Position numbers and translations under genes: made by a program
Origin: Paracholeplasma manati
Lineage (GTDB): Bacteria; Bacillota_I; Bacilli_A; Acholeplasmatales; UBA5453
Assembly (NCBI RefSeq): GCF_025742995.1
Contig: NZ_JAOVQM010000003.1
Span: forward strand, 1 to 64,000
Reading direction: 5' to 3'
DNA: 64,000 bases
Shown: in pieces, positions 1 through 64,000 of the stretch
Layout: each line of letters opens with the position of its first letter
Numbering within the stretch: position 1 is the stretch's first letter
The notes under the pieces: generated by a model
Databases searched by the model: none
The model's input: the letters and a program-made list of their open reading frames with translations, nothing else
What the model was told of the DNA's origin: nothing

Positions 1-2
1 AT

Positions 3-1241
3 CTTAATCCAAATCAACATCAGTTTCTATTATCATTGATGCGTGCTTCAAGAAGTCTCTATAATCAAGCACTTTATAATGTGAGACAACATTTTATCAA
101 AACCAATGGGTATTTATCCTATAACGAAAACTATCAATTACTGAAAGATAGTGAACATTATCGTTACTTAAGTACGACTCAAGGTCAAATGGTTATTCGT
201 AAGGTCGATGAAGCGATGAAAGGATTCTTTGGATCTTTGAAGTCTAAGGTTAAACAAACCATTAGACTACCTAGATACTTAAAGAAAGATACCTATTATC
301 CACTTTATGACCGAATGGTCTATAAACCTGATGATAAAGTCTATACCTTACCTAGAAGTAACTTCATTAAGAAAGTTTCGAAAGAACTAGAAAAGGATTC
401 AAAACAGATTCATAAGCACACAATCGAATTAAACCATTTAAGTGATTTATCTCTAGACATCCAAACACCAGAATGTATCCAAACCAAAACAATCAAAGAA
501 ATCACCATCAAGTCCTACTATGATGGAAAGTACATCGAAGTGGTTTATGTCTATCTAGATGAAACTCCTAAAATAGAAACCAAAGATTATACAGAAACTA
601 TGGGGATTGATTTTGGGTATAACAACCTAGCGTTTTGTTCAGTCACGAATAATAAGCACTTATTGTTAGATGGGAAACGATTAAAGAGTATGAATCAGTT
701 TTATCATAAAAGAATCGCTAAGCTTGCGAGTATTAGACCCAATCAAAACATTCTAACCAAACAAATGATTCGTCTAATGGATAAACGTAACCATCAAATG
801 GATTATGGAATCTATAAAGCAGCTAAACTCATTATCCATCACGCAATAGAAAACAAAGTAAAACAGATTATCATTGGTTATAACGATACCTTCAAAGATG
901 AAAGACTATCAGATACCTATAATCAATGGACCAAAAGTATACCAATCGCGAGACTTAGAGATCGAATCATCTATCTAGCAGAACAGCTAGGTATTGAAAC
1001 CAAAGTAATCAATGAAGCGTACACGTCAAAAGCTTCATATCTAGACCAAGAAGAATTCGTGAATGGTGATTTCTCTGGAGTAAGAATCAAAAGAGGTTTA
1101 TATAAGAGTCAAAAAGGCACTTTGATCAACGCGGACCAAAATGCCTCATTAAATATGATTCGAAAAGGTAATCCCGATGCCATATGGATAGGGAATAAAG
1201 GTGTGAACACACCTAAGCGTACATACCTATTTGGTATATAG
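3..1241 (+). CDS. tnpB: TnpB-type RNA-guided nuclease (IS200/IS605 OrfB family), 5' end outside window
   Basis: The frame is open from position 3, upstream of the first possible start (TTG at 36), and the extra residues LNPNQHQFLLSLMRASRSLY fit the helical N-terminus of TnpB. The true start therefore lies before this window. RuvC-like motifs are visible. Counting from the TTG, they are GIDFGYNNLA with Asp192, a probable second-motif Glu289 in YNDTFKDER, and INADQNAS with Asp367. The usual CxxC...CxxC zinc finger between motifs II and III is missing and is replaced by TSKASYLDQEEF...RIKRGLY, as in a known zinc-less subgroup of IS605 OrfB proteins. TnpB proteins cleave DNA guided by an RNA copied from the element's right end. 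No tnpA is visible, so mobility in its own right is unproven. It could be an intact element continuing to the left or a domesticated copy. Confidence 0.9.
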   Translation, partial: LNPNQHQFLLSLMRASRSLYNQALYNVRQHFIKTNGYLSYNENYQLLKDSEHYRYLSTTQGQMVIRKVDEAMKGFFGSLKSKVKQTIRLPRYLKKDTYYPLYDRMVYKPDDKVYTLPRSNFIKKVSKELEKDSKQIHKHTIELNHLSDLSLDIQTPECIQTKTIKEITIKSYYDGKYIEVVYVYLDETPKIETKDYTETMGIDFGYNNLAFCSVTNNKHLLLDGKRLKSMNQFYHKRIAKLASIRPNQNILTKQMIRLMDKRNHQMDYGIYKAAKLIIHHAIENKVKQIIIGYNDTFKDERLSDTYNQWTKSIPIARLRDRIIYLAEQLGIETKVINEAYTSKASYLDQEEFVNGDFSGVRIKRGLYKSQKGTLINADQNASLNMIRKGNPDAIWIGNKGVNTPKRTYLFGI

Positions 1242-1325
1242 TCGCTTTAAATAAGACGAGTTAAATCGTTAAGAGGTATATATCATAAGTCATTCTGTAA
1301 AGGGTGATTTATCACCTCTTTGTTC
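1150..1325 (+). ncRNA. candidate guide (omega) RNA at the tnpB 3' end
   Basis: In characterised IS605 elements the TnpB guide RNA overlaps the 3' end of tnpB and the right element end. Here the tnpB tail and the following bases, with the GGTGAT-TT-ATCACC hairpin at 1303-1316, occupy that place. This call is by position and family knowledge only. No sequence match was made and the limits are approximate. Confidence 0.3.
1299..1321 (+). terminator. hairpin at the tnpB right end
   Basis: AAAG-GGTGAT-TT-ATCACC-T-CTTT forms a stem of ten pairs with one bulged T, followed by TTGTTCTTTTA. It may be a terminator of tnpB or guide RNA, or the subterminal hairpin recognised during IS605 transposition. 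Confidence 0.4.
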
Positions 1326-1372
1326 TTTTAGATACGTAACAAACCACCAATTGACAAAAGGTAACATATTAG

Positions 1373-1401
1373 AAGACATAAAAGCATATTTTTAGTATAA
1401 T
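1373..1401 (+). promoter_or_regulatory. promoter of the glycosidase lipoprotein gene
   Basis: AAGACA at 1373-1378, a 17-base spacer and TATAAT at 1396-1401 lie 19 bases before the start codon at 1421. Confidence 0.5.
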
Positions 1402-1420
1402 CTTTACAAGAGGTTTTCTT

Positions 1421-3511
1421 ATGAAAAAACTATGGCTTTATCTTACAACCCTCACATTGATGACCATTTTGGGTTCTATATTGGTGGGGTGTACACAACC
1501 CAAACTATCCAATACAGTAGATGGACTTACCACGTCGGCACGTATTCACGACGGGGATTTTTACATATATAATGGAAACAAGATGGAAAAATCGTTCATC
1601 AAAGGTGTCAATATTGGGGCAACCAAACCCGGTTATTTTCCTGGTGAACTCGCAATCACAAAATTAGAATACATCCGATGGTTTTTTCAAATCTCTGAAA
1701 TGAACGCGAACACGATTCGCGTATACACCACCATGACCCCAGCCTTTTATGACGCATTGTTCGAATTCAACGAACGCAGTCGAAAGAAACTCTATGTGAT
1801 GCATGGCTTATGGCTCAATGAAGATAAGATTAAAGCAATTCATGATCCTTACGCTGAGGATGAACATCTTTTACAAGAGTTCATCTCGGATGGTCAAAAT
1901 TTGGTCGATATCTTTCATGGCAATAAAACGTTAGACCCTAGACCAGGCTTCGCCAGTGGGACGTATACATACGACATATCAAAATACATCATTGGTTGGG
2001 TACTAGGCGTAGAGTGGGACTCCACATTCGTTCATAATACCAATCAATTACACCCAACCATCAATCATTTTGAAGGACAATTTTTATATACAGAAAACGC
2101 ATCCCCATTTGAAGCGTTTCTTGCGAAAGCAGGGGATGCGATCTTATCATATGAAGCAGAACACTATCAAACCACCAGACCGTTATCCTATACCAATTGG
2201 TTAACCACAGACCCATTGACTCATCCCAATGAACCTGATCCTAAAGAAGATTTGGCAAGTGTCGATGTAGAACACATCAAAACCATGAAAAAAGCCTTTG
2301 CAGGTCAGTTCGCTTCTTATCATGTGTATCCGTATTACCCAGAGTTTATGAATTTTTCAACCGATTTGATTGATGCTTATGACCCAATCAATACCTACCG
2401 TGCTTATTTAGATCAACTGAATGCTTATCACACAATGCCCGTGTTGGTTGCAGAATTTGGTGTACCTGCATCGCGTGGTAAAGCCCATGATGCGAGATAT
2501 TCTAGATTTAATCAAGGTCAACACACGGAAAAAGAACAAGGTGAAATGCTGGTATCGATGATTAAAGACATCCACGATGCCGGTAGTATAGGCGCACTCA
2601 TCTTTGCGTGGCAAGATGAGTGGTTCAAACGCACTTGGAATACGATGGATTTTGACCTGGAGTGGCAACGTCCATTTTGGAGTAACGTTGAAACCAATGA
2701 ACAGATGTTTGGACTTTTATCCTTTGAACCGGGCGAAACCCTCAAAATCAAACTCGATGGCAGTATTGCTGATTGGGAAGATGTACCATATGTTCAAATG
2801 GATGATTTACACTTAAAAGCAACCCAAGATGAACGTTATATCTATCTTTTGGTAGAACTCAACGGTCATGTAAATGAACCCATTTATATTGGTATTGATA
2901 CCATTCCTAATCAAGGGAACTTGAGTTATCCTTCGAAGCAAATCACATTCAATCGTGATGCAGACTTCTTAATTACCATAGATGAAACCTCAAGAATCGA
3001 AGTAGACCCTTATTATGACGCATTCAGTCATTTATATGGGGATGTATTAGATATGATTGATAAGCCACTTGGGATGTATACCATCAACAGTGGATTATTT
3101 ACTGGGATGTATCATGCGTTATCGAAAGAACTACACATCCCTGGCACCAATGAAGTAATTCCATTTTCAAAATATGAAGCGGGTTTATTTAAAGAGGGCA
3201 TATCTGATCCATCTGACCCAAATTACAATTCATTAGCGGATTATTATCAAACCAACGATTATATCGAAATCCGTATCCCATATTTATTACTCAATATCAT
3301 GGACCCTTCAACCAAAACCAGAATGGCTAACTTTAAAGGCGATAATGTCTTTGTAGGTGAACCGTTTGACCATATTTATATCGGAGCAAGCACAGGTAAT
3401 GACTTAATGTCACTAGCACCATATACTTGGGATAATTGGGGACTACCAACGTATCATGAACGATTGAAGCAGTCATATTATATTGTACAAGATACATTTC
3501 GAATATACTAA
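1421..3511 (+). CDS. lipoprotein glycoside hydrolase (clan GH-A-like TIM barrel)
   Basis: A 696-residue surface lipoprotein. The signal peptide ends in the lipobox LVGC (lipidated Cys24). The following domain resembles (beta/alpha)8 retaining glycosidases. VLGVEW carries a candidate acid/base Glu198 and PVLVAEFGVP a candidate nucleophile Glu345, at the strand-4 and strand-7 spacing expected for clan GH-A, with the aromatic stretch YHVYPYYPEF before the second. The C-terminal ~250 residues look like a beta-rich carbohydrate-binding or accessory domain (SIADWEDVPYVQ, YIYLLVELNG). The Shine-Dalgarno AAGAGG precedes the ATG. It is a single gene, not in an operon. Substrate cannot be told from sequence. 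The glycan is probably external, given the lipid anchor. Confidence 0.75.
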   Translation: MKKLWLYLTTLTLMTILGSILVGCTQPKLSNTVDGLTTSARIHDGDFYIYNGNKMEKSFIKGVNIGATKPGYFPGELAITKLEYIRWFFQISEMNANTIRVYTTMTPAFYDALFEFNERSRKKLYVMHGLWLNEDKIKAIHDPYAEDEHLLQEFISDGQNLVDIFHGNKTLDPRPGFASGTYTYDISKYIIGWVLGVEWDSTFVHNTNQLHPTINHFEGQFLYTENASPFEAFLAKAGDAILSYEAEHYQTTRPLSYTNWLTTDPLTHPNEPDPKEDLASVDVEHIKTMKKAFAGQFASYHVYPYYPEFMNFSTDLIDAYDPINTYRAYLDQLNAYHTMPVLVAEFGVPASRGKAHDARYSRFNQGQHTEKEQGEMLVSMIKDIHDAGSIGALIFAWQDEWFKRTWNTMDFDLEWQRPFWSNVETNEQMFGLLSFEPGETLKIKLDGSIADWEDVPYVQMDDLHLKATQDERYIYLLVELNGHVNEPIYIGIDTIPNQGNLSYPSKQITFNRDADFLITIDETSRIEVDPYYDAFSHLYGDVLDMIDKPLGMYTINSGLFTGMYHALSKELHIPGTNEVIPFSKYEAGLFKEGISDPSDPNYNSLADYYQTNDYIEIRIPYLLLNIMDPSTKTRMANFKGDNVFVGEPFDHIYIGASTGNDLMSLAPYTWDNWGLPTYHERLKQSYYIVQDTFRIY

Positions 3512-3616
3512 CTACAGCAAATATGAATAGACTACCCTTAAGCGTGGATAAAATTCTACGATTAAGAGGTTACCGTTTTATCTACTTTCTAGTACACTCA
3601 CATTGGAGGTGCTATC

Positions 3617-4762
3617 ATGGATGTTAAGAAAACAGGCACATTATTAAAGTCACTAAGATTATCAAAAGGGTATACTCAACAACAAGTAGCAGACGTGTTA
3701 CTGGTTAGTCCAAAAACCATATCAAAATGGGAAAATGGTGATGGACTTCCAGACATCTCAATTATTACAGCAGTAGCAGATTTGTATGAAGTCAGTGTAG
3801 ACACTTTACTCAGAGGTAAAATAACAGAAGAGACGACGATTCAACCTGCAAAGACGCATCGAATTAATCAAATGCTTGCGTACAAACTTTTTAGCAAGCT
3901 GATGTTATTTTTCTATATATCATTGGGTATAAATTTGTTCGGTATCATTTTAGGTGTTATTTTGTACGGTTCCATGTTCTATTTATCCATTGTTATTGTG
4001 AGTTTATTCTTTATCATCAGCATTATTACATTTGTTTTGGGATATGTCCACTATCAAAATATGCGAGAAATGAGCGATGATGACAATATAAACTGTGCAT
4101 ACGATCTAAATAAAACAAAAGTTCGTAGATTAATTTGGTGGATCGTACTAATTGATACAATTATCTTTTATGCACTTCTGATTGGATTCGTTTCATGGAG
4201 CAATATGTTCATATTTCAATTTCTACAGGGATTCATCATTGAAGGACCGATTTTGTTAATACTATTTGTTTATAGTTCTAGAATTCTCTCGAAAACACTC
4301 AATGAACAAACTCTAGCATGGAATAAATTTTTAAGGACATCATTATTCTTTCTAATTTTGCTGATAATATTTTGTGGATTTCAATCCAGTTTTAAGTATT
4401 CAGAAATAATCGATGGAGAACTTTATAATACCATTATGGACGGGAATCTAAATTATTATCTAATGATATTTTTCTATCCGAATTTTTACATCTTTAGAGG
4501 GGTAGCTTTATTGTTTTTAATACTATCAGGCTTATTCGTTTTCCATTTTAACAAGAAAAATAAGAATAAGTTAGCATATATCCTACTATTGATAATAAGT
4601 TTACCAATAGGATATTTTGTGAGTGCTGATTTAAACCATTTAGCAAGAATAACACTACATTACAATGATGTAATGATTAGTTATCAGTTCATTTACTATG
4701 TAGTTATATTCTTTATAGTAAGTAGTAAACTCAATAAAATGGTTGATAATCAAACAATTTAA
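3617..4762 (+). CDS. XRE-family regulator with polytopic membrane domain
   Basis: 381 residues. Residues 1-65 form a Cro/C1-type helix-turn-helix (GYTQQQVADVLLVSPKTISKWE is the recognition region). After a linker there are roughly seven hydrophobic helices (about 90-375: LFGIILGVILYGSMFYLSIV, FFLILLIIFCGF, YYVVIFFIVSS). This architecture, a DNA-binding head fused to a membrane sensor, suggests response to an envelope or lipid signal. It starts 13 bases after a GGAGG at 3604-3608. A strong terminator follows, so it is monocistronic. It is the first gene of the A+T-rich accessory stretch and could regulate itself or that stretch. Its ligand and targets are unknown. Confidence 0.8.
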   Translation: MDVKKTGTLLKSLRLSKGYTQQQVADVLLVSPKTISKWENGDGLPDISIITAVADLYEVSVDTLLRGKITEETTIQPAKTHRINQMLAYKLFSKLMLFFYISLGINLFGIILGVILYGSMFYLSIVIVSLFFIISIITFVLGYVHYQNMREMSDDDNINCAYDLNKTKVRRLIWWIVLIDTIIFYALLIGFVSWSNMFIFQFLQGFIIEGPILLILFVYSSRILSKTLNEQTLAWNKFLRTSLFFLILLIIFCGFQSSFKYSEIIDGELYNTIMDGNLNYYLMIFFYPNFYIFRGVALLFLILSGLFVFHFNKKNKNKLAYILLLIISLPIGYFVSADLNHLARITLHYNDVMISYQFIYYVVIFFIVSSKLNKMVDNQTI

Positions 4763-4769
4763 TGAAAAT

Positions 4770-4812
4770 AACCTGTATTTTTTTGGCCAATCCATAGAAA
4801 TACAGGTTTTTC
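4770..4812 (+). terminator. rho-independent terminator after the XRE regulator
   Basis: AACCTGTATTT (4770-4780) pairs perfectly with AAATACAGGTT (4798-4808) across a 17-base loop, followed by a T-rich run. Confidence 0.75.
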
Positions 4813-4866
4813 TTTGAATTTATGTATATTGATTAAATGTCGTAACGCATTTATTACAAAAAAAGG

Positions 4867-4872
4867 TATAAT
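4867..4872 (+). promoter_or_regulatory. probable -10 box of the HIT-HNH-wHTH operon
   Basis: TATAAT 37 bases before the HIT start codon, with no convincing -35. It is the only good -10 in the gap after the upstream terminator. Confidence 0.4.
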
Positions 4873-4908
4873 CTAAGTAATAGTTAATTAGTTTGGAGGT
4901 TAACGTAC

Positions 4909-5274
4909 ATGTGTATTTTTTGTGAACGAAAAGACAAGAAGATCATTTTTGAAAACGAGTATATTTACGTCATATATGATGGATTTCCAGTTAATCCTGG
5001 ACATACACTCATCATTACAAAAAGACATATCTCAAACTACTTCGAATTATCTAAATCAGAAAAAGAAGCCATTGATGAAGCATTAATCATTATGAAATCG
5101 AAATTGGATAATGAATTTCATCCAGATGGTTATAATATCGGAATCAACAACGGTTTAGCAGCAGGCCAAACCATCATGCATCTACATGTCCATTTAATCC
5201 CTAGATATCAAGGTGATATGGAGAATCCACGTGGAGGAGTACGAGGTGTCATTCCTCAGAAGCAGGTTTATTAA
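4909..5274 (+). CDS. HIT-family nucleotide hydrolase/transferase
   Basis: 121 residues, near the usual size of single-domain HIT (HINT/Fhit-like) proteins. It carries the catalytic His-triad signature HLHVHLIPRY near residue 100 and the family N-terminus CIFCERKDKK. HIT enzymes hydrolyse nucleoside phosphoramidates or dinucleoside polyphosphates. The start follows TTTGGAGG. Its stop overlaps the start of the HNH gene (TAATG), so the two are translationally coupled. This suggests a joint role with a nuclease, possibly nucleotide-signal turnover, rather than plain housekeeping. A housekeeping protein that happens to lead the operon is the alternative. Confidence 0.88.
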   Translation: MCIFCERKDKKIIFENEYIYVIYDGFPVNPGHTLIITKRHISNYFELSKSEKEAIDEALIIMKSKLDNEFHPDGYNIGINNGLAAGQTIMHLHVHLIPRYQGDMENPRGGVRGVIPQKQVY

Positions 5275-6233
5275 TGGATAGCTACATTAAAAAATGGTTT
5301 GATATCTTAAATGGAATGTCTAATGACAATACGTATAAATTAGCTTGGGGCAGGGCTATCATCGAATGCATTTCAACCAATCAAGGTAGTGAAGTTGGTG
5401 CTAATTACCGAATCCATTTTGATGAGATTGCGAGAAATATGATGAAGTACTATTGGAATCAAACTTTCTTTTTCGGATTGAAACAAAGTGCTAGTCATGA
5501 GTATCCGCCAGTGGTTTTACAATTAACAAATGATTTGATTAATCACTATAAAAATATAGAATCAAATATACCTGTATGGTTCGATAAAGCGATTCATAAA
5601 ATTGATGATAAAATTGTTGAACACACGATAAGAAGCATTTCAACCGTATTAACTCAAAATGTGTCATGGCGTTTTATGAATATAGACCATGGTGTAATTT
5701 CAGTATATGACCTCAATATAAAAAATAGATACATTGAAATCGGATTAGAAGATTCAAAATTACTCATTTCATATAGCGAAGTTTTAACACAGTTGTTTAA
5801 TTATAAATGGGCTCAATTACTGGAAAAATACAATACACAACCACGTATTGTTTCGAAAGTAAAAGGCTCATCAGACAATAAGTTGAAACGCAATAATTTA
5901 GCCAAATACAAAGATATTTTAATGATGCTTTACAAAGATGATATTCGAGATTTTTATACCGATGAAATTATCAGTACAGATGACATATCCATTGATCACT
6001 TTATTCCATGGTCTTATATGTATTCAGATGATTTATGGAATTTGGTTATTACATCGAAATCCAATAATAGTTCAAAATCCAATCGTCCTCCGAAGGATGA
6101 CTATATCGCGAAACTTGAGGAAAGAAACAAGCAATTGTTAGAGGTCATACAAGATCCGAAGCAAATAGAAGAATTGATGGAATCATTGGAGCATCACTAT
6201 GTTACTAAGTTCTATCAATCATTGATATCATAA
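5274..6233 (+). CDS. HNH endonuclease, candidate restriction nuclease
   Basis: 319 residues. The C-terminal third contains an HNH (beta-beta-alpha-metal) motif: SIDHFIPWSY with Asp241-His242, DLWNLV with Asn256, then SKSNNSSKSNRPP, the N and K-rich end of the motif seen in predicted restriction HNH proteins. The N-terminal ~200 residues have no motif I recognise and are probably the specificity or partner-binding part. The ATG overlaps the HIT stop by one base (TAATG). The winged-helix gene follows after 14 bases behind AAGGAG. The operon order suggests a split restriction module in which a separate small protein reads the DNA. No methyltransferase is adjacent. Confidence 0.82.
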   Translation: MDSYIKKWFDILNGMSNDNTYKLAWGRAIIECISTNQGSEVGANYRIHFDEIARNMMKYYWNQTFFFGLKQSASHEYPPVVLQLTNDLINHYKNIESNIPVWFDKAIHKIDDKIVEHTIRSISTVLTQNVSWRFMNIDHGVISVYDLNIKNRYIEIGLEDSKLLISYSEVLTQLFNYKWAQLLEKYNTQPRIVSKVKGSSDNKLKRNNLAKYKDILMMLYKDDIRDFYTDEIISTDDISIDHFIPWSYMYSDDLWNLVITSKSNNSSKSNRPPKDDYIAKLEERNKQLLEVIQDPKQIEELMESLEHHYVTKFYQSLIS

Positions 6234-6247
6234 GGAGTGATTTGAAT

Positions 6248-6472
6248 ATGAAAGACTTAAAAGGTTGGAATTTACTTGTTTATGACGTAATAGTGAAAAA
6301 TTTTGGTTATAGAGTATTTTCTCTAAACGATATTTATCAATTTGAAGACTATTTTAAACTATATTATCCGAACAACCATTTTATTCAAGACAAAATACGG
6401 CAAATACTCCAGGTCCTGAGAGATAAAGGAATGTTGGAGTTTGTTAATGAAGGTCATTATAAGTTAATATAA
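6248..6472 (+). CDS. stand-alone DpnI-type winged-helix (G6mATC reader) protein
   Basis: 74 residues. The sequence matches, along its whole length, the C-terminal winged-helix domain of restriction enzyme DpnI (Dam-replacing family). Conserved landmarks, as I recall the DpnI sequence, are GW at the start, F(S/T)LxDxYxFE in the middle, then NNHxIxxKIRQxLQxLRDK and the final EF...G.YK. In DpnI this domain binds methylated GATC independently of the nuclease domain. Here it stands alone with no nuclease attached. An upstream in-frame TTG at 6242 would add two residues, but AAGGAG at 6232-6237 is better spaced for the ATG. It is co-transcribed with the HNH gene just before it. Likely roles are targeting subunit of the HNH enzyme, or a methylation-sensing repressor. 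Confidence 0.8.
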   Translation: MKDLKGWNLLVYDVIVKNFGYRVFSLNDIYQFEDYFKLYYPNNHFIQDKIRQILQVLRDKGMLEFVNEGHYKLI

Positions 6473-6516
6473 TCAAATCTACTATTCAAGATATGATTTA
6501 ATTGGATATTAAAGTG

Positions 6517-6541
6517 AATCATGCAATCGCATGATTTTTTT
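6517..6541 (+). terminator. terminator of the HIT-HNH-wHTH operon
   Basis: AATCATGC-AATC-GCATGATT, a perfect 8-bp stem, followed by TTTTT. Confidence 0.85.
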
Positions 6542-6556
6542 ACTTTAATAGTGATC

Positions 6557-6585
6557 TTGACATATATATTAAATCGTGATCTAAT
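6557..6585 (+). promoter_or_regulatory. promoter of the AIPR gene with flanking GTGATCT repeats
   Basis: TTGACA (6557-6562), 17-base spacer, TCTAAT (6580-6585): a near-consensus promoter 33 bases before the start. GTGATCT occurs directly repeated at 6551-6557 and 6576-6582, 25 bases apart, touching the -35 and -10 boxes respectively. Each copy contains a GATC. Confidence 0.65.
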
Positions 6586-6617
6586 TAAATTATAGAACAT
6601 AATATGTGAGGTTGCAT

Positions 6618-8399
6618 ATGGATAAAAAAATGAATGATTTAATTGAAGAATTCAAGAGTAGGTATTATCCTACCATAGAGATTACTAATGAAAAGATATT
6701 TACCGCTTTTTGTATTAAATATTTTTTTTATGATGATATTTTTTCAGCAGATGAAACCTTAGAATATATTGTAGATGGTGCAAATGATGGCGGAATTGAT
6801 GCAATATTCACTGATTCTTATAGCGAAAATAATGATTTGATTATTATTCAATCGAAATATTATGATAGTACCAAACTAAGTGTTAAAGACGTAGAATCAG
6901 AGATACACAAAATATTAAAAACACTAAAAGATTTAAAGAAAAGAAACGACACTAACTATAAAAAAGAATTGGTTCAGTCGTATTTAGACTGTACAGAAAA
7001 TACGAATGAAGATTCACAAATAAAAATATATATTTTCACTTCATTCGAAGTAAAAGATAATAATACAAAGAATGGCTATTTAAAAGAGATAAAAAAACTA
7101 GAAACTGAAAACTATTCAATTGATATTTTTTTTGGCAGAGATATAATTGAACAAGTTGTACTTATCGATACAGGTAAATTTTCAGTACCTAAGGCGAAAA
7201 TGAAGATTGATAAAGTCGATAATTTTTTATCCTATGGTGATTCCATTATTGTCAATGCCTCTGCTCAATCAATTAATGAATTGTTTAAAAAATACCACAA
7301 CAAAGGGTTGTTAGCCTCAAACTTAAGATACTATATTAAGGACAAAAAGGTCGATAAAGGAATTAATCAGACCATTAAAAATGAGCCTGATAACTTTTGG
7401 TATTTCAATAATGGTATTATTATTGTCTCTTCTAACTATGAAATCAATTCAAAAGAAATTGTTTTATATGATTTTTCAATAGTTAATGGAGGACAAACTA
7501 CGGCACTTATTGGGCAAATAAACTTTTCACAAAATCAAGATTTCTTTGTGCAGGTTAAAATAATTAAAACTGTTGGTGAAACAGAAAAGGATCAAGAAAT
7601 ATTCATTTTGAAAGTTGCTGAATCCTCTAACTTACAAAAAGCAATAAAAGATAAAGATTTAATCTCTAATAAGATGGAGCAACTTAAACTTAAAAGCGAA
7701 TTATCGAAACTTGGAATCTATTATGTACTCAAGAGAGGTGAATTCATCGAGAAAAAATACAATTCTTTTGTGAAAGCTAATAGTGATATGATAGGAAAAT
7801 TGATAATGGCATCAATATTGCAAATGCCCGGAACATCTCGATCAGGTACAAAAAAAATTTATTCAGAAGATTACTATCATCGCATTTTCCCTGATGAACC
7901 TAGGACTCTACTTGCAAATCAGCTTGTTCAATTGAAAAATCATTATAATCAATATAAAAAGAATAAAAAGAGTTTCTCATCTGAGGATAAAATCTCTATT
8001 TTAGCAAATGGAGAACTACATTTTATATCGATTTTTACACTATTAACTTCAGCAACAAGGGAGTTTATTAAAGAACAGGATTATAAAAAACAAGCATTTG
8101 ACCAGAGAAAAGAATATTTATACACAAAACTTAAGCGGTATGAGAAGATATACGAAAAATCACTTGATGATGAAACAGAGATAACTTATAAAGTATTTGA
8201 CATAATATTAGATGAAATTCTTACTTATGTTTATCGCATTGAGAAAAAATCAAGGGAGCAAAACAGGGAAACTATAACAGTCGCAAATTATTTAAAATTA
8301 GACTCTGTCTATTACAACGACATTGTTCCGAGAGCATTTGAAGTTCTTCAAGAAAACGAATTATTAATGGAATATTTAATAAAATTCAATAATGTTTGA
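6618..8399 (+). CDS. AIPR abortive-infection protein with nuclease-like N-terminus
   Basis: 593 residues from the ATG at 6618. A GTG at 6606 is in frame, but GAGG at 6608-6611 serves the ATG. The central block NLRYYIKDKKVDKGINQTI...DNFWYFNNGIII and FSIVNGGQTT is diagnostic of the AIPR family (abortive infection phage resistance), often found in defence loci. The N-terminal ~170 residues contain GGIDAIF with Asp61 and IIIQSKYY with Gln78-x-Lys80, the pattern of a PD-(D/E)XK nuclease core. It is monocistronic with its own strong promoter and terminator. It stops with TGA, which supports the standard genetic code. The A+T-rich codon use matches the neighbours to either side. Mechanism of this family is not well established. 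Confidence 0.85.
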   Translation: MDKKMNDLIEEFKSRYYPTIEITNEKIFTAFCIKYFFYDDIFSADETLEYIVDGANDGGIDAIFTDSYSENNDLIIIQSKYYDSTKLSVKDVESEIHKILKTLKDLKKRNDTNYKKELVQSYLDCTENTNEDSQIKIYIFTSFEVKDNNTKNGYLKEIKKLETENYSIDIFFGRDIIEQVVLIDTGKFSVPKAKMKIDKVDNFLSYGDSIIVNASAQSINELFKKYHNKGLLASNLRYYIKDKKVDKGINQTIKNEPDNFWYFNNGIIIVSSNYEINSKEIVLYDFSIVNGGQTTALIGQINFSQNQDFFVQVKIIKTVGETEKDQEIFILKVAESSNLQKAIKDKDLISNKMEQLKLKSELSKLGIYYVLKRGEFIEKKYNSFVKANSDMIGKLIMASILQMPGTSRSGTKKIYSEDYYHRIFPDEPRTLLANQLVQLKNHYNQYKKNKKSFSSEDKISILANGELHFISIFTLLTSATREFIKEQDYKKQAFDQRKEYLYTKLKRYEKIYEKSLDDETEITYKVFDIILDEILTYVYRIEKKSREQNRETITVANYLKLDSVYYNDIVPRAFEVLQENELLMEYLIKFNNV

Positions 8400-8410
8400 G
8401 TTTACACTAA

Positions 8411-8436
8411 AAGGACATTTTTTAATGTTCTTTTTT
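8411..8436 (+). terminator. terminator after the AIPR gene
   Basis: AAGGACATT / AATGTTCTT stem (one G-T pair, T-only loop) followed by six T. Confidence 0.75.
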
Positions 8437-8485
8437 ACGTGATAATACACTACTATATTTATGTATGATAATATTCTCAACGAAA

Positions 8486-8494
8486 TGCTATAAT
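8486..8494 (+). promoter_or_regulatory. extended -10 promoter of the helicase fusion gene
   Basis: TGCTATAAT, 50 bases before the start codon, with no good -35. An A+T-rich leader follows. Confidence 0.45.
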
Positions 8495-8544
8495 TAATTA
8501 TAAGAATATGATTTTATCAAATACAAGAATTATAGGAGTGCAAC

Positions 8545-11500
8545 ATGATTGGATTCATAGACACTGAAATAAGTAAAAATAAAGTGGTTTCAGATATTGG
8601 ATGTATCAAAGAAAATGGTGAAATACTACACACCAAGAGCATTCAAGAACTGATTAAATTCACGAAGAAAGTAGATTTTTTTTGCGGTCACAATTTCGTT
8701 TCACACGACTTTATTCACCTAAACCGGATATTACCTCGAAAGTTTATCCCCTTAGAAACTACTATAGACACCTTGTATCTCTCAGCTTTATTGTTCCCAG
8801 AAAGACCATATCATCATTTGGTTAAAAACGATAAACTCGATAGTGATTCACTGAATAACCCACTGAATGACGCTCGAAACGCACAAATTTTATTTATGGA
8901 TGAAGTTGATGCATTCAATCGACTTGATGATACGCTAAAACAAATCTATTATTCGATATTAAAAGATGAACCTGGATTTTCCGGTTTTTTCAAACATATG
9001 AAATACAATCCTAAAGTGCGTAATCTTGTGGAACTAATTCAGTTATACTTTGGAGACAAAGTCTGTCACAATATCGACATCAACGCTTTGCTGAAAGAAG
9101 TTAGAGTCGAATTGGCATATTGCTTATCATTAATTACGACGAGCGAAGCAGATTCACTGATGCCTGGGTGGGTTTTAATGAACTATCCAAAAGTTGAACC
9201 CTTAATGATCAAACTTAGAAGCACACCGTGCAGACAAGGTTGTGACTATTGTAATACCCATTTAGATGCAAAACACGCCCTGAAACGCTTTTTCGGTTAT
9301 GAGGACTTTAGGAAATATAATGATTTACCACTTCAAGAACAAGCGGTTAAATCCGCAATCAAAAATGAATCTTTGATTGCTGTTTTTCCTACCGGTGGTG
9401 GGAAATCATTAACGTATCAATTACCAGCACTCTTAAGTAGAGAAAATACCAGAGGGTTAACAGTTGTTATTTCACCATTACAATCACTGATGAAAGATCA
9501 AGTAGATAATTTAGAAGACAATTCGATTGTTTCAGCGGTTGCGATTAGTGGCTTGCTCGACCCTATACAACGAAAAGAAGCTATTGAGAGAGTTGAAAGT
9601 GGATTAGCGGGCATTCTATATATTGCTCCAGAATCTCTTCGGTCAAAAACGATTGAAAGATTATTAATTAAAAGACATGTAACGAGATTTGTCATAGATG
9701 AAGCACACTGTTTTTCTTCTTGGGGTCACGATTTCAGGGTTGATTATCTATATATTGGAAAGTTCATCAAACATATTCAAGAAGTGAAAGGAAATAAAAC
9801 TTCAATCCCTGTTTCCTGTTTTACGGCTACAGCAAAGAAAAACGTCATCGAAGATATATCGAATTATTTTAAAGAACACTTAAACTTAGATATGAAAATA
9901 TACCAGACATCATCACGAAGAACCAATCTAGCTTACAAAGTGATTGATGTCACAGACGACGAAGAAAAATACCAAAAACTGAGAAGTATCATAGAACAAG
10001 AAAATTGTCCAACCATCATTTATGCTTCGAGAACGAAAATTGTAGATTCACTGTATGAGCGGATGAAAAAGGATCATTTTTCTGTTTCTCGTTTTCATGG
10101 CAGCATGGAGAAAGATGCAAAAGTAGAAGAGCAGGATAAGTTCATGAAGGGGATAAACCCAATCATGATCGCAACCTCAGCGTTTGGAATGGGTGTAGAC
10201 AAGAAAGATATCGGGTGTGTCATTCATTATCAAATTTCTAGTTCCCTTGAAGATTATGTACAAGAATCTGGTAGAGCTGGTCGGGATGAACACATTCATG
10301 CACAGTGCTATATTCTATACAATGAGCAAGATTTAAACGGTCATTTTGAATTGTTAAATCGTAGCAAACTCAACCTTAAAGAAATCCAACAAATATGGAA
10401 AGCTGTCAAAGAACTAACAAAAGTGAGGGAGAGTATTTCACAATCAGCGCTTGAAATAGCTAGAATCGCTGGATGGGATGAGAGCATACATGACTTGGAA
10501 ACACGAGTAACCACAGCGGTCGCAACACTTGAAGAAACTGGATATTTGTTGCGCGGACAAAATTCACCTCGTGTTTTTGCCAATAGTATTATGGCTAAAA
10601 CGATGGCAGATGCTGCCAAAAAAATCGATGAATCAGAATTGATTCCTGAAACTGAGAAATCTTTAACAAAGCGAATTATAAAGCTCTTAATATCAAGTCA
10701 GAGTAAAAACAAAGGTGCAGATGGCGAAGCGGAATCTAGAGTAGATTACATTGCTGAAAATTTAGGTGTAGAAAAACATTTAGTATTAAAATCGATTAAC
10801 CATCTACGTGAAATTCAACTATTAGCAGACCATAAAGACTTATCGGCTTTTTTGAAACGAACAAAAGGGTCTAGTACGGTTCAAAAAAGTTTGGATAATC
10901 AAGTTGAACTCATTCAATATATATTAAGCGTTTTATCACCAGATCAAAAATTTTATAATCTAAAAGATCTCAATGACCATGCATTAAACAGTGGTATTGA
11001 TTCCAATCTCAAACAAGTTAGAGGTATCATAAACTATTTTGCGATTAAAAAATGGATTGATTTAAAGAAAAACGGGAAAGACAATGTTTCGATTGAGTTC
11101 AACCAAAAACCTGAATATATCAAAGAGTTGATTCAAAAAAATGCGGCTATTTCGAGTATCATTATTAATTATTTATATCGATTGATGAGTGAGCAAAAAA
11201 GCAATACTGAATTCAGCACTGTTGTGTTTTCAGTACTTGAGCTTAAACAATTCTATGATAATAGCAAGGGAATGCTTGACTATAACGTTAACTTAGACGA
11301 TATAGAAGATGCACTATTTTTCATGCAACGTAGTGGAATCATTACGATTGAAGGCGGATTTATGGTTATTTATAGTCCGCTATATATTGAAAGAATTGAA
11401 AAAAATCCGCATAAACAATTCACGAAAACCGATTATGAACAATTGGATTCCTTTTATCAAAGTAGAAGAGAACAAGTACATATCGTTGGTGAATATGCCA

Positions 11501-13341
11501 GCAAAATGATTAAAAACTATCAAGAAGCATTGTTGTTTGTCGACGATTATTTTCAATACGAATTTAACGAATTTTTAGGCAAATACTTTAAAGGTGATCG
11601 TAAGAAAGATATCGAAAGAAGCATGACACCAGCCAAGTTTAAAGAACTTTTTGGATCACTGTCACCTGAACAATTGGCTGTGATCAAAGACAAAGATCAT
11701 AATCGAATTGTTGTTGCAGCTGGACCTGGTAGTGGGAAAACAAAGCTTTTAGTACATAAATTAGCATCGATTTTGTATACAGAGGACATTCGAACAGAGC
11801 AGTTGATGATGCTAACTTTTTCAAGAGCATCGGTCGGAGAATTTAAAGATAGACTATACAAACTCATCGGTGAGGCATCATATTTCGTTGATATAATGAC
11901 GTTTCACTCATTTTGTTTTGACATTTTAGGTCGAGTTGGATCGATTGATAAAACCGAAGGTATCGTTCAAAGTGCTGTTGAAAACATACGTTCAGGCGAT
12001 GTTGATCCTTCAAAGATTACTAAAATGGTATTGGTGATTGATGAAGCACAGGATATGGACCAAAATGAGTATGATTTAATCAATGAAATCATCGAGTTTA
12101 ATGAAAATATTCGAATTATCGCGGTTGGTGATGATGATCAAAACATTTATGAGTTTAGAGGTTCTAACTCGAAGTATTTCAAGGAATTAATGACAGATGA
12201 TGGTGCATTTTATGAATTATCAACGAATTATAGAAGTAAGAATAATTTGGTCACATTTACCAATCAATTCGTAAATTTCATACCTAATCGAATCAAAAAT
12301 AACCCTATTGTAGCATATACAAAAGATAATGGCCGAATTGAAGTCATTAGACATAGAACATCCGAAAATTTAATTGTCGGTATCGTCGAACAAGTCATGT
12401 TAGAGAATCCTCCAGGCAGAACTTGTATTATTACATGGAAGAACGAACAGGCATTACATGCGCTCGGTATACTTAACCTCAAAGGAATTTCAGCCAATCT
12501 AATTCAAAACAATGAAAGACTTAAAGTATTCAGTCTGTATGAAATTAGAGTTTTCATGTCATTTTTTTCCAATGATATCCATGAAGGTATGGTGTCCAAT
12601 GATACTTGGAAAAATGCGGTTATTAGATTTGATGATATCTTCAAAGATACATCTAACTACAAGATGTGCATCAGAATTATGAGAGCTTTCAGAAATGAGT
12701 ATAAAACAGCATTCTATTATTCAGATTTAGAGTCCTTCATTTTTGAAACCAATCTATCGGATTATGTTGAAGATGCACCAGTTATGGTATCAACTTTTCA
12801 CAAAACCAAGGGCAAAGAGTTCGATAATGTTTACATCCTTGATGACAATCTTTGGTTAAATGACGAGCAAAAGCGAGCGATGTACGTAGGATTGACTAGG
12901 GCGAAGAACAATTTGATTATTCATACAGTTTCAAATATTTTCAATTATTTTAAAGCTGAAAATCTTGTTGCTTCGATTAATGAAGTCGTCTACAATAAAC
13001 CAGAACGACTCATATATCAGATTAACCATGAGGACGTTGCATTAGGATACTTTAAGTTGGTTCAAAATGCCATTAAGAAACTCAAATCAGGTGATACGTT
13101 AACAATCATTGATGATGTGATGGTTAAGGATGAACGCAAAATTCTCAAATTATCTAAGAAATATAGTGATCGTGTTAGAGAATTGCTTGATAGTGGTTAT
13201 TCATTAACTAAGGCCATTGTAAAATTCATGGTTTATTGGTGGGATAAAGAAGAAGAAAAAGATTACTTGATTGTATTACCAGAATTGACTTTTGATTTCA
13301 ATATGAATAAAGAGGAAAGTCCAACAGAATCTCGAGAATAA
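8545..13341 (+). CDS. exonuclease-RecQ-UvrD triple fusion helicase
   Basis: 1598 residues, far longer than RecQ (~600) or UvrD (~720). Residues 1-135 resemble a DEDD 3'-5' exonuclease (GFIDTEIS, GHNFVSHDF, NNPLNDARNA; the third-motif His is Asn). A cysteine cluster CRQGCDYC begins at Cys229. RecQ-type SF2 helicase spans ~250-610: FPTGGGKS with Lys287, DEAHCFSSWGHDFR from 385, FTATA, QESGRAGRD. A long winged-helix-like linker follows. A UvrD-type SF1A helicase covers ~1045-1500: GPGSGKTK with Lys1065, DEAQDMDQ from 1166, GDDDQNIYEFRG, STFHKTKGKEF, YVGLTRAK. GGAGTG precedes the ATG. All motor motifs look intact, so one chain may unwind with both polarities and degrade DNA. A role in phage defence or in recombination are the two readings. 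Confidence 0.9.
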   Translation: MIGFIDTEISKNKVVSDIGCIKENGEILHTKSIQELIKFTKKVDFFCGHNFVSHDFIHLNRILPRKFIPLETTIDTLYLSALLFPERPYHHLVKNDKLDSDSLNNPLNDARNAQILFMDEVDAFNRLDDTLKQIYYSILKDEPGFSGFFKHMKYNPKVRNLVELIQLYFGDKVCHNIDINALLKEVRVELAYCLSLITTSEADSLMPGWVLMNYPKVEPLMIKLRSTPCRQGCDYCNTHLDAKHALKRFFGYEDFRKYNDLPLQEQAVKSAIKNESLIAVFPTGGGKSLTYQLPALLSRENTRGLTVVISPLQSLMKDQVDNLEDNSIVSAVAISGLLDPIQRKEAIERVESGLAGILYIAPESLRSKTIERLLIKRHVTRFVIDEAHCFSSWGHDFRVDYLYIGKFIKHIQEVKGNKTSIPVSCFTATAKKNVIEDISNYFKEHLNLDMKIYQTSSRRTNLAYKVIDVTDDEEKYQKLRSIIEQENCPTIIYASRTKIVDSLYERMKKDHFSVSRFHGSMEKDAKVEEQDKFMKGINPIMIATSAFGMGVDKKDIGCVIHYQISSSLEDYVQESGRAGRDEHIHAQCYILYNEQDLNGHFELLNRSKLNLKEIQQIWKAVKELTKVRESISQSALEIARIAGWDESIHDLETRVTTAVATLEETGYLLRGQNSPRVFANSIMAKTMADAAKKIDESELIPETEKSLTKRIIKLLISSQSKNKGADGEAESRVDYIAENLGVEKHLVLKSINHLREIQLLADHKDLSAFLKRTKGSSTVQKSLDNQVELIQYILSVLSPDQKFYNLKDLNDHALNSGIDSNLKQVRGIINYFAIKKWIDLKKNGKDNVSIEFNQKPEYIKELIQKNAAISSIIINYLYRLMSEQKSNTEFSTVVFSVLELKQFYDNSKGMLDYNVNLDDIEDALFFMQRSGIITIEGGFMVIYSPLYIERIEKNPHKQFTKTDYEQLDSFYQSRREQVHIVGEYASKMIKNYQEALLFVDDYFQYEFNEFLGKYFKGDRKKDIERSMTPAKFKELFGSLSPEQLAVIKDKDHNRIVVAAGPGSGKTKLLVHKLASILYTEDIRTEQLMMLTFSRASVGEFKDRLYKLIGEASYFVDIMTFHSFCFDILGRVGSIDKTEGIVQSAVENIRSGDVDPSKITKMVLVIDEAQDMDQNEYDLINEIIEFNENIRIIAVGDDDQNIYEFRGSNSKYFKELMTDDGAFYELSTNYRSKNNLVTFTNQFVNFIPNRIKNNPIVAYTKDNGRIEVIRHRTSENLIVGIVEQVMLENPPGRTCIITWKNEQALHALGILNLKGISANLIQNNERLKVFSLYEIRVFMSFFSNDIHEGMVSNDTWKNAVIRFDDIFKDTSNYKMCIRIMRAFRNEYKTAFYYSDLESFIFETNLSDYVEDAPVMVSTFHKTKGKEFDNVYILDDNLWLNDEQKRAMYVGLTRAKNNLIIHTVSNIFNYFKAENLVASINEVVYNKPERLIYQINHEDVALGYFKLVQNAIKKLKSGDTLTIIDDVMVKDERKILKLSKKYSDRVRELLDSGYSLTKAIVKFMVYWWDKEEEKDYLIVLPELTFDFNMNKEESPTESRE

Positions 13342-13453
13342 CTTTTCAGATAATTTATTTGTTTAAATTGAAGTATTCGACAAAAACAATTATTCCGAGA
13401 AGCCAAAAACTGTGAAAAGACACATTGATATGAGTTCGCTAAGGATAAAAAAA

Positions 13454-13972
13454 ATGACAACTAATTTGATTTTAAAAATTCGCCCTTTCACTCAAAATGA
13501 CATAGAAGACATCCACCTTTACGCATCCAACCCAATCACCACCCAATACATGTTATGGGGACCCAATACCATTGAAGATACCCAAGTTTTCTTAAACTAT
13601 GTATTTAGTCATTATTCAAAAACACCGATCACGAATTTTGAATATGGTATTGAATTTGAAGGTAAAATCATTGGTGGGATTGCTTTAATTGTAGATTATG
13701 TAGCCCAAAGTGCTGAAATTGGGTGGATTTTAAATGAAGCCTATCATCGAAGAGGTATCGTATTTCAAGCCGCCAAAGAAATGATTGCTCTCGCAAAATC
13801 ACTTGGTATGGAAACCCTTCACGCAACCGCTGATTCAAGAAACATTGCATCCTACAAACTCATGGAAAAATTGGGTATGCATCATGTATCCACCACCATA
13901 CATGGAAGATTTAATAAACTGACTGGTCAGTATGACTTGGATCAAGTGTATTATGAATTGAAACTTAAATGA
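13454..13972 (+). CDS. GNAT acetyltransferase, RimJ/RimL type
   Basis: 172 residues from the ATG at 13454, which has AAGGA at 13441-13445. An in-frame GTG at 13412 would add 14 unlikely residues. IRPFTQNDIEDIHLYASNP at the N-terminus, GIEFEGKIIGGIAL, EIGWILNEAYHRRGI (acetyl-CoA loop region) and NIASYKLMEKLGM give the full GNAT fold as in ribosomal-protein or spermidine acetyltransferases. Substrate is unknown. It marks the return to the denser codon style of the core. Confidence 0.85.
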   Translation: MTTNLILKIRPFTQNDIEDIHLYASNPITTQYMLWGPNTIEDTQVFLNYVFSHYSKTPITNFEYGIEFEGKIIGGIALIVDYVAQSAEIGWILNEAYHRRGIVFQAAKEMIALAKSLGMETLHATADSRNIASYKLMEKLGMHHVSTTIHGRFNKLTGQYDLDQVYYELKLK

Positions 13973-13986
13973 ATAAAATCCATACA

Positions 13987-14014
13987 AGAATTCGCCGTTT
14001 TGGCGAATTCTTTT
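13987..14014 (+). terminator. terminator after the acetyltransferase
   Basis: AGAATTCGCC-GTTTT-GGCGAATTCT, a perfect 10-bp stem followed by TTT. Confidence 0.85.
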
Positions 14015-14107
14015 CTATAGTAAAGTAGATATAAAATATCAATCATATATCCTTTGGATAACTTCATATTAATGTTAGAATAGAACCATAGAATGGAGGG
14101 ATGACCT

Positions 14108-17100
14108 GTGGCACTTAAAAAGAACTTATTATTAGAAGCCTTAGATCGACAAAGAGAATTGATGCGACAAGAGGAACGAAAACCGGATGGGTCTGTTCCA
14201 ACCATTTGTACGGATGAGATTCTAAGAGACATCGCCACCAAAAAACCACTCAAGGTGAGTGATTTTTTAGGCATTGCCGGTGTGAGTGAAACGTTTATGG
14301 ATAAATACGCTACACGTTTTCTCAATGTCATTAAAATCTATCAAACCATGGTCTCTGAAGAAAAAGAAGTCTCAAAAGAGGCTTATAAAGTCTTAGACCA
14401 TTATAAAGACCGTTTAACCAACATCTCAAGAACCAATCCCAATCTCTATGTGGGTCGTATGGATAAAACCCAACGATTTGATTTGACCCATGTCATGAAT
14501 GAAGAAATGTCTTTATTCTTATTATCACCCAAGAAAACCAGCTATACATTTAAAATCGAATCAGAAACCTTACTCAATCATTTGACCACCCTATATCGTG
14601 AGGTCAATAAAACCTATAAAGAAACCGGTAGCTATGACTTATACATCGCTACCCTCTTCATCGAAGGTATTTTTAAGAAAGACCTTTTCGCAATCAAATC
14701 GCCTTTACTATTCATCCCTGTCAAATTGGTTCGTGAAAAACGCGTATTTAAACTCATTAAAGATTTAGATAAAGATATCTTACTCAATAAAGACCTCGTT
14801 CTCGCAACCAACAAACTCGATCAAATATCGGTATCGATTGAAACCCCACCTATCAAAGAGTATTCAGACAAAGTCATTAAAGAAGTGGTCGTCCCATTTT
14901 ATAAGTCCCATGGATTAGACATCCACCTAGGGGATTTCAATACGTATGAACCGTTCAAGAGTGAACTCAAAGAAACCTTCATGAAAAAGAAAAAAGGTGT
15001 GTTTGAAACCCACCGCTATTTGGTCTTGGGTCGATATCAGCTCTTTTCATCGGAGCTTCAAAAGGATATGGCGGATATCCTCAAACAACACAAATACAAT
15101 GTGTTACTCGAAGGATTGATTGAGGAGTCGGGTTTAGATAAACCTGAAAAAGCCCTCAATTATGAGATTTCCAGTGGATCGATCGATGAGGATAAAATTT
15201 CATATATCAATGACTTGAACTATGCCCAAGAAAAGGTCATAGAACTCTTAAATAGAGAGAAGAAACTCGTCGTCTGGGGACCCCCAGGGACAGGCAAATC
15301 TCAAACCATCACGAGTTTGATTGCGTCATCGATCCTCAAAGGGGAAAATGTGTTGATCGTCTCTGAGAAAAAAGTGGCTCTAGATGTCATCTATAAACGA
15401 TTGAAATCTGCAGCTAAATATGTGATGTTCATCGATGACATCGAAAATAAGCCTTATTTCTATCAAAAAGTCGCGCAAATGCTCGATACGACTGCACCGA
15501 AACGCACCGTCGATAATGACATTTATCGCTTAGAAACCGAAATAAAACAATTGCTTCAAACGATGGATCAAGCGCTAGATTTGATGTATCACCAAAAGGT
15601 TCAAGACATCCCGATTTATCAGCTCTATGAACGATTCATTAAGGATAAAGATGTCCATCCAGCGTTATCACCCAAACATGTGACTCAAGCGTTCACCAAA
15701 GCCTTTGGTGGCTTGGATTTCACCGTCATCAAAGCCCTTGAACTGGCTTTTCAAAAAGACAGTCATCTTAAAAACTACCTCGACTATGAGACCATTTTAC
15801 AAACCTATCCAATGGTTAGAACGTTTGAAAAAGCCATCTCTAGAAGCAGTATCGCAGAATACACTGTTTTTCATGACGCTTTTACAACCACCCATCAACA
15901 CTACACCCAATCGGGTTTCTTCAAGAAACGAAAAATCCTTAAAACCTTCCAACAAGCGGAGGGTGCTAAACTGTTGTATCTGACCAAGAAAAAGAAGACC
16001 TCGATCCAGTACATTGAAACCATCTTTAAACACCCAGATTTAGAAACCTATCTATTCGAACACATCAAAGAATTGAATAAACTTGAAACCAAACATGACC
16101 ATTTATCGAAAAACGAACAAAAGTATTTGGATATGTTGATTCATGACCCATTATTCAAAGGAATATCAGACATCCATAAGTATCGTAGCTATCTTTTTGA
16201 TGCGCTATATACAGGCTTCTTAGAAATCTTCAAAGCGAAAAATGCGAAATACTTATACATCATTGAGGAGTACCATCAAAAACAAGCCTTACTGAATGCG
16301 AGAATGGCCGATAAACGGGCTTTGTCGATTGAATCCTTTGAAATGGAACTCTATAAACATGCCTTGGACTTATCCAACACCAAGCGGGTGATGGAAATCA
16401 AACGCGTGATGGAATTAGAACACAAACCAAGCTTAAAAGCATTCATTTCAACCTATCAAGTTGAACTCTTAAACCACATCAAAGTGTGGATGATGACACC
16501 AGAATTGGTGTCTGCCCTCATCCCACTACAATATGGGTTATTTGATTTGGTCATTTTTGATGAAGCCTCTCAAATGTATGTTGAAAAAGGCATCCCAGCG
16601 ATTTATCGTGCGAAAAAAGTCGTGATTGCGGGAGACCCAAAACAACTTAGACCTAGCGCTTTAGGGTTTGGTCGTATTTCCGACGACGATGAACTCTATG
16701 AACAAGAAGTGTATAAGGATATTAGACTGGATGCGAAAAGCTTACTCGATTTAGCTCGATACAAATACCAAGAAACGATCCTCAATTACCATTATCGTTC
16801 GAATTATGAAGAACTCATCGCTTTCTCAAACCATGCTTTTTACGACGGTAAACTCCTGGTGTCGCCAAACGCGAACCCATCGATTTTACCACCAATTGAA
16901 TACCATTATATCAAAGATGGTTTATTCGAAAAGAGACAAAATCTAACCGAAGCGAAAGCGGTTGTTCAACTGTTAAAGAAGATATTTAAAGAAAGACAAA
17001 AAAACGAAACCATCGGTGTCATCACGTTTAACAGTGCGCAGCGCGACGCTATATTGGATTTGATTGACCAAGAACTCTTCAAACAGGGGGTCTATCAATC

Positions 17101-17815
17101 TTACTTTGAAAAGGAACTCTTTAGAAAAGAAGACAATGAAGATCAAAGCTTGTTTGTTAAGAACATTGAAAACGTTCAAGGGGATGAACGAGACATCATC
17201 ATTTTCTCGATGGGATATGCGAAAAATAGCCAAGGCGTGGTGGAAAGACGGTTTGGCTGGTTGAACCACGAAGGTGGACAAAACCGACTCAATGTCGCGA
17301 TCACCAGAGCCAAACAAAAGATTCATTTCGTGTCTTCGTTGATGCCGGAAGAATTCAAAGTCGAAGATTTATCTGGTTTAGGTCCAAGATACTTGAAATC
17401 CTTCATGCGTTATTGTTACGCCATCTCGAAAAAGGATTCAGAGATTGCGAAACAAGTCCTCAGTGAATTACACGCGTTAGAAACCAAAACAATACCGTTA
17501 AACAAACTTGAACAAGATATTTATGACAAATTGACCAAAGCAGGATTCACGGTTGAACCGAAAGTGGGTATCGGTAATTATAAAGTGGATTTAGCCATCA
17601 AAGACCCAAATACAGCTAACTATGTGCTTGGTATCTTATGTGCCATCCAAAGAGAAGATGTCAATTCCAGACGTGACCTCATCCACCAAGAACGATTCTT
17701 AATGGCCCGTGGTTGGACCCCTTATCGTATTTTTGAAGCGAATTGGTATAACCACCCACAAACCATCATCAAGGACATCAAAGAACAGTTGAAAGCGAAA
17801 GGAAGTGCCCTCTAA
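14108..17815 (+). CDS. large SF1 (UPF1-like) helicase with degenerate endonuclease tail
   Basis: 1235 residues. The GTG start is chosen because GGAGGG at 14095-14100 is correctly spaced for it. The N-terminal 75 residues look like an HRDC-type helical domain (ILRDIATKKPLKVSDFLGI). Helicase motifs are GPPGTGKSQT with Lys397, FDEASQMYVE with Asp818, AGDPKQLRP, NYHYRSNYEELIAFSN, and VQGDERDIIIFSMGY...NRLNVAITRAK. The last ~95 residues match the Vsr/DUF559-like nuclease tail of these helicases (GNYKVDLAIKDP...ARGWTPYRIFEANW). However, the acidic residue normally found after the second strand (IEcDG) is replaced by ILCAI, so cleavage activity is doubtful. It overlaps the next gene by one base (TAATG). 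Role: DNA or RNA transaction, perhaps repair or defence. Confidence 0.85.
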   Translation: MALKKNLLLEALDRQRELMRQEERKPDGSVPTICTDEILRDIATKKPLKVSDFLGIAGVSETFMDKYATRFLNVIKIYQTMVSEEKEVSKEAYKVLDHYKDRLTNISRTNPNLYVGRMDKTQRFDLTHVMNEEMSLFLLSPKKTSYTFKIESETLLNHLTTLYREVNKTYKETGSYDLYIATLFIEGIFKKDLFAIKSPLLFIPVKLVREKRVFKLIKDLDKDILLNKDLVLATNKLDQISVSIETPPIKEYSDKVIKEVVVPFYKSHGLDIHLGDFNTYEPFKSELKETFMKKKKGVFETHRYLVLGRYQLFSSELQKDMADILKQHKYNVLLEGLIEESGLDKPEKALNYEISSGSIDEDKISYINDLNYAQEKVIELLNREKKLVVWGPPGTGKSQTITSLIASSILKGENVLIVSEKKVALDVIYKRLKSAAKYVMFIDDIENKPYFYQKVAQMLDTTAPKRTVDNDIYRLETEIKQLLQTMDQALDLMYHQKVQDIPIYQLYERFIKDKDVHPALSPKHVTQAFTKAFGGLDFTVIKALELAFQKDSHLKNYLDYETILQTYPMVRTFEKAISRSSIAEYTVFHDAFTTTHQHYTQSGFFKKRKILKTFQQAEGAKLLYLTKKKKTSIQYIETIFKHPDLETYLFEHIKELNKLETKHDHLSKNEQKYLDMLIHDPLFKGISDIHKYRSYLFDALYTGFLEIFKAKNAKYLYIIEEYHQKQALLNARMADKRALSIESFEMELYKHALDLSNTKRVMEIKRVMELEHKPSLKAFISTYQVELLNHIKVWMMTPELVSALIPLQYGLFDLVIFDEASQMYVEKGIPAIYRAKKVVIAGDPKQLRPSALGFGRISDDDELYEQEVYKDIRLDAKSLLDLARYKYQETILNYHYRSNYEELIAFSNHAFYDGKLLVSPNANPSILPPIEYHYIKDGLFEKRQNLTEAKAVVQLLKKIFKERQKNETIGVITFNSAQRDAILDLIDQELFKQGVYQSYFEKELFRKEDNEDQSLFVKNIENVQGDERDIIIFSMGYAKNSQGVVERRFGWLNHEGGQNRLNVAITRAKQKIHFVSSLMPEEFKVEDLSGLGPRYLKSFMRYCYAISKKDSEIAKQVLSELHALETKTIPLNKLEQDIYDKLTKAGFTVEPKVGIGNYKVDLAIKDPNTANYVLGILCAIQREDVNSRRDLIHQERFLMARGWTPYRIFEANWYNHPQTIIKDIKEQLKAKGSAL

Positions 17816-18297
17816 TGGACTTACAACAAGCCTATACCGACATGGAAACACTCGTGCTAAGCATGAAATCCGTGGTCTTATCCACCATCGATGACGGAGG
17901 CAACCCCTATACATCCTGCGCCCCATTTGGGATGTTTGATGGAGACTACTATATCATCATCTCGAATATGGCGAAACACACCAAATACTTAAGACAACGT
18001 CCTATTGCAGGGTTGTTATGGATTGAAGATGAATCCAAAGCCCAAAGTGTCTTTTTCCGAAAAAGATTGTATCTAGAAACAGCGATTACCTTAGACATCA
18101 CCAATCATGATGTGATCAGTATGATGACAGAACGCCTTGGTGACGCGGTGAAGTCCTTTTTATCGATGGATTTTACAATCGTAAAATGCACACCCATTCA
18201 AGGCCAATTGGTCTTAGGGGCAGGCAGTGCATTTGAGGTGAATGGTAAAGCACTAGAACCCATTCGTGGGGCTGGACATCGACCATCCAAATCTTAA
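17815..18297 (+). CDS. pyridoxamine-phosphate-oxidase-fold protein (HugZ-like)
   Basis: 160 residues with the split-barrel FMN-binding fold pattern: VLSTIDDGGNPYTSCAPFGMFDGDYYI, KYLRQRPIAGLLWIED, and VLGAGSAFEVNG near the C-terminus, which recalls heme-iron-utilisation proteins (HugZ/HutZ). These bind flavin or heme. The His in the C-terminal GHRPS could be a ligand, but this is not certain. The start codon overlaps the helicase stop (TAATG), so translation is coupled although no functional link is obvious. Confidence 0.7.
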   Translation: MDLQQAYTDMETLVLSMKSVVLSTIDDGGNPYTSCAPFGMFDGDYYIIISNMAKHTKYLRQRPIAGLLWIEDESKAQSVFFRKRLYLETAITLDITNHDVISMMTERLGDAVKSFLSMDFTIVKCTPIQGQLVLGAGSAFEVNGKALEPIRGAGHRPSKS

Positions 18298-18308
18298 TTA
18301 GTTCAAAG

Positions 18309-18341
18309 AAAGATGATATCTGCCCAGATGTCATCTTTTTC
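18309..18341 (+). terminator. terminator after the helicase operon
   Basis: AAAGATGATATCT / AGATGTCATCTTT stem with one wobble pair and a GCCC loop, followed by TTTTT-type tail. Confidence 0.8.
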
Positions 18342-18427
18342 TTCGGTTTTATTTGACAAAACGAGGGATATCGTTTAAACTTGATAAGGCTATCAAGTGT
18401 TTATTATAAATAATAAAGGAGTACCCT

Positions 18428-20044
18428 ATGATTACTGTATCGAATCTATCTTTAGTCTTCCCAGATAAAAAACTGTTTGAAGACGTCAATATCAAATTTA
18501 CTGCAGGCAACTGTTATGGTGTGATCGGCGCGAATGGCGCTGGTAAATCCACCTTTTTAAAAATCTTATCCGGTGAAAAAGAGTCAACCAAAGGCGATGT
18601 CATCATCGAAAAAAACAAACGTCTCGCCACGTTAAAACAAAATCAAAATGCCTATGACCACTTAACGGTTATGGAAACGGTCATCATGGGTCATAAAGAA
18701 CTCTATGACATCATGAAACAAAAAGAAGTCTTGTATGCGAAAGTCGATTTCACTGAAGCGGAAGGGTTTTTACTCGCCGACTTAGAAGTGAGATTCGCTG
18801 AACTCGATGGTTGGAACGCCGAAGTCGAAGTTGAAAAGCTTTTAAATGGGTTAAATGTCCCACAAGAAGACTTTTATAAACCCATGGCTGATGTTTTGCC
18901 AAAGCACAAGGTGAAGGTCTTGTTGGCTCAAGCCCTCTTTGGTAACCCAGACATCTTATTGTTAGATGAGCCAACCAACCACCTAGACTTCGAAGCCATC
19001 CACTGGCTTGAAGAATTCTTAATCAATTATGAAAATACCGTCATCACTGTATCCCACGACAGACATTTCTTAAACAATGTGTGTACACATATGGTCGATA
19101 TCGACTATTATCAAGCGAAACTCTACCCAGGCAACTATGATTTCTGGATGGAATCCTCTCAACTCATTCAACGCTTAATGGCGGATCGTAATAAGAAAAA
19201 AGAAGAACGCATGGAAGAACTCAAAGCGTTCATCGCGAGATTTAGTGCGAACTTATCGAAATCTCGCCAAGCGACTTCGCGTAAAAAATCCTTAGAAAAA
19301 ATTCAACTCGAAGACATTGTTCCGAGCTTAAGAAAATACCCTTTTATTGGGTTTGATATTGAAAAAGCACTGGGTAAAGATGTCATCGAAGTCGATAACA
19401 TCAGCTATACCCATGATGGTATCACTTTATTTAAGAATGTATCGTTTATGATGACCAGAGGCGATAAAGTTGCGTTATTAGGGGATAATGACCTCGCTAA
19501 AACCGCGTTATTGCGTATTCTAGCAGGTGAGCTACAACCAACCACTGGTAACATCAAATGGGGACAAACCGTTCAAAAAGCCTATTTCCCTGCTGATAAT
19601 GAACCATATTTCCAAAGCAACATGAACTTGATTGAATGGCTTAGACAATACTCTAAAGAACCAGCTGAATCCTATATTCGTGGTTTCTTAGGACGTATGT
19701 TATTTACAGGCGACCAACCACTCAAAGAAGTGAAATACTTGAGTGGTGGTGAGAAGATGCGTTGCATGTTCTCCAAACTCATGATGTCGAATGCGAATAC
19801 CTTACTGATTGACTCACCAACCAACCACTTAGACTTAGAATCAATCGAAGCTGTCAATAATGGATTATCCAATTATCAAGGTGCAATCATTCTATCCTCA
19901 CATGACCACAGACTCTTAGATACGGTTTGTAATAAGATCGTTGAAGTTGGCGACTTGGGTTCAATCCAATACCAAGGCACATTGGATGAATACATTACAA
20001 ATGAAAATATCAAACAACGCTTAAAATCCATCTATAACGCTTAA
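18428..20044 (+). CDS. ABC-F ATPase, YkpA/YbiT type
   Basis: 538 residues with two nucleotide-binding domains and no membrane segments, the ABC-F layout of ribosome-associated translation factors. NBD1 has GANGAGKSTF and LLLDEPTNHLDF. Its signature is the degenerate DVLPKHKVKVLLAQALFG. NBD2 has a weak Walker A (GDNDLAKTAL) but an intact LSGGEKMRC and SPTNHLDLES. Such departures are usual for the YkpA/YbiT subgroup. The charged helical linker RNKKKEERMEELKAF (about 255-305) is the P-site tRNA interaction motif. AAGGAG precedes the ATG. Confidence 0.88.
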   Translation: MITVSNLSLVFPDKKLFEDVNIKFTAGNCYGVIGANGAGKSTFLKILSGEKESTKGDVIIEKNKRLATLKQNQNAYDHLTVMETVIMGHKELYDIMKQKEVLYAKVDFTEAEGFLLADLEVRFAELDGWNAEVEVEKLLNGLNVPQEDFYKPMADVLPKHKVKVLLAQALFGNPDILLLDEPTNHLDFEAIHWLEEFLINYENTVITVSHDRHFLNNVCTHMVDIDYYQAKLYPGNYDFWMESSQLIQRLMADRNKKKEERMEELKAFIARFSANLSKSRQATSRKKSLEKIQLEDIVPSLRKYPFIGFDIEKALGKDVIEVDNISYTHDGITLFKNVSFMMTRGDKVALLGDNDLAKTALLRILAGELQPTTGNIKWGQTVQKAYFPADNEPYFQSNMNLIEWLRQYSKEPAESYIRGFLGRMLFTGDQPLKEVKYLSGGEKMRCMFSKLMMSNANTLLIDSPTNHLDLESIEAVNNGLSNYQGAIILSSHDHRLLDTVCNKIVEVGDLGSIQYQGTLDEYITNENIKQRLKSIYNA

Positions 20045-20053
20045 ACATAAATG

Positions 20054-20073
20054 AGACCTTAGGGTCTTTTTTT
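20054..20073 (+). terminator. terminator after the ABC-F gene
   Basis: Short stem AGACC-TTAG-GGTCT followed by a run of T. Confidence 0.65.
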
Positions 20074-20146
20074 GTATGGTTATTTATTTTAATCTATGTT
20101 AAAATGTTAACAAATCATCGCGTTTCAATGATTGTGGAGGATACTT

Positions 20147-23100
20147 ATGTCCGAATTAAAATCGGTGTTGAAAGGGTTCCTTAAAACCCTCATCTTATTG
20201 GTCAAACCGTTTGGTTTGTTAGCGAAATCAATCTATCGAGGGCTCAAAGCGATTTTTAAATCGATTGGTAAAGCCTTTGTCTATCTCATGACACAACTTT
20301 GGATTAGCCTGAAATGGCTCTCATCTGCCATATTCATGACCCTCATCAAACCATTATACTCGGTCATAAAAGTAATCGTACAAAGTATCTACATGGGTCT
20401 GAAATGGGTCGGAAGACTGATTTATCGATGGGTCATTCATCCATTTTGGGTCCTGTTAAAGAAGATTTATCTGGGTTTTCGTTGGGTATTCATTCGACTA
20501 TATGAAGGATTCAAATGGGTATTTATCCATGTGTATCATGGTTTAAAGTACATCTTCATTAAACTCTATCAGGGGATTAAATGGGTCTTGATTCAACTAT
20601 TTACCCCAATTCGATGGGTATTTACCAAACTTTATCAGGGCATACGGTTTATCATAATCCGCGTCTATCGAGGTTTAAACTGGATCATCCGTAGACTCGC
20701 TCATGGTATCTGGATTGTCTTATCCACAGTAGCTAAAAAGGTGTGGTGGGTATGTACGACCTTATACCAAGGGGTATCCTATGTGGTTAAAAACATCTAT
20801 CAGGGTATCCGATGGGTTGTCATTCAATGTTATACAGGGATTCGCTATATCTTAAAGCATCTATGGGAAGCGCTGTGGTTTATCATCAAACACCTATCTA
20901 CGTTTTTATGGCGTTTTGTCTTAAAACCATTATTGACCGTACTTAAATGGATCATTTTGGGCATTAAACACATCGTTCTTTTCATTTCAAAATATATAGA
21001 AAAGATTGCGAAAGGGATTCAATACCTTTTCCATCAGTTGAACAAACTATTTCAGGCCATTGGTCGATGCATAAAACACATCTTCATTTGGTTTTATGAG
21101 AGATGGTTGGACGTATTAAAAGGCATTCGATGGGTCTTTATTCAACTTTGGAAAGGCTTCAAATTTGTGGTTAAAACCATCTACCGTTTCATCCATTGGT
21201 TGGTTACCGGCATTTTGGATAGTTTGGTTTGGTTCATAACAAAGACCATCGACTTGATTCGCTTTTGTATAGATGGTTTGGTTTACATCTATCGGAATCG
21301 ACCTGAATGGTTGTATCGAAGTGTTCGGTGGAGTCTTTTACAAGGGTTCTTGTTGTTATATACTCTCCTCATCTGGTTACCAAGCGTCATCCTTTTGGAT
21401 GGCACTTATCAATTATTTTATTGGACATTTTATGTTATTAAGAAAGTCCTGATCTGGGTGATTACCTGGATTCAAAAAGGATTCATTGTATGTGTCAATG
21501 CTTGGGTACAGGTAAAACGCTTTTTATACCCAGTCAAACGCTTGATGATGGATTTGGTATTTGATTTTAAAGATTATTACTATATAGTATTGTTACTCCC
21601 CATCTTGTTACCAATATTACTGATATTATTAGCGTTGGTTCTGGTTGAACTGGTATTTGTACATCTATGGATAATCTTAAAGGTATTGTTCCATCTACAA
21701 TCGGGCATCCTTACCGTCGGATACATCCCCTCATGGAATGTGTTTACCTTTAGCAAACGTTTCATGAGAAATCAGAGGTTGTCTATAGGTTATCAAAAGA
21801 AGTGGCGTCATTTACACACTTTGATGGTTTTATTTGCGTGGCCACTCATGTTTCCGATTCTATGGGCTATCGCGATATTACTATTACCTTGGTCTCTTGT
21901 GGCGGGCTTATTTTATGGCCTTCAATACATCCGTTACCACGATCAAATCGAATTTATTGTCGATGATTTTATCCGAATACCCAATCAAGTCGAGGGCGTT
22001 ATCGATGGACATACTGTGAGACGTTATGGTCATAACTTGACGTTAGACATCCCGGCTGGTATATATGACAAATCGCTTGAACGTTGGGTCATTGACCCTC
22101 ACATCGACACCTTTAAAATCGATGTTTTGATCGATGGTTTGCTCTATCAATCGTATACAATTAAAAATAAGTCCACGTTAAAAACGACGTTATTATATCA
22201 GATGAATCAAATTCAAAAAGAATTGGGGCAGTATACATCCTATCGTATCCCTTTACCACAAGTTGAAGGCATCGATGTGGTTTATGAGCTCACCCATCGG
22301 GGGGATGAACTGTATCAAGGCGATTTAATGATTCGTCCGTTTTCGAATCATACAGACCTCATGGTTAAAATCGACAAAGATGGGTTATCGTATGAACGTG
22401 AACTGGATGTCCATTGTATCCATACCACCGAGCTCAACCGTATCCTTTTACAATCCGTATTTTATGGGTACGAAGGCTTATCTATTTTAAGATACTTAGA
22501 CCCAAAACTCGATTATGATCTCTTACCTAATCCCCATTTAAAAGGCACCAAGATTCATACCCAAGCGTCCCTATTTGACGTACCTTTCAAAGTCGTAGGA
22601 TTGGATGAAGTCTATCAAATACGTATACAGGTGTTACCATTCATGTTATCCGCGTTGACACTGGGTCATGTGGTATTTAAACCTGAATTGGATGTGAAAA
22701 ATCATGGGTATCCGATCCCTGAATCCGTATTTTTCTTTGGAAAAACACAAGCCATTGAATGGACTGTCGATGGCATGCCTGCAGAGACCTTTGTTTCACT
22801 AGATACCTTACCAATTCAAAAGAAACACGTCTTTTACGTTAGAACCAAAGAATATCATTCGATCCATGAGAAGACCTATCAAGTCATTGACCCAAGGTAT
22901 AGAACCGATTGGTGGATACCTGAATTTGAGGCGATTAAAGAAACCCGTCTAAACGATACCATCGCAAAAAAACACATCCATTTACCAATTTTTGGATTAA
23001 AGAAAATCAAATGTCTATATTGGGTGTCTAAAAACCCACAACAAATGAAATCCACAGGGTTGGTCAAACAACCCGGGGTTACGACATTTAAAGTGGTTCT

Positions 23101-23152
23101 TTATAAACATCTATTCTTAAAAAAAGTCATATTTTTGGATATGAAACATTAA
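20147..23152 (+). CDS. unknown membrane protein with 11-residue aromatic-basic repeats
   Basis: 1001 residues from the ATG at 20147 (GGAGG at 20133-20137; an upstream TTG at 20132 would begin before this site). Residues ~108-250 are a strict 11-residue repeat, consensus Y-x-G-I-(K/R)-W-V-(F/I)-I-x-L. The Tyr or equivalent falls at 108, 119, 130, 141, 152, 163, 174, 185, 196, 207, 218, 229 and 240 with no gap. Weaker units precede (30-52, 71-93) and follow (325-346). Eleven residues is three helical turns, so this should form one long, cationic, aromatic amphipathic helix lying on a membrane. Transmembrane helices follow at ~398-418, 478-512 and 558-592. The last 400 residues are soluble and beta-rich (EFIVDDFIRIPNQVEGVIDG). 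No family recognised. Confidence 0.75.
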   Translation: MSELKSVLKGFLKTLILLVKPFGLLAKSIYRGLKAIFKSIGKAFVYLMTQLWISLKWLSSAIFMTLIKPLYSVIKVIVQSIYMGLKWVGRLIYRWVIHPFWVLLKKIYLGFRWVFIRLYEGFKWVFIHVYHGLKYIFIKLYQGIKWVLIQLFTPIRWVFTKLYQGIRFIIIRVYRGLNWIIRRLAHGIWIVLSTVAKKVWWVCTTLYQGVSYVVKNIYQGIRWVVIQCYTGIRYILKHLWEALWFIIKHLSTFLWRFVLKPLLTVLKWIILGIKHIVLFISKYIEKIAKGIQYLFHQLNKLFQAIGRCIKHIFIWFYERWLDVLKGIRWVFIQLWKGFKFVVKTIYRFIHWLVTGILDSLVWFITKTIDLIRFCIDGLVYIYRNRPEWLYRSVRWSLLQGFLLLYTLLIWLPSVILLDGTYQLFYWTFYVIKKVLIWVITWIQKGFIVCVNAWVQVKRFLYPVKRLMMDLVFDFKDYYYIVLLLPILLPILLILLALVLVELVFVHLWIILKVLFHLQSGILTVGYIPSWNVFTFSKRFMRNQRLSIGYQKKWRHLHTLMVLFAWPLMFPILWAIAILLLPWSLVAGLFYGLQYIRYHDQIEFIVDDFIRIPNQVEGVIDGHTVRRYGHNLTLDIPAGIYDKSLERWVIDPHIDTFKIDVLIDGLLYQSYTIKNKSTLKTTLLYQMNQIQKELGQYTSYRIPLPQVEGIDVVYELTHRGDELYQGDLMIRPFSNHTDLMVKIDKDGLSYERELDVHCIHTTELNRILLQSVFYGYEGLSILRYLDPKLDYDLLPNPHLKGTKIHTQASLFDVPFKVVGLDEVYQIRIQVLPFMLSALTLGHVVFKPELDVKNHGYPIPESVFFFGKTQAIEWTVDGMPAETFVSLDTLPIQKKHVFYVRTKEYHSIHEKTYQVIDPRYRTDWWIPEFEAIKETRLNDTIAKKHIHLPIFGLKKIKCLYWVSKNPQQMKSTGLVKQPGVTTFKVVLYKHLFLKKVIFLDMKH
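20467..20895 (+). repeat. thirteen consecutive 33-base (11-codon) repeats
   Basis: Coding for residues ~108-250 of the unknown membrane protein. The protein period is exact, but DNA units have diverged, so this is an old, selected repeat and not a recent tandem expansion. Confidence 0.7.
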
Positions 23153-23178
23153 AAAAACGAACCTGCGGGTTCGTTATT
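23150..23178. terminator. bidirectional terminator between convergent genes
   Basis: AACGAACC-TGCG-GGTTCGTT, with A-run on the left and T-rich sequence on the right. It serves the repeat protein gene and the convergent thpR, whose stop codon lies in the stem. Confidence 0.75.
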
Positions 23179-23695
23179 TGAGCTTTACACGGTGAATCGG
23201 GGTGTAGGTGAGCTCGCCATCGACTTGATGACTTAAAAATAGGGTGATGGTGTCTACATCGATGTTTTCTTCGGTTTTTGGTAATGGGAGTGCGTGGACT
23301 GGAAAAGCCTTACCTTGACGAATCAACGTGATGTGCGGACTGAATTTGCCATGGAGTGAGATGTTGAGAGGTGCGATAAAATCGAGTACCTTTTGATATA
23401 ATGACTTTAAGGATGGGTTCGATTGAATCCCCATATAATAAATGAATCGTTCCCCTTTTTGAAAGTAGTCGATATCCGATAGCTGCATTTGAAATGACTT
23501 AAAATCGACAGTATTCATCCAACCTTTGAGTTGTTCTGTTTGAATATCATCGAGTTCGCCTAAAAAAGCCAGGGTTAGATGGTAATTGGGTTCTCTTGTG
23601 ATATGGCCTCTGGTATGGGGTTCGATGGTTTTGGATACATTGAATAAATAAGATTTCATCGACTGTGATAAGTCGATGCCAATAAATAGTCTCAT
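23174..23695 (-). CDS. thpR: RNA 2',3'-cyclic phosphodiesterase
   Basis: 173 residues, typical size of the 2H phosphoesterase family (LigT/ThpR). Both HxTx motifs are present: YHLTLAFLG with His39/Thr41 and FSPHITLIRQG with His121/Thr123. The N-terminus MRLFIGIDLS is typical. The family opens 2',3'-cyclic phosphate ends on RNA. It is a single gene facing away from the acyltransferase gene. Confidence 0.92.
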   Translation of the reverse strand: MRLFIGIDLSQSMKSYLFNVSKTIEPHTRGHITREPNYHLTLAFLGELDDIQTEQLKGWMNTVDFKSFQMQLSDIDYFQKGERFIYYMGIQSNPSLKSLYQKVLDFIAPLNISLHGKFSPHITLIRQGKAFPVHALPLPKTEENIDVDTITLFLSHQVDGELTYTPIHRVKLK

Positions 23696-23748
23696 AGAAT
23701 CACCATCTCTATTATATAACAGTCTGTCATAGACACCAAGGAGGCATT

Positions 23749-24960
23749 ATGAAACGCATACAAGCAGTGGATTTTTTAAGGGGATTGGGTGTGTTTTTTG
23801 TCATCATCTTACACACCGCTTTTTACTATTTTGACGGGATTTATGATGTCGACATGGATAACCCAAGTTTAATCATCACATTGATTGGTTTCTTGTTGAT
23901 GTTTGCGGGATTATTCGCGATGGTATCTGGGTTATCGTATACCCTTCAATTTTTAAATACGAAAGACCCAAAAGCACGTATCAAATATATGGGTTATGCA
24001 GGTTTGTTGATGATGTTTATCGCGTCTCTCTATTTCTTGTTTACCGGTCCTGGCATCATCCACTTTGATAGTAGAAGTATGGATGAATCTTTATTGGTGT
24101 CTTTTATTCGTGATGGGTCTTTTCAGCCATGGACGTTAGAACGCATTTTCTATGTGGATAGTTTGGTGATGATCAGCTTCAACATTTGGCTATTGGCTTT
24201 ACTATTCTTAGCGATAAAAAAATACATCCATCATCCAAAAGCAGCGGTATATATCCTCATTTTAGCTACCGTATTTATGGCTTTATCATATGTGCGAATT
24301 CCTTTATACAATGTGTATTTGGAGGCGAGAGATAACAATCAATACATTTTAGTCATCTTACTCAATTGGTTGGTTGCGAAAAACAACCCAATTTTACCAT
24401 TCTATGCTTTTGCATTATTTGGGGTTTGGGTCGCGTTACTGCTAAAACATAACCAGTTTAAAGTCTTGAAACGCTGGATGTTACCCGTCGGTTTGGCGTA
24501 TATGATTATCGGTATTGCCGGGTACATTTTAACCCCAGAAACGATGTTAGAACGTGCCATTGACCCGACATGGTATTTCATCATGGTCACTCAAATTGGG
24601 TTATTCTTGTTAATGATTTTAGGTGCGCTTTATGTCTTTGATTTCAAGCAAGTGAAACTGAATCCCGTCACGCGTTTCATTAAACGGTTTGGGATTTCAG
24701 GTTTAACCCCATTTTTCTTTGAACAAATCACCAGTGCAGTGATTTTCTTAGTCATCAACCAATTCATCACACTCAAACTCGACATCCCTGGCGCGTTGAT
24801 CTATGGGTTTATTCATGTATTGATGTGGGGATTCATTTTAATGGCTTGGGAGAAAAAACACTACAAATATACGATTGAGTGGGCTTATACCTCCCTTTTA
24901 AGAAAGGTTTCACCTTCGAGTAAACATCAAGCCTTAGAGGACGCTTATGCAAGCCGTTAA
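23749..24960 (+). CDS. polytopic membrane acyltransferase, HGSNAT/DUF1624-like
   Basis: 403 residues with about ten hydrophobic helices. The N-terminal IQAVDFLRGLGVFFVIILHT has the Asp-x-x-Arg-Gly and helix-end His typical of the heparan-alpha-glucosaminide N-acetyltransferase catalytic family (DUF1624/DUF418-like). These move acyl groups across the membrane to sugars. The 3' end overlaps the next gene by 14 bases, so it works with the adenylate-forming ligase. The ATG follows AAGGAGG. The acceptor is unknown, and a lipid- or surface-linked glycan is a reasonable guess. Confidence 0.7.
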   Translation: MKRIQAVDFLRGLGVFFVIILHTAFYYFDGIYDVDMDNPSLIITLIGFLLMFAGLFAMVSGLSYTLQFLNTKDPKARIKYMGYAGLLMMFIASLYFLFTGPGIIHFDSRSMDESLLVSFIRDGSFQPWTLERIFYVDSLVMISFNIWLLALLFLAIKKYIHHPKAAVYILILATVFMALSYVRIPLYNVYLEARDNNQYILVILLNWLVAKNNPILPFYAFALFGVWVALLLKHNQFKVLKRWMLPVGLAYMIIGIAGYILTPETMLERAIDPTWYFIMVTQIGLFLLMILGALYVFDFKQVKLNPVTRFIKRFGISGLTPFFFEQITSAVIFLVINQFITLKLDIPGALIYGFIHVLMWGFILMAWEKKHYKYTIEWAYTSLLRKVSPSSKHQALEDAYASR

Positions 24961-26266
24961 GGATTATCACTATTTAACGAAAAATAGAAAAAAATTAAGC
25001 CGAGCTCAAATCGAAGCGTTACAACTCAAATCGCTTCAACATATCGTTGAATATGCGAAAGCACACAGCCCGTTTTATCAAGATTTGTATGGTAATCAAA
25101 CCATCCAATCGTTTGAAGACTTTTATCAACTACCGACCATCAACAAACAAATCATGATGGACCACTTTTCAACCCTCAATACCTGTGGTTTAATCAAGGA
25201 AAATGTCATGGCGTACGCAGTCGAAAAGGAACTCAATAAGGATTTCTTGGGGTATTATCAAGACGAATACGTCGTTGGATTATCGTCAGGTACATCGGGT
25301 AATAAAGGGTTATACATCACACCTAAATCGATGACCAAACGCTTACCAGGGGTGTTTCTATCCAGAGGTGGGATATCGCTCTCCGATTTACCACTACGCA
25401 TCCTCTTTTGTTTGAGGGTATTCTCACAAGGTTTTGATGACATCAACGCACCTTTTTTAAAACTAAAATATATTTCAACCATGACAGATATGGATGATGT
25501 CATCAAGCAAATCAATCAGGGTAAAATCAACTTGTTGATGGCGCCACCTTCATTCATCAGACAATTGTTGCCGAGACACGAAGAAATTCAGGTTAAATTA
25601 AAGAAAATCATTACCTACGCAGAAGTATTGAGCAAATCTGATCAAGTCGTTTTTGAAGAAGCTTTTAAAACAAAGGTCATTGAGATTTATCAAGCTTCCG
25701 AAGGTCAAATTGCCTCGGCTTGTAAAGCAGGACATTTACACATCAATGAGGATTTGGTATTCATCGAACTATATGATGAAGCGGGTCACTTGATTCAAAC
25801 ACCCCATCAGGTTGGCCATAAGATGGTATTAACCAACCTCATCAACTTTGCCCAACCATTGATTCGTTACGAAATGAACGACATGATTGCCTTAGATGAA
25901 CCCTGTCCATGTGGTTCACAGTTTAGACGCATCGAAAAGGTTTTAGGTAGAAGCGATGATAATATCTATTTTTATGATGAACATTTAAAACCTAAAATCG
26001 TTTATTCCGATTTATTCTCTCGATGGATCATCACCACATCCGATCTGATCCGTGAATTTCAAGTGGTTCAAGACGACATATCGCATTTAGAGATTACCTT
26101 AGACTTGTTGGGCGATTTTGATGTGAATACATTGAAAATCCGTTTAGATGACGAATTGGCTGCGCTTGGACTCAAAGGGACATACACCTTTTTAATTCAA
26201 ACACTTGAACTGCCAAAGCACGCCAATAAATTCAAGCGATTCATCAGTCGCTTGAAAAAAGAATGA
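24947..26266 (+). CDS. adenylate-forming ligase, PaaK/CapK type
   Basis: 439 residues. SSGTSGNKG is the AMP-binding P-loop of adenylate-forming enzymes. IYQASEGQIAS (motif with the conserved Glu), MVLTNLINFAQPLIRYEMNDM and CPCGSQFRRIEKVLGRSDD match phenylacetate-CoA ligase and CapK relatives. It should activate a carboxylic acid as acyl-AMP. No carrier protein gene is adjacent. The start overlaps the acyltransferase gene by 14 bases, so both probably form one acyl activation and transfer pathway acting on an envelope or exported compound. Confidence 0.82.
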   Translation: MQAVKDYHYLTKNRKKLSRAQIEALQLKSLQHIVEYAKAHSPFYQDLYGNQTIQSFEDFYQLPTINKQIMMDHFSTLNTCGLIKENVMAYAVEKELNKDFLGYYQDEYVVGLSSGTSGNKGLYITPKSMTKRLPGVFLSRGGISLSDLPLRILFCLRVFSQGFDDINAPFLKLKYISTMTDMDDVIKQINQGKINLLMAPPSFIRQLLPRHEEIQVKLKKIITYAEVLSKSDQVVFEEAFKTKVIEIYQASEGQIASACKAGHLHINEDLVFIELYDEAGHLIQTPHQVGHKMVLTNLINFAQPLIRYEMNDMIALDEPCPCGSQFRRIEKVLGRSDDNIYFYDEHLKPKIVYSDLFSRWIITTSDLIREFQVVQDDISHLEITLDLLGDFDVNTLKIRLDDELAALGLKGTYTFLIQTLELPKHANKFKRFISRLKKE

Positions 26267-26301
26267 AAGTGATTTTGACAGATTATTTTAAGCGTACCTC
26301 A

Positions 26302-26310
26302 TGATATAAT
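26302..26310 (+). promoter_or_regulatory. extended -10 promoter TGATATAAT
   Basis: Twenty bases before the guanylate-kinase-like start. TTGACA at 26275-26280 is 24 bases upstream, too far for a normal spacer. Confidence 0.45.
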
Positions 26311-26330
26311 CGATACGAGGGAAGTGTCTT

Positions 26331-26864
26331 ATGATTGTATTGGTTGGCGCGAGTGCCAGTGGAAAAACCGAACTAGCCAAAATTTTATATCGTACCTATG
26401 GGTATAAGAAATGTGTCACCACCACCACAAGGCCTGAAAGAACTGGCGAACAAGATGGGGTGGATTATCATTTTCTAACAGAGGATGTATTTAAGTCTTT
26501 GATGGCAAAGAATGCATTCTACGAAGTCACCGAATATTCGAATCGATATTACGGCATTCAAAAGAAAGACGTGGTTGAAAACGGCGTCGTGATTGTTGAC
26601 CCCAATGGCGCGAATGCCTTGGTTGATCAAGCCGATGATGTCTATGTGGTCTTCGTGGAAGCGAGTGAAGAACTCAGAACCAGAAGGATGCAATCACGTG
26701 GTGATTTAACGGAACAAATCGAAAAACGTATTTTAGGTGATAGAAACGTCTTTCAACTCAAAAACTTTCATAGAATCGACTTGCACATTTACAATGAACA
26801 AGTGGATTTGAACGAACTGGCCCTTTGGGTTCATGAACATTATCAAAAAAGACATAGAAAATAA
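26331..26864 (+). CDS. guanylate kinase-like P-loop kinase
   Basis: 177 residues, about 20-30 shorter than housekeeping Gmk. P-loop GASASGKTEL, GMP-site pattern TTTTRPERTGEQDGVDYHFLT, EVTEYSNRYYGI, and RRMQSRGD of the lid region are all present, so it should phosphorylate GMP or a related nucleotide. It could be the genome's only Gmk or a second paralogue. The P-loop Ala-Ser in place of the usual Ser-Gly-Val leaves this open. The start follows GAGGGAAG. Confidence 0.78.
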   Translation: MIVLVGASASGKTELAKILYRTYGYKKCVTTTTRPERTGEQDGVDYHFLTEDVFKSLMAKNAFYEVTEYSNRYYGIQKKDVVENGVVIVDPNGANALVDQADDVYVVFVEASEELRTRRMQSRGDLTEQIEKRILGDRNVFQLKNFHRIDLHIYNEQVDLNELALWVHEHYQKRHRK

Positions 26865-26865
26865 G

Positions 26866-26898
26866 AACGGGTAACCATGATGGCTACCCGTTTTGATT
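26866..26898. terminator. bidirectional terminator
   Basis: AACGGGTA-a-CCAT-g-ATGG-c-TACCCGTT, followed by TTGATTTT, between the kinase gene and the convergent GGDEF gene. Confidence 0.75.
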
Positions 26899-28152
26899 TT
26901 AGTAATTCCCGCTTTTTACTTTGATTTTATTCAAATACATGAATTCATCGGCTTTCTTGATGTCTTCATATATTTCTTCATCGATGGATTCTTTAACTAT
27001 GAATCCAAAGGCTGTCGATGGTTGGAAATCTTTGATTTTCATCTTTTTTAGCTGATCATAAACCGTATTTCGAATTTCCAACGCTGTCGTCTGATCGGTG
27101 TTGGGTACGAATACCAAGAATTCATCCCCACCAACCCTAAATTGGTATGGCGTAGGTATGAGTTCTTTGATGATGGTCGCGACCTGTTTGATATAATAAT
27201 CACCCATATGGTGTCCATAGGTGTCATTGACACGTTTTAAGTCATTTAAGTCCATGGATATGATGCATAATGGTAAGCGTTCAGGTTTGATGATTTCACC
27301 AATGATATGGTCTAAATAATGGCGATTGTATAATCCCGTTAAGAAATCATGGTAGGATAAGTATTCGATTTCTCGTTGCTTTTCAATCAATAAAGTAATG
27401 TCTCGCGCAATCCCACCAACCCCAGCGATGGCACCATCTTCAAGTATGATAGAAGCATTGCTTTCATAATATCGCCAAGACCCATTCGCATGTCTTAAGC
27501 GATAACCACTGATGGTTTGAGCGTCTTCAGATTGTTTTAATGTTTCAGCAAACGCATCGAGACGTTTTACATCATCAGGATGGACAAATGATTTATAGGG
27601 TTGTCCAATCGAATTGGCACGTGCATAACCCAACCGTTTTGACCATGCATTAGATACATAGGAAAGATTGCCTTTATTGTCGATACGGTAAATGATATCA
27701 AAAGCATGTTCAACGATTTGTCTTAAATTACGTTCACTCTTTTCAAGCTCAAGTTGGGCGTTTTTGGAATCGGTAATATCGATGTGTGTACCAATCGCGA
27801 TCAGAGGCTCACAAGTTTCGGACCACTCGATGATTTGACCACTATCGAGTACCCAAATCCAATAGCCCAATTTGTGTTTCATTCGGACCTCGACTGAATA
27901 AAACTCAGTTTTTTTATCGAAAAGTTGTTTGAAAGCTTCGTCCGATTTGTGGAGATCATCTGGATGAACGAATTTACACCACGTATCTAAACTGACGGGT
28001 TCTAGTTCAGCCAAAGAATAGCCGATCATTTCTGCCCAGCGTTCGTTATAAATGGTTTCATTGGTTTGAATGTTCCAAATCCAAGTTCCTGCATTCATCG
28101 CTTTGACAATCATGCTGCCAAAAGGATCAAAGTCGAGGTATTTTTTATGCAT
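26899..28152 (-). CDS. PAS-PAS-GGDEF diguanylate cyclase
   Basis: 417 residues, soluble. PAS1 (~15-130, ETIYNERWAEMIGYSLAELE, FVHPDDLHKS), PAS2 (~140-260, LSYVSNAWSKRLGY, FVHPDDVKR, with the C-terminal PAC pattern GIARDIT), then GGDEF (~270-417; DFLTGLYNRHYLD and the intact active site RVGGDEFLVF). It should make cyclic di-GMP from two GTP in response to a small ligand or redox signal sensed by PAS. I see no RxxD inhibitory site just before GGDEF. No PDE (EAL/HD-GYP) or PilZ gene is in the window. Confidence 0.92.
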   Translation of the reverse strand: MHKKYLDFDPFGSMIVKAMNAGTWIWNIQTNETIYNERWAEMIGYSLAELEPVSLDTWCKFVHPDDLHKSDEAFKQLFDKKTEFYSVEVRMKHKLGYWIWVLDSGQIIEWSETCEPLIAIGTHIDITDSKNAQLELEKSERNLRQIVEHAFDIIYRIDNKGNLSYVSNAWSKRLGYARANSIGQPYKSFVHPDDVKRLDAFAETLKQSEDAQTISGYRLRHANGSWRYYESNASIILEDGAIAGVGGIARDITLLIEKQREIEYLSYHDFLTGLYNRHYLDHIIGEIIKPERLPLCIISMDLNDLKRVNDTYGHHMGDYYIKQVATIIKELIPTPYQFRVGGDEFLVFVPNTDQTTALEIRNTVYDQLKKMKIKDFQPSTAFGFIVKESIDEEIYEDIKKADEFMYLNKIKVKSGNY

Positions 28153-28205
28153 CGCTATCGTCCCCCCAATCTATGGATAAACTATAATCGGTATTATTAT
28201 AATTA

Positions 28206-28214
28206 ATTATATCA
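28206..28214 (-). promoter_or_regulatory. extended -10 promoter of the GGDEF gene
   Basis: On the minus strand TGATATAAT, ~55 bases before the start. The remaining ~130 bases up to the AIM24 gene show no other clear signal. Confidence 0.45.
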
Positions 28215-28345
28215 TGATGTCTTTGCATAAACCACTTCATTTTGTTGTCAAAATCGTTTCAAATAAGTAAAAATCAATGAAATAAAGCCTCTCAATGTAG
28301 AAAATTATGAGCTAATGAAGTAAAATAGCGGTAAGAGGTGATACT

Positions 28346-29008
28346 ATGCAATACAAAATTGAAGGTGGACAACTGCCGGTTGTCATTGTAGAATTGGATG
28401 AAAATGAACAAATCATCACTGAAGGTGGTGGGATGTCTTGGATGACTGAAAACATGTCGATGGAAACCAAAGGTGGCGGTTTAGGCAAAGTATTTGGCAG
28501 AATGCTTTCAGGTGAAGCGTTATTTCAAAACATTTATACCGCTAAAAATGGGCCAGGGATGATTGCTTTAGCATCCTCATTGCCAGGCACCATCATGGCG
28601 GTTCAAATTCAAAAAGACAAACCATTCATCGTTCAAAAAAGAGCATTTTTAGGTTGTGAATCTTCTGTAGAATTATCGATTTTCTTCCAACGCAAATTAG
28701 GGGCAGGTTTCTTTGGTGGTGAAGGTTTCATCATGCAAAAACTCACCGGTGAAGGGATTGCGTTTGTTGAACTTGATGGCTATGTCAAAGTATACGAATT
28801 AGAAGCAGGCGAAAAAATGATTGTCGATACGGGTTATTTAGCAGCGATGGATTCGACAGTATCGATGGATATCAAGACCGTTGGTAATATTAAAGACATG
28901 GTATTTGGTGGCGAAGGTTTATTCCATACCGTCGTGACCGGACCAGGTAAAGTGTACTTACAATCGATGCCAGCGTCTAAATTCATGTCGCCGGTTCAAC
29001 ACAAATAA
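28346..29008 (+). CDS. AIM24/TIGR00266-family protein
   Basis: 220 residues, glycine-rich beta-sandwich pattern: ITEGGGMSWMTENMSMETKGGG, GPGMIALASSLPG, GFIMQKLTGEG, MKTVGNIKD-like middle, and GGEGLFHTVVTGPGKVYLQS. This is the widespread AIM24 (tryptophan RNA-binding attenuator-like) family, of unknown biochemical function. It is translationally coupled (TAATG) to the DHFR-like gene. Confidence 0.88.
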   Translation: MQYKIEGGQLPVVIVELDENEQIITEGGGMSWMTENMSMETKGGGLGKVFGRMLSGEALFQNIYTAKNGPGMIALASSLPGTIMAVQIQKDKPFIVQKRAFLGCESSVELSIFFQRKLGAGFFGGEGFIMQKLTGEGIAFVELDGYVKVYELEAGEKMIVDTGYLAAMDSTVSMDIKTVGNIKDMVFGGEGLFHTVVTGPGKVYLQSMPASKFMSPVQHK

Positions 29009-29535
29009 TGCGTAAGGTTATTTTATACATCGCTTGCTCACTCGATGGTTTCATTTCAAGAGACAACGATTCGATTGATTTTTTAGCTGGTCAAACGAAT
29101 GAAGTCGTGGACTTTGGGTATGATCAATTTTTAGCCAGTGTTGATACCCTCATTTTAGGCAGTAAAACCTATTCAGAACTCATCAACCACATCTCTGTGG
29201 GTGTTTGGCCTTATGTCGGCAAAAAGGTATATGTTTTTTCCAATCGTTTAAAAGGGTCCAACGAAGAAGTGACTTTTGTAGATGGGGATGTGGTTCAGTT
29301 CGTGGAATCCCTCAAACAAACCGAGGGGTCTGATATTTGGGTCGTCGGTGGTAGAGGGGTCATCGACCCACTCTTAAAAGCGAAGGCTATAGACCGTTAT
29401 ATCATCACACTGATGCCCAACATCATCGGTTCAGGTAAACGTTTATTTCCTCAATTAGACAGCGATACACTGTTAAAATTGGTATCTGCAGAAACATTCA
29501 ATGGGATGGTTATGTTGACTTACGAAAAGCGCTGA
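29008..29535 (+). CDS. dihydrofolate-reductase/RibD-fold reductase
   Basis: 175 residues. KVILYIACSLDGFISRDNDSIDFL, TLILGSKTYSEL, and WVVGGRGVIDPLL define the RibD C-terminal/DHFR-like family (YyaP, YwjB), NADPH-dependent reductases of unknown substrate. The ATG overlaps the preceding stop. Confidence 0.85.
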   Translation: MRKVILYIACSLDGFISRDNDSIDFLAGQTNEVVDFGYDQFLASVDTLILGSKTYSELINHISVGVWPYVGKKVYVFSNRLKGSNEEVTFVDGDVVQFVESLKQTEGSDIWVVGGRGVIDPLLKAKAIDRYIITLMPNIIGSGKRLFPQLDSDTLLKLVSAETFNGMVMLTYEKR

Positions 29536-29650
29536 GTTTCCAGTATTGATACCGATTTAGAGGTAAATACCATCCAACCAAATATAAAGATTACCAAAAC
29601 GTCACTTCTAAATCCAAAAGTGACTGAATCACACATTAGCATTCATGGAT

Positions 29651-29676
29651 AAAGGCGATAATGTCGCCTTTTTTTT
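29651..29676 (+). terminator. terminator after the DHFR-like gene
   Basis: AAAGGCGA-TAATG-TCGCCTTT and a T run. A second hairpin without T tail, GTCACTT/AAGTGAC, stands at 29601-29624. Confidence 0.85.
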
Positions 29677-29725
29677 CTTTTTAAGCGGGATTGCGCTATA
29701 ATGAAAGTAGAAAAGTGGTGATCTC

Positions 29726-30397
29726 ATGGAACAAATCGTCTTAAAGGATGTCAAAAAGACTTATTATCCAGATGTCCTCAATCGCCCTGTATTGAATCAT
29801 CTATCTTTATCCATACATGCAGGTGAGTTCGTTGGCATCATTGGACCAAGTGGGTCTGGGAAAACTACGCTTTTATATGTCATGTCCGGGCTCGAACCAG
29901 CCGATAGTGGCGAGGTCACTTTATTTCAAAAACCACTCGCACACTACCTTGAAAGCGATCGTGCCATGTTGCGTCGTGACTTGATTGGATTTGTCTTTCA
30001 ATTTTTTAACTTGATACCCAATTTAACCATTTATGATAACATGAAACTCGCCAACGTGATCATCAAACACAAAGGTTTAACGATTGAAGAAGCGTTGGAT
30101 TTGGTGGGGTTAAAAGATGTCATGCACCAATACCCATCCCAACTTTCTGGTGGGATGCAACAACGTGCATCGATTGCCAGAGCGATTCTTGGCGAAAAGA
30201 AAATCATTTTCGCCGATGAACCTACGGGCAACCTCGATCACCATACGAGCTTAGAAATCATGGAACTCTTTAGAAAATTAAATCAGACCTTGGGCATCAC
30301 CATTGTCATGGTTACGCACAATGAGTCGCTATTGTCATATACCAATCGTGTCATTCGATTATTAGATGGGAATATCATCAACGATGAACAGATCTAA
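29726..30397 (+). CDS. ABC transporter ATPase, MacB/LolD type
   Basis: 223 residues, one [13 protein letters not shown]-loop [12 protein letters not shown], signature [15 protein letters not shown], Walker [14 protein letters not shown]-loop MVTHN. The [10 protein letters not shown]-loop is typical of the MacB/LolD/FtsE class that drives FtsX-like permeases. The following permease gene overlaps its 3' end. Confidence 0.92.
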
Positions 30398-32828
30398 AGT
30401 TGTATTCATTTTAAAATTTGCCAAACAAAACCTCGTGAAGTCCCCTTTGCGAAGTTTTTTAATGTTATTGAGTTTCACCTTTTTGATGGTCGTATTGACT
30501 TTAGCATTCACGATGAACGATGTCTTAACAGATTACTATATTTACCGTTATGAGCGTCAAAGTGAGCACATCGATTTAGAAATGACCATTGGTTCAAACG
30601 CATCTGCTCGGTATTTTTCAACCCGTACTTTAGATGACAATTATTCAGGTGATTATGCCAAAGTGTTCAAAGTAGATGTGTTGGCAGAAGATGCGAGCTA
30701 CATCACTGTTTTCGCCACTTCTGAAGTCGATTTTGGATTATTATACGGCACCAATTATACGTTAAATGACCATGAAATCATCTTGACTGAAACGAGTGCG
30801 AAAACGCATCACGTGGGGGTTTCAGAGTCTTTGACTCTATCCTTAGGCACGACACAAAAAACCTTCATAGTCAAAGCCATCGTACCCGATTATGGGGTAT
30901 TTCAAGGGGACAAAGGGTTTATTTTACACGACCCTCATGTCGCTTTATTCATTCAAGCGATGTTTCCGAGCTTAGCGAATCTGCCTACGAGCTTTTTTAT
31001 ACATTTAAACAATACAGTCTATTTTGATACCGATGATGTATCACAAACCATCGATACGGTTTCAACCATCGATGCTTATCAAACCTTAGACTATAAAGTC
31101 AGTATACCGATACCCTATATCAAACAATTGATCAACCGTGCGGTTGCACTATTTCAAATGATGTTGTTATTCATTGGGATTACCGTTGTTTTATTGATTC
31201 AAACCACGTATGCATTGGTCTTTAGAGAAAAAGAACAGATGTTATCCATCATCAAATTGTTGGGTGGGTCATTGTGGTTTGGGAGCTTCATCTGGTTGGT
31301 TGAATTGTTGATTTTATATTTACCAGCCGCGTTATTGAGCTACGGTCTTGCTTATGGTATTATCCAAGTGGGTATGCAGTTATTGATGCCGGGTCTAGCA
31401 TACCATTTATCGATTTTACCCATCCTCTATAGTTTGGGTATCTTAACCATCATCTTCATGGTTACGGTACTGTATCATGTGATGCTTTGGCAATCCAAAA
31501 CAGAAGTATCACGTTTGAAAGTGATGCCGGACCGAAAAGTCAGCACCTGGATTCATCTGTCTTTGGTGGGTCTCTCATTGCTAACCTATGCATTATTATA
31601 CGAGACCTTATGGATGACGATTGTAAAACTGTTTTTGGTAATTTCAATGACTTACTCGCTAGTGATTCTTATGCATCGGGGTTGGTTGTTTTGTACCAAA
31701 TACCTCAAAGAAACACCTTATCCATACCTACTCAAAATCAGTTATCATAAAAGGACTTTGTATCGATTCTTATGGCTATCACTCGCGACACTGGTTACGG
31801 TCATGTTGTTGTTTGAAACAACCGGCTATATCAAACATAAAGCAACTGTCATCCGAAACGAATATCAAGCCGATTTGGTGATGTCTAATGTGCTCACCAG
31901 TACCCAACAAATTCAACTTGAAGTTTTGGCACATGACGCAGTCACATCCGCCATCCCTATCGGTATTTATCGCAATGTCAATATCGATGCGGGTAATCAA
32001 GTGTTTCAAGCGGTGTATATGTTAGACCCTTTAGAAATACCCAATTACTTTGGGATGACACACAATCAGGACTTACAAACCTTCCAAGATGCCACAGAAC
32101 CAGCCATCTGGCTACCGATGCGTTATCACGCGGTTTATGGGGTTGAGATTCATGATCAAGTCACATTAAATTTAAATGCGGCTCATCCAAATTTAAACTT
32201 TAAAGTCTTGGGTTTTTTTGATGAAGCCGTTGGTAATACCGCCTTCATCAATTTACACCGTGTATCTGGGTATGAAGATATCAAACAAACCCATATTTTA
32301 ATCAATACGGATGACCCTACCACAGTTAAGGCTGATTTGATTGATCAATACAGTGCGAAACTCTATTACGTCAATGATTTCCAACAAAGCGCGATTGCAT
32401 TGTCAAAAGAAGTGATTTTATCGATGAACTACGCCACTTATGTCACCTTCATCATCTTGGCAGGTTTATTGGTATCGATGATGAATCAAGGGTTGATTTT
32501 GTTTGGGGAGTTAAAACCCAGTTATGTCCGTGCTTCTGTACTCGGTTTATCTGAATCTATGTTGAAAAAACACTTATGGTTTGAAGGAGTCATCCAAATC
32601 TTAACGCTATCACTATCTACAATAGGTACCGTTTTATTATTGAATCCATTGATTAAACCATTATTGATGTTGTTCGATGAATATGAAAACATCGTCTTTA
32701 ATCCAGTAGATATTTTTATTGGATGGCTAATGGGTATTTTGATGTTGTTGATAACTAGACTGGCTTATATTCGTGGTATACGTCATTTGAAGCCTTCAGA
32801 TGTCTTAAAAATGCATCAAATTGATTAA
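30384..32828 (+). CDS. FtsX/MacB-type ABC permease
   Basis: About 814 residues. An ATG at 30366 in the same frame is possible. The ATG at 30384 ([20 protein letters not shown]) gives the normal cytoplasmic start of FtsX permeases. There is a TM near 20-40, a large external domain (~45-250), a TM cluster (~255-430), a second TM and external domain (~470-670) and a final TM bundle. This duplicated FtsX layout is seen in lipoprotein or antimicrobial-peptide exporters and mechanotransmitters. Partner is the ATPase just before it. Substrate is unknown. Confidence 0.88.
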   Translation: MNRSKVVFILKFAKQNLVKSPLRSFLMLLSFTFLMVVLTLAFTMNDVLTDYYIYRYERQSEHIDLEMTIGSNASARYFSTRTLDDNYSGDYAKVFKVDVLAEDASYITVFATSEVDFGLLYGTNYTLNDHEIILTETSAKTHHVGVSESLTLSLGTTQKTFIVKAIVPDYGVFQGDKGFILHDPHVALFIQAMFPSLANLPTSFFIHLNNTVYFDTDDVSQTIDTVSTIDAYQTLDYKVSIPIPYIKQLINRAVALFQMMLLFIGITVVLLIQTTYALVFREKEQMLSIIKLLGGSLWFGSFIWLVELLILYLPAALLSYGLAYGIIQVGMQLLMPGLAYHLSILPILYSLGILTIIFMVTVLYHVMLWQSKTEVSRLKVMPDRKVSTWIHLSLVGLSLLTYALLYETLWMTIVKLFLVISMTYSLVILMHRGWLFCTKYLKETPYPYLLKISYHKRTLYRFLWLSLATLVTVMLLFETTGYIKHKATVIRNEYQADLVMSNVLTSTQQIQLEVLAHDAVTSAIPIGIYRNVNIDAGNQVFQAVYMLDPLEIPNYFGMTHNQDLQTFQDATEPAIWLPMRYHAVYGVEIHDQVTLNLNAAHPNLNFKVLGFFDEAVGNTAFINLHRVSGYEDIKQTHILINTDDPTTVKADLIDQYSAKLYYVNDFQQSAIALSKEVILSMNYATYVTFIILAGLLVSMMNQGLILFGELKPSYVRASVLGLSESMLKKHLWFEGVIQILTLSLSTIGTVLLLNPLIKPLLMLFDEYENIVFNPVDIFIGWLMGILMLLITRLAYIRGIRHLKPSDVLKMHQID

Positions 32829-32908
32829 AATAATCATCAAAATCGACATTTTTGTAATATTTTTGAAAGAATTGCGACAAATGATTGGTCATATTTTATA
32901 TGATTGAG

Positions 32909-32914
32909 TATAAT
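32909..32914 (+). promoter_or_regulatory. -10 box TATAAT before the FN3-like lipoprotein
   Basis: 33 bases before the start. TTGGTC 18 bases upstream is a weak -35. Confidence 0.4.
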
Positions 32915-32946
32915 GAAAGTGAAATTCAAGGAAAGGACTTGATGTA

Positions 32947-35757
32947 ATGAAACGTATTTTTGTCTTATTTTTGATTTTAATTGGCGCTGTAGCGCTCTAT
33001 GGGTGTGAACAGAGTTCCACGCTAGAAAAACCTACCAATGTAACCCTATCCGGTGACACTGTATCCTGGGACGCGGTTACTGGCGCAGAATCTTATATCG
33101 TTGTTGTGAATAGTACCGAACACGTTGTGACCACAACCAGTTTCAATCTATCCACATTAAATTTAACGGAAGGTACTTACACCATCACGGTCATTGCGAG
33201 AAAAGGCACAACCCTTTCCTCACCATCGGCGAGTGTAAGCTACGTGGTTGAAGGTGGCGGCTTGACATTGAATGCCCCAGTGGTCAATATGACTGGGAAC
33301 ATCTTGTCATGGACTGCTGTACCAAACGCGACTGGCTATCAAGTCATCGTCAATACAACCATCCATAACACCACTTTAACCACATTTGATTTATCCACAT
33401 TGGAATTAGCCCCTGGCGTATATGCCATCACCGTAAAAGCTACCGCAGGTACTGTGCTATCTCAAGCATCCGCACCAAAGAGCTATACCGTGATTAGTGT
33501 AGAAAACAGAGAAGTGATTTACGCCAGTCTATTGAGCGCAATCAATCCTGAATATACACCTAATATGTCAGAAGATGATTTTGAAAACGAATTTGAATAC
33601 GAAGCGTATGTTCGTATGGAAACCATGACCAATCTATACTTAGATGTCGCATTGAGCGAAGGCATGGACCCAGTTGAAATGGTTCAAATGATGGCTTTCA
33701 TGGTTGAGCTACCAGTGGTATTTGAAAACCCACAACCAAGTTTATTAAAAGAAGAATTCGATAAACTTGGTGATTATGGTATGTCACCTGAAATTTTCGC
33801 CAGCTTCGTATTGTCTTTAGGTCATGAAGCTTTAGGCATCGCGTTAGACGGTATGAATAGCAATATCGATATGTATGAAGCCGATATCATTGCTAAACAA
33901 GCGGAAATCACTGCTTGGTTGGGTGGTACAGAATTCACCACCATGCGCAATGCTTTAATTGTTCATGTGGCTTTAGAAGACCAAGCATTGTTTGGACAAT
34001 TCTTGATGAACCTTGGTTCAGTCGATGTAGAGCGTGTCATTAGCGCAAGCAAAGAATACGCGAGTGCGTTGTATTATGAATACACACCATACATCGAATA
34101 TTACTATTATGGTGATGAAACTGACCAATACATCGATTTATTCATCCGTATTCTCAATCATGCCGATCAAATGAACGACACAACGTTCTTGTCATCGATC
34201 ATGAGTTACTATCCAAATTTACTTGACCCACTTTACGATGTGTATTATAAAGCTTCCGATTTAGCTTTCTATCAAGAACAAATCGACCAATTGTATCAAG
34301 AAATTGAAATGGTCACGATGATCATCGATATGCTTGAAAATGAACCTGAATATGTGAGAACCATCATTGAAGAAGTAGGCACTTACATTCAAACGGTTTA
34401 TCAAGCCATTCCAGCCACTCTAGTCGAAGATATTGAAGACTTGCTAGCATCTGGTGAATTATCGATGTCTGAAGTCTTGATTCTTAAGGATGAAGTCGTT
34501 CAAATCTTGATCGATACCATCCCTGAAGAAACCAGTTTCGAAATCTTCTATGAAACTTTGATTACCATGGCAGGTAGCATGTTTGGCTACAACGTGACCA
34601 CGTTGGCTGCACACGCTGACACCATGGCTCAAATCCAACGCAATTCAACTTTACTTGGACTTGAATTCTTGTTATCAGTCGATGAAACAACCATCAATGA
34701 AGTCCAAGCAATCGTCACAGATATGGTAACCCCTGGTTATTACGACGAAATTGAAGAATACTACTATGAAGGTGAAACAGACCCATCTAAAGTAGCTGAA
34801 TTGATTGTGTACGTGTTAACCTATTTAGACAACTTCTTAGCTGAACAAGCAACCTTAGTTTCACAAATCGAAGCGATCGATGTCACCCCAATGGTGGTGG
34901 ATTTTGCCGGATTCGCGGTTGCGATTGCGAAAGCACAATTAGAAGATGAATTAGACCCTGCAATGTTTACCAAAGTATCCGGTTTACTCGATGAAGTCGT
35001 GCTTCAAATCCCTGCTTATATCGATTTCTATGAAATGGTTTATGACATGGATAAAGCGTTAATTCAACACTTAATCGAAACCGAAGGTGCGATTTTATTC
35101 GAAATCACAACCTTCGTTGAAGACGAAGAAAAGACCCCAGAAACCGTTCTTAACTTTGTTGAAATGATGATTGACCATGTGATGGATTATCGTGGTTTAA
35201 TCCGTAGCGACATTGACTTAGCATTTGTGACTGCTTGGGTCGATCTATTGAAGTTACCAGTTCAAGTCGCATGTATCCAAGGCGGCATTGATGATGACTG
35301 TGATGGTATCTTTGAAGCCGTTAAACCAGACGTCATTCAAGTCTTGATGAATGTCTTAGAACTTGAAGAAGCGGTCACTGCTGAACTAGATGGTGTTGCT
35401 GATATCTATACTCAAATCAATACATGGGGTGTGGACTTAGATACTGGATTGATGATTCATGTCATCATTTCATTAGACAACGTCTTAGACCAAAAACGTA
35501 CCTTGATTGATAATACCATCGCAATTGTCATCGATGATATTTTAGGCAATGAAGACCTTCAAGCTTTATTACAAATCAACCCTCAAATGATACTTGAGAT
35601 TGAAACCAACCTTACCGATGGTATCGCTCATATCGATGCAGAAGCAGACCGTATTGCGGGATTCGCGTTCAATAACTTAACCCCTGAACAACTCGATGAT
35701 ATTCACTATTTCTTCGATATGTTCTCTGGTAGTGAAGAACCCCCAATGATGAATTAA
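32947..35757 (+). CDS. large lipoprotein with two FN3-like modules and a helical body
   Basis: 936 residues. Lipobox ALYGC puts the lipid on Cys20. Two fibronectin-III-like repeats follow (~28-100 and ~103-180; paired cores VSWDAVTGAESYIVVV and LSWTAVPNATGYQVIV, each ending in a TYTITVIA/VYAITVKA strand). The remaining ~750 residues are acidic and mainly helical, rich in Glu, Ile and Tyr, with no domain I recognise. It is a cell-surface protein, perhaps a glycan-binding or structural one. It stands alone between two ABC exporters. Confidence 0.75.
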   Translation: MKRIFVLFLILIGAVALYGCEQSSTLEKPTNVTLSGDTVSWDAVTGAESYIVVVNSTEHVVTTTSFNLSTLNLTEGTYTITVIARKGTTLSSPSASVSYVVEGGGLTLNAPVVNMTGNILSWTAVPNATGYQVIVNTTIHNTTLTTFDLSTLELAPGVYAITVKATAGTVLSQASAPKSYTVISVENREVIYASLLSAINPEYTPNMSEDDFENEFEYEAYVRMETMTNLYLDVALSEGMDPVEMVQMMAFMVELPVVFENPQPSLLKEEFDKLGDYGMSPEIFASFVLSLGHEALGIALDGMNSNIDMYEADIIAKQAEITAWLGGTEFTTMRNALIVHVALEDQALFGQFLMNLGSVDVERVISASKEYASALYYEYTPYIEYYYYGDETDQYIDLFIRILNHADQMNDTTFLSSIMSYYPNLLDPLYDVYYKASDLAFYQEQIDQLYQEIEMVTMIIDMLENEPEYVRTIIEEVGTYIQTVYQAIPATLVEDIEDLLASGELSMSEVLILKDEVVQILIDTIPEETSFEIFYETLITMAGSMFGYNVTTLAAHADTMAQIQRNSTLLGLEFLLSVDETTINEVQAIVTDMVTPGYYDEIEEYYYEGETDPSKVAELIVYVLTYLDNFLAEQATLVSQIEAIDVTPMVVDFAGFAVAIAKAQLEDELDPAMFTKVSGLLDEVVLQIPAYIDFYEMVYDMDKALIQHLIETEGAILFEITTFVEDEEKTPETVLNFVEMMIDHVMDYRGLIRSDIDLAFVTAWVDLLKLPVQVACIQGGIDDDCDGIFEAVKPDVIQVLMNVLELEEAVTAELDGVADIYTQINTWGVDLDTGLMIHVIISLDNVLDQKRTLIDNTIAIVIDDILGNEDLQALLQINPQMILEIETNLTDGIAHIDAEADRIAGFAFNNLTPEQLDDIHYFFDMFSGSEEPPMMN

Positions 35758-35769
35758 TTGAATTTTGAG

Positions 35770-35800
35770 AATAAGCACCCGAAACGGTGCTTATTTTTTC
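35770..35800 (+). terminator. terminator after the FN3-like lipoprotein
   Basis: AATAAGCACC-CGAAAC-GGTGCTTATT followed by TTTT. Confidence 0.85.
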
Positions 35801-35837
35801 TGATTAATTATGATACCATAAAAGTAGAGGTGATTTT

Positions 35838-36713
35838 ATGCATGTGATTGAAATCAACGATTTGAAGAAATACTATGGCAACAAACGCGGTTTGGAAAAA
35901 GCGAGTTTGTATGTCAATAAAGGCGAAATCTATGGTTTTATTGGACCGAATGGGGCTGGCAAAACCACATTGATCCGTATTTTGTTGGGGTTATTACCAA
36001 AGGACACTGGGGTTGCGAGAGTCTTAGGGATGGATTGTAAGATGGCCGAATCAAAAATTCATGAACAGATTGGGTACATGCCTTCAGAAGCTGCTTTTTT
36101 CCCTGAATATAAAGTGAAAGAATTGATTGCTTTCTATTCAGCCATTCGTCCAACCAATCCAGCGTATGTCCAAAAACTGGTTGAAACGTTAGACATCGAC
36201 GTTGAAAAAACATTCCAAGCGTTATCGTTTGGTAATAAGAAAAAAATTGGCATTTTGATCGCTTTGATGCATGAACCTGAACTGCTCATATTAGATGAAC
36301 CTACCACGGGATTAGATCCACTCATACAAAAACAATTTTTAGGTTTATTATTAGAACTCAAAAAACAAGGTAAAACCATTTTCTTATCGAGCCATGTCTT
36401 ATCCGATATTCAAAAGGTATGTGACCGTGTTGGTCTCATTAAAAATGGGGTGGTCATTCTTGAAAATGATATGCACATCCTTAAAAAAGAAGAGCATAAA
36501 ATCGTCGAATTTACCCCGTATCAAGCGATTCAAATCGATGGCATGACCGATTTTCAAACAACCACTTCAGGGGGCACCTTTAAATACCGTGGACAAATGA
36601 AACCACTCTTACAAGTCTTGAGTCAATGTGAATTTACCGACCTTGTCATACGTGATGTGACCTTAGAGGAAATCTTCTTAAGCTACTATGAAAGTGAGCA
36701 CGCCCATGTATAA
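35838..36713 (+). CDS. ABC-2 exporter ATPase
   Basis: 291 residues. GPNGAGKTTLIRILLGL, Walker B LLILDEPTTGLDP and H-loop FLSSHVLS are intact. The signature is LSFGNKKKIGIL rather than LSGGQ, common in this CcmA/BcrA-like group. The C-terminal extension (~215-291) is the usual regulatory tail. It overlaps the permease gene. Confidence 0.9.
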   Translation: MHVIEINDLKKYYGNKRGLEKASLYVNKGEIYGFIGPNGAGKTTLIRILLGLLPKDTGVARVLGMDCKMAESKIHEQIGYMPSEAAFFPEYKVKELIAFYSAIRPTNPAYVQKLVETLDIDVEKTFQALSFGNKKKIGILIALMHEPELLILDEPTTGLDPLIQKQFLGLLLELKKQGKTIFLSSHVLSDIQKVCDRVGLIKNGVVILENDMHILKKEEHKIVEFTPYQAIQIDGMTDFQTTTSGGTFKYRGQMKPLLQVLSQCEFTDLVIRDVTLEEIFLSYYESEHAHV

Positions 36714-37494
36714 AACACTGTTAACAATGGAATTCAGACGTAATTTAAAATCCACACTGATTTGGTCTATTGGTGTATCCACGATGATTTATTTGATCAT
36801 CGTACTATACCCGATGGTGAAAGATATCTATGCTCAAATCCCGGAAGAATTGATGGCCATCATGGCACAATTCGGGGGTGTGCCTGAGGATGTCCTTGAA
36901 TATTACGCGACCGAAGGTGCGATGATGTTACAACTCTTCGGTGCGATTTTCGCTGCGTTGTTGGGGTTTAATCTAATTTCAACCTTTGAAAAAGAACGTT
37001 TGGCTGAAGTGATTTATACGCAAGGTATCCCTAAAAAGACATTCTATTTATCTAAATTGAGCTTGCTAGTCATCATGGTGCTCATATTCACCATCATCAA
37101 CGCTTTAATTGGGTATTTGGGATTCATTACGATTGATGAACGTTTTAGTTTTGGCGATTATATGTGGTTTTCCTTGTTGAATGGCATTATGTATTTGTAC
37201 ACAGCGTTATTGGGGTTTATTTTAGCCTTATTGTTAGATAAAGACATCAAATCGATGGTGGCGATCGCGATACCATTACCGCTATATATTTTAGCGATTC
37301 TTTCCACCTTAACCGATAACGATTGGTTGAAAGCACTGAAATATGTCAGTCCATTTACCTTTTCTGACCCGGTGGCTATTTTGAAAAATCAAGACCCCTT
37401 TGAATACATCAGTTTTTTGGTTTTTACAGGCTTGACTTTGGTTGGTTTGGTCTATGGATACTATCGCTATCAAAAACGCATTTCTGTTTCGTAA
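36706..37494 (+). CDS. ABC-2 type permease
   Basis: 262 residues with six hydrophobic helices (IWSIGVSTMIYLIIVLYP, LQLFGAIFAALLGFNLI, LSLLVIMVLIFTIINALIGY, and others). The ATG at 36706 is preferred over 36688 because GTGAG is well spaced for it. Both overlap the ATPase gene, giving a two-gene exporter. Substrate is unknown. Confidence 0.82.
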   Translation: MYKTLLTMEFRRNLKSTLIWSIGVSTMIYLIIVLYPMVKDIYAQIPEELMAIMAQFGGVPEDVLEYYATEGAMMLQLFGAIFAALLGFNLISTFEKERLAEVIYTQGIPKKTFYLSKLSLLVIMVLIFTIINALIGYLGFITIDERFSFGDYMWFSLLNGIMYLYTALLGFILALLLDKDIKSMVAIAIPLPLYILAILSTLTDNDWLKALKYVSPFTFSDPVAILKNQDPFEYISFLVFTGLTLVGLVYGYYRYQKRISVS

Positions 37495-37530
37495 TCGATA
37501 AGTTTAATGAAAACAAATCATAACAAGTTA

Positions 37531-37539
37531 TGTTATACT
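37531..37539 (+). promoter_or_regulatory. extended -10 promoter TGTTATACT
   Basis: 25 bases before the small protein gene at 37564. Confidence 0.4.
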
Positions 37540-37563
37540 ATTTAAGTAAGGGAAGGTGATTGT

Positions 37564-37764
37564 ATGTCATGGGGTAACGAATCTAGAATCATCGGCGAAA
37601 AAGTTTCTGTCGTTGGTGAGAAGGAAACTGGCGTCATCACAAGAATCGATGTGGATCGTCGTCTCGTCTACGTTTTATTCAAACGTATGAGAGAAGTGGC
37701 TTATCCATATCCAGAAGCGTTTGAACAAAACTATCTGATTTTAAAACTGAACGCAAACAAATAA
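37564..37764 (+). CDS. small conserved-looking basic protein (predicted SH3-like barrel)
   Basis: 66 residues. Alternating strands EKVSVVGEKETGVITRID, RRLVYVLFKR and YPYPEAFEQN recall small barrel domains with a pattern of G-x-G-x-I...V-x-F...YP-x-A-F that I have seen in clostridial proteins. No function is assigned. A good Shine-Dalgarno (GGAAGG), own promoter and terminator support a real gene. Confidence 0.7.
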   Translation: MSWGNESRIIGEKVSVVGEKETGVITRIDVDRRLVYVLFKRMREVAYPYPEAFEQNYLILKLNANK

Positions 37765-37793
37765 TCTACCAATGCGTGGATTATTTTTTTTAG
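37760..37793 (+). terminator. terminator after the 66-residue gene
   Basis: AATAATCTAC-CAATGC-GTGGATTATT with one wobble pair, then seven or more T. Confidence 0.8.
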
Positions 37794-37805
37794 GAGGTTA
37801 TTTAA

Positions 37806-38891
37806 ATGTTTCCAAACTACACAAAATCCATCTTAAATGTGTCGACGACACTCTTAGACCATTATGGGGTAAACACCCATCACGCCACCTTAGATGTATT
37901 GAAACCCTACATCCAAGGTAAAAAGCATATCATGTTGATACTGTTGGATGGCATGGGCATCAATATTCTCAATAATATCGATTCAAATACACTCTTTAGA
38001 AAAAACGTTAAAACCGCGTTGACAGCGGTTTATCCACCGACTACCGTCGCCGCGACAACATCGGTATTATCGGGCTTAACCCCCTACGAACATGGCCATA
38101 TCGGCTGGACACAATACAACCGATTTGAAGATTGTCATACGGTTGTCTTTTTAAACAAGGATTTTTATGATGAGACCCATGTTTTAAAAGAAAACTTCAA
38201 AGATACACACCTAAAATATGAAACCATTTTGGAAAAAATCCAACGTCAAAACCCATCTTTATATGTCAAAAAATTGTTTCCTGATTTTGAAATAGGCGGG
38301 TTTAAAAGCTTTGATTTGATGGTCGACGCATTGATTCAAATCCAACAAAAAGAAGCGTCCTTTACCTATACCTATTGGACGGAACCTGACTACACCATCC
38401 ATGATGAAGGTGTCTTCAATGACAAAGTCAAAACCCAAGTTCAATATTTGAATGACCAAGTCGAAAGACTGTATCAAAATGTTTCAAAAGATACGTGTAT
38501 CATCGTGATTGCTGACCACGGACTGGTCGATGTTGAAGGCATTCCATTATACAATCATCCGATATTAGATCTACTTGATAGAAAACCGTCTGTCGAGCCA
38601 AGAAGTACGGCTTTCTTCGTCAAAAAAGATCAAGAACAAGCCTTTGAAGCGATGTTTAAACGTCATTTTAACAATCAATTTACCTTATTAAAGAAAAACG
38701 AAATTTATGATAAAAAGTTATTGGGATTTGGCGAAAAACACCCATTACTCGATGACTTTATTGGTGATTATATGGCTTTATCACACGAAAAATTTATGTT
38801 CAATATTAAAGAACAAAGCACGTTTAAAGCGCACCACGCTGGCATCCATGAAGATGAAATGATGGTGCCTTTGATTATATTAACCAAGTGA
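37806..38891 (+). CDS. alkaline-phosphatase-superfamily phosphodiesterase
   Basis: 361 residues. LILLDGMG (metal Asp48), the nucleophile region YPPTTVAATTSVLSGLTP, IVIADHGLVD (metal Asp-His) and AHHAGIHEDEMMVPLI (metal His) give the type I phosphodiesterase/nucleotide pyrophosphatase set. No signal peptide is visible, so it is likely cytoplasmic. TAGGAGG precedes the ATG. The endonuclease gene follows after 7 bases, so they may be co-transcribed. Confidence 0.85.
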   Translation: MFPNYTKSILNVSTTLLDHYGVNTHHATLDVLKPYIQGKKHIMLILLDGMGINILNNIDSNTLFRKNVKTALTAVYPPTTVAATTSVLSGLTPYEHGHIGWTQYNRFEDCHTVVFLNKDFYDETHVLKENFKDTHLKYETILEKIQRQNPSLYVKKLFPDFEIGGFKSFDLMVDALIQIQQKEASFTYTYWTEPDYTIHDEGVFNDKVKTQVQYLNDQVERLYQNVSKDTCIIVIADHGLVDVEGIPLYNHPILDLLDRKPSVEPRSTAFFVKKDQEQAFEAMFKRHFNNQFTLLKKNEIYDKKLLGFGEKHPLLDDFIGDYMALSHEKFMFNIKEQSTFKAHHAGIHEDEMMVPLIILTK

Positions 38892-38898
38892 GGATTTT

Positions 38899-39879
38899 AT
38901 GGCAACCAAGAAGAAAACAACCGTTCAAAAAGAACTCAAAAAAGTAGTACGAAAAAAAGTGAAAAAGGTCAAACAAGACCCGGCATTGATGTTGTTGCTC
39001 ATCGTCGTTGTTTTGGCTTTAGCCATTGTCTATTATATATTTTTCTATCAACCACCAGCGACACAAACATATGGGTCTGAACAAAATGAAGAGGGTTATT
39101 ACTATTACACGTTGGTTGAAAATAATACCTATTACTATGACGCAAACAACGATATCGGTGACGCACTGAAAACCACATTACATACCATCATAAATACAGG
39201 ATTTTCACCAACCACTTATGATGATGCGAGACAAATCTTAGGGGAAGCTGACGCAGTACTTGATGACCCTTCGAAGGTGCTTGCAATCTACAATTCAGCT
39301 ACCGTTTCATCGACTTGGGACGGCACCACTTGGACACGCGAACACGTCTGGCCGAACTCTCGATTGGGGATTCCTAGAGTGACTGGTTCACAGCGTAACC
39401 AGGCCTCAGACCTTCATAACTTGAGAGCCATCATTCAATCCGTAAACGCATCGAGAAGTGACCGTATTTTCACGGATAACAGCGGTGAAAATCAGATCAA
39501 TGACGATGGCGGATATTACCCAGGGGATGAACACCGTGGGGATGTTGCGAGAATTTTATTTTATATGGCAGTCATGTATGATTTCTTAGAACTCGCCGAT
39601 GAGGGTTTTGAAGATGGCGAAACCTACACCATGGACCGAATCACGATGGGGAAACTCTCTGTCTTGCTGGAATGGCACAAACTAGACCCTGTGGACGCGT
39701 TTGAAGTCAAACGCAATGAAGTGATTTTTAATGCCCAAGGCAACCGTAACCCATTCATCGATAAACCCGAATACGTTCATCTAATTTGGGAAAATAAAAC
39801 CATCCAGGATTTGACCAAAGTCGAAACCACGACCTTCTTACCAAACCAGTCTTTTGGTTTCTTACAAATGGTTTTATAA
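38899..39879 (+). CDS. membrane-anchored endonuclease I (EndA-like)
   Basis: 326 residues. The N-terminus is a Lys-rich cytoplasmic tail and one TM helix (~29-50), so the catalytic domain faces outside. WTREHVWPNSRLG (His149) and SDLHNLRAIIQSVNASRS are the Endonuclease I beta-beta-alpha-metal motifs. Expected role is degradation of external DNA to feed nucleoside salvage, which fits the nucleoside importer further right. It is in the same direction as the phosphodiesterase. Confidence 0.9.
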   Translation: MATKKKTTVQKELKKVVRKKVKKVKQDPALMLLLIVVVLALAIVYYIFFYQPPATQTYGSEQNEEGYYYYTLVENNTYYYDANNDIGDALKTTLHTIINTGFSPTTYDDARQILGEADAVLDDPSKVLAIYNSATVSSTWDGTTWTREHVWPNSRLGIPRVTGSQRNQASDLHNLRAIIQSVNASRSDRIFTDNSGENQINDDGGYYPGDEHRGDVARILFYMAVMYDFLELADEGFEDGETYTMDRITMGKLSVLLEWHKLDPVDAFEVKRNEVIFNAQGNRNPFIDKPEYVHLIWENKTIQDLTKVETTTFLPNQSFGFLQMVL

Positions 39880-39886
39880 CAACAAA

Positions 39887-39920
39887 AAAGCCTACTCGTT
39901 TGAGTTAGGCTTTATCTTTT
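39887..39920. terminator. bidirectional terminator, endonuclease gene and tRNA-Lys
   Basis: AAAGCCT-ACTC-GTTT-GAGT-T-AGGCTTT, with A run on one side and T-rich on the other. It lies between the plus-strand gene and the minus-strand tRNA 3' end. Confidence 0.8.
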
Positions 39921-39922
39921 AA

Positions 39923-39998
39923 ATGGTACACCCTCACGGGCTCGAACCGTGGACCCAATGATTAAGAGTCATTTGCTCTACCAACTGAGCTAAGGGTG
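39923..39998 (-). tRNA. tRNA-Lys (CUU)
   Basis: The reverse strand folds into a full cloverleaf: acceptor GCACCCT/AGGGTGT, D arm GCTC...GAGC, anticodon arm AATGA-CTCTTAA-TCATT (anticodon CUU), variable GGGTC, T arm CACGG-TTCGAGC-CCGTG, discriminator A and encoded CCA; 76 nt. It is transcribed against both flanking protein genes. Confidence 0.95.
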
Positions 39999-40066
39999 CA
40001 TTTTTTCAGCACGAATATGATAACATACTAATTTTTTAAAATCAACCCTTATATGCGAAAAAAGTT

Positions 40067-40095
40067 TTGGGTAAACGAGTCATTTGTTGTATAAT
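40067..40095 (+). promoter_or_regulatory. promoter of the NUDIX-HAD operon
   Basis: TTGGGT, 17-base spacer, TATAAT; 29 bases before the start. Confidence 0.55.
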
Positions 40096-40124
40096 AGAAA
40101 ATAATCTATTAAGGAGACGCACCG

Positions 40125-40673
40125 ATGATCGATTTATTTAATGACTATCAACCCAAATCGGATTTAGAAGTATCTGATTTAGCCTATATTATGGACGCCA
40201 TCAAGCACTATGGGGTAGCGCTATTTGAACGACACCCAGCCATGCATTTTTCGTCCTCAGCGATGATTTTTAACGCAGCCATGACCAAAACCTTATTGAT
40301 CTACCATAAGTTGTATGATTCATGGGGTTGGACAGGTGGACATATGGATGGCCAACAAGACTTCTTAGCTGTCGCGATCAAAGAAGCTCAAGAAGAAACA
40401 GGATTATCCAACTTTAAAGTTAAAAGCACACAACCTGTCAGCATCGAAGTATTGCCGGTGTGGTTTCACTATAAAAAAGGAAAACCTATCTCATCACACC
40501 TACATTTGAATGCCTCATTCATATTGATTGCGGATGAAAATGAACCATTGAAACAAAATGTCGAAGAAACCCATGGTGTACAATGGGTTGAATTATCCAA
40601 AATCACCGAGTATGTATCGGAACCAGAAATGTTACCGATTTATAAGAAAATCATCGAAAGGGGATTACTATGA
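40125..40673 (+). CDS. NUDIX hydrolase
   Basis: 182 residues. The box is GHMDGQQDFLAVAIKEAQEETGL. The metal-binding EAQEETG core is intact, but the first Glu of the canonical box is Gln/Asp and Arg is Lys. Probably a nucleoside-diphosphate-derivative pyrophosphatase. AAGGAG precedes the ATG. It overlaps the HAD gene by four bases. Confidence 0.85.
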   Translation: MIDLFNDYQPKSDLEVSDLAYIMDAIKHYGVALFERHPAMHFSSSAMIFNAAMTKTLLIYHKLYDSWGWTGGHMDGQQDFLAVAIKEAQEETGLSNFKVKSTQPVSIEVLPVWFHYKKGKPISSHLHLNASFILIADENEPLKQNVEETHGVQWVELSKITEYVSEPEMLPIYKKIIERGLL

Positions 40674-41311
40674 AAAAAGCCATTTTATTTGATTTAGATG
40701 GAACACTCTTAAACACATTAACGGACTTAACGAACGCTATCAACTACATGTTGAGCCATTTTAACTTTGGTACCATGACAGAAGAAGGTGTCAGACGACT
40801 CTTAGGCAATGGGGCGAGACAACTCGTCGAACTCGCGATTGGTGAAGAAGTATCGAAAGCAGATTTTGAAACCTACTATAACTTCTATGATGCGTATTAC
40901 CAAGCCCATAGCGAAGAAGCCACTGCGCCTTATGAGGGGATTCCAGAAGTCCTAGAAGCGTTTAAAAAACGTGGTTATCGTTTAGCAGTCATTTCAAACA
41001 AACAAGACGCAGCCGTCAAACAATTGATCAAACGTCAATTCCCTGGTTTATTTGAGTTTGCGTTAGGGGTGACGGAGGATGGCATTAAGAAACCCGACCC
41101 ACGCATGGTTGAAAAAGTGTTGAAAGCGATGGATTTGAAACCAAATGAAGTGTATTTGGTGGGTGATTCTGAAGCGGACATAGAAACCGGTAAGAGTGCG
41201 AAACTTGAAGTGGTTGCTTGTTTATGGGGCTTTAGAGATATGAAAGATTTAGCACCATTAAAACCAGAATTCATTGTGGGTAAGCCATACGATTTATTAA
41301 AAGTAATCTAA
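40670..41311 (+). CDS. HAD-superfamily phosphatase, Gph-like
   Basis: 213 residues. Motif I LFDLDGTLLNT, motif II VISNK, motif III KKPDPRMV, and motif IV LVGDSEADIETG make a full subfamily I HAD such as phosphoglycolate phosphatase or pyrophosphatase PpaX. The cap is helical (C1). ATGA overlap with the NUDIX gene indicates coupled translation. Confidence 0.9.
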   Translation: MKKAILFDLDGTLLNTLTDLTNAINYMLSHFNFGTMTEEGVRRLLGNGARQLVELAIGEEVSKADFETYYNFYDAYYQAHSEEATAPYEGIPEVLEAFKKRGYRLAVISNKQDAAVKQLIKRQFPGLFEFALGVTEDGIKKPDPRMVEKVLKAMDLKPNEVYLVGDSEADIETGKSAKLEVVACLWGFRDMKDLAPLKPEFIVGKPYDLLKVI

Positions 41312-41317
41312 AAAAAA

Positions 41318-41348
41318 GAGGGAAATCCAAGTGCGGATTTCCCTTTAT
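41318..41348. terminator. bidirectional terminator
   Basis: GGGAAATCC-AAGTGC-GGATTTCCC with A-rich left and T-rich right flanks, between the HAD gene and the convergent SdpI-like gene. Confidence 0.85.
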
Positions 41349-41710
41349 TATTTAGCTGTACCATCGCGATCAAAACGCATGTGTAATAATACTTCCGTGA
41401 ATGGGATTACCCCAAGCAATACTGCGACTTGAACATAGGATAAAATGAGGACGAAATTCTCGTAGTATATCCATGTTTGTAGGCTAAATGCCAGTCCGAT
41501 GGAAGAAGGTAATAAACCAAACCCCATCCAAAGGTAATATTGACCGGAGAACGCGTGAGCGAATCGCCAAGTCATCTCGTTTTTCATCGACATTCGCGTA
41601 TTATAGCCAAAATATCGATTGAATTTTGGTGGGTATTTGATGAAAATAAAACCAATCAAGATCATGGTAAAACAGAGTATCAAACTCATGATTAAAGATA
41701 AAATCAACAT
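41348..41710 (-). CDS. SdpI-family membrane protein
   Basis: 120 residues, three hydrophobic helices (residues ~3-24, 60-80, 87-110) around the motif FGYNTRMSMKNEMTWRFAHAFSG, the YR-T-x-x-S-M-K-N hallmark of SdpI/YhfL-like proteins. SdpI gives immunity to the SDP toxin in Bacillus. Here no toxin gene is near, so an immunity role is only a possibility. Confidence 0.75.
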   Translation of the reverse strand: MLILSLIMSLILCFTMILIGFIFIKYPPKFNRYFGYNTRMSMKNEMTWRFAHAFSGQYYLWMGFGLLPSSIGLAFSLQTWIYYENFVLILSYVQVAVLLGVIPFTEVLLHMRFDRDGTAK

Positions 41711-41764
41711 AGGGTTACCTCAACGCTGTATTTGTACTTTTAGAATACCATAAGTGGTATGGTT

Positions 41765-43594
41765 TTATCTACACTGAATGATGAGATAACTGTAACCCGG
41801 GACTTCAAAAGTATCGCCAATGACATTCAAATGGGTCTCAATGTTGATGCCTTGAAGTGGTTTTGGTAATACCACGATATGAGCCTGTTCATCGCTGTTA
41901 AGGATGAATATGAGTTTTTCTTGACCCGTTTTTTCAAACACGATGGTTTGATTTAAATCATCATAGGTCACCCATCTGAAATCGGATGAACCAAAGGCAG
42001 TGTATTTTTTACGCCAGTCAATCAACTGTTTGATGCGTGATTTAAAGTTCAAATCTTGTTTGGATTCGTCCCAAATCATACAACGTCTGTTATCCGGGTC
42101 ATGATCACCAGTAAGACCAATCTCACCACCATAATATATGGTTGGGGTACCTGGAAACGCAAACATGAATAGATAGCTTAAGAATGCCAAGTCTTTGTTT
42201 TCTTTAGAACGGTGTAAAATACGACCTGTATCGTGAGAATCTACCAGGTTAAACATATTTTCAGTGATTTGTTGTGGGTAAGAAACCAGTAATTTATTGG
42301 TTAAGCGAACGAGTTCGGAAGCGGGAATTCTTGGGATATTGACATCATGGCCAAAGAATTGCCAAATCAAATAGATGAGTTCATAGTTCATGACAGTGTC
42401 GATTTGATCCCCGCCCAACCATGGGAATGAATAATCCCAGTTTTCGCCAAAGATGAACGCATCTTTCTTGGCTTGTTTGACGGTTTGTCTAAAGGCACGC
42501 CAGAAATCATGAGAGACCTCATTGGACACATCTAAACGCCAACCATCAATATCGTATGATTCAATCCAGTATTTCGCAACCTCGAGTAAATGCTGTCTAG
42601 CCAGTGGGTCTTCGGTATTCCATTTAGGCATATAAGGGGTGAAAGCGAATGTATGGTAATTTGGAATCAAACCACGGTGATAGATGGGTTTGCCTTTCGC
42701 ATTCAGCTCAAAATTGAGCATCGGTTCGTCTTTAACGAAGAAACTGTTGTAGTACTTAGAAGCTTTACCATGCTTGACCACGTCTTGGAAGAAGGGGTGG
42801 TCATACCCACAGTGGTTGAATACGGCGTCTAATACCACACGAATGCCACGTTTGTGGGATTCGTTTACCAAACGTTTAAAATCATCGTTGGTACCAAAAT
42901 CAGGGTCGATTTGGAAATAATCGGTGGTATCGTATTTGTGCGCACTCGGGGATTTAAAGATGGGTGTAAAATAAATCCCTGTAATACCAAGGTCTACCAA
43001 ATAATCCAAGGATTCGATGATGCCTTCGATGTTACCACCAAAGAACATATGGTTGGTCACTTTTTCGGCTGGGTCACCCCAAGCATGTGTGGGTTGATTG
43101 GTCGCGTTTTGGCTGCGTCTAAAACGCTCAGGGAAGATTTCATACCAAATGGTGTCTTTTACCCAACTTGGTATGGAAATCACATCGACTTCATTTAAAA
43201 ATGGAAAGTTGAAATAGTTGAATAGGTTGTATTTTTTCTTTTGATTGGTATCGGTGCTTAAATCATAGGTCTCTCTAACCCCATAAAGATAGTGATCGTC
43301 TAAAACAAACGCGTATTTGATGCGTTTGTGTTCAGGTTTTATGGCTAAAAAGTAGTAATCGTATTCATGATCTGAGAAACGTTTAATCATCTCTAAATCA
43401 TTGGCCGATTCTTTTTTCCAAACCCAGTGAAGTTGTGCTTCATCGATGGGTTCATAACGGAAAGGATCCCCATAAACCAACTTCACAGATTGAAAGTCAT
43501 CATGGGCAGTTCTTAACCAAATATGGAGTGTATTGGCATCATAAGCATAAGCCATTTCGGATTTGCTTTTATGGAGTAGTGCATCTTTATTCAT
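41765..43594 (-). CDS. GH13 neopullulanase/cyclomaltodextrinase-like alpha-glycosidase
   Basis: 609 residues from the ATG at 43594. A GTG at 43606 is in frame, but GAGG is placed for the ATG. N-terminal CBM34-like domain (~1-120), then GH13_20 barrel: VVLDAVFNHCG, DGWRLDVSNEV (nucleophile Asp), FIFGENWDY (acid/base Glu), LVDSHDTGR. No signal peptide, so it is cytoplasmic and acts on imported maltodextrins or cyclodextrins. It is divergent from the oligo-glucosidase gene and shares its control region. Confidence 0.9.
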   Translation of the reverse strand: MNKDALLHKSKSEMAYAYDANTLHIWLRTAHDDFQSVKLVYGDPFRYEPIDEAQLHWVWKKESANDLEMIKRFSDHEYDYYFLAIKPEHKRIKYAFVLDDHYLYGVRETYDLSTDTNQKKKYNLFNYFNFPFLNEVDVISIPSWVKDTIWYEIFPERFRRSQNATNQPTHAWGDPAEKVTNHMFFGGNIEGIIESLDYLVDLGITGIYFTPIFKSPSAHKYDTTDYFQIDPDFGTNDDFKRLVNESHKRGIRVVLDAVFNHCGYDHPFFQDVVKHGKASKYYNSFFVKDEPMLNFELNAKGKPIYHRGLIPNYHTFAFTPYMPKWNTEDPLARQHLLEVAKYWIESYDIDGWRLDVSNEVSHDFWRAFRQTVKQAKKDAFIFGENWDYSFPWLGGDQIDTVMNYELIYLIWQFFGHDVNIPRIPASELVRLTNKLLVSYPQQITENMFNLVDSHDTGRILHRSKENKDLAFLSYLFMFAFPGTPTIYYGGEIGLTGDHDPDNRRCMIWDESKQDLNFKSRIKQLIDWRKKYTAFGSSDFRWVTYDDLNQTIVFEKTGQEKLIFILNSDEQAHIVVLPKPLQGINIETHLNVIGDTFEVPGYSYLIIQCR

Positions 43595-43631
43595 AGGAAA
43601 CCTCACTTTAGTGTATTCTTTACACTTCTAT

Positions 43632-43637
43632 ATTATA
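43632..43637 (-). promoter_or_regulatory. -10 box of the neopullulanase gene
   Basis: TATAAT on the minus strand. The upstream palindrome at 43644-43658 lies in the -10/-35 spacer, where a repressor would block transcription. Confidence 0.5.
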
Positions 43638-43643
43638 CAAAAA

Positions 43644-43658
43644 ATTGAAACGCTTTCA
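43644..43658. promoter_or_regulatory. cre/LacI-family-like operator
   Basis: ATTGAAACGCTTTCA has TGAAA/TTTCA arms around CGC and fits the cre consensus WTGNAANCGNWNNCW with one mismatch. Likely bound by CcpA or a MalR-type regulator. Confidence 0.6.
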
Positions 43659-43671
43659 TGGATTATTTACA

Positions 43672-43685
43672 TGTAACGCATTACA
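43672..43685. promoter_or_regulatory. second palindrome in the divergent GH13 region
   Basis: TGTAACGCATTACA, arms TGTAA/TTACA around CGCA, 28 bases from the first site and about 65 bases before the plus-strand gene. Confidence 0.45.
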
Positions 43686-43751
43686 ACCTCTTTACAGACA
43701 AAAAACGGTTTTTGATGTGATATCATAATCTTGAGCATAAGGAGTGATGAT

Positions 43752-45452
43752 ATGTCATTTTACGAGAAAAAATGGTGGAAAGAAGCCATTGGATATCAAA
43801 TTTATTTACGCAGTTTTAAAGATTCAAACAATGATGGGATTGGTGACATTCCGGGCATCATTGAAAAACTCGATTACTTAAAAGATTTAGGGGTCAATCT
43901 CTTATGGATTTGCCCATTTTATAAATCACCAATGGATGACAATGGTTACGATGTCTCCGATTTTTACGACATCTCTGAAGATTATGGTACCTTAGAAGAT
44001 GCGAAAAGATTGATTCTTGAAGCCAAGAAAAGAGACATTCGCATCATCGCTGACTTGGTCATGAACCAAACCTCCGATGAACACCCATGGTTCATTGAAT
44101 CGAGAAAGTCTAAAGACAACCCATACCGTGATTACTACATTTGGCAAAAAGGAAAATTAGTCAACGGTATTGAAGTTGAACCAACCAACTGGGCTTCTTT
44201 CTTTGGTGGGTCTTGTTGGCAAAAAGATGACCTCACGGGCGAATATTACATGAAGATATTTTCGAAGAAGATGCCAGACCTCAATTGGGCAAACCCCAAT
44301 GTTCGAAAAGGCATGTTCGAGATGGCGAAATTCTGGTTGGATTTAGGGATTGATGGTTTTAGAGTGGATGCGGTCGCACACATTGCGAGAAGCACAACCT
44401 TTGAAGACTCGACCATGGAATCCAGTTCCAAATACAAACCAGACTGGCGTAAGTTTTCTAATTTACCGAAGTTACACGACTACCTCAATGAATTCAATCA
44501 AGAAGTACTTAAAGATTACGATGTCATGACCGTTGGTGAAGTCGGTGGAGGAGCTCTACCTGCAGAAGCCATCGAATACGCTGGATTACAACGCGATGAA
44601 CTCAACATGGTATTTAACTTTGACCACAACTGGTGTAATAACGTTTGGGATTTAAAGAACCCAGACGATGAAGTCATCACCAATTTAGCCCACATGAAAG
44701 ATATGTTTGAAAAGTGGCAAACCAATCTTTATGGTAAAGCATGGAATCCACTCTATTGGTTAAACCATGACCAACCACGTGTCATGAGCCAATATGGCAA
44801 TGTCAACAAACGCGTATTGTCGGGGTCAATGCTCGCCACAGCCTTATATTTTATGTGGGGTACCCCATTCATTTATCAAGGCGAAGAAATCGGGATGACC
44901 AACTACCCATTTAAGACGATTGATGATTTTAATGACGTCTCAGTCAAGAATAGTTATCAAATCGCCATATCAGAAGGTCAAGACCCAGCCCGTTATATCG
45001 GATTTACGGCACACCGTTCAAGAGACAATGCACGTACACCAATACAATGGAAGAATGCCCCATATGGCGGTTTCTCAACGGTTGAGCCATGGTTCCATGT
45101 CAATCCAAATTATCCAGAAATCAATGTGGAAGATGAAGAAAAAGACCCTAAATCCCTATTAAATTACTATAAACAAGTCCTTAAACTTAGAAAGAATCCA
45201 CGCTACAAAGATACGTTTGTCTATGGAACCTACAAACAATACTTAAGAGATGACAAGCATGTTTATGCATATTTAAGACAACATGGTGCTCAAAAAGTGT
45301 TGGTAGTTACCAATTTCTTTGATGTTGAATCGAAGGTATCCCTTGATTTTGAAATCGATCAAGTGTTGTTATCCAATTACGACGCTCATAACTACCATTT
45401 GAAGTCTTTACAATTAAAACCATACGAATCGTTCGTTGTCTTAGTGAAATAA
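43752..45452 (+). CDS. GH13 oligo-1,6-glucosidase/alpha-glucosidase
   Basis: 566 residues from the ATG at 43752, behind AAGGAGTG. KWWKEAIGYQIYLRSFKDSN is the classic N-terminus of the GH13_31 group (oligo-1,6-glucosidase, trehalose-6-phosphate hydrolase, sucrose isomerase). GFRVDAVAHI carries the nucleophile Asp, MTVGEVGG the acid/base Glu, and WLNHDQPR the third Asp. Cytoplasmic. With the divergent neopullulanase it should complete maltodextrin or isomalto-oligosaccharide breakdown. Confidence 0.92.
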   Translation: MSFYEKKWWKEAIGYQIYLRSFKDSNNDGIGDIPGIIEKLDYLKDLGVNLLWICPFYKSPMDDNGYDVSDFYDISEDYGTLEDAKRLILEAKKRDIRIIADLVMNQTSDEHPWFIESRKSKDNPYRDYYIWQKGKLVNGIEVEPTNWASFFGGSCWQKDDLTGEYYMKIFSKKMPDLNWANPNVRKGMFEMAKFWLDLGIDGFRVDAVAHIARSTTFEDSTMESSSKYKPDWRKFSNLPKLHDYLNEFNQEVLKDYDVMTVGEVGGGALPAEAIEYAGLQRDELNMVFNFDHNWCNNVWDLKNPDDEVITNLAHMKDMFEKWQTNLYGKAWNPLYWLNHDQPRVMSQYGNVNKRVLSGSMLATALYFMWGTPFIYQGEEIGMTNYPFKTIDDFNDVSVKNSYQIAISEGQDPARYIGFTAHRSRDNARTPIQWKNAPYGGFSTVEPWFHVNPNYPEINVEDEEKDPKSLLNYYKQVLKLRKNPRYKDTFVYGTYKQYLRDDKHVYAYLRQHGAQKVLVVTNFFDVESKVSLDFEIDQVLLSNYDAHNYHLKSLQLKPYESFVVLVK

Positions 45453-45478
45453 TACCCAAAACCATTGGGTATTTTTCT
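45451..45478 (+). terminator. terminator after the oligo-glucosidase gene
   Basis: AATACCCAA-AACCA-TTGGGTATT followed by TTTCTTTT. Confidence 0.8.
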
Positions 45479-45528
45479 TTTGTGGTGTATAATTTAGTTA
45501 TCTAATATAGTTAAGGTGGTTCAACCCA

Positions 45529-46281
45529 ATGAAAAAAACCATGATTGTTTATACGTTTAGCCTGTTGGTTATGCTGGTCGGTTGTAATACAAGACAACCT
45601 GTGACTGAAGTAACCCTGAATGGTACTTATGAGCTGGTGGATTTTATCAGTTCAAACATCAACATTGGTGAACCCGTTCATAATCCTTATACCGATGATT
45701 ATCAACGGGTCATCCATATCGAAGAAAACGCAGTGACCATCCGTGATATAAATTACACGAATCAAACCGAACAAGTCTATGACTATACCATCATCATGAA
45801 TTATGGGTATTACATTGACATCGAAAACGACGATACCAAATATGTTCAACGGATTTATACAGATGCTAAAGCTGGTATCCTCGAAATCATTGAAAATGAT
45901 ACAGAGACCAAACACTTCATCTTCAGTAAATACGAACAACCCGATCAAACCCTCATACCCAATGGTACCTATGAAATATACGCAGCGTTTGGTGTCGCTT
46001 ATGGACAATTGGTAAAACCGGAAGTGTGGACCCAATTTGACTTGAAAATCAACGGTTCGAAAATATCATTTATAAGACAGGTAGTTGGTGAAGCTGTAGA
46101 ACGCAGTGAAGGTAATTATCGAGGTGGCGTGATTGCGATCATGACCAATATGGGCGACCATGATGAGTATTTAGAGTATGATCCGAGTGAAAAAACGTTG
46201 ACGTATACTGAAAAATTCTACTCATTTTCACAACCCGAGCTCAATCGAGATTATTACTATATTTTTAAATTGAAATCATAA
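45529..46281 (+). CDS. unknown lipoprotein
   Basis: 250 residues. Lipobox MLVGC, lipid on Cys19. The mature part is predicted beta-rich with two similar halves: LNGTYELVDFIS... and PNGTYEIYAAFG..., each followed by a HIEENAVTI/LKINGSKIS-type strand, suggesting a duplicated lipocalin-like or META-like barrel. No family assigned. Single gene with its own TATAAT about 40 bases upstream. Confidence 0.7.
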   Translation: MKKTMIVYTFSLLVMLVGCNTRQPVTEVTLNGTYELVDFISSNINIGEPVHNPYTDDYQRVIHIEENAVTIRDINYTNQTEQVYDYTIIMNYGYYIDIENDDTKYVQRIYTDAKAGILEIIENDTETKHFIFSKYEQPDQTLIPNGTYEIYAAFGVAYGQLVKPEVWTQFDLKINGSKISFIRQVVGEAVERSEGNYRGGVIAIMTNMGDHDEYLEYDPSEKTLTYTEKFYSFSQPELNRDYYYIFKLKS

Positions 46282-46285
46282 ACAG

Positions 46286-46308
46286 TCCCCTAAAAGGGGA
46301 TTTTTTTT
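46286..46308 (+). terminator. terminator after the lipoprotein gene
   Basis: TCCCCT-AAA-AGGGGA followed by eight T. Confidence 0.85.
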
Positions 46309-46437
46309 GATTTGAAGGCCGTTTTGAGTTCAAAATGGGCAAAACAAAAAAAAAGTTGAGATTTTCAGTCATATGGATATAACTTTTTTTTAATGAGTGA
46401 TAAAATGTAATAAAGTTTAAAGATATGGGGTGATTTT

Positions 46438-49400
46438 ATGAGTTTTACTGCAGCAGAGATGTTACAGTATCTGAATTACGCAGCCTTAGGGGTGATTGGA
46501 CTCGCCATGTTCTGGGGGTTCATCCAAGGTTTTTACAAATCCACCTTCTTTCTTATTTGGACTGTAGGCATTTTAGTCGTTGGTTTCTTCACGATTCCGA
46601 TGCTCGCCGGCATGGTCATGAAAGTAGATCTTTCAGCATACCTTGCATCAGTTCCAATTCCAATAGAAGGATTGGTCATTACGAATATCCAAGATACAGC
46701 TATTAACTACTTAATCGATATGCAATCAAATCTAGCCAATGTGCTGGTGGAGGGTTCCGATGCATTGGCGTTGGTGGTTGGGGTCATTCAAATGGCCGTC
46801 AGCTTGGTGTTATTCATTCTATTGTTTATTCTGAATGCGACCGTCTTCAAATTTGTCGGTTGGATTATATGGATGATTATCAAGCCTAAAAAACGCGACA
46901 GCAATGGTCGTAAGAAGAGAAAAACATTCGTATCCCGCTTGGGTGGTGCCGGTATTGGCGCACTTAGAGGGGCGTTCTCTGTTTTACTCATTTCGTTACC
47001 GTTTGCTGCATTGGTATCTTTGAGTAGTGGTTTGGATCTCGCAACCACGGTTTCATCTGAGCCACAATATCAATTGATGTTGGTGAATGATGAACTTGTT
47101 TTAGTAGAGGTTCAACAACCGATGATGGAAACCAGTGAATTACTGGATGAAGTCAAGGCATTCTTAAGCGAATATCGTACAACTTATGTCGGTATGATTG
47201 CCGGTTATGTGAAAATCGATGAAGTCGCTTTGGACGAATATGTATTTGATGAAGTCTTCAGTGTTAGAGTTCAATCTGACAATTTAGATACACAAATCAA
47301 GTTCCGTGCTGAAATGGAAAAAGCATTGGACGCTATTGCGTTATTGGTCGAAGCCAATGGTGGATCCACCACATTTGGTGATGATTTTATTTATAATTTA
47401 GACCCTGAAACCGCCGGTGAAGTCTTTGAATTGATTACCAATTTAGACATCATTGAAGTGGTGATTCCAGTCGGACTTGAATATTTAGTCAACAGTGGCG
47501 ATTTCAACGAAATGTTGGAAGGCTATGAAGATTTATTTGAGTTAGACGATTTAAAAGCCATCGATTACATGAGAGACTTAGGTTTATTAGGCGATGTTTT
47601 TGTGAACGCATTATCTTTAGTTCAAGAACAAGCAGTCCCAATCGATGAACTCAATTATTTCTTATTTGACGGTGAAACTGTCGTATCGATTTTTGATGCG
47701 TTGGGTGAACTAGACTTGATTGAATATGGTCTACCCATTGGGTTAAACTTCTTGATTCAATCGGAAGCGGTTCAACAAACATTTACCGATTTAGGCATTA
47801 CCTCTGATGATATTACACTACCAACCGGAGAAGAGCTTCAAGCCGATTTCGCGAATATCGCCAATATTTATTTGGCGGTTCAAGCGATGGGCTTCACTTC
47901 GATGGATGATTTTAATAATTTAACCGATCCAGCTGTTTTAAATGCAGTTCCGGATCAAGCGATTGCTGATTTGTTTGACGCGATCTTCGCGTTCTCCATC
48001 ATTGAAAACAACTCATCGGTTGCCTCTGAATATATTTTCAATTTCATATCTGAAAGTTTACCACCAGAATTCCAAGGATTGATTACTTTAGCAGATATCT
48101 CTGATAACTTTAACGCCAATGAAATCACGAATTTGATTTTGTTAGCGAAAGTTGTTGTCAGCACGGGTATTTTGGATCTCGTTAATGATACGGAAAATCC
48201 AGATTACAGTGTCATTCTTTCGGATGAAAATATCGCAGCGATCGTTGCGAAAATCAGTGAAACTAATTTGATTACTTCTAAGATGAACGATGTCATCGCT
48301 CAACTCTTGGCAGGTCTCGATTTAGGTGTTACACTTGAAATTCCTAGTACCATTGACTGGGCAGCAGAATCTGGTCAAACTGAACTTACGGCGTTATTAA
48401 AAGGCGCACGTGAAATTTTAGCTTCTGACATCATTTCTGGTGATTTAAGTGCCCTTAATGACACCATGGCTGACAATCTCTCGTCCTATATTTCGGATTC
48501 TATTGTCATTCGTTATAACTTAAATGCCATCTTTGAAATGGCGCTATCTAGCCAAGAAGGCTTAAGCGATTATGAAATTGCTTTACCTGAAACTTGGGAA
48601 GATTGGACTGAAGTTGAAATCAATTCCTTGTTGAAAGCAGCCATCATCCTATCTAGCGCAGGTAGTGATCCAAATGCATTATTGGCCTTAACTGAAGCTC
48701 AAATCAATACCATAGCGAAATCCAAAGTCATCGCGAATACATTTAGAAATGTGTTCTTGACCATGGTGGATACGGGTGGCGATTTGGAAGGCATGTTGTT
48801 CGTCCCAGAAGGTTTAACTTGGTTCTCAACCGAAAATACCACTGGCGAACTTGAATACTTGTTATTAGCCCTACAATCCATCATACCTGGTGGCGACATC
48901 AATAACATCAATGTGGATTTAAATACATTAATGACTGCCGATGTCGATGCGTTACTCAGATCTAAAGTCATAGAAATGACCTTGGTTGAAACCATCGTTC
49001 CGATGATTGAAACGGGTGATTTATCGGCTTACATTTCAACCACTCTACCAAATGGTGATGACTATGTTTGGTATCAAGGTGTCGATGAAACCTATCCAGA
49101 CGGCGACCTTAAACCGTTATTAGAAGCCATTCAAGGTCTATCCGATTTAGGTATTTCATTTGATGCACTCGATTATGATGCCATCACAACTGCATTGGCG
49201 GATGAACAAGCCATCCAAGACTTAAATGATTTACTCTTATCTTCACGTGTATTACACAGTTCACTCGACAAATTATTCACTGAAGTGTTGACCACCAGTG
49301 GATTAGACGTCACCTTAGATAACAGTGACGATCCTACCTTCTGGCAAGGTACTGAATCAGAAGATGGTGAATTGATTAAATTACTCAGAGCTGTTCAATT

Positions 49401-52221
49401 GATTGGTACCGATGAACTCGATCCGAATACCATTAGCAGCCAATTCTTAACCGATTTATTGGATACTGAATCGACCATCGTTCGTGTCCTCATTTCAAAT
49501 GTGTTGAAAGATACCATTACCAACATCCCTGCTGGTGCATTGGATGCAGAAGGCAATATCACACAAGTAGAATTGAGAGCCATCGCGACGGCATTATCAC
49601 AATTTGGATCGGTCAATGAAATATCTACAATTGATCCAGCAACTGTCGACGCAAGCATGTTAACCAGCTTGTTAGATGCGAATTCCTTAATCGTGAATCG
49701 ACAAATATCCGATGCCATTAAAGGGGCAGTCACCAATATTCCAGCTGCAGCATTAGACGCAGAAGGGGATATCACTTCAACTGAACTTAGAGCAATCGCG
49801 GATGCATTGTCACAATTCAACTCGATTGATGAGATTTCGAATATCGATGCGACTTCAGTGAATGCAACCATGCTTAGCAACTTACTCAATGCCGGTTCAT
49901 TGATCATCAATCGTCAAATTTCTGATGCGATTAAAGGTGCCATCACCGATATTCCTGCTGCAGCACTCGATGCTGAAGGCGACATTAAAGGCACTGAACT
50001 CGACGCCATCGTGGTTGCATTAGCTAACTTTGGTTCTGTCAATGAATTATCGAACATCGATGCAAACACCATCGACGGTGATTTATTGAATGATTTATTA
50101 GATGCAAACTCATTGATTGTCAATCGTCAAATCTCGATAGCGATTAAAGGCGCGATTACCGATATTCCGACCGGTGCATTAGACGCTGATAACCATGTCA
50201 CAACTACCGAACTTAGAGCAATTGCTGCGGCATTATCTAATTTCAACTCAGTGAATGAATTGTCTAGTATCAGTGCAAATGACATCACATCCGCATTATT
50301 GAATGATTTATTAGATGCTGAATCGTTGATTGTAAACCGTCAAATCTCGGTGGCCGTTAAAGCAGCCATTACCGACATTCCAGCGGGTGCATTGGATGCT
50401 GATAACCACATCACAACCACCGAACTTAGAGCGATTGCTACCGCATTATCCAACTTCACATCTGTCAATGACATGTCAAGTATTGATGCAAATAGCATTA
50501 ACTCTACCTTCTTGAACAATCTGTTAGACGCAGAATCCTTGATCGTCAATCGTCAAATCTCGATTGCTGTTAAAGGTGCCATTACAGATATCCCAGCAGG
50601 TGCTTTAGATGCAGATAACCACATTACGGTGACTGAACTCAGAGCGATTGCCACTGCATTGTCTAACTTCACCTCTGTCAATGATATGTCAAATATTGAT
50701 GCAAACAGCATCACATCGACCTTCTTAACAGACTTGCTAGATGCTGAATCCTTAATCGTGAACCGTCAAATCAGTATTGCCATCAAGGGTGCGATTACCG
50801 ATATCCCTGCGACCGCATTAGATACTGACAATCACATTACCGAAACTGAACTCAGAGCCATCGCAACCGCGTTGTCTAACTTCACATCGGTCAATGATAT
50901 GGCAAGTATTAGTGCAAATGACATAAATGCAACCTTCTTAACGAACTTGCTCGATGCTGAATCCATCATCGTTAACCGTCAGATTTCTGCAGCAGTCATT
51001 GGTTCAGGTCTTGATATTCCTGCAGCAGCTTATGCGTCTGTAGACGATATCACTGAAACAGAATTAAGAGCATTAGCCGCTGCATTGGTTCATGTCGGTT
51101 CTGTGGATCAAGTATCTAACATCAATGCAAGTAGCATCAACTCAACCTTCTTGACCAACTTGTTGGATGCGGAATCCTTAATTGTAAACCGTCAAATCTC
51201 AGCAGCAGTCATTGGTTCAGGTCTAGATATTCCAGCAGCAGCGTATGCGTCTGTGGATGACATCACCGAAACCGAATTAAGAGCATTAGCTGCAGCGTTG
51301 GTACACGTCGGTTCTGTGGATCAAGTATCTAACATTGATGCTAATAGCATTAACTCAACTTACTTAACCAACTTATTGGATGCTGAATCCTTAATCGTTA
51401 ACCGTCAAATCAGCTCAGCGATCATCAATTCAACGATTGAAGTTCCGTCTGGTGCACTAGAAACAGCAAATGACATTTATGAAACTGAACTCAGAGCATT
51501 AGCCGCTGCGTTGGTTCATATTGGTTCAGTCAGCGATGTTTCAAATATTGATGCAAACGACATTGATTCAACATTATTGAACAATCTATTGGCCGCAAAC
51601 TCACTCATCGTGAATAGACAAATTTCATCTGCAATCATTGGTTCTGGCTTAGCTATCCCATCCGATGCTTATGAAACCGTCGATGACATCACCTTGACTG
51701 AACTCAATGCGTTGGCCGATGCATTACAATACATCTCTGGTGGCGTTGCTGGTATTGCAAACTTAACTGCAAGCACCATCACTGGATCACTCATCACCAA
51801 CTTACTCAATGCGAACTCCGTCATCGTGAACCGTCAAATCAGTTCAGCCATCATCACAGCTGGATTGACTACAGGTAACACCGATGCCATCGATAACAGC
51901 GTGGGTCCAAGAAATGGTGAAGTGAAGAACATCGAAATGGTCGGATTGGCAGAAGCCTTAACCGCTATGGGTCCTACAACAACCGTTGCAGACCTATCTA
52001 GCTTGAGCCCTGCAACCGTCGCAGCCTTAGATGACGCAACCATTGATATTATGTTTGGTGCAAACTACACCATCATTTACTACAAACTTGAAGCAGAAAT
52101 GAGAAACAATGCGCTTTATCTATTGACCCTTGATAATTCCGATTATGAAGGTGGCAACCCAGCTAACCGCATCCTCAGAACCACACTAGCTGCTGACCTC
52201 AAGTCTGGTGTATACGCATAA
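46438..52221 (+). CDS. giant membrane-anchored repeat protein, CvpA-like N-terminus
   Basis: 1927 residues. Residues 1-200 have four hydrophobic helices (~15-33, 37-58, 107-135, 170-195) with a basic loop KPKKRDSNGRKKRK before the fourth, the layout of CvpA-like proteins. The rest is acidic, low in aromatic residues and helical. From about residue 1010 it is a tandem array of 71-residue units around the motif LIVNRQIS...IPAGALDA...ITxTELRAIATALSNF. Earlier residues (~600-1000) show diverged versions (LLKGAREI, LLKAAIIL, LLLALQSI, LLEAIQGL, LLRAVQLI). The start is ATG behind GGGGTGATTTT. Role unknown; a structural or adhesive surface or internal scaffold are both possible, depending on topology. 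Confidence 0.8.
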   Translation: MSFTAAEMLQYLNYAALGVIGLAMFWGFIQGFYKSTFFLIWTVGILVVGFFTIPMLAGMVMKVDLSAYLASVPIPIEGLVITNIQDTAINYLIDMQSNLANVLVEGSDALALVVGVIQMAVSLVLFILLFILNATVFKFVGWIIWMIIKPKKRDSNGRKKRKTFVSRLGGAGIGALRGAFSVLLISLPFAALVSLSSGLDLATTVSSEPQYQLMLVNDELVLVEVQQPMMETSELLDEVKAFLSEYRTTYVGMIAGYVKIDEVALDEYVFDEVFSVRVQSDNLDTQIKFRAEMEKALDAIALLVEANGGSTTFGDDFIYNLDPETAGEVFELITNLDIIEVVIPVGLEYLVNSGDFNEMLEGYEDLFELDDLKAIDYMRDLGLLGDVFVNALSLVQEQAVPIDELNYFLFDGETVVSIFDALGELDLIEYGLPIGLNFLIQSEAVQQTFTDLGITSDDITLPTGEELQADFANIANIYLAVQAMGFTSMDDFNNLTDPAVLNAVPDQAIADLFDAIFAFSIIENNSSVASEYIFNFISESLPPEFQGLITLADISDNFNANEITNLILLAKVVVSTGILDLVNDTENPDYSVILSDENIAAIVAKISETNLITSKMNDVIAQLLAGLDLGVTLEIPSTIDWAAESGQTELTALLKGAREILASDIISGDLSALNDTMADNLSSYISDSIVIRYNLNAIFEMALSSQEGLSDYEIALPETWEDWTEVEINSLLKAAIILSSAGSDPNALLALTEAQINTIAKSKVIANTFRNVFLTMVDTGGDLEGMLFVPEGLTWFSTENTTGELEYLLLALQSIIPGGDINNINVDLNTLMTADVDALLRSKVIEMTLVETIVPMIETGDLSAYISTTLPNGDDYVWYQGVDETYPDGDLKPLLEAIQGLSDLGISFDALDYDAITTALADEQAIQDLNDLLLSSRVLHSSLDKLFTEVLTTSGLDVTLDNSDDPTFWQGTESEDGELIKLLRAVQLIGTDELDPNTISSQFLTDLLDTESTIVRVLISNVLKDTITNIPAGALDAEGNITQVELRAIATALSQFGSVNEISTIDPATVDASMLTSLLDANSLIVNRQISDAIKGAVTNIPAAALDAEGDITSTELRAIADALSQFNSIDEISNIDATSVNATMLSNLLNAGSLIINRQISDAIKGAITDIPAAALDAEGDIKGTELDAIVVALANFGSVNELSNIDANTIDGDLLNDLLDANSLIVNRQISIAIKGAITDIPTGALDADNHVTTTELRAIAAALSNFNSVNELSSISANDITSALLNDLLDAESLIVNRQISVAVKAAITDIPAGALDADNHITTTELRAIATALSNFTSVNDMSSIDANSINSTFLNNLLDAESLIVNRQISIAVKGAITDIPAGALDADNHITVTELRAIATALSNFTSVNDMSNIDANSITSTFLTDLLDAESLIVNRQISIAIKGAITDIPATALDTDNHITETELRAIATALSNFTSVNDMASISANDINATFLTNLLDAESIIVNRQISAAVIGSGLDIPAAAYASVDDITETELRALAAALVHVGSVDQVSNINASSINSTFLTNLLDAESLIVNRQISAAVIGSGLDIPAAAYASVDDITETELRALAAALVHVGSVDQVSNIDANSINSTYLTNLLDAESLIVNRQISSAIINSTIEVPSGALETANDIYETELRALAAALVHIGSVSDVSNIDANDIDSTLLNNLLAANSLIVNRQISSAIIGSGLAIPSDAYETVDDITLTELNALADALQYISGGVAGIANLTASTITGSLITNLLNANSVIVNRQISSAIITAGLTTGNTDAIDNSVGPRNGEVKNIEMVGLAEALTAMGPTTTVADLSSLSPATVAALDDATIDIMFGANYTIIYYKLEAEMRNNALYLLTLDNSDYEGGNPANRILRTTLAADLKSGVYA
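49483..52040 (+). repeat. tandem 213-base (71-codon) repeats
   Basis: The codon for the Arg of VNRQIS recurs at 49699, 49912, 50125, 50338, 50551, 50764, 50977, 51190, 51403 and 51616, every one exactly 213 bases on, then at 51832 (216, one extra codon). A diverged first copy (VRVLIS) begins the series near 49486. Units at 50977-51402 are nearly identical in protein yet carry many silent differences. Confidence 0.9.
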
Positions 52222-52235
52222 TGAATGCTTAATAG

Positions 52236-52269
52236 AATTCCCTCATCGAAAGATGGGGGAATTTTTTTC
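52236..52269 (+). terminator. terminator after the repeat protein gene
   Basis: AATTCCCTCATC-GAAA-GATGGGGGAATT (one wobble) followed by six T. Confidence 0.85.
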
Positions 52270-52312
52270 ATCTTGGAAGGTGTTTTGTGTTATTATGGTT
52301 TTAGGTGATAAA

Positions 52313-52786
52313 ATGATTTATACCTTAGGTTTTATTCGTTATCAAGATGAAATGTTGCTCATCAATCGCTTAAAACAACCCTGGAAAGGTTGTTGGAATG
52401 GCGTGGGTGGTAAAATTGAACCCAAAGAACCCATCATTGATTCTATATTGAGAGAAGTCAAAGAAGAAACGGGCATCGTCTTAACTAAAGCAGATATCCA
52501 CTATAAAGGCAAAATGACTTGGGAACCCAATGATGGCAGTTTTCTCTATATTTTTTTGATGGATGTTAAAGAAAAACTAAAAACCCCCATCGTTACCGAT
52601 GAAGGGATTTTAGAATGGCGAAAAATCGAATGGATTATAGACCCCAATAATTTGGGTGTCGCGAACAACATTCCCTATTTTTTACCCGATGTTTTAACGG
52701 ACATCATTTATGATTATCACTGTATATTTGACGGAAATTTACTAAAAGAAGTCCGAAAACAAAAAGCGGAGGTTTCGCATGTTTGA
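52313..52786 (+). CDS. MutT-type NUDIX hydrolase
   Basis: 157 residues from the ATG at 52313, behind AGGTGAT; the longer reading frame would run through the upstream terminator. Full NUDIX box GGKIEPKEPIIDSILREVKEETGI. MIYTLGFIRYQDEMLLINR and WKGCWNGVGGK resemble 8-oxo-dGTP diphosphatases (YtkD/MutX). It overlaps the next gene by eight bases. Confidence 0.9.
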   Translation: MIYTLGFIRYQDEMLLINRLKQPWKGCWNGVGGKIEPKEPIIDSILREVKEETGIVLTKADIHYKGKMTWEPNDGSFLYIFLMDVKEKLKTPIVTDEGILEWRKIEWIIDPNNLGVANNIPYFLPDVLTDIIYDYHCIFDGNLLKEVRKQKAEVSHV

Positions 52787-53243
52787 GTTGTATTTAGGTA
52801 TTGGCATTTTGCTGATTATCGTGGTTGTTATTATCGTAATCATTGAACATAATAAACAAAAGTTTGTCCACGCCATTGAGTCAAAACTGAATCAGTATGG
52901 TACCTTAACGAAAGTCAAAAAAGAGGGGTATCAATACGAATTACAGACCCAAAATGAACAAATTTCGATACGCTTGATTTACGCACCAAGTGTCAATGAA
53001 GTCTCATTCAATTCTAAACGTCACTGGCAATTATTCGCTTCCTCCGGCAAAAAAATGATTGAAACCCATGGATTCCAAGACGTTCAAGGGACTAAATTGA
53101 TCATCATTTTTCCACAACCAGGTAAAATAGTCAAATACATCAATGAAAATGAAGTCGTCTTCGTTAAACCAAAGATGGATGTCTTTGGCATGCATGTCAT
53201 TCATATCCATCAAATCGAAACCTATTTCAACCCTGAGGCTTAA
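52779..53243 (+). CDS. small single-pass membrane protein, unknown
   Basis: 154 residues. One N-terminal TM helix (~5-22, very Ile/Val-rich), then a ~125-residue soluble domain of mixed strands and helices (GYQYELQTQNEQISIRLIYA, KLIIIFPQPGKI). No family recognised. It is translationally coupled to the MutT gene. Confidence 0.7.
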   Translation: MFELYLGIGILLIIVVVIIVIIEHNKQKFVHAIESKLNQYGTLTKVKKEGYQYELQTQNEQISIRLIYAPSVNEVSFNSKRHWQLFASSGKKMIETHGFQDVQGTKLIIIFPQPGKIVKYINENEVVFVKPKMDVFGMHVIHIHQIETYFNPEA

Positions 53244-53257
53244 TAGCCTCTTTATTT
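53234..53257 (+). terminator. terminator after the NUDIX operon
   Basis: GAGGCT-TAAT-AGCCTC followed by TTTATTTTTT. The stop codon lies in the loop. Confidence 0.8.
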
Positions 53258-53299
53258 TTTCCAATTGGTATTTTTTACAGAAAAGATTGAAATAGAGTG

Positions 53300-53308
53300 T
53301 GATATAAT
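53300..53308 (+). promoter_or_regulatory. extended -10 promoter TGATATAAT
   Basis: 22 bases before the thioesterase start. Confidence 0.5.
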
Positions 53309-53330
53309 CTATAAGGACATAGGTGATTAT

Positions 53331-53858
53331 ATGAAATATAAAGTCATGAAGAAGCAATTTAACTCAGACGAATGCTTCGTCTGTGGTATCCATAACCATG
53401 CGGGCTTGAAGACCGCGTTTTATGAATTAGAAAATGGCGTTGTTATAACAATAACCAAAGGTGATAATTTCCATCAAAGCTATCCGAATCGGATGCATGG
53501 AGGGATCATTTCAGCGCTATTAGACGAAACCATTGGTAGAGCCATCAACATTACAGAACCAGAAACTTGGGGTGTGACAATCAAGCTTGAAGTCAGTTAC
53601 CGTAAACCGGTACCTCTCGATGAAGAAATTGTGGTCTGCGGGTGGATTACAAAAACCAAAGGCATGACGTTTAAAGGCGAAGGGGTCATTCTTGCAAAAG
53701 ACAGAAAAACCGTCCTCGCAACCTCTGAAGGCACATACTTCAAACAAAATATCCATGACATCATCGGTGAACACCGCCTTTCAGGCTGGCAGTTCATCGA
53801 GGATACGCATGCAGTCACGGAGATTGAATTAGACCATGAGTTTACTCGAAGTGAATGA
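53331..53858 (+). CDS. hotdog-fold thioesterase (PaaI-like)
   Basis: 175 residues from the ATG at 53331 (AGGTGAT upstream; the longer frame would start before the promoter). MHGGIISALLDETIGRA is the hotdog active-site helix, and VTIKLEVSYRKPVPLDEEIVV and GEGVILAKDRKTVLATSEGTYF complete the fold. An N-terminal CFVCGIHNHAGL Cys pair is typical of this subgroup. Acyl-CoA substrate unknown. It overlaps the ABC-F gene by 23 bases. Confidence 0.85.
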   Translation: MKYKVMKKQFNSDECFVCGIHNHAGLKTAFYELENGVVITITKGDNFHQSYPNRMHGGIISALLDETIGRAINITEPETWGVTIKLEVSYRKPVPLDEEIVVCGWITKTKGMTFKGEGVILAKDRKTVLATSEGTYFKQNIHDIIGEHRLSGWQFIEDTHAVTEIELDHEFTRSE

Positions 53859-55374
53859 GTTATCATTCCGATATGACAATAATGATTTATTGGTAGATGC
53901 CAGTGTGCGTCTTTTTATCAATGACCACGCCGTTTTGGTTGGTCCAAACGGGGCTGGTAAAACCACTTTGCTCAACCTATTGAACAAAACACTCTCTCCA
54001 GACAAAGGGACCATCACTTGGTTAGAACATACCAAAGTAGGGTATTTAGATCAGTATGCAAAAATTGACCCAAATCTCTATGTTGGAGACTATCTATTGA
54101 CGGTATTCAAACCACTATTCGATAAAGAAAAAGAAATGGAAGCTTTATATCAAAAAGTAGGTGAACTTGAAGGCGTTGAAATGGAACGAGCGCTCAATAT
54201 TGCGAGTTCAATTGGTGACTATTTGATTGAAAAAGATTTTTACGCCATGAAGTCTAAATTAGGCAACATCATTCATGGTCTTGGGTTAGAAATGTCCATT
54301 TTAGACATGCAAATCAAACATTTATCCGGTGGTATGCGTGCAAAAATCATTCTTGGGAAATTGTTATTAGATGAATCTGATATCTTATTGTTAGATGAAC
54401 CAACCAACTTCTTAGACATCAGACACATTGAATGGTTAACAAAGTTTCTACAAGGTTATGAAAAAGCCTATTTGGTCGTATCCCACGATGAGGCTTTCTT
54501 AAAAGCCATCGCGAATACCGTCATCGCTTTAGAAAATAAAGGGTTAACCCGTTATAAAGGGAACTTTGATTACTATTTAGCCGAACGTGCGCTTCGTTTT
54601 GATCAAGTATCTAAACAGTATGAATCACAACAAAAATTCATCAAGAAACAAGAAGAATTCATCCAAAAAAACATTGTTCGAGCATCCACCACCAAACAAG
54701 CTCAAAGTGTGAGGACCAAACTACAAAAACTGGAACGCATTGAAAAACCAACCAAACAAAAAGAATTGAAGTTTCATTTTCCATTTTCAAAAGATACAGG
54801 ACGTGATGTGTTGATTCTAAAAGACTTAGAGATAGGCTACACCAAATCCTTATTAAGTCCGATCACCATGACCATCAAAAAGAATACCAAAGTCATCATC
54901 ACTGGTAAAAATGGTGTGGGTAAATCCACGTTGATTAAAACCATCATGGGACTCAATCCTGCTATGGCTGGTTCATTCAAATGGATTGATACAGCTCAAA
55001 TTTCCTATTTTGAACAAGAGTTTACTTACGATGAATCACTCACCGCAGTGAATTTGTGTTTCGACTTATTACAAAACATGGATAAATTACAAGTTTACAC
55101 ACTACTTGCCCGTTATGGGGTATCTCGTGACATGGCCGATAGACCTCTAAAGAGTTTATCGGGTGGTCAAAAAACCAAAGTTAGACTCGCTTTGATGAGT
55201 CAAAAGAAGTCCAATGTGATTGTGCTAGATGAACCGACCAACCACTTGGATCACAATGCAAAAGAAGCGCTTAAACAAGCCATCATGGCTTTTCCAGGGG
55301 TCGCGATTGTGGTATCGCATGACAAGTCATTCCACGATACATTTGAAGCGACACAGTTAGAATTGAAGGGATAA
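53836..55374 (+). CDS. ABC-F ATPase
   Basis: 512 residues, two NBDs: GPNGAGKTTL / LSGGMRAKI / LLLDEPTNFLD and GKNGVGKSTL / LSGGQKTKVRLALM / VLDEPTNHLD. All motifs are intact, unlike the ABC-F gene at 18428. The linker (~240-310) is long and charged, as in antibiotic-resistance or regulatory ABC-F proteins. It lies directly before a MATE exporter gene (2-base gap) and may be co-expressed with it. Confidence 0.9.
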   Translation: MSLLEVNELSFRYDNNDLLVDASVRLFINDHAVLVGPNGAGKTTLLNLLNKTLSPDKGTITWLEHTKVGYLDQYAKIDPNLYVGDYLLTVFKPLFDKEKEMEALYQKVGELEGVEMERALNIASSIGDYLIEKDFYAMKSKLGNIIHGLGLEMSILDMQIKHLSGGMRAKIILGKLLLDESDILLLDEPTNFLDIRHIEWLTKFLQGYEKAYLVVSHDEAFLKAIANTVIALENKGLTRYKGNFDYYLAERALRFDQVSKQYESQQKFIKKQEEFIQKNIVRASTTKQAQSVRTKLQKLERIEKPTKQKELKFHFPFSKDTGRDVLILKDLEIGYTKSLLSPITMTIKKNTKVIITGKNGVGKSTLIKTIMGLNPAMAGSFKWIDTAQISYFEQEFTYDESLTAVNLCFDLLQNMDKLQVYTLLARYGVSRDMADRPLKSLSGGQKTKVRLALMSQKKSNVIVLDEPTNHLDHNAKEALKQAIMAFPGVAIVVSHDKSFHDTFEATQLELKG

Positions 55375-55376
55375 TT

Positions 55377-56771
55377 ATGTTAAAAAAACTCATAGGGTCT
55401 AAAACTTTCTACAAAGAAGTTTTAGGCATTGTATTACCAATCATGATTCAACAAGGGATCACAACCTTTGTTGGGTTATTAGACAATATTATGGTTGGAC
55501 AATTGAATGAAAATGCGATTGCAGGGGTCGCAATCGCCAACCAAATCATGTTCATCGTTTTGATTTGTTTCATTGGGGGTCTGGCAGGACCAGGGATTTT
55601 CGTCGCACAGTATTTTGGTGCGAAAGATGAAGAAGCGTTAAAACAAGCGTTTAGAGCTAAAGTCATCCTCGCCACATTCGTGACAATCATCGCCATGGCC
55701 GTTTTGTTGATTTTTAAAGAACCAATGATTACAGCATTCGCTAAAAACGATCCAGGTGCAGCGGGTGAATTTAATCCACAAGTGATTCGTTATGGGGTTC
55801 AATACCTAACCATCATGGCATTTTCCTTACCAGTACTAGCCATCATTCAACTCTACGCATCGACATTTAGAGAAATTCGTGAAACCACCGTACCGATGGT
55901 TGCAGGGATTATATCTGTGATTATTAACTTTGTCTTCAACTACCTACTCATATTTGGTAAGTTAGGTTTCCCAGCGTTAGAAGTGGAAGGTGCAGCCATC
56001 GCAACCGTCATCGCCAGAGTTGTCGAGGCTTCGATATTATTATGGATTGCTTATCGCAACCGGATGATTTTCGCGCAAGGTATATTTACCCGTTTCCATA
56101 TTGAAGCTAAACGTTTTAAATTGATGGTTAAAAAGACATTACCGTTATTAACGAATGAATTGTTATGGTCATCATCGATTTTGGTGATCATGTGGGCTTA
56201 TGCTCAAAGAGGTACCTCTGTTTATGCAGCATTCGCCATCTCCAGTGCGGTTTCGAATTTATTCTTCATCGTATTTGGTGCACTCGCCACAGGTATTTCA
56301 GTTATGGTTGGCAATGAACTAGGGGCCAATCAAATTGAACTTGCGAAAGAAAATGCCTTTAAATTGTTGTTTTTAACGATTGTGGTTTGCTTATCATTTG
56401 GTGCAGTATTGGCCATCATCGCGCCATTCGCGCCATATTTATATAATGTTGCTGACAATGTGCGCGCCATGGCTACCCAATTTATGTGGGTCGTCGCAGC
56501 CTTAATGTGGGTATTCGCTTTCAATGCAGGGATATTCTTTGTCTTAAGAGCTGGCGGTATGGTCATATTGACATTCTTGTTCGACGCAACCTTCGCCTGG
56601 GTGATCACAGTACCACTCGCAATCATATTATCCTTATTTACCGACCTACCAATCTTGTTGGTCTACGCCTTGGTTGAAGGGGTCAGCATCATTAAAGGCA
56701 TCATCGGTATGCAGTTTGTGAAAAGCGGTAAATGGGCACGTAATTTGACGCACCATGAAAACGCTATCTAA
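55377..56771 (+). CDS. MATE-family efflux transporter
   Basis: 464 residues and about 12 hydrophobic helices. GIVLPIMIQQGITTFVGLLD and NAIAGVAIANQIMF are the N-lobe MATE pattern, repeated in the C-lobe from KTLPLLTNELLWS. MATE proteins export cationic drugs using Na+ or H+. Same transcript as the ABC-F gene. Confidence 0.92.
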   Translation: MLKKLIGSKTFYKEVLGIVLPIMIQQGITTFVGLLDNIMVGQLNENAIAGVAIANQIMFIVLICFIGGLAGPGIFVAQYFGAKDEEALKQAFRAKVILATFVTIIAMAVLLIFKEPMITAFAKNDPGAAGEFNPQVIRYGVQYLTIMAFSLPVLAIIQLYASTFREIRETTVPMVAGIISVIINFVFNYLLIFGKLGFPALEVEGAAIATVIARVVEASILLWIAYRNRMIFAQGIFTRFHIEAKRFKLMVKKTLPLLTNELLWSSSILVIMWAYAQRGTSVYAAFAISSAVSNLFFIVFGALATGISVMVGNELGANQIELAKENAFKLLFLTIVVCLSFGAVLAIIAPFAPYLYNVADNVRAMATQFMWVVAALMWVFAFNAGIFFVLRAGGMVILTFLFDATFAWVITVPLAIILSLFTDLPILLVYALVEGVSIIKGIIGMQFVKSGKWARNLTHHENAI

Positions 56772-56808
56772 AAAATATTCTTAATAGTGTAAAATCCATT
56801 TCAAAACC

Positions 56809-56837
56809 TTGAAATATTCTTGTAAGGATGTTAAGAT
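56809..56837 (+). promoter_or_regulatory. promoter of the BMP lipoprotein gene
   Basis: TTGAAA, 17-base spacer, TAAGAT; 32 bases before the start, followed by AGGAGGAAG. Confidence 0.6.
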
Positions 56838-56869
56838 GTTTATGGATTAAACCAAAATAGGAGGAAGAA

Positions 56870-57970
56870 ATGAAAAAAGTAGTAGTTGCATTAGTAGTTG
56901 CAGTATTGGCTTTAGCATTGGCTGCTTGCGGTCAAAAGAGAACGTATGAAATCGCTCTTGTTACCGACGTAGGTACCATCAATGACAAATCATTTAACCA
57001 AGGTGCTTGGGAAGGTGTCGTAAAATACGCGAAGGAATTCAAGATTTCTTACAAGTATTATCAACCAGATACCAAATCAACTGACGATTATGTTGAATCA
57101 ATCGAAGTTGCAATCGAAAACGGTGCTAAAATCGTTGTAACCCCAGGGTTCTTATTCGAAAACGCAATTTGGTTAGTTCAAGATGAACATCCAGAAGTTA
57201 AATTTATCTTACTAGACGGTGCGCCTCATAACGTTACTGACTGGGGTACTATGGCAACTGTTGATGGATCAGCTCCAAACTTTGATATGGCAGACAACGT
57301 ATTCAGTATTTTCTATGCTGAAGAAGAATCTGGTTTCTTAGCTGGTTATGCTGCAGTTAAAGAAGGCTTCACTAAATTAGGTTTCATGGGTGGTATGTCC
57401 GTACCAGCCGTTGTTAGATTCGGTTACGGATTCGTTCAAGGCGCTAACTATGCGGCTAATGAAATGAATCTTGCTGATGGTGCTATTACCATCAAATACG
57501 AATATCTAAACTCATTTGCACCAGATGCTGCACACCAAACTAAGGCTGCATCATGGTACACTGCAGGCACAGAAGTTATTTTCGTCGCTGCCGGTGGTGC
57601 TGGTAACTCAGTTATGAAAGCTGCTGAAGGCGTTGCTAACAAGTATGTTATCGGCGTTGACGTTGACCAAAAAGCAGAATCTGAAAGAGTCATTACCTCT
57701 GCAATGAAAGAATTGGGTAACTCCGTTTATCAAACACTTGAAAAGATTTACGATGAAACTGGTGTTGGTGGTACATCTGTAACACTTGACGCTGCTGTTG
57801 ATGGCGTAGGTCTACCTGCTGACTTCTCAAGATTTAACACTTTCACTCAAGCAATGTATGATACTATTTTTGCTAAAGTTGAAGGCAAACAAATCACAAT
57901 CGTTAAAGACACTAACATCGCTGTTACTGCACTTGTCGTTCCGAAAGTCACACTTCAAGTTAATAGCTAA
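56870..57970 (+). CDS. BMP-family nucleoside-binding lipoprotein
   Basis: 366 residues. Lipobox ALAAC, lipid on Cys20. EIALVTDVGTINDKSFNQGAWEG is the signature of the BMP/PnrA/Med family, which captures purine nucleosides. The following ABC genes are the matching importer (like nupNOPQ of Bacillus subtilis). The very strong Shine-Dalgarno and GCT/GGT-rich codons suggest high expression, as is usual for binding proteins made in excess. Its own terminator separates it from the importer operon. Confidence 0.93.
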   Translation: MKKVVVALVVAVLALALAACGQKRTYEIALVTDVGTINDKSFNQGAWEGVVKYAKEFKISYKYYQPDTKSTDDYVESIEVAIENGAKIVVTPGFLFENAIWLVQDEHPEVKFILLDGAPHNVTDWGTMATVDGSAPNFDMADNVFSIFYAEEESGFLAGYAAVKEGFTKLGFMGGMSVPAVVRFGYGFVQGANYAANEMNLADGAITIKYEYLNSFAPDAAHQTKAASWYTAGTEVIFVAAGGAGNSVMKAAEGVANKYVIGVDVDQKAESERVITSAMKELGNSVYQTLEKIYDETGVGGTSVTLDAAVDGVGLPADFSRFNTFTQAMYDTIFAKVEGKQITIVKDTNIAVTALVVPKVTLQVNS

Positions 57971-57986
57971 TTTTTCAAACCACAGA

Positions 57987-58014
57987 AAGCACCTGATGAG
58001 GGTGCTTTTTTTTC
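57987..58014 (+). terminator. terminator after the BMP gene
   Basis: AAAGCACC-TGATGAG-GGTGCTTT followed by TTTTT. Confidence 0.85.
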
Positions 58015-58091
58015 ATGTTTGATCATCAAAAATGTCGGATTTATATTTAATATAACAAATTCTGATTTGGTCTTTAGAAAACGCTTTTTTA

Positions 58092-58100
58092 TGATATAAT
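58092..58100 (+). promoter_or_regulatory. extended -10 promoter of the importer operon
   Basis: TGATATAAT, 27 bases before the ATPase start. Confidence 0.5.
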
Positions 58101-58126
58101 ATGAGAGATAAAATGAGGTGAATTGA

Positions 58127-59653
58127 ATGTCCTATGTGATTGAAATGCTCAATATTACCAAGCGATTTCCAGGTATCATCGCGAATGATAATATTACATT
58201 ACAAGTAAAAAAAGGCGAAATCCACGCACTACTCGGGGAAAATGGTGCGGGTAAATCCACATTGATGTCGGTCTTGTTCGGTTTGTATCAACCAGAAGAA
58301 GGCATCATAAAAGTCAATGGTGAAGAAGTAAAAATTAAAAACCCGAACGATGCAAATGCATTAAAAATTGGGATGGTGCATCAGCATTTTAAGCTTGTAC
58401 ACAATTATACCGTTGTTGAAAATATCATCTTAGGTAGAGAAGAAACCAAAAAAGGGTTCATCAGCCTAACCGATGCGAAAAAGAAAATTGTCGAACTTTC
58501 ACAACGCTACAAACTTAAAATTGACCCTAATGCAAAAATCCAAGACATTACCGTTGGGATGCAACAACGTGTTGAAATCCTAAAAATGTTATACCGTGAT
58601 GCGGACATCTTGATTTTTGATGAACCGACTGCGGTATTAACCCCACAAGAAATTGAAGAATTGATGCATATTATGCAAGATATGGTGGCTGAAGGTAAAT
58701 CCATCATTTTAATCACGCATAAGCTCAATGAAATCAAAATGGTGGCTGACCGCTGTACTGTCCTAAGAAAAGGTAAATACATCGGGACTGTCGATGTTAA
58801 AACCACCACAGTTGATCAAATGGCAGAAATGATGGTTGGCCGTAAGGTGAACTTTACGATTGATAAAGCAGAAGCCAAGTTGACCAAACCGGTATTAAGG
58901 CTAGAAGGTATTCATCATCACAACATACTTTTGAATAAAGAAGACTTGAAAGACATCTCTTTCGAAGTATATGGTGGTGAAATTGTCGTCGTTGCTGGTA
59001 TTGAAGGCAACGGTCAAACCCAATTGGCAGAAGTCATCACAGGGCTAAAAGAGGCGAAATCAGGTCATGTTTATTTGAACGATATCGATATCACACAAAA
59101 ATCGATTCGTGAAAAAACATTGGCAGGGATTTCACACATCCCAGAAGATCGACATAAATTCGGATTGGTGCTCGATTTTAACTTAGCTGAAAACATGATT
59201 TTACAAACGTATTTTAGTGAACAGTTTCAAAAATATGGTTTCTTAAAATTTGATGAAATCCATCGAAATGCCGAAGCACTGATTGAAAAATACGATGTTA
59301 GAAGTGCGAATGGTCGTAAAACAAAGACCAGAAGTATGTCTGGTGGTAACCAACAAAAAGCCATCATTGCGAGAGAATTATCCCGAAATACCGATTTGGT
59401 GGTTGCCGTACAGCCAACCCGTGGGTTGGATGTGGGTGCGATTGAGTACATCCACCACCAATTGATCAATATGAGAGACCAACAAAAAGCTATCTTGGTT
59501 TTTTCCCTTGAACTCGATGAAGTATTTAACTTAGCTGACCGTATTTTGGTCATGTATGAAGGCGAAATCGTCGCCAACTTAGACGCGAAGAAGACCAATG
59601 AAAATGAACTGGGCTTGTACATGTCAGGGTCGAAACGAGGTAACCAAAAATGA
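58127..59653 (+). CDS. nucleoside ABC importer ATPase (NupO-like)
   Basis: 508 residues, two NBDs in one chain, as in the RbsA/NupO group. NBD1 is intact (GENGAGKSTL, VGMQQRVEILK, IFDEPTAVLT). NBD2 has the usual degenerate P-loop (GIEGNGQTQL) with MSGGNQQKAIIAREL and QPTRGLDVGA. It energises the two permeases. Overlaps the next gene (ATGA). Confidence 0.92.
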   Translation: MSYVIEMLNITKRFPGIIANDNITLQVKKGEIHALLGENGAGKSTLMSVLFGLYQPEEGIIKVNGEEVKIKNPNDANALKIGMVHQHFKLVHNYTVVENIILGREETKKGFISLTDAKKKIVELSQRYKLKIDPNAKIQDITVGMQQRVEILKMLYRDADILIFDEPTAVLTPQEIEELMHIMQDMVAEGKSIILITHKLNEIKMVADRCTVLRKGKYIGTVDVKTTTVDQMAEMMVGRKVNFTIDKAEAKLTKPVLRLEGIHHHNILLNKEDLKDISFEVYGGEIVVVAGIEGNGQTQLAEVITGLKEAKSGHVYLNDIDITQKSIREKTLAGISHIPEDRHKFGLVLDFNLAENMILQTYFSEQFQKYGFLKFDEIHRNAEALIEKYDVRSANGRKTKTRSMSGGNQQKAIIARELSRNTDLVVAVQPTRGLDVGAIEYIHHQLINMRDQQKAILVFSLELDEVFNLADRILVMYEGEIVANLDAKKTNENELGLYMSGSKRGNQK

Positions 59654-60747
59654 TGAAATTTCTAAAACTGGAATCGACTGAAAAAATCATTTCGACCATT
59701 ATATCCATCATTGCTGGTATGCTGTTTGGATTGGTTGTCATGTTACTCATCAATCCTTCCATGGCTTTTGGTGGCTTATCTGCGATTTTACTATCCGGTG
59801 TCTCACAGGGGATGCCTGGTATCGGTAATGTGTTATTTAACTCAGCACCACTGATTTTAACAGGGTTAGCGGTTGCGTTTGCATTCAAAACTGGATTATT
59901 CAATATTGGGGTATCCGGTCAGTTGATGATTGGTGCTTTCGTGGCTGTATTTATTGGGGTTGAATGGGGCTTTTTAGGCCCGATTCACTGGGTAGTTGCG
60001 ATATTAGGCGGGATGCTTGGTGGGATGCTTTGGGCACTGATTCCAGCCTTATTAAAAGCCTATCGTAATGTCCATGAAGTCGTTTCTACCATCATGATGA
60101 ACTATATTGCGATGTATGTATCAAAAATGCTGATTGAAGCGACCATTTATGACAGTGTCAGACAAGAAGCCAGAGAAGTTATCCCTTCCGGTCGTGTACC
60201 ACAATTATTCTTAGATCAAATATTCAGTTTCGAAAAACTTAACTCTGGGATTTTGATCGCGATATTGGCTGGTGCATTGATTTATATCATCCTTGAAAAG
60301 ACAACCTTTGGTTTCCAATTAAAAGCCGTAGGTTATAACCGTGACGCTGCAAAATATGCCGGTGTTAACGATAAACGAAATATCGTCTATTCACTATTGA
60401 TTTCAGGTGCCATCGCTGGTCTTGCAGGTGCTGTGATTTATCTCGTACCAGGTACAGGGATCAAACTAGAAACCAAGTATGCCATTTCACCTTATGGGTT
60501 CCAAGGGATTGCAGTAGCGTTACTCGGTATGAGTAACCCAATTGGTACCGTATTCTCTGGCTTGTTCTTAGGCTACATTGAATCGGCTAACCAAGAGCTT
60601 CAATCCTGGGATTTCAAACGTGAAATCATAGATATCATTTCTGCAAGTATCATTTATTTCTCAGCCTTTACACTCTATTTCCAAAAATATGCGAAGAAAT
60701 ACATCGCTAAATGGTTTGATAAGAAAGGCGGTGCAACCAATGAGTAA
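59650..60747 (+). CDS. nucleoside ABC permease 1 (NupP-like)
   Basis: 365 residues, about ten hydrophobic helices, BPD_transp_2 family. PLILTGLAVAFAFKTGLFNIGVSGQLMIG is the family hallmark. The loop YNRDAAKYAGVN contacts the ATPase. Coupled to neighbours at both ends. Confidence 0.9.
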   Translation: MMKFLKLESTEKIISTIISIIAGMLFGLVVMLLINPSMAFGGLSAILLSGVSQGMPGIGNVLFNSAPLILTGLAVAFAFKTGLFNIGVSGQLMIGAFVAVFIGVEWGFLGPIHWVVAILGGMLGGMLWALIPALLKAYRNVHEVVSTIMMNYIAMYVSKMLIEATIYDSVRQEAREVIPSGRVPQLFLDQIFSFEKLNSGILIAILAGALIYIILEKTTFGFQLKAVGYNRDAAKYAGVNDKRNIVYSLLISGAIAGLAGAVIYLVPGTGIKLETKYAISPYGFQGIAVALLGMSNPIGTVFSGLFLGYIESANQELQSWDFKREIIDIISASIIYFSAFTLYFQKYAKKYIAKWFDKKGGATNE

Positions 60748-61837
60748 ATATTTATCCAAACGCAATATTTGGATTGCAGTCGCCGTTTTGGTATATATTT
60801 TAGTGGCTTTATGGAACAACAATAGTTTTTATAACCTCGTTCGTTGGACGTTGTATTCAACCATTCCACTCGCCATGGTCGCGATGGCAGGGTTGTATTC
60901 AGAACGTTCCGGGGTTGTCAACATTGCCCTAGAGGGGATCATGCTCTTTGGTGCATTCGTTGGTATTTTAACCCTCAATCTCCTTCAACACAACAACATC
61001 GATGGCCAGTTGGTTTTAATCATCACCGTCGTCATTGGGGGATTGGCAGGCTTAATCTTCTCATTACTACACTCTTACGCGTCCATTACGATGAAGTCCA
61101 ACCAAGTTATTTCTGGTACAGCATTAAACATGTTATCCGTAGGTTTAGCGATTTTCGTCGGTCGTGCGTTGTCATCTTCCGGTACAGAAGAAATTGGGTT
61201 TACAGACCGTTATAAACTCAATATCCCAATGTTAAAAGACATTCCTGTGATTGGGGACATCCTCTTCACCAATGTATATTTAATTACGTTATTAGGGCTA
61301 TTGATTTTCGTGGTTGCTGCAATCATTGCATATAAAACCAAATATGGTCTTAGACTCCGTGCCTGCGGTGAAAACCCACATGCAGCAGATGCTGCAGGGA
61401 TCAATGTATATAAGATTCGTTACTTATCGGTATCCATTTCAGGATTACTTGCTGGTATGGGTGGGGTTATCCTGATTGTACCGACATCGACATCCTTTAA
61501 AGCCTCCATTTATGGTTATGGGTTCTTAGCCTTAGCGGTACTGATTTCTGGTCAATGGAAACCTGCAAGGGTATTGGTATTCTCTTTATTATTCGGGTTC
61601 CTAATGAATCTGTCCAATGGGATTACCTTGGTACAATCCGCTTTTGATGGCTTAAGAGCCAATGAATCTTTATTACAAGGGTTATACAATAATCTATATC
61701 TATTCTTCACCCACTTACCAAAAGACATCATCTCAATGACACCATTCATTGTGACACTGATTCTATTGGCACTCACGTCAAAAAACTCTCAAGGGCCAAA
61801 AGCCGCTGGGGAACCATACGATCAAGGGAAGCGTTAA
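60740..61837 (+). CDS. nucleoside ABC permease 2 (NupQ-like)
   Basis: 365 residues from the ATG at 60740; the longer frame at 60689 runs inside the upstream gene. LYSTIPLAMVAMAGLYSERSGVVNIALEGIMLFGAF is the BPD_transp_2 pattern, and RACGENPHAADAAGINVYK the ATPase-contact loop. It pairs with the first permease to form the channel. Overlap of eight bases. Confidence 0.9.
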   Translation: MSKYLSKRNIWIAVAVLVYILVALWNNNSFYNLVRWTLYSTIPLAMVAMAGLYSERSGVVNIALEGIMLFGAFVGILTLNLLQHNNIDGQLVLIITVVIGGLAGLIFSLLHSYASITMKSNQVISGTALNMLSVGLAIFVGRALSSSGTEEIGFTDRYKLNIPMLKDIPVIGDILFTNVYLITLLGLLIFVVAAIIAYKTKYGLRLRACGENPHAADAAGINVYKIRYLSVSISGLLAGMGGVILIVPTSTSFKASIYGYGFLALAVLISGQWKPARVLVFSLLFGFLMNLSNGITLVQSAFDGLRANESLLQGLYNNLYLFFTHLPKDIISMTPFIVTLILLALTSKNSQGPKAAGEPYDQGKR

Positions 61838-61878
61838 TCGCTTCCTTTTTTGTCGAAAAAAAAGACCGAAGTGGTCTA
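61827..61878. terminator. convergent terminators of the importer operon and ispG
   Basis: GGAAGCG-TTAAT-CGCTTCC followed by T6 ends the plus-strand operon. A separate AGACC...GGTCT hairpin at 61863-61877, preceded by A-rich sequence, ends ispG on the minus strand. Confidence 0.8.
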
Positions 61879-62910
61879 GAATTCGTCAATCATCTTGACA
61901 AGTTCATCATACACTTCGGCTTCTTTTATTTTCTTAACGATTTGTCCGTGTTTAAATATCACGGCTTCACCTTTACCACCAGCCACACCAATATCCGCGT
62001 GTTTCGCTTCACCTGGGCCATTGACTTTGCAGCCCATAATCGCAACATTGATGTGTTTATTCACGCCTTGTAAGTAGGTTTCAATGCGCTTGGCGATATC
62101 AATCATATCATATTGGATGCGCCCGCACGTAGGACAGCTGATTAAATTGGGAATATCATTTCTTAAGTTGAGGTTTTTGAGGATTTCTTTAGCAGCTCTG
62201 ATTTCGATTTCAGGGTTATCTGTTAATGAAACACGAATCGTATTACCAATGCCTTCATGAAGTAAAATACCAATCCCCATCGCACTCTTGATGGCACCAG
62301 AGAAAGCAGTACCTGCTTCAGTCACCCCTAAGTGTAGTGGGTATGGGAATGTTTTAGCGGCTAAGCGATAGGTTTCGATCATTAAGTTCATGTCAGTCGC
62401 TTTTAATGACAATGCAATATCAAAGAAATTCATGCTTTCTAAGATTTCTACATGGCCTTTTGCAACCTTGATCATGTTTTCGGCAGTAGGTTCTAAACCA
62501 TCGGGTAATGACCCACTATTGACACCAATACGGATGGGGATACCTTTGGCTTTACATGCATCCACGACCATTTCCACTTTGGAACGGTCTTTGATGTTCC
62601 CTGGATTCAAACGAATTTTATCCACACCTTGGTTGATGGCTTCAAGTGCCAATTTGTAATCAAAATGGATGTCCGCAACCAATGGAATGTGGATTTGTCT
62701 TTTAATTTCACCCAACGCTGCTGCATCCACTTTATCAAGTACTGCTACACGGACGATTTCACAACCCGCTTTTTCCAATTGATGGATTTGTTTGACGGTC
62801 GATTCGATATCTTTGGTATACGTGGTTGTCATACTTTGAATATATACATGGTTGTTACCACCCATGATTAAATTGCCCACCTTGATGGGTCTTGTTTGTA
62901 GTCTTTGCAT
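61876..62910 (-). CDS. ispG: 4-hydroxy-3-methylbut-2-enyl diphosphate synthase
   Basis: 344 residues. It converts MEcPP to HMBPP, the seventh step of the non-mevalonate (MEP) isoprenoid pathway. N-terminal barrel (RPIKVGNLIMGGNNHVYIQSMTTT, VADIHFDYKLALEAI, RLNPGNIKDRSK). The C-terminal 4Fe-4S domain keeps its cysteines in ISCPTCGR and IMGCKVNGPGEA. Single gene behind AGGTGATATTTT. Confidence 0.95.
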   Translation of the reverse strand: MQRLQTRPIKVGNLIMGGNNHVYIQSMTTTYTKDIESTVKQIHQLEKAGCEIVRVAVLDKVDAAALGEIKRQIHIPLVADIHFDYKLALEAINQGVDKIRLNPGNIKDRSKVEMVVDACKAKGIPIRIGVNSGSLPDGLEPTAENMIKVAKGHVEILESMNFFDIALSLKATDMNLMIETYRLAAKTFPYPLHLGVTEAGTAFSGAIKSAMGIGILLHEGIGNTIRVSLTDNPEIEIRAAKEILKNLNLRNDIPNLISCPTCGRIQYDMIDIAKRIETYLQGVNKHINVAIMGCKVNGPGEAKHADIGVAGGKGEAVIFKHGQIVKKIKEAEVYDELVKMIDEF

Positions 62911-62928
62911 AAAATATCACCTAAATCG

Positions 62929-62937
62929 ATTATATCA
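62929..62937 (-). promoter_or_regulatory. extended -10 promoter of ispG
   Basis: TGATATAAT on the minus strand, about 20 bases before the start codon. Confidence 0.5.
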
Positions 62938-63004
62938 CAAGTGATAAGTTTTTAAGATACAACGCTTATTTATAATTAATCTCTCTATTATTTATAAAAA
63001 AACC

Positions 63005-63033
63005 TTGATTGTTTCTACATTTGGCCTTATAAT
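63005..63033 (+). promoter_or_regulatory. promoter of the ferritin-like/VIT1 gene
   Basis: TTGATT, 17-base spacer, TATAAT; 22 bases before the start. Confidence 0.6.
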
Positions 63034-63055
63034 GTATCTCATACGAGGTGAAACG

Positions 63056-63928
63056 ATGCAAACATTATCGAATGAACAAAAAAGGACTTATCGCGAATTT
63101 GCGAGAGAAGAGTCCTTGGCTTATCATCTTTATATGCGGATTGCGAAAAGACAAAAGAAGCCAGAAAACCGTATCATTTTGGAAGGGATTGCTTTGCAAG
63201 AAAAAAAGCACCTAGATATCTTCAATTCCTACTTAGGTAAAAAAGCCGTCAACATCGAAGTTAAAAGGCCTTCCTTCAAACTGATGTTTTATACTGTAAT
63301 CATGTACACTTTAGGTATCATTTTTACATTGCGTATATTTGAACGTTTAGAAGCACACTCTAGAAAATCTTACCGTGCAGTGATCGATGAAATTGATGAA
63401 CTTAAAGATATCTTAAAAGATGAAAAATCCCATGAAGAAGCACTGATTAATATCTTAAACGATGAAAAATTATTGTTCGCTTCATCCATTGTACTAGGTA
63501 TGAACGATGCATTGGTAGAAATTAGCGGTGCCTTGGCAGGATTTACACTTGCCATCAATGATTCGTTAAAGGTGGGGACACTCGGATTAATCACAGGCAT
63601 CAGTGCGGCGTTAAGTATGGCAGCATCTGAATTCTTATCGAGAAAACAAGACGATGAAGAAAATCCACTCATTTATGCTTTATATACAGGCATCGCTTAT
63701 GTGATTGTTGTCAGTTTATTGATTCTGCCTTATTTCCTCATCAGCATCCCACTCGTATCGATGGGTGTCATGATTGGGATTGTCATATTCATCATTTTCG
63801 CGTTCAACTATTATATCTCGATTGCGAAAAAACAACCATTGTTTAAAAACTTTATTACGATGACCTTGATTGCCTTAGTGGTTGCAAGCATCTCATTCTT
63901 AATCGGTCTATTTGTGGATTCGTTATAA
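63056..63928 (+). CDS. ferritin-like domain fused to VIT1/CCC1 metal transporter
   Basis: 290 residues from the ATG at 63056 (GAGGTG upstream). The N-terminal ~140 residues look rubrerythrin-like: EES at 18-20, LQEKKH with Glu49-x-x-His52, and a second ExxH in DEKSHEEAL. A hydrophobic segment (~75-92) interrupts them. The C-terminal half is VIT1/CCC1: VLGMNDALVEISGALAGFT, GISAALSMAASEFLSRK and three further helices. These proteins move Fe2+ or Mn2+ out of the cytoplasm, with the ferritin-like domain sensing or loading metal. Confidence 0.85.
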   Translation: MQTLSNEQKRTYREFAREESLAYHLYMRIAKRQKKPENRIILEGIALQEKKHLDIFNSYLGKKAVNIEVKRPSFKLMFYTVIMYTLGIIFTLRIFERLEAHSRKSYRAVIDEIDELKDILKDEKSHEEALINILNDEKLLFASSIVLGMNDALVEISGALAGFTLAINDSLKVGTLGLITGISAALSMAASEFLSRKQDDEENPLIYALYTGIAYVIVVSLLILPYFLISIPLVSMGVMIGIVIFIIFAFNYYISIAKKQPLFKNFITMTLIALVVASISFLIGLFVDSL

Positions 63929-63933
63929 AACTC

Positions 63934-63962
63934 TTTACAACTGTTTTTTAAACTGTTATAAT
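63934..63962 (+). promoter_or_regulatory. strong promoter reading out of the window
   Basis: TTTACA, 17-base spacer, TATAAT with an extended TG (TGTTATAAT). No start codon is seen before the window ends 38 bases later. A small hairpin AAGGA-ATAATA-TCCTT follows. Confidence 0.65.
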
Positions 63963-64000
63963 GTGTGAGGTTATAACAAGGAATAATATCCTTTTGAGGC

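Follow-up and report, generated by a model that had tools for sequence, protein, structure and literature searches.

In the window (the whole 64,000-nucleotide stretch of DNA that was analyzed), a His-triad (HIT) gene, an HNH gene and a RecQ/UvrD helicase gene would form the fixed frame of a putative modular defence locus. This frame may surround a slot whose content, serving modification-dependent (type IV) restriction, is exchangeable. In it a foreign 2.2-kb block has swapped an endonuclease, probably the ancestral content, for a bare DpnI-type winged helix (wH) and an AIPR/AbiU protein, and the bare wH would recruit a separate effector. We give this explanation, taken as a whole, a probability of about one half. 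Protein families, fold, sister architecture, block borders, composition and the methylase search were computed here, and the features are as follows.

4771..4812, + strand: terminator-like hairpin upstream of the HIT-HNH-wH unit (fold energy -19.2 kcal/mol, z -6.3 for 4762-4815)
4909..5274, + strand: HIT protein, 121 aa, the genome's second HIT (PF01230, 2.9e-24)
5274..6233, + strand: HNH_4 (Cas9-like HNH) protein, 319 aa, with a conserved N-terminal domain (PF13395, 4e-12)
6248..6472, + strand: free-standing DpnI_C winged helix, 74 aa (PF17726, 5.5e-24; ATG start, TTG at 6242 as the alternative)
6274..8483, no strand: replacement block, wH body plus AIPR (GC 27.3%; borders from blastn identity)
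6516..6537, + strand: terminator-like hairpin closing the HIT-HNH-wH unit (z -4.2 for 6470-6560)
6621..8399, + strand: AIPR/AbiU-type protein, 592 aa (PF10592, 7.9e-32; PADLOC AbiU, 9.6e-34)
8545..13341, + strand: 1598-aa helicase, RecQ + UvrD (TIGR00614 recQ_fam, 5.4e-81; UvrD, 1.7e-28)

The HIT-HNH-wH unit

The three packed genes of the original prediction are all present as open reading frames and form one tight unit, in which the TAATG proposed to couple HIT to HNH is a real overlap at 5272-5276 and a gap of 14 bases leads from HNH to the wH. The scan for the closing hairpin gave one site in the sequence against 0.9 expected in shuffles.

The 74-aa protein had been said to match only the C-terminal domain of DpnI, and a search of that family bore this out far beyond chance: residues 5-72 match PF17726 (DpnI_C) at 5.5e-24, with 84.6 bits against a curated cut-off of 23, and sequence comparison with DpnI itself gives 2.2e-10. 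The AF2 model (pLDDT 92.7) has DpnI 4kyw as its best structural match, with an rmsd of 1.3 over 73 residues and the next protein at Z 9.1, and Foldseek gives a TM of 0.85 against the same entry; as modelled, the protein has the DpnI wH fold. Its common ground with the C-terminal domain of DpnI (4kyw, 4esj; PMC4117772) comprises this fold (Z 13.2), 36-40% identity and the DNA-contact residues K229 and R231, while it differs from DpnI in being free-standing, with no PD-(D/E)XK domain. The equivalents K49 and R51, placed with a PDB chain offset of 3 from DpnI numbering that was fixed by residue identity, are invariant in the family alignment together with N43 and Q52, so the missing DpnI pocket that would have refuted the prediction was not seen. 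Replacing K229 or R231 in DpnI weakens DNA binding (PMC4117772). We infer that the 74-aa wH most likely still binds 6mA-methylated GATC.

The small protein was also correctly described as having no nuclease of its own. DpnI_C was its sole match, the PF06044 PD-(D/E)XK catalytic domain was not found in it, no GIY-YIG (T5orf172) domain follows it and no nuclease remnant appears in any frame of the following bases. The open reading frame is undamaged, has a good ribosome site, retains every family-invariant residue and ends right at the edge of the domain.

Both upstream proteins agree with the prediction as well. The HIT protein, a member of PF01230, has an intact triad (HLHVHLI within HLHVHLIPR, H-x-H-x-H) and is a dedicated paralogue, since a second HIT is present in each genome checked, in the window genome on contig C1. 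The HNH protein has an HNH_4 domain at residues 226-273 (Pfam) with an intact catalytic motif (D241-H242 / N256 / N265; IDHFIPW .. LWNL .. SNNSSKSN). Its N-terminal half had been called unrecognized, and residues 1-200 indeed gave no match to Pfam or PDB entries, a 17-sequence profile included; these 200 residues are strongly conserved in the family (DNTYK.AWGRA ... YYWNQ..FF.L.Q). An AF2 model of the protein from an alignment of three sequences reached a pLDDT of 34. Similarity to Cas9/IscB is confined to residues 203-299 and, unlike those proteins, in which RuvC and other effector domains surround the HNH, this 319-aa protein is without them.

Exchange in the slot between HNH and the helicase

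Three independent sister assemblies besides that of the window were compared (L002, L003/G502 and G153); G502 and G511, the L003 genome, share identical coordinates and seem to be one assembly. In all three, the slot between HIT-HNH and the RecQ-UvrD helicase holds a 193/194-aa wH::GIY-YIG fusion, giving the layout HIT-HNH-wH::GIY-YIG-(glycosylase)-RecQ/UvrD, and the GIY-YIG (T5orf172) domain of L002 matches PF10544 at 1e-16. The HNH is 97% identical to that of the window in L002 and L003/G502 and 71% identical in G153. Using blastn, the window and the sisters align at 95-96% up to position 6273, not at all in 6274-8483, and at 99.3-99.6% from 8484, which places the exchange border 25 bases inside the wH open reading frame. 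In the sister, the stretch corresponding to the block encodes the wH-GIY-YIG together with a protein of 296 aa that has an adenine-glycosylase-like domain (PF03352, 9.1e-11) and possibly a zinc ribbon. Between the sister and G153 the wH is 76% identical, matching the 72% of their HNH proteins. The window wH falls well below this, at 57% identity to the sister and 54% to G153, and is thus a newcomer. The block has a GC content of 27.3% against 37.9% for the window, within the lowest 0.2% of 2.2-kb stretches, and judging from borders and composition the wH and AIPR most likely entered together in one foreign block. Because this block replaced a wH-GIY-YIG gene and brought a bare wH and AIPR, we regard the wH as exchangeable cargo and not as a fixed subunit of the HNH.

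The cargo thus replaced belongs to a known kind. Helbrecht et al. (2024) purified two wH-GIY-YIG enzymes from Acholeplasma, Ahi29725I and Apa233I, that cleave near G6mATC in Dam+ DNA and not in Dam- DNA, where cutting was seen only as a non-specific effect of Mn or of Apa233I in high concentration (PMC11037411). The sister gene shares their full architecture, while the window protein has the same wH only, with no GIY-YIG. The ancestral cargo would have been an endonuclease of the Ahi29725I/Apa233I kind, its wH binding methylated G6mATC and its GIY-YIG domain cutting nearby. After the swap, the 74-aa wH would bind 6mA-methylated GATC in incoming DNA, in a host with no detected Dam-type methylase, and, having no nuclease, would mark that DNA for a separate effector, with AIPR favoured and the HNH of the same transcription unit second. 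That a free-standing 74-aa 6mA reader targets AIPR or the HIT-coupled HNH in trans, as a genuine split methylation-directed system, we put forward tentatively, as the less probable side of an uneven question.

Several observations count against the explanation as a whole. Between the wH and AIPR lie the 6516-6537 hairpin and roughly 150 bases of spacing, and no wH was seen within 1.5 kb of any AIPR homologue except that of G147. The bare wH is known from one genome only of the order, and a broken fusion in G255 makes loss of function a real alternative. The main rival is that the bare wH is a leftover of recombination, half of a wH-GIY-YIG gene that either survived the exchange or came in with it, partnerless, functionless and bound to decay. 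The exchange border within the open reading frame would suit such an origin. DpnI_C is present in 13 of 160 genomes of the order, and among these 13 only the window genome and G255 have a short open reading frame consisting of the domain alone. We also weighed whether the short form is widespread in the order and rejected this, as the G255 gene is a fusion interrupted by an in-frame TAG, with GIY-YIG continuing in frame behind the stop; the window genome is the only one of the 13 with a bare wH and no debris. The state of the window gene speaks against a leftover: it is undamaged from ribosome site to domain edge and has no GIY-YIG debris behind it, and a wH that is 43% diverged from its sister yet undamaged implies an incoming gene under selection until recently. 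We consider the leftover unlikely, though to be taken seriously.

Bare wH genes also occur elsewhere. Four of six wH loci in viral contigs are bare open reading frames of about 71-79 aa (L149 2986-3201, L151 1868-2107, L153 2977-3210, L154 2938-3159), and DpnI_C matches of about 1e-22 were obtained for the two that we scanned, so the stand-alone wH is a real kind of gene. Two of the four adjoin ParB-like genes, one assigned to ParB_N by Pfam and the other recognized by eye, and one of the four shares its contig with an adenine methylase.

Candidate effectors and the HNH family

AIPR is at least as likely a partner of the wH as HNH, and we rate it above HNH as the effector, since it lies in the same block as the wH and its closest relative overlaps a PLD-wH gene. 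That relative, in G147, is the nearest among 295 genomes, at 44%. The AIPR domain (PF10592) scores 111.6 bits against a cut-off of 25, and the N-terminus has a weak Mrr-like nuclease motif (GID..IIIQSK; Mrr_cat 0.032, below cut-off). The protein resembles the AIPR/AbiU abortive-infection proteins and is distinguished by adjoining a bare DpnI-type wH. A literature search, mostly of open papers, found no description of AIPR with a winged helix.

The original prediction had instead described a split type IV enzyme in which the wH directs the HNH nuclease to its target and HIT has an accessory role. The shared transcription unit with its 14-base gap agrees with this, as does the HIT-HNH pair, which is real and recurs outside the genus: in G577 (family f8) a HIT that is 60% identical adjoins HNH, a second HIT lies elsewhere in the genome, and part of the Asn motif of the HNH is lost. 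Across the 34 HNH loci that we surveyed (remote members included; not all independent, and from a clade-biased sample), a wH near the HNH family was seen only in this genus and in two other genomes: G128, where HNH lies beside a GmrSD-type GmrSD_N-wH fusion, and G386, where a remote HNH member is 1.2 kb from a PLD-wH gene on the other strand. These two neighbourhoods speak for the model, but most of the 34 loci have no wH beside the HNH. In addition, the HNH is 97% unchanged in sisters whose wH already has a GIY-YIG nuclease, so a bare reader is unneeded there, and HNH and wH as two halves of one enzyme is an improbable reading. What survives of the proposed undescribed split system is the bare wH without nuclease and the real HIT-HNH pair; the link to HNH finds no support, and wH domains that read 6mA in fusions with many nucleases have already been published (PMC11037411).

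Nor is HIT the fixed nucleotide enzyme of the set. A small nucleotide hydrolase stands beside HNH in 18 of the 34 loci, HIT in 3 and MazG or a MazG-like NTP pyrophosphohydrolase in 15; 7 loci have neither of these and a SAM methyltransferase, of class I, in its place, and 9 have none. The MazG-like group reaches Pfam weakly (PRA-PH, 0.001-0.003), and its Paenibacillus members are annotated as nucleoside triphosphate pyrophosphohydrolase. Our literature search, mostly of open papers, found no description of HNH with MazG, NUDIX or HIT partners, and this pairing of HNH with nucleotide hydrolases that replace one another is apparently undescribed and could be surveyed and assayed across the wider family. 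Whatever part HIT may have here, it would be like the HIT protein ThsC of Thoeris type II (PMC8565338) in being an extra defence gene; ThsA and ThsB had no match among the five locus proteins scanned with PADLOC.

A wH reader joined to varied nucleases, HNH included, is known from PUA-wH-HNH HhiV4I and PLD-wH (PMC11037411, PMC10101028), whereas in the window HNH is encoded apart from the wH, belongs to a different HNH family (HNH_4, Cas9-like) and has a conserved N-terminal domain of its own. The novelty therefore lies mainly in the arrangement, a bare reader in a swapped slot, the wH-nuclease fusion being of a kind already known. In wH-based type IV restriction, readers and nucleases are known as fusions, and close relatives with the reader fused or bare in one slot offer a direct test of a 6mA reader in trans and of the identity of the nuclease.

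The 1598-aa helicase consists of an N-terminal stretch, probably a DEDDh exonuclease as read by eye, followed by RecQ and UvrD. It adjoins HNH also in G170 and G042 and is one gene away in G153. We rejected it as an obligate partner of HNH: the two occur together in three lineages only, and the other loci seen have no such helicase. Within the class, 14 of 386 genomes have the helicase, in most cases away from HNH.

Several further arrangements were seen in the HNH family. Seven HNH homologues (L059, L061, L062, L065, L120, L121 and L123) have partly lost the catalytic motif and conserved the N-terminal domain, and several of them share one conserved chromosomal place; perhaps they have a non-nuclease role. 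The G128 locus (L053 7682-14282) has a MazG-like gene, HNH and the 750-aa GmrSD_N-wH fusion, with a DpnM-DpnA fusion methylase 1.3 kb on. A MazG or MazG-like gene with HNH and an SLFN-g3 helicase recurs in four genomes (L051 10574-13093, L067, L124 and L056), and in L051 the helicase is GIY-YIG-fused and a NUDIX is also present.

Host methylation and GATC

No Dam-type methylase was found in the window genome (G000, 99% complete) in a search of the families PF02086 (D12) and PF01555 (N6_N4), and in the sister genomes the only match to either family was one N6_N4 in G153. A bare wH that serves as a methylation-sensing regulator, or as a mask shielding G6mATC sites, rather than in restriction would have its parallel in the viral genes beside ParB-like genes or with an adenine methylase; with no GATC methylase detected in the host, its own DNA would offer no methylated sites for sensing or shielding, and with a nuclease in the sister slot we hold this to be very improbable.

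The statistics for GATC cover the window and the loci examined. In positions 1-64000 it occurs 152 times against 386 expected (ratio 0.39), the lowest of the four-base palindromes, followed by GGCC (0.56) and GCGC (0.60). This scarcity suggests past exposure to enzymes cutting plain GATC rather than to methylation-directed ones.

Apparently intact DpnII operons, comprising a D12 methylase, an N6_N4 methylase and the DpnII nuclease, were observed in three genomes (L070 9520-14925, L072 6865-10359 and L076 9362-12824, in G147, G180 and G100), where they directly adjoin wH-GIY-YIG or AIPR + PLD-wH genes. If the wH enzymes beside DpnII read G6mATC, they would be expected to cut their own genome, unless this conflict is avoided in some way. 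A conserved open reading frame of 82-88 aa, possibly a control protein, separates DpnII from the wH (or AIPR) gene in four genomes (L070 12181-12441, L071 9653-9919, L072 9393-9656, L076 10079-10327).
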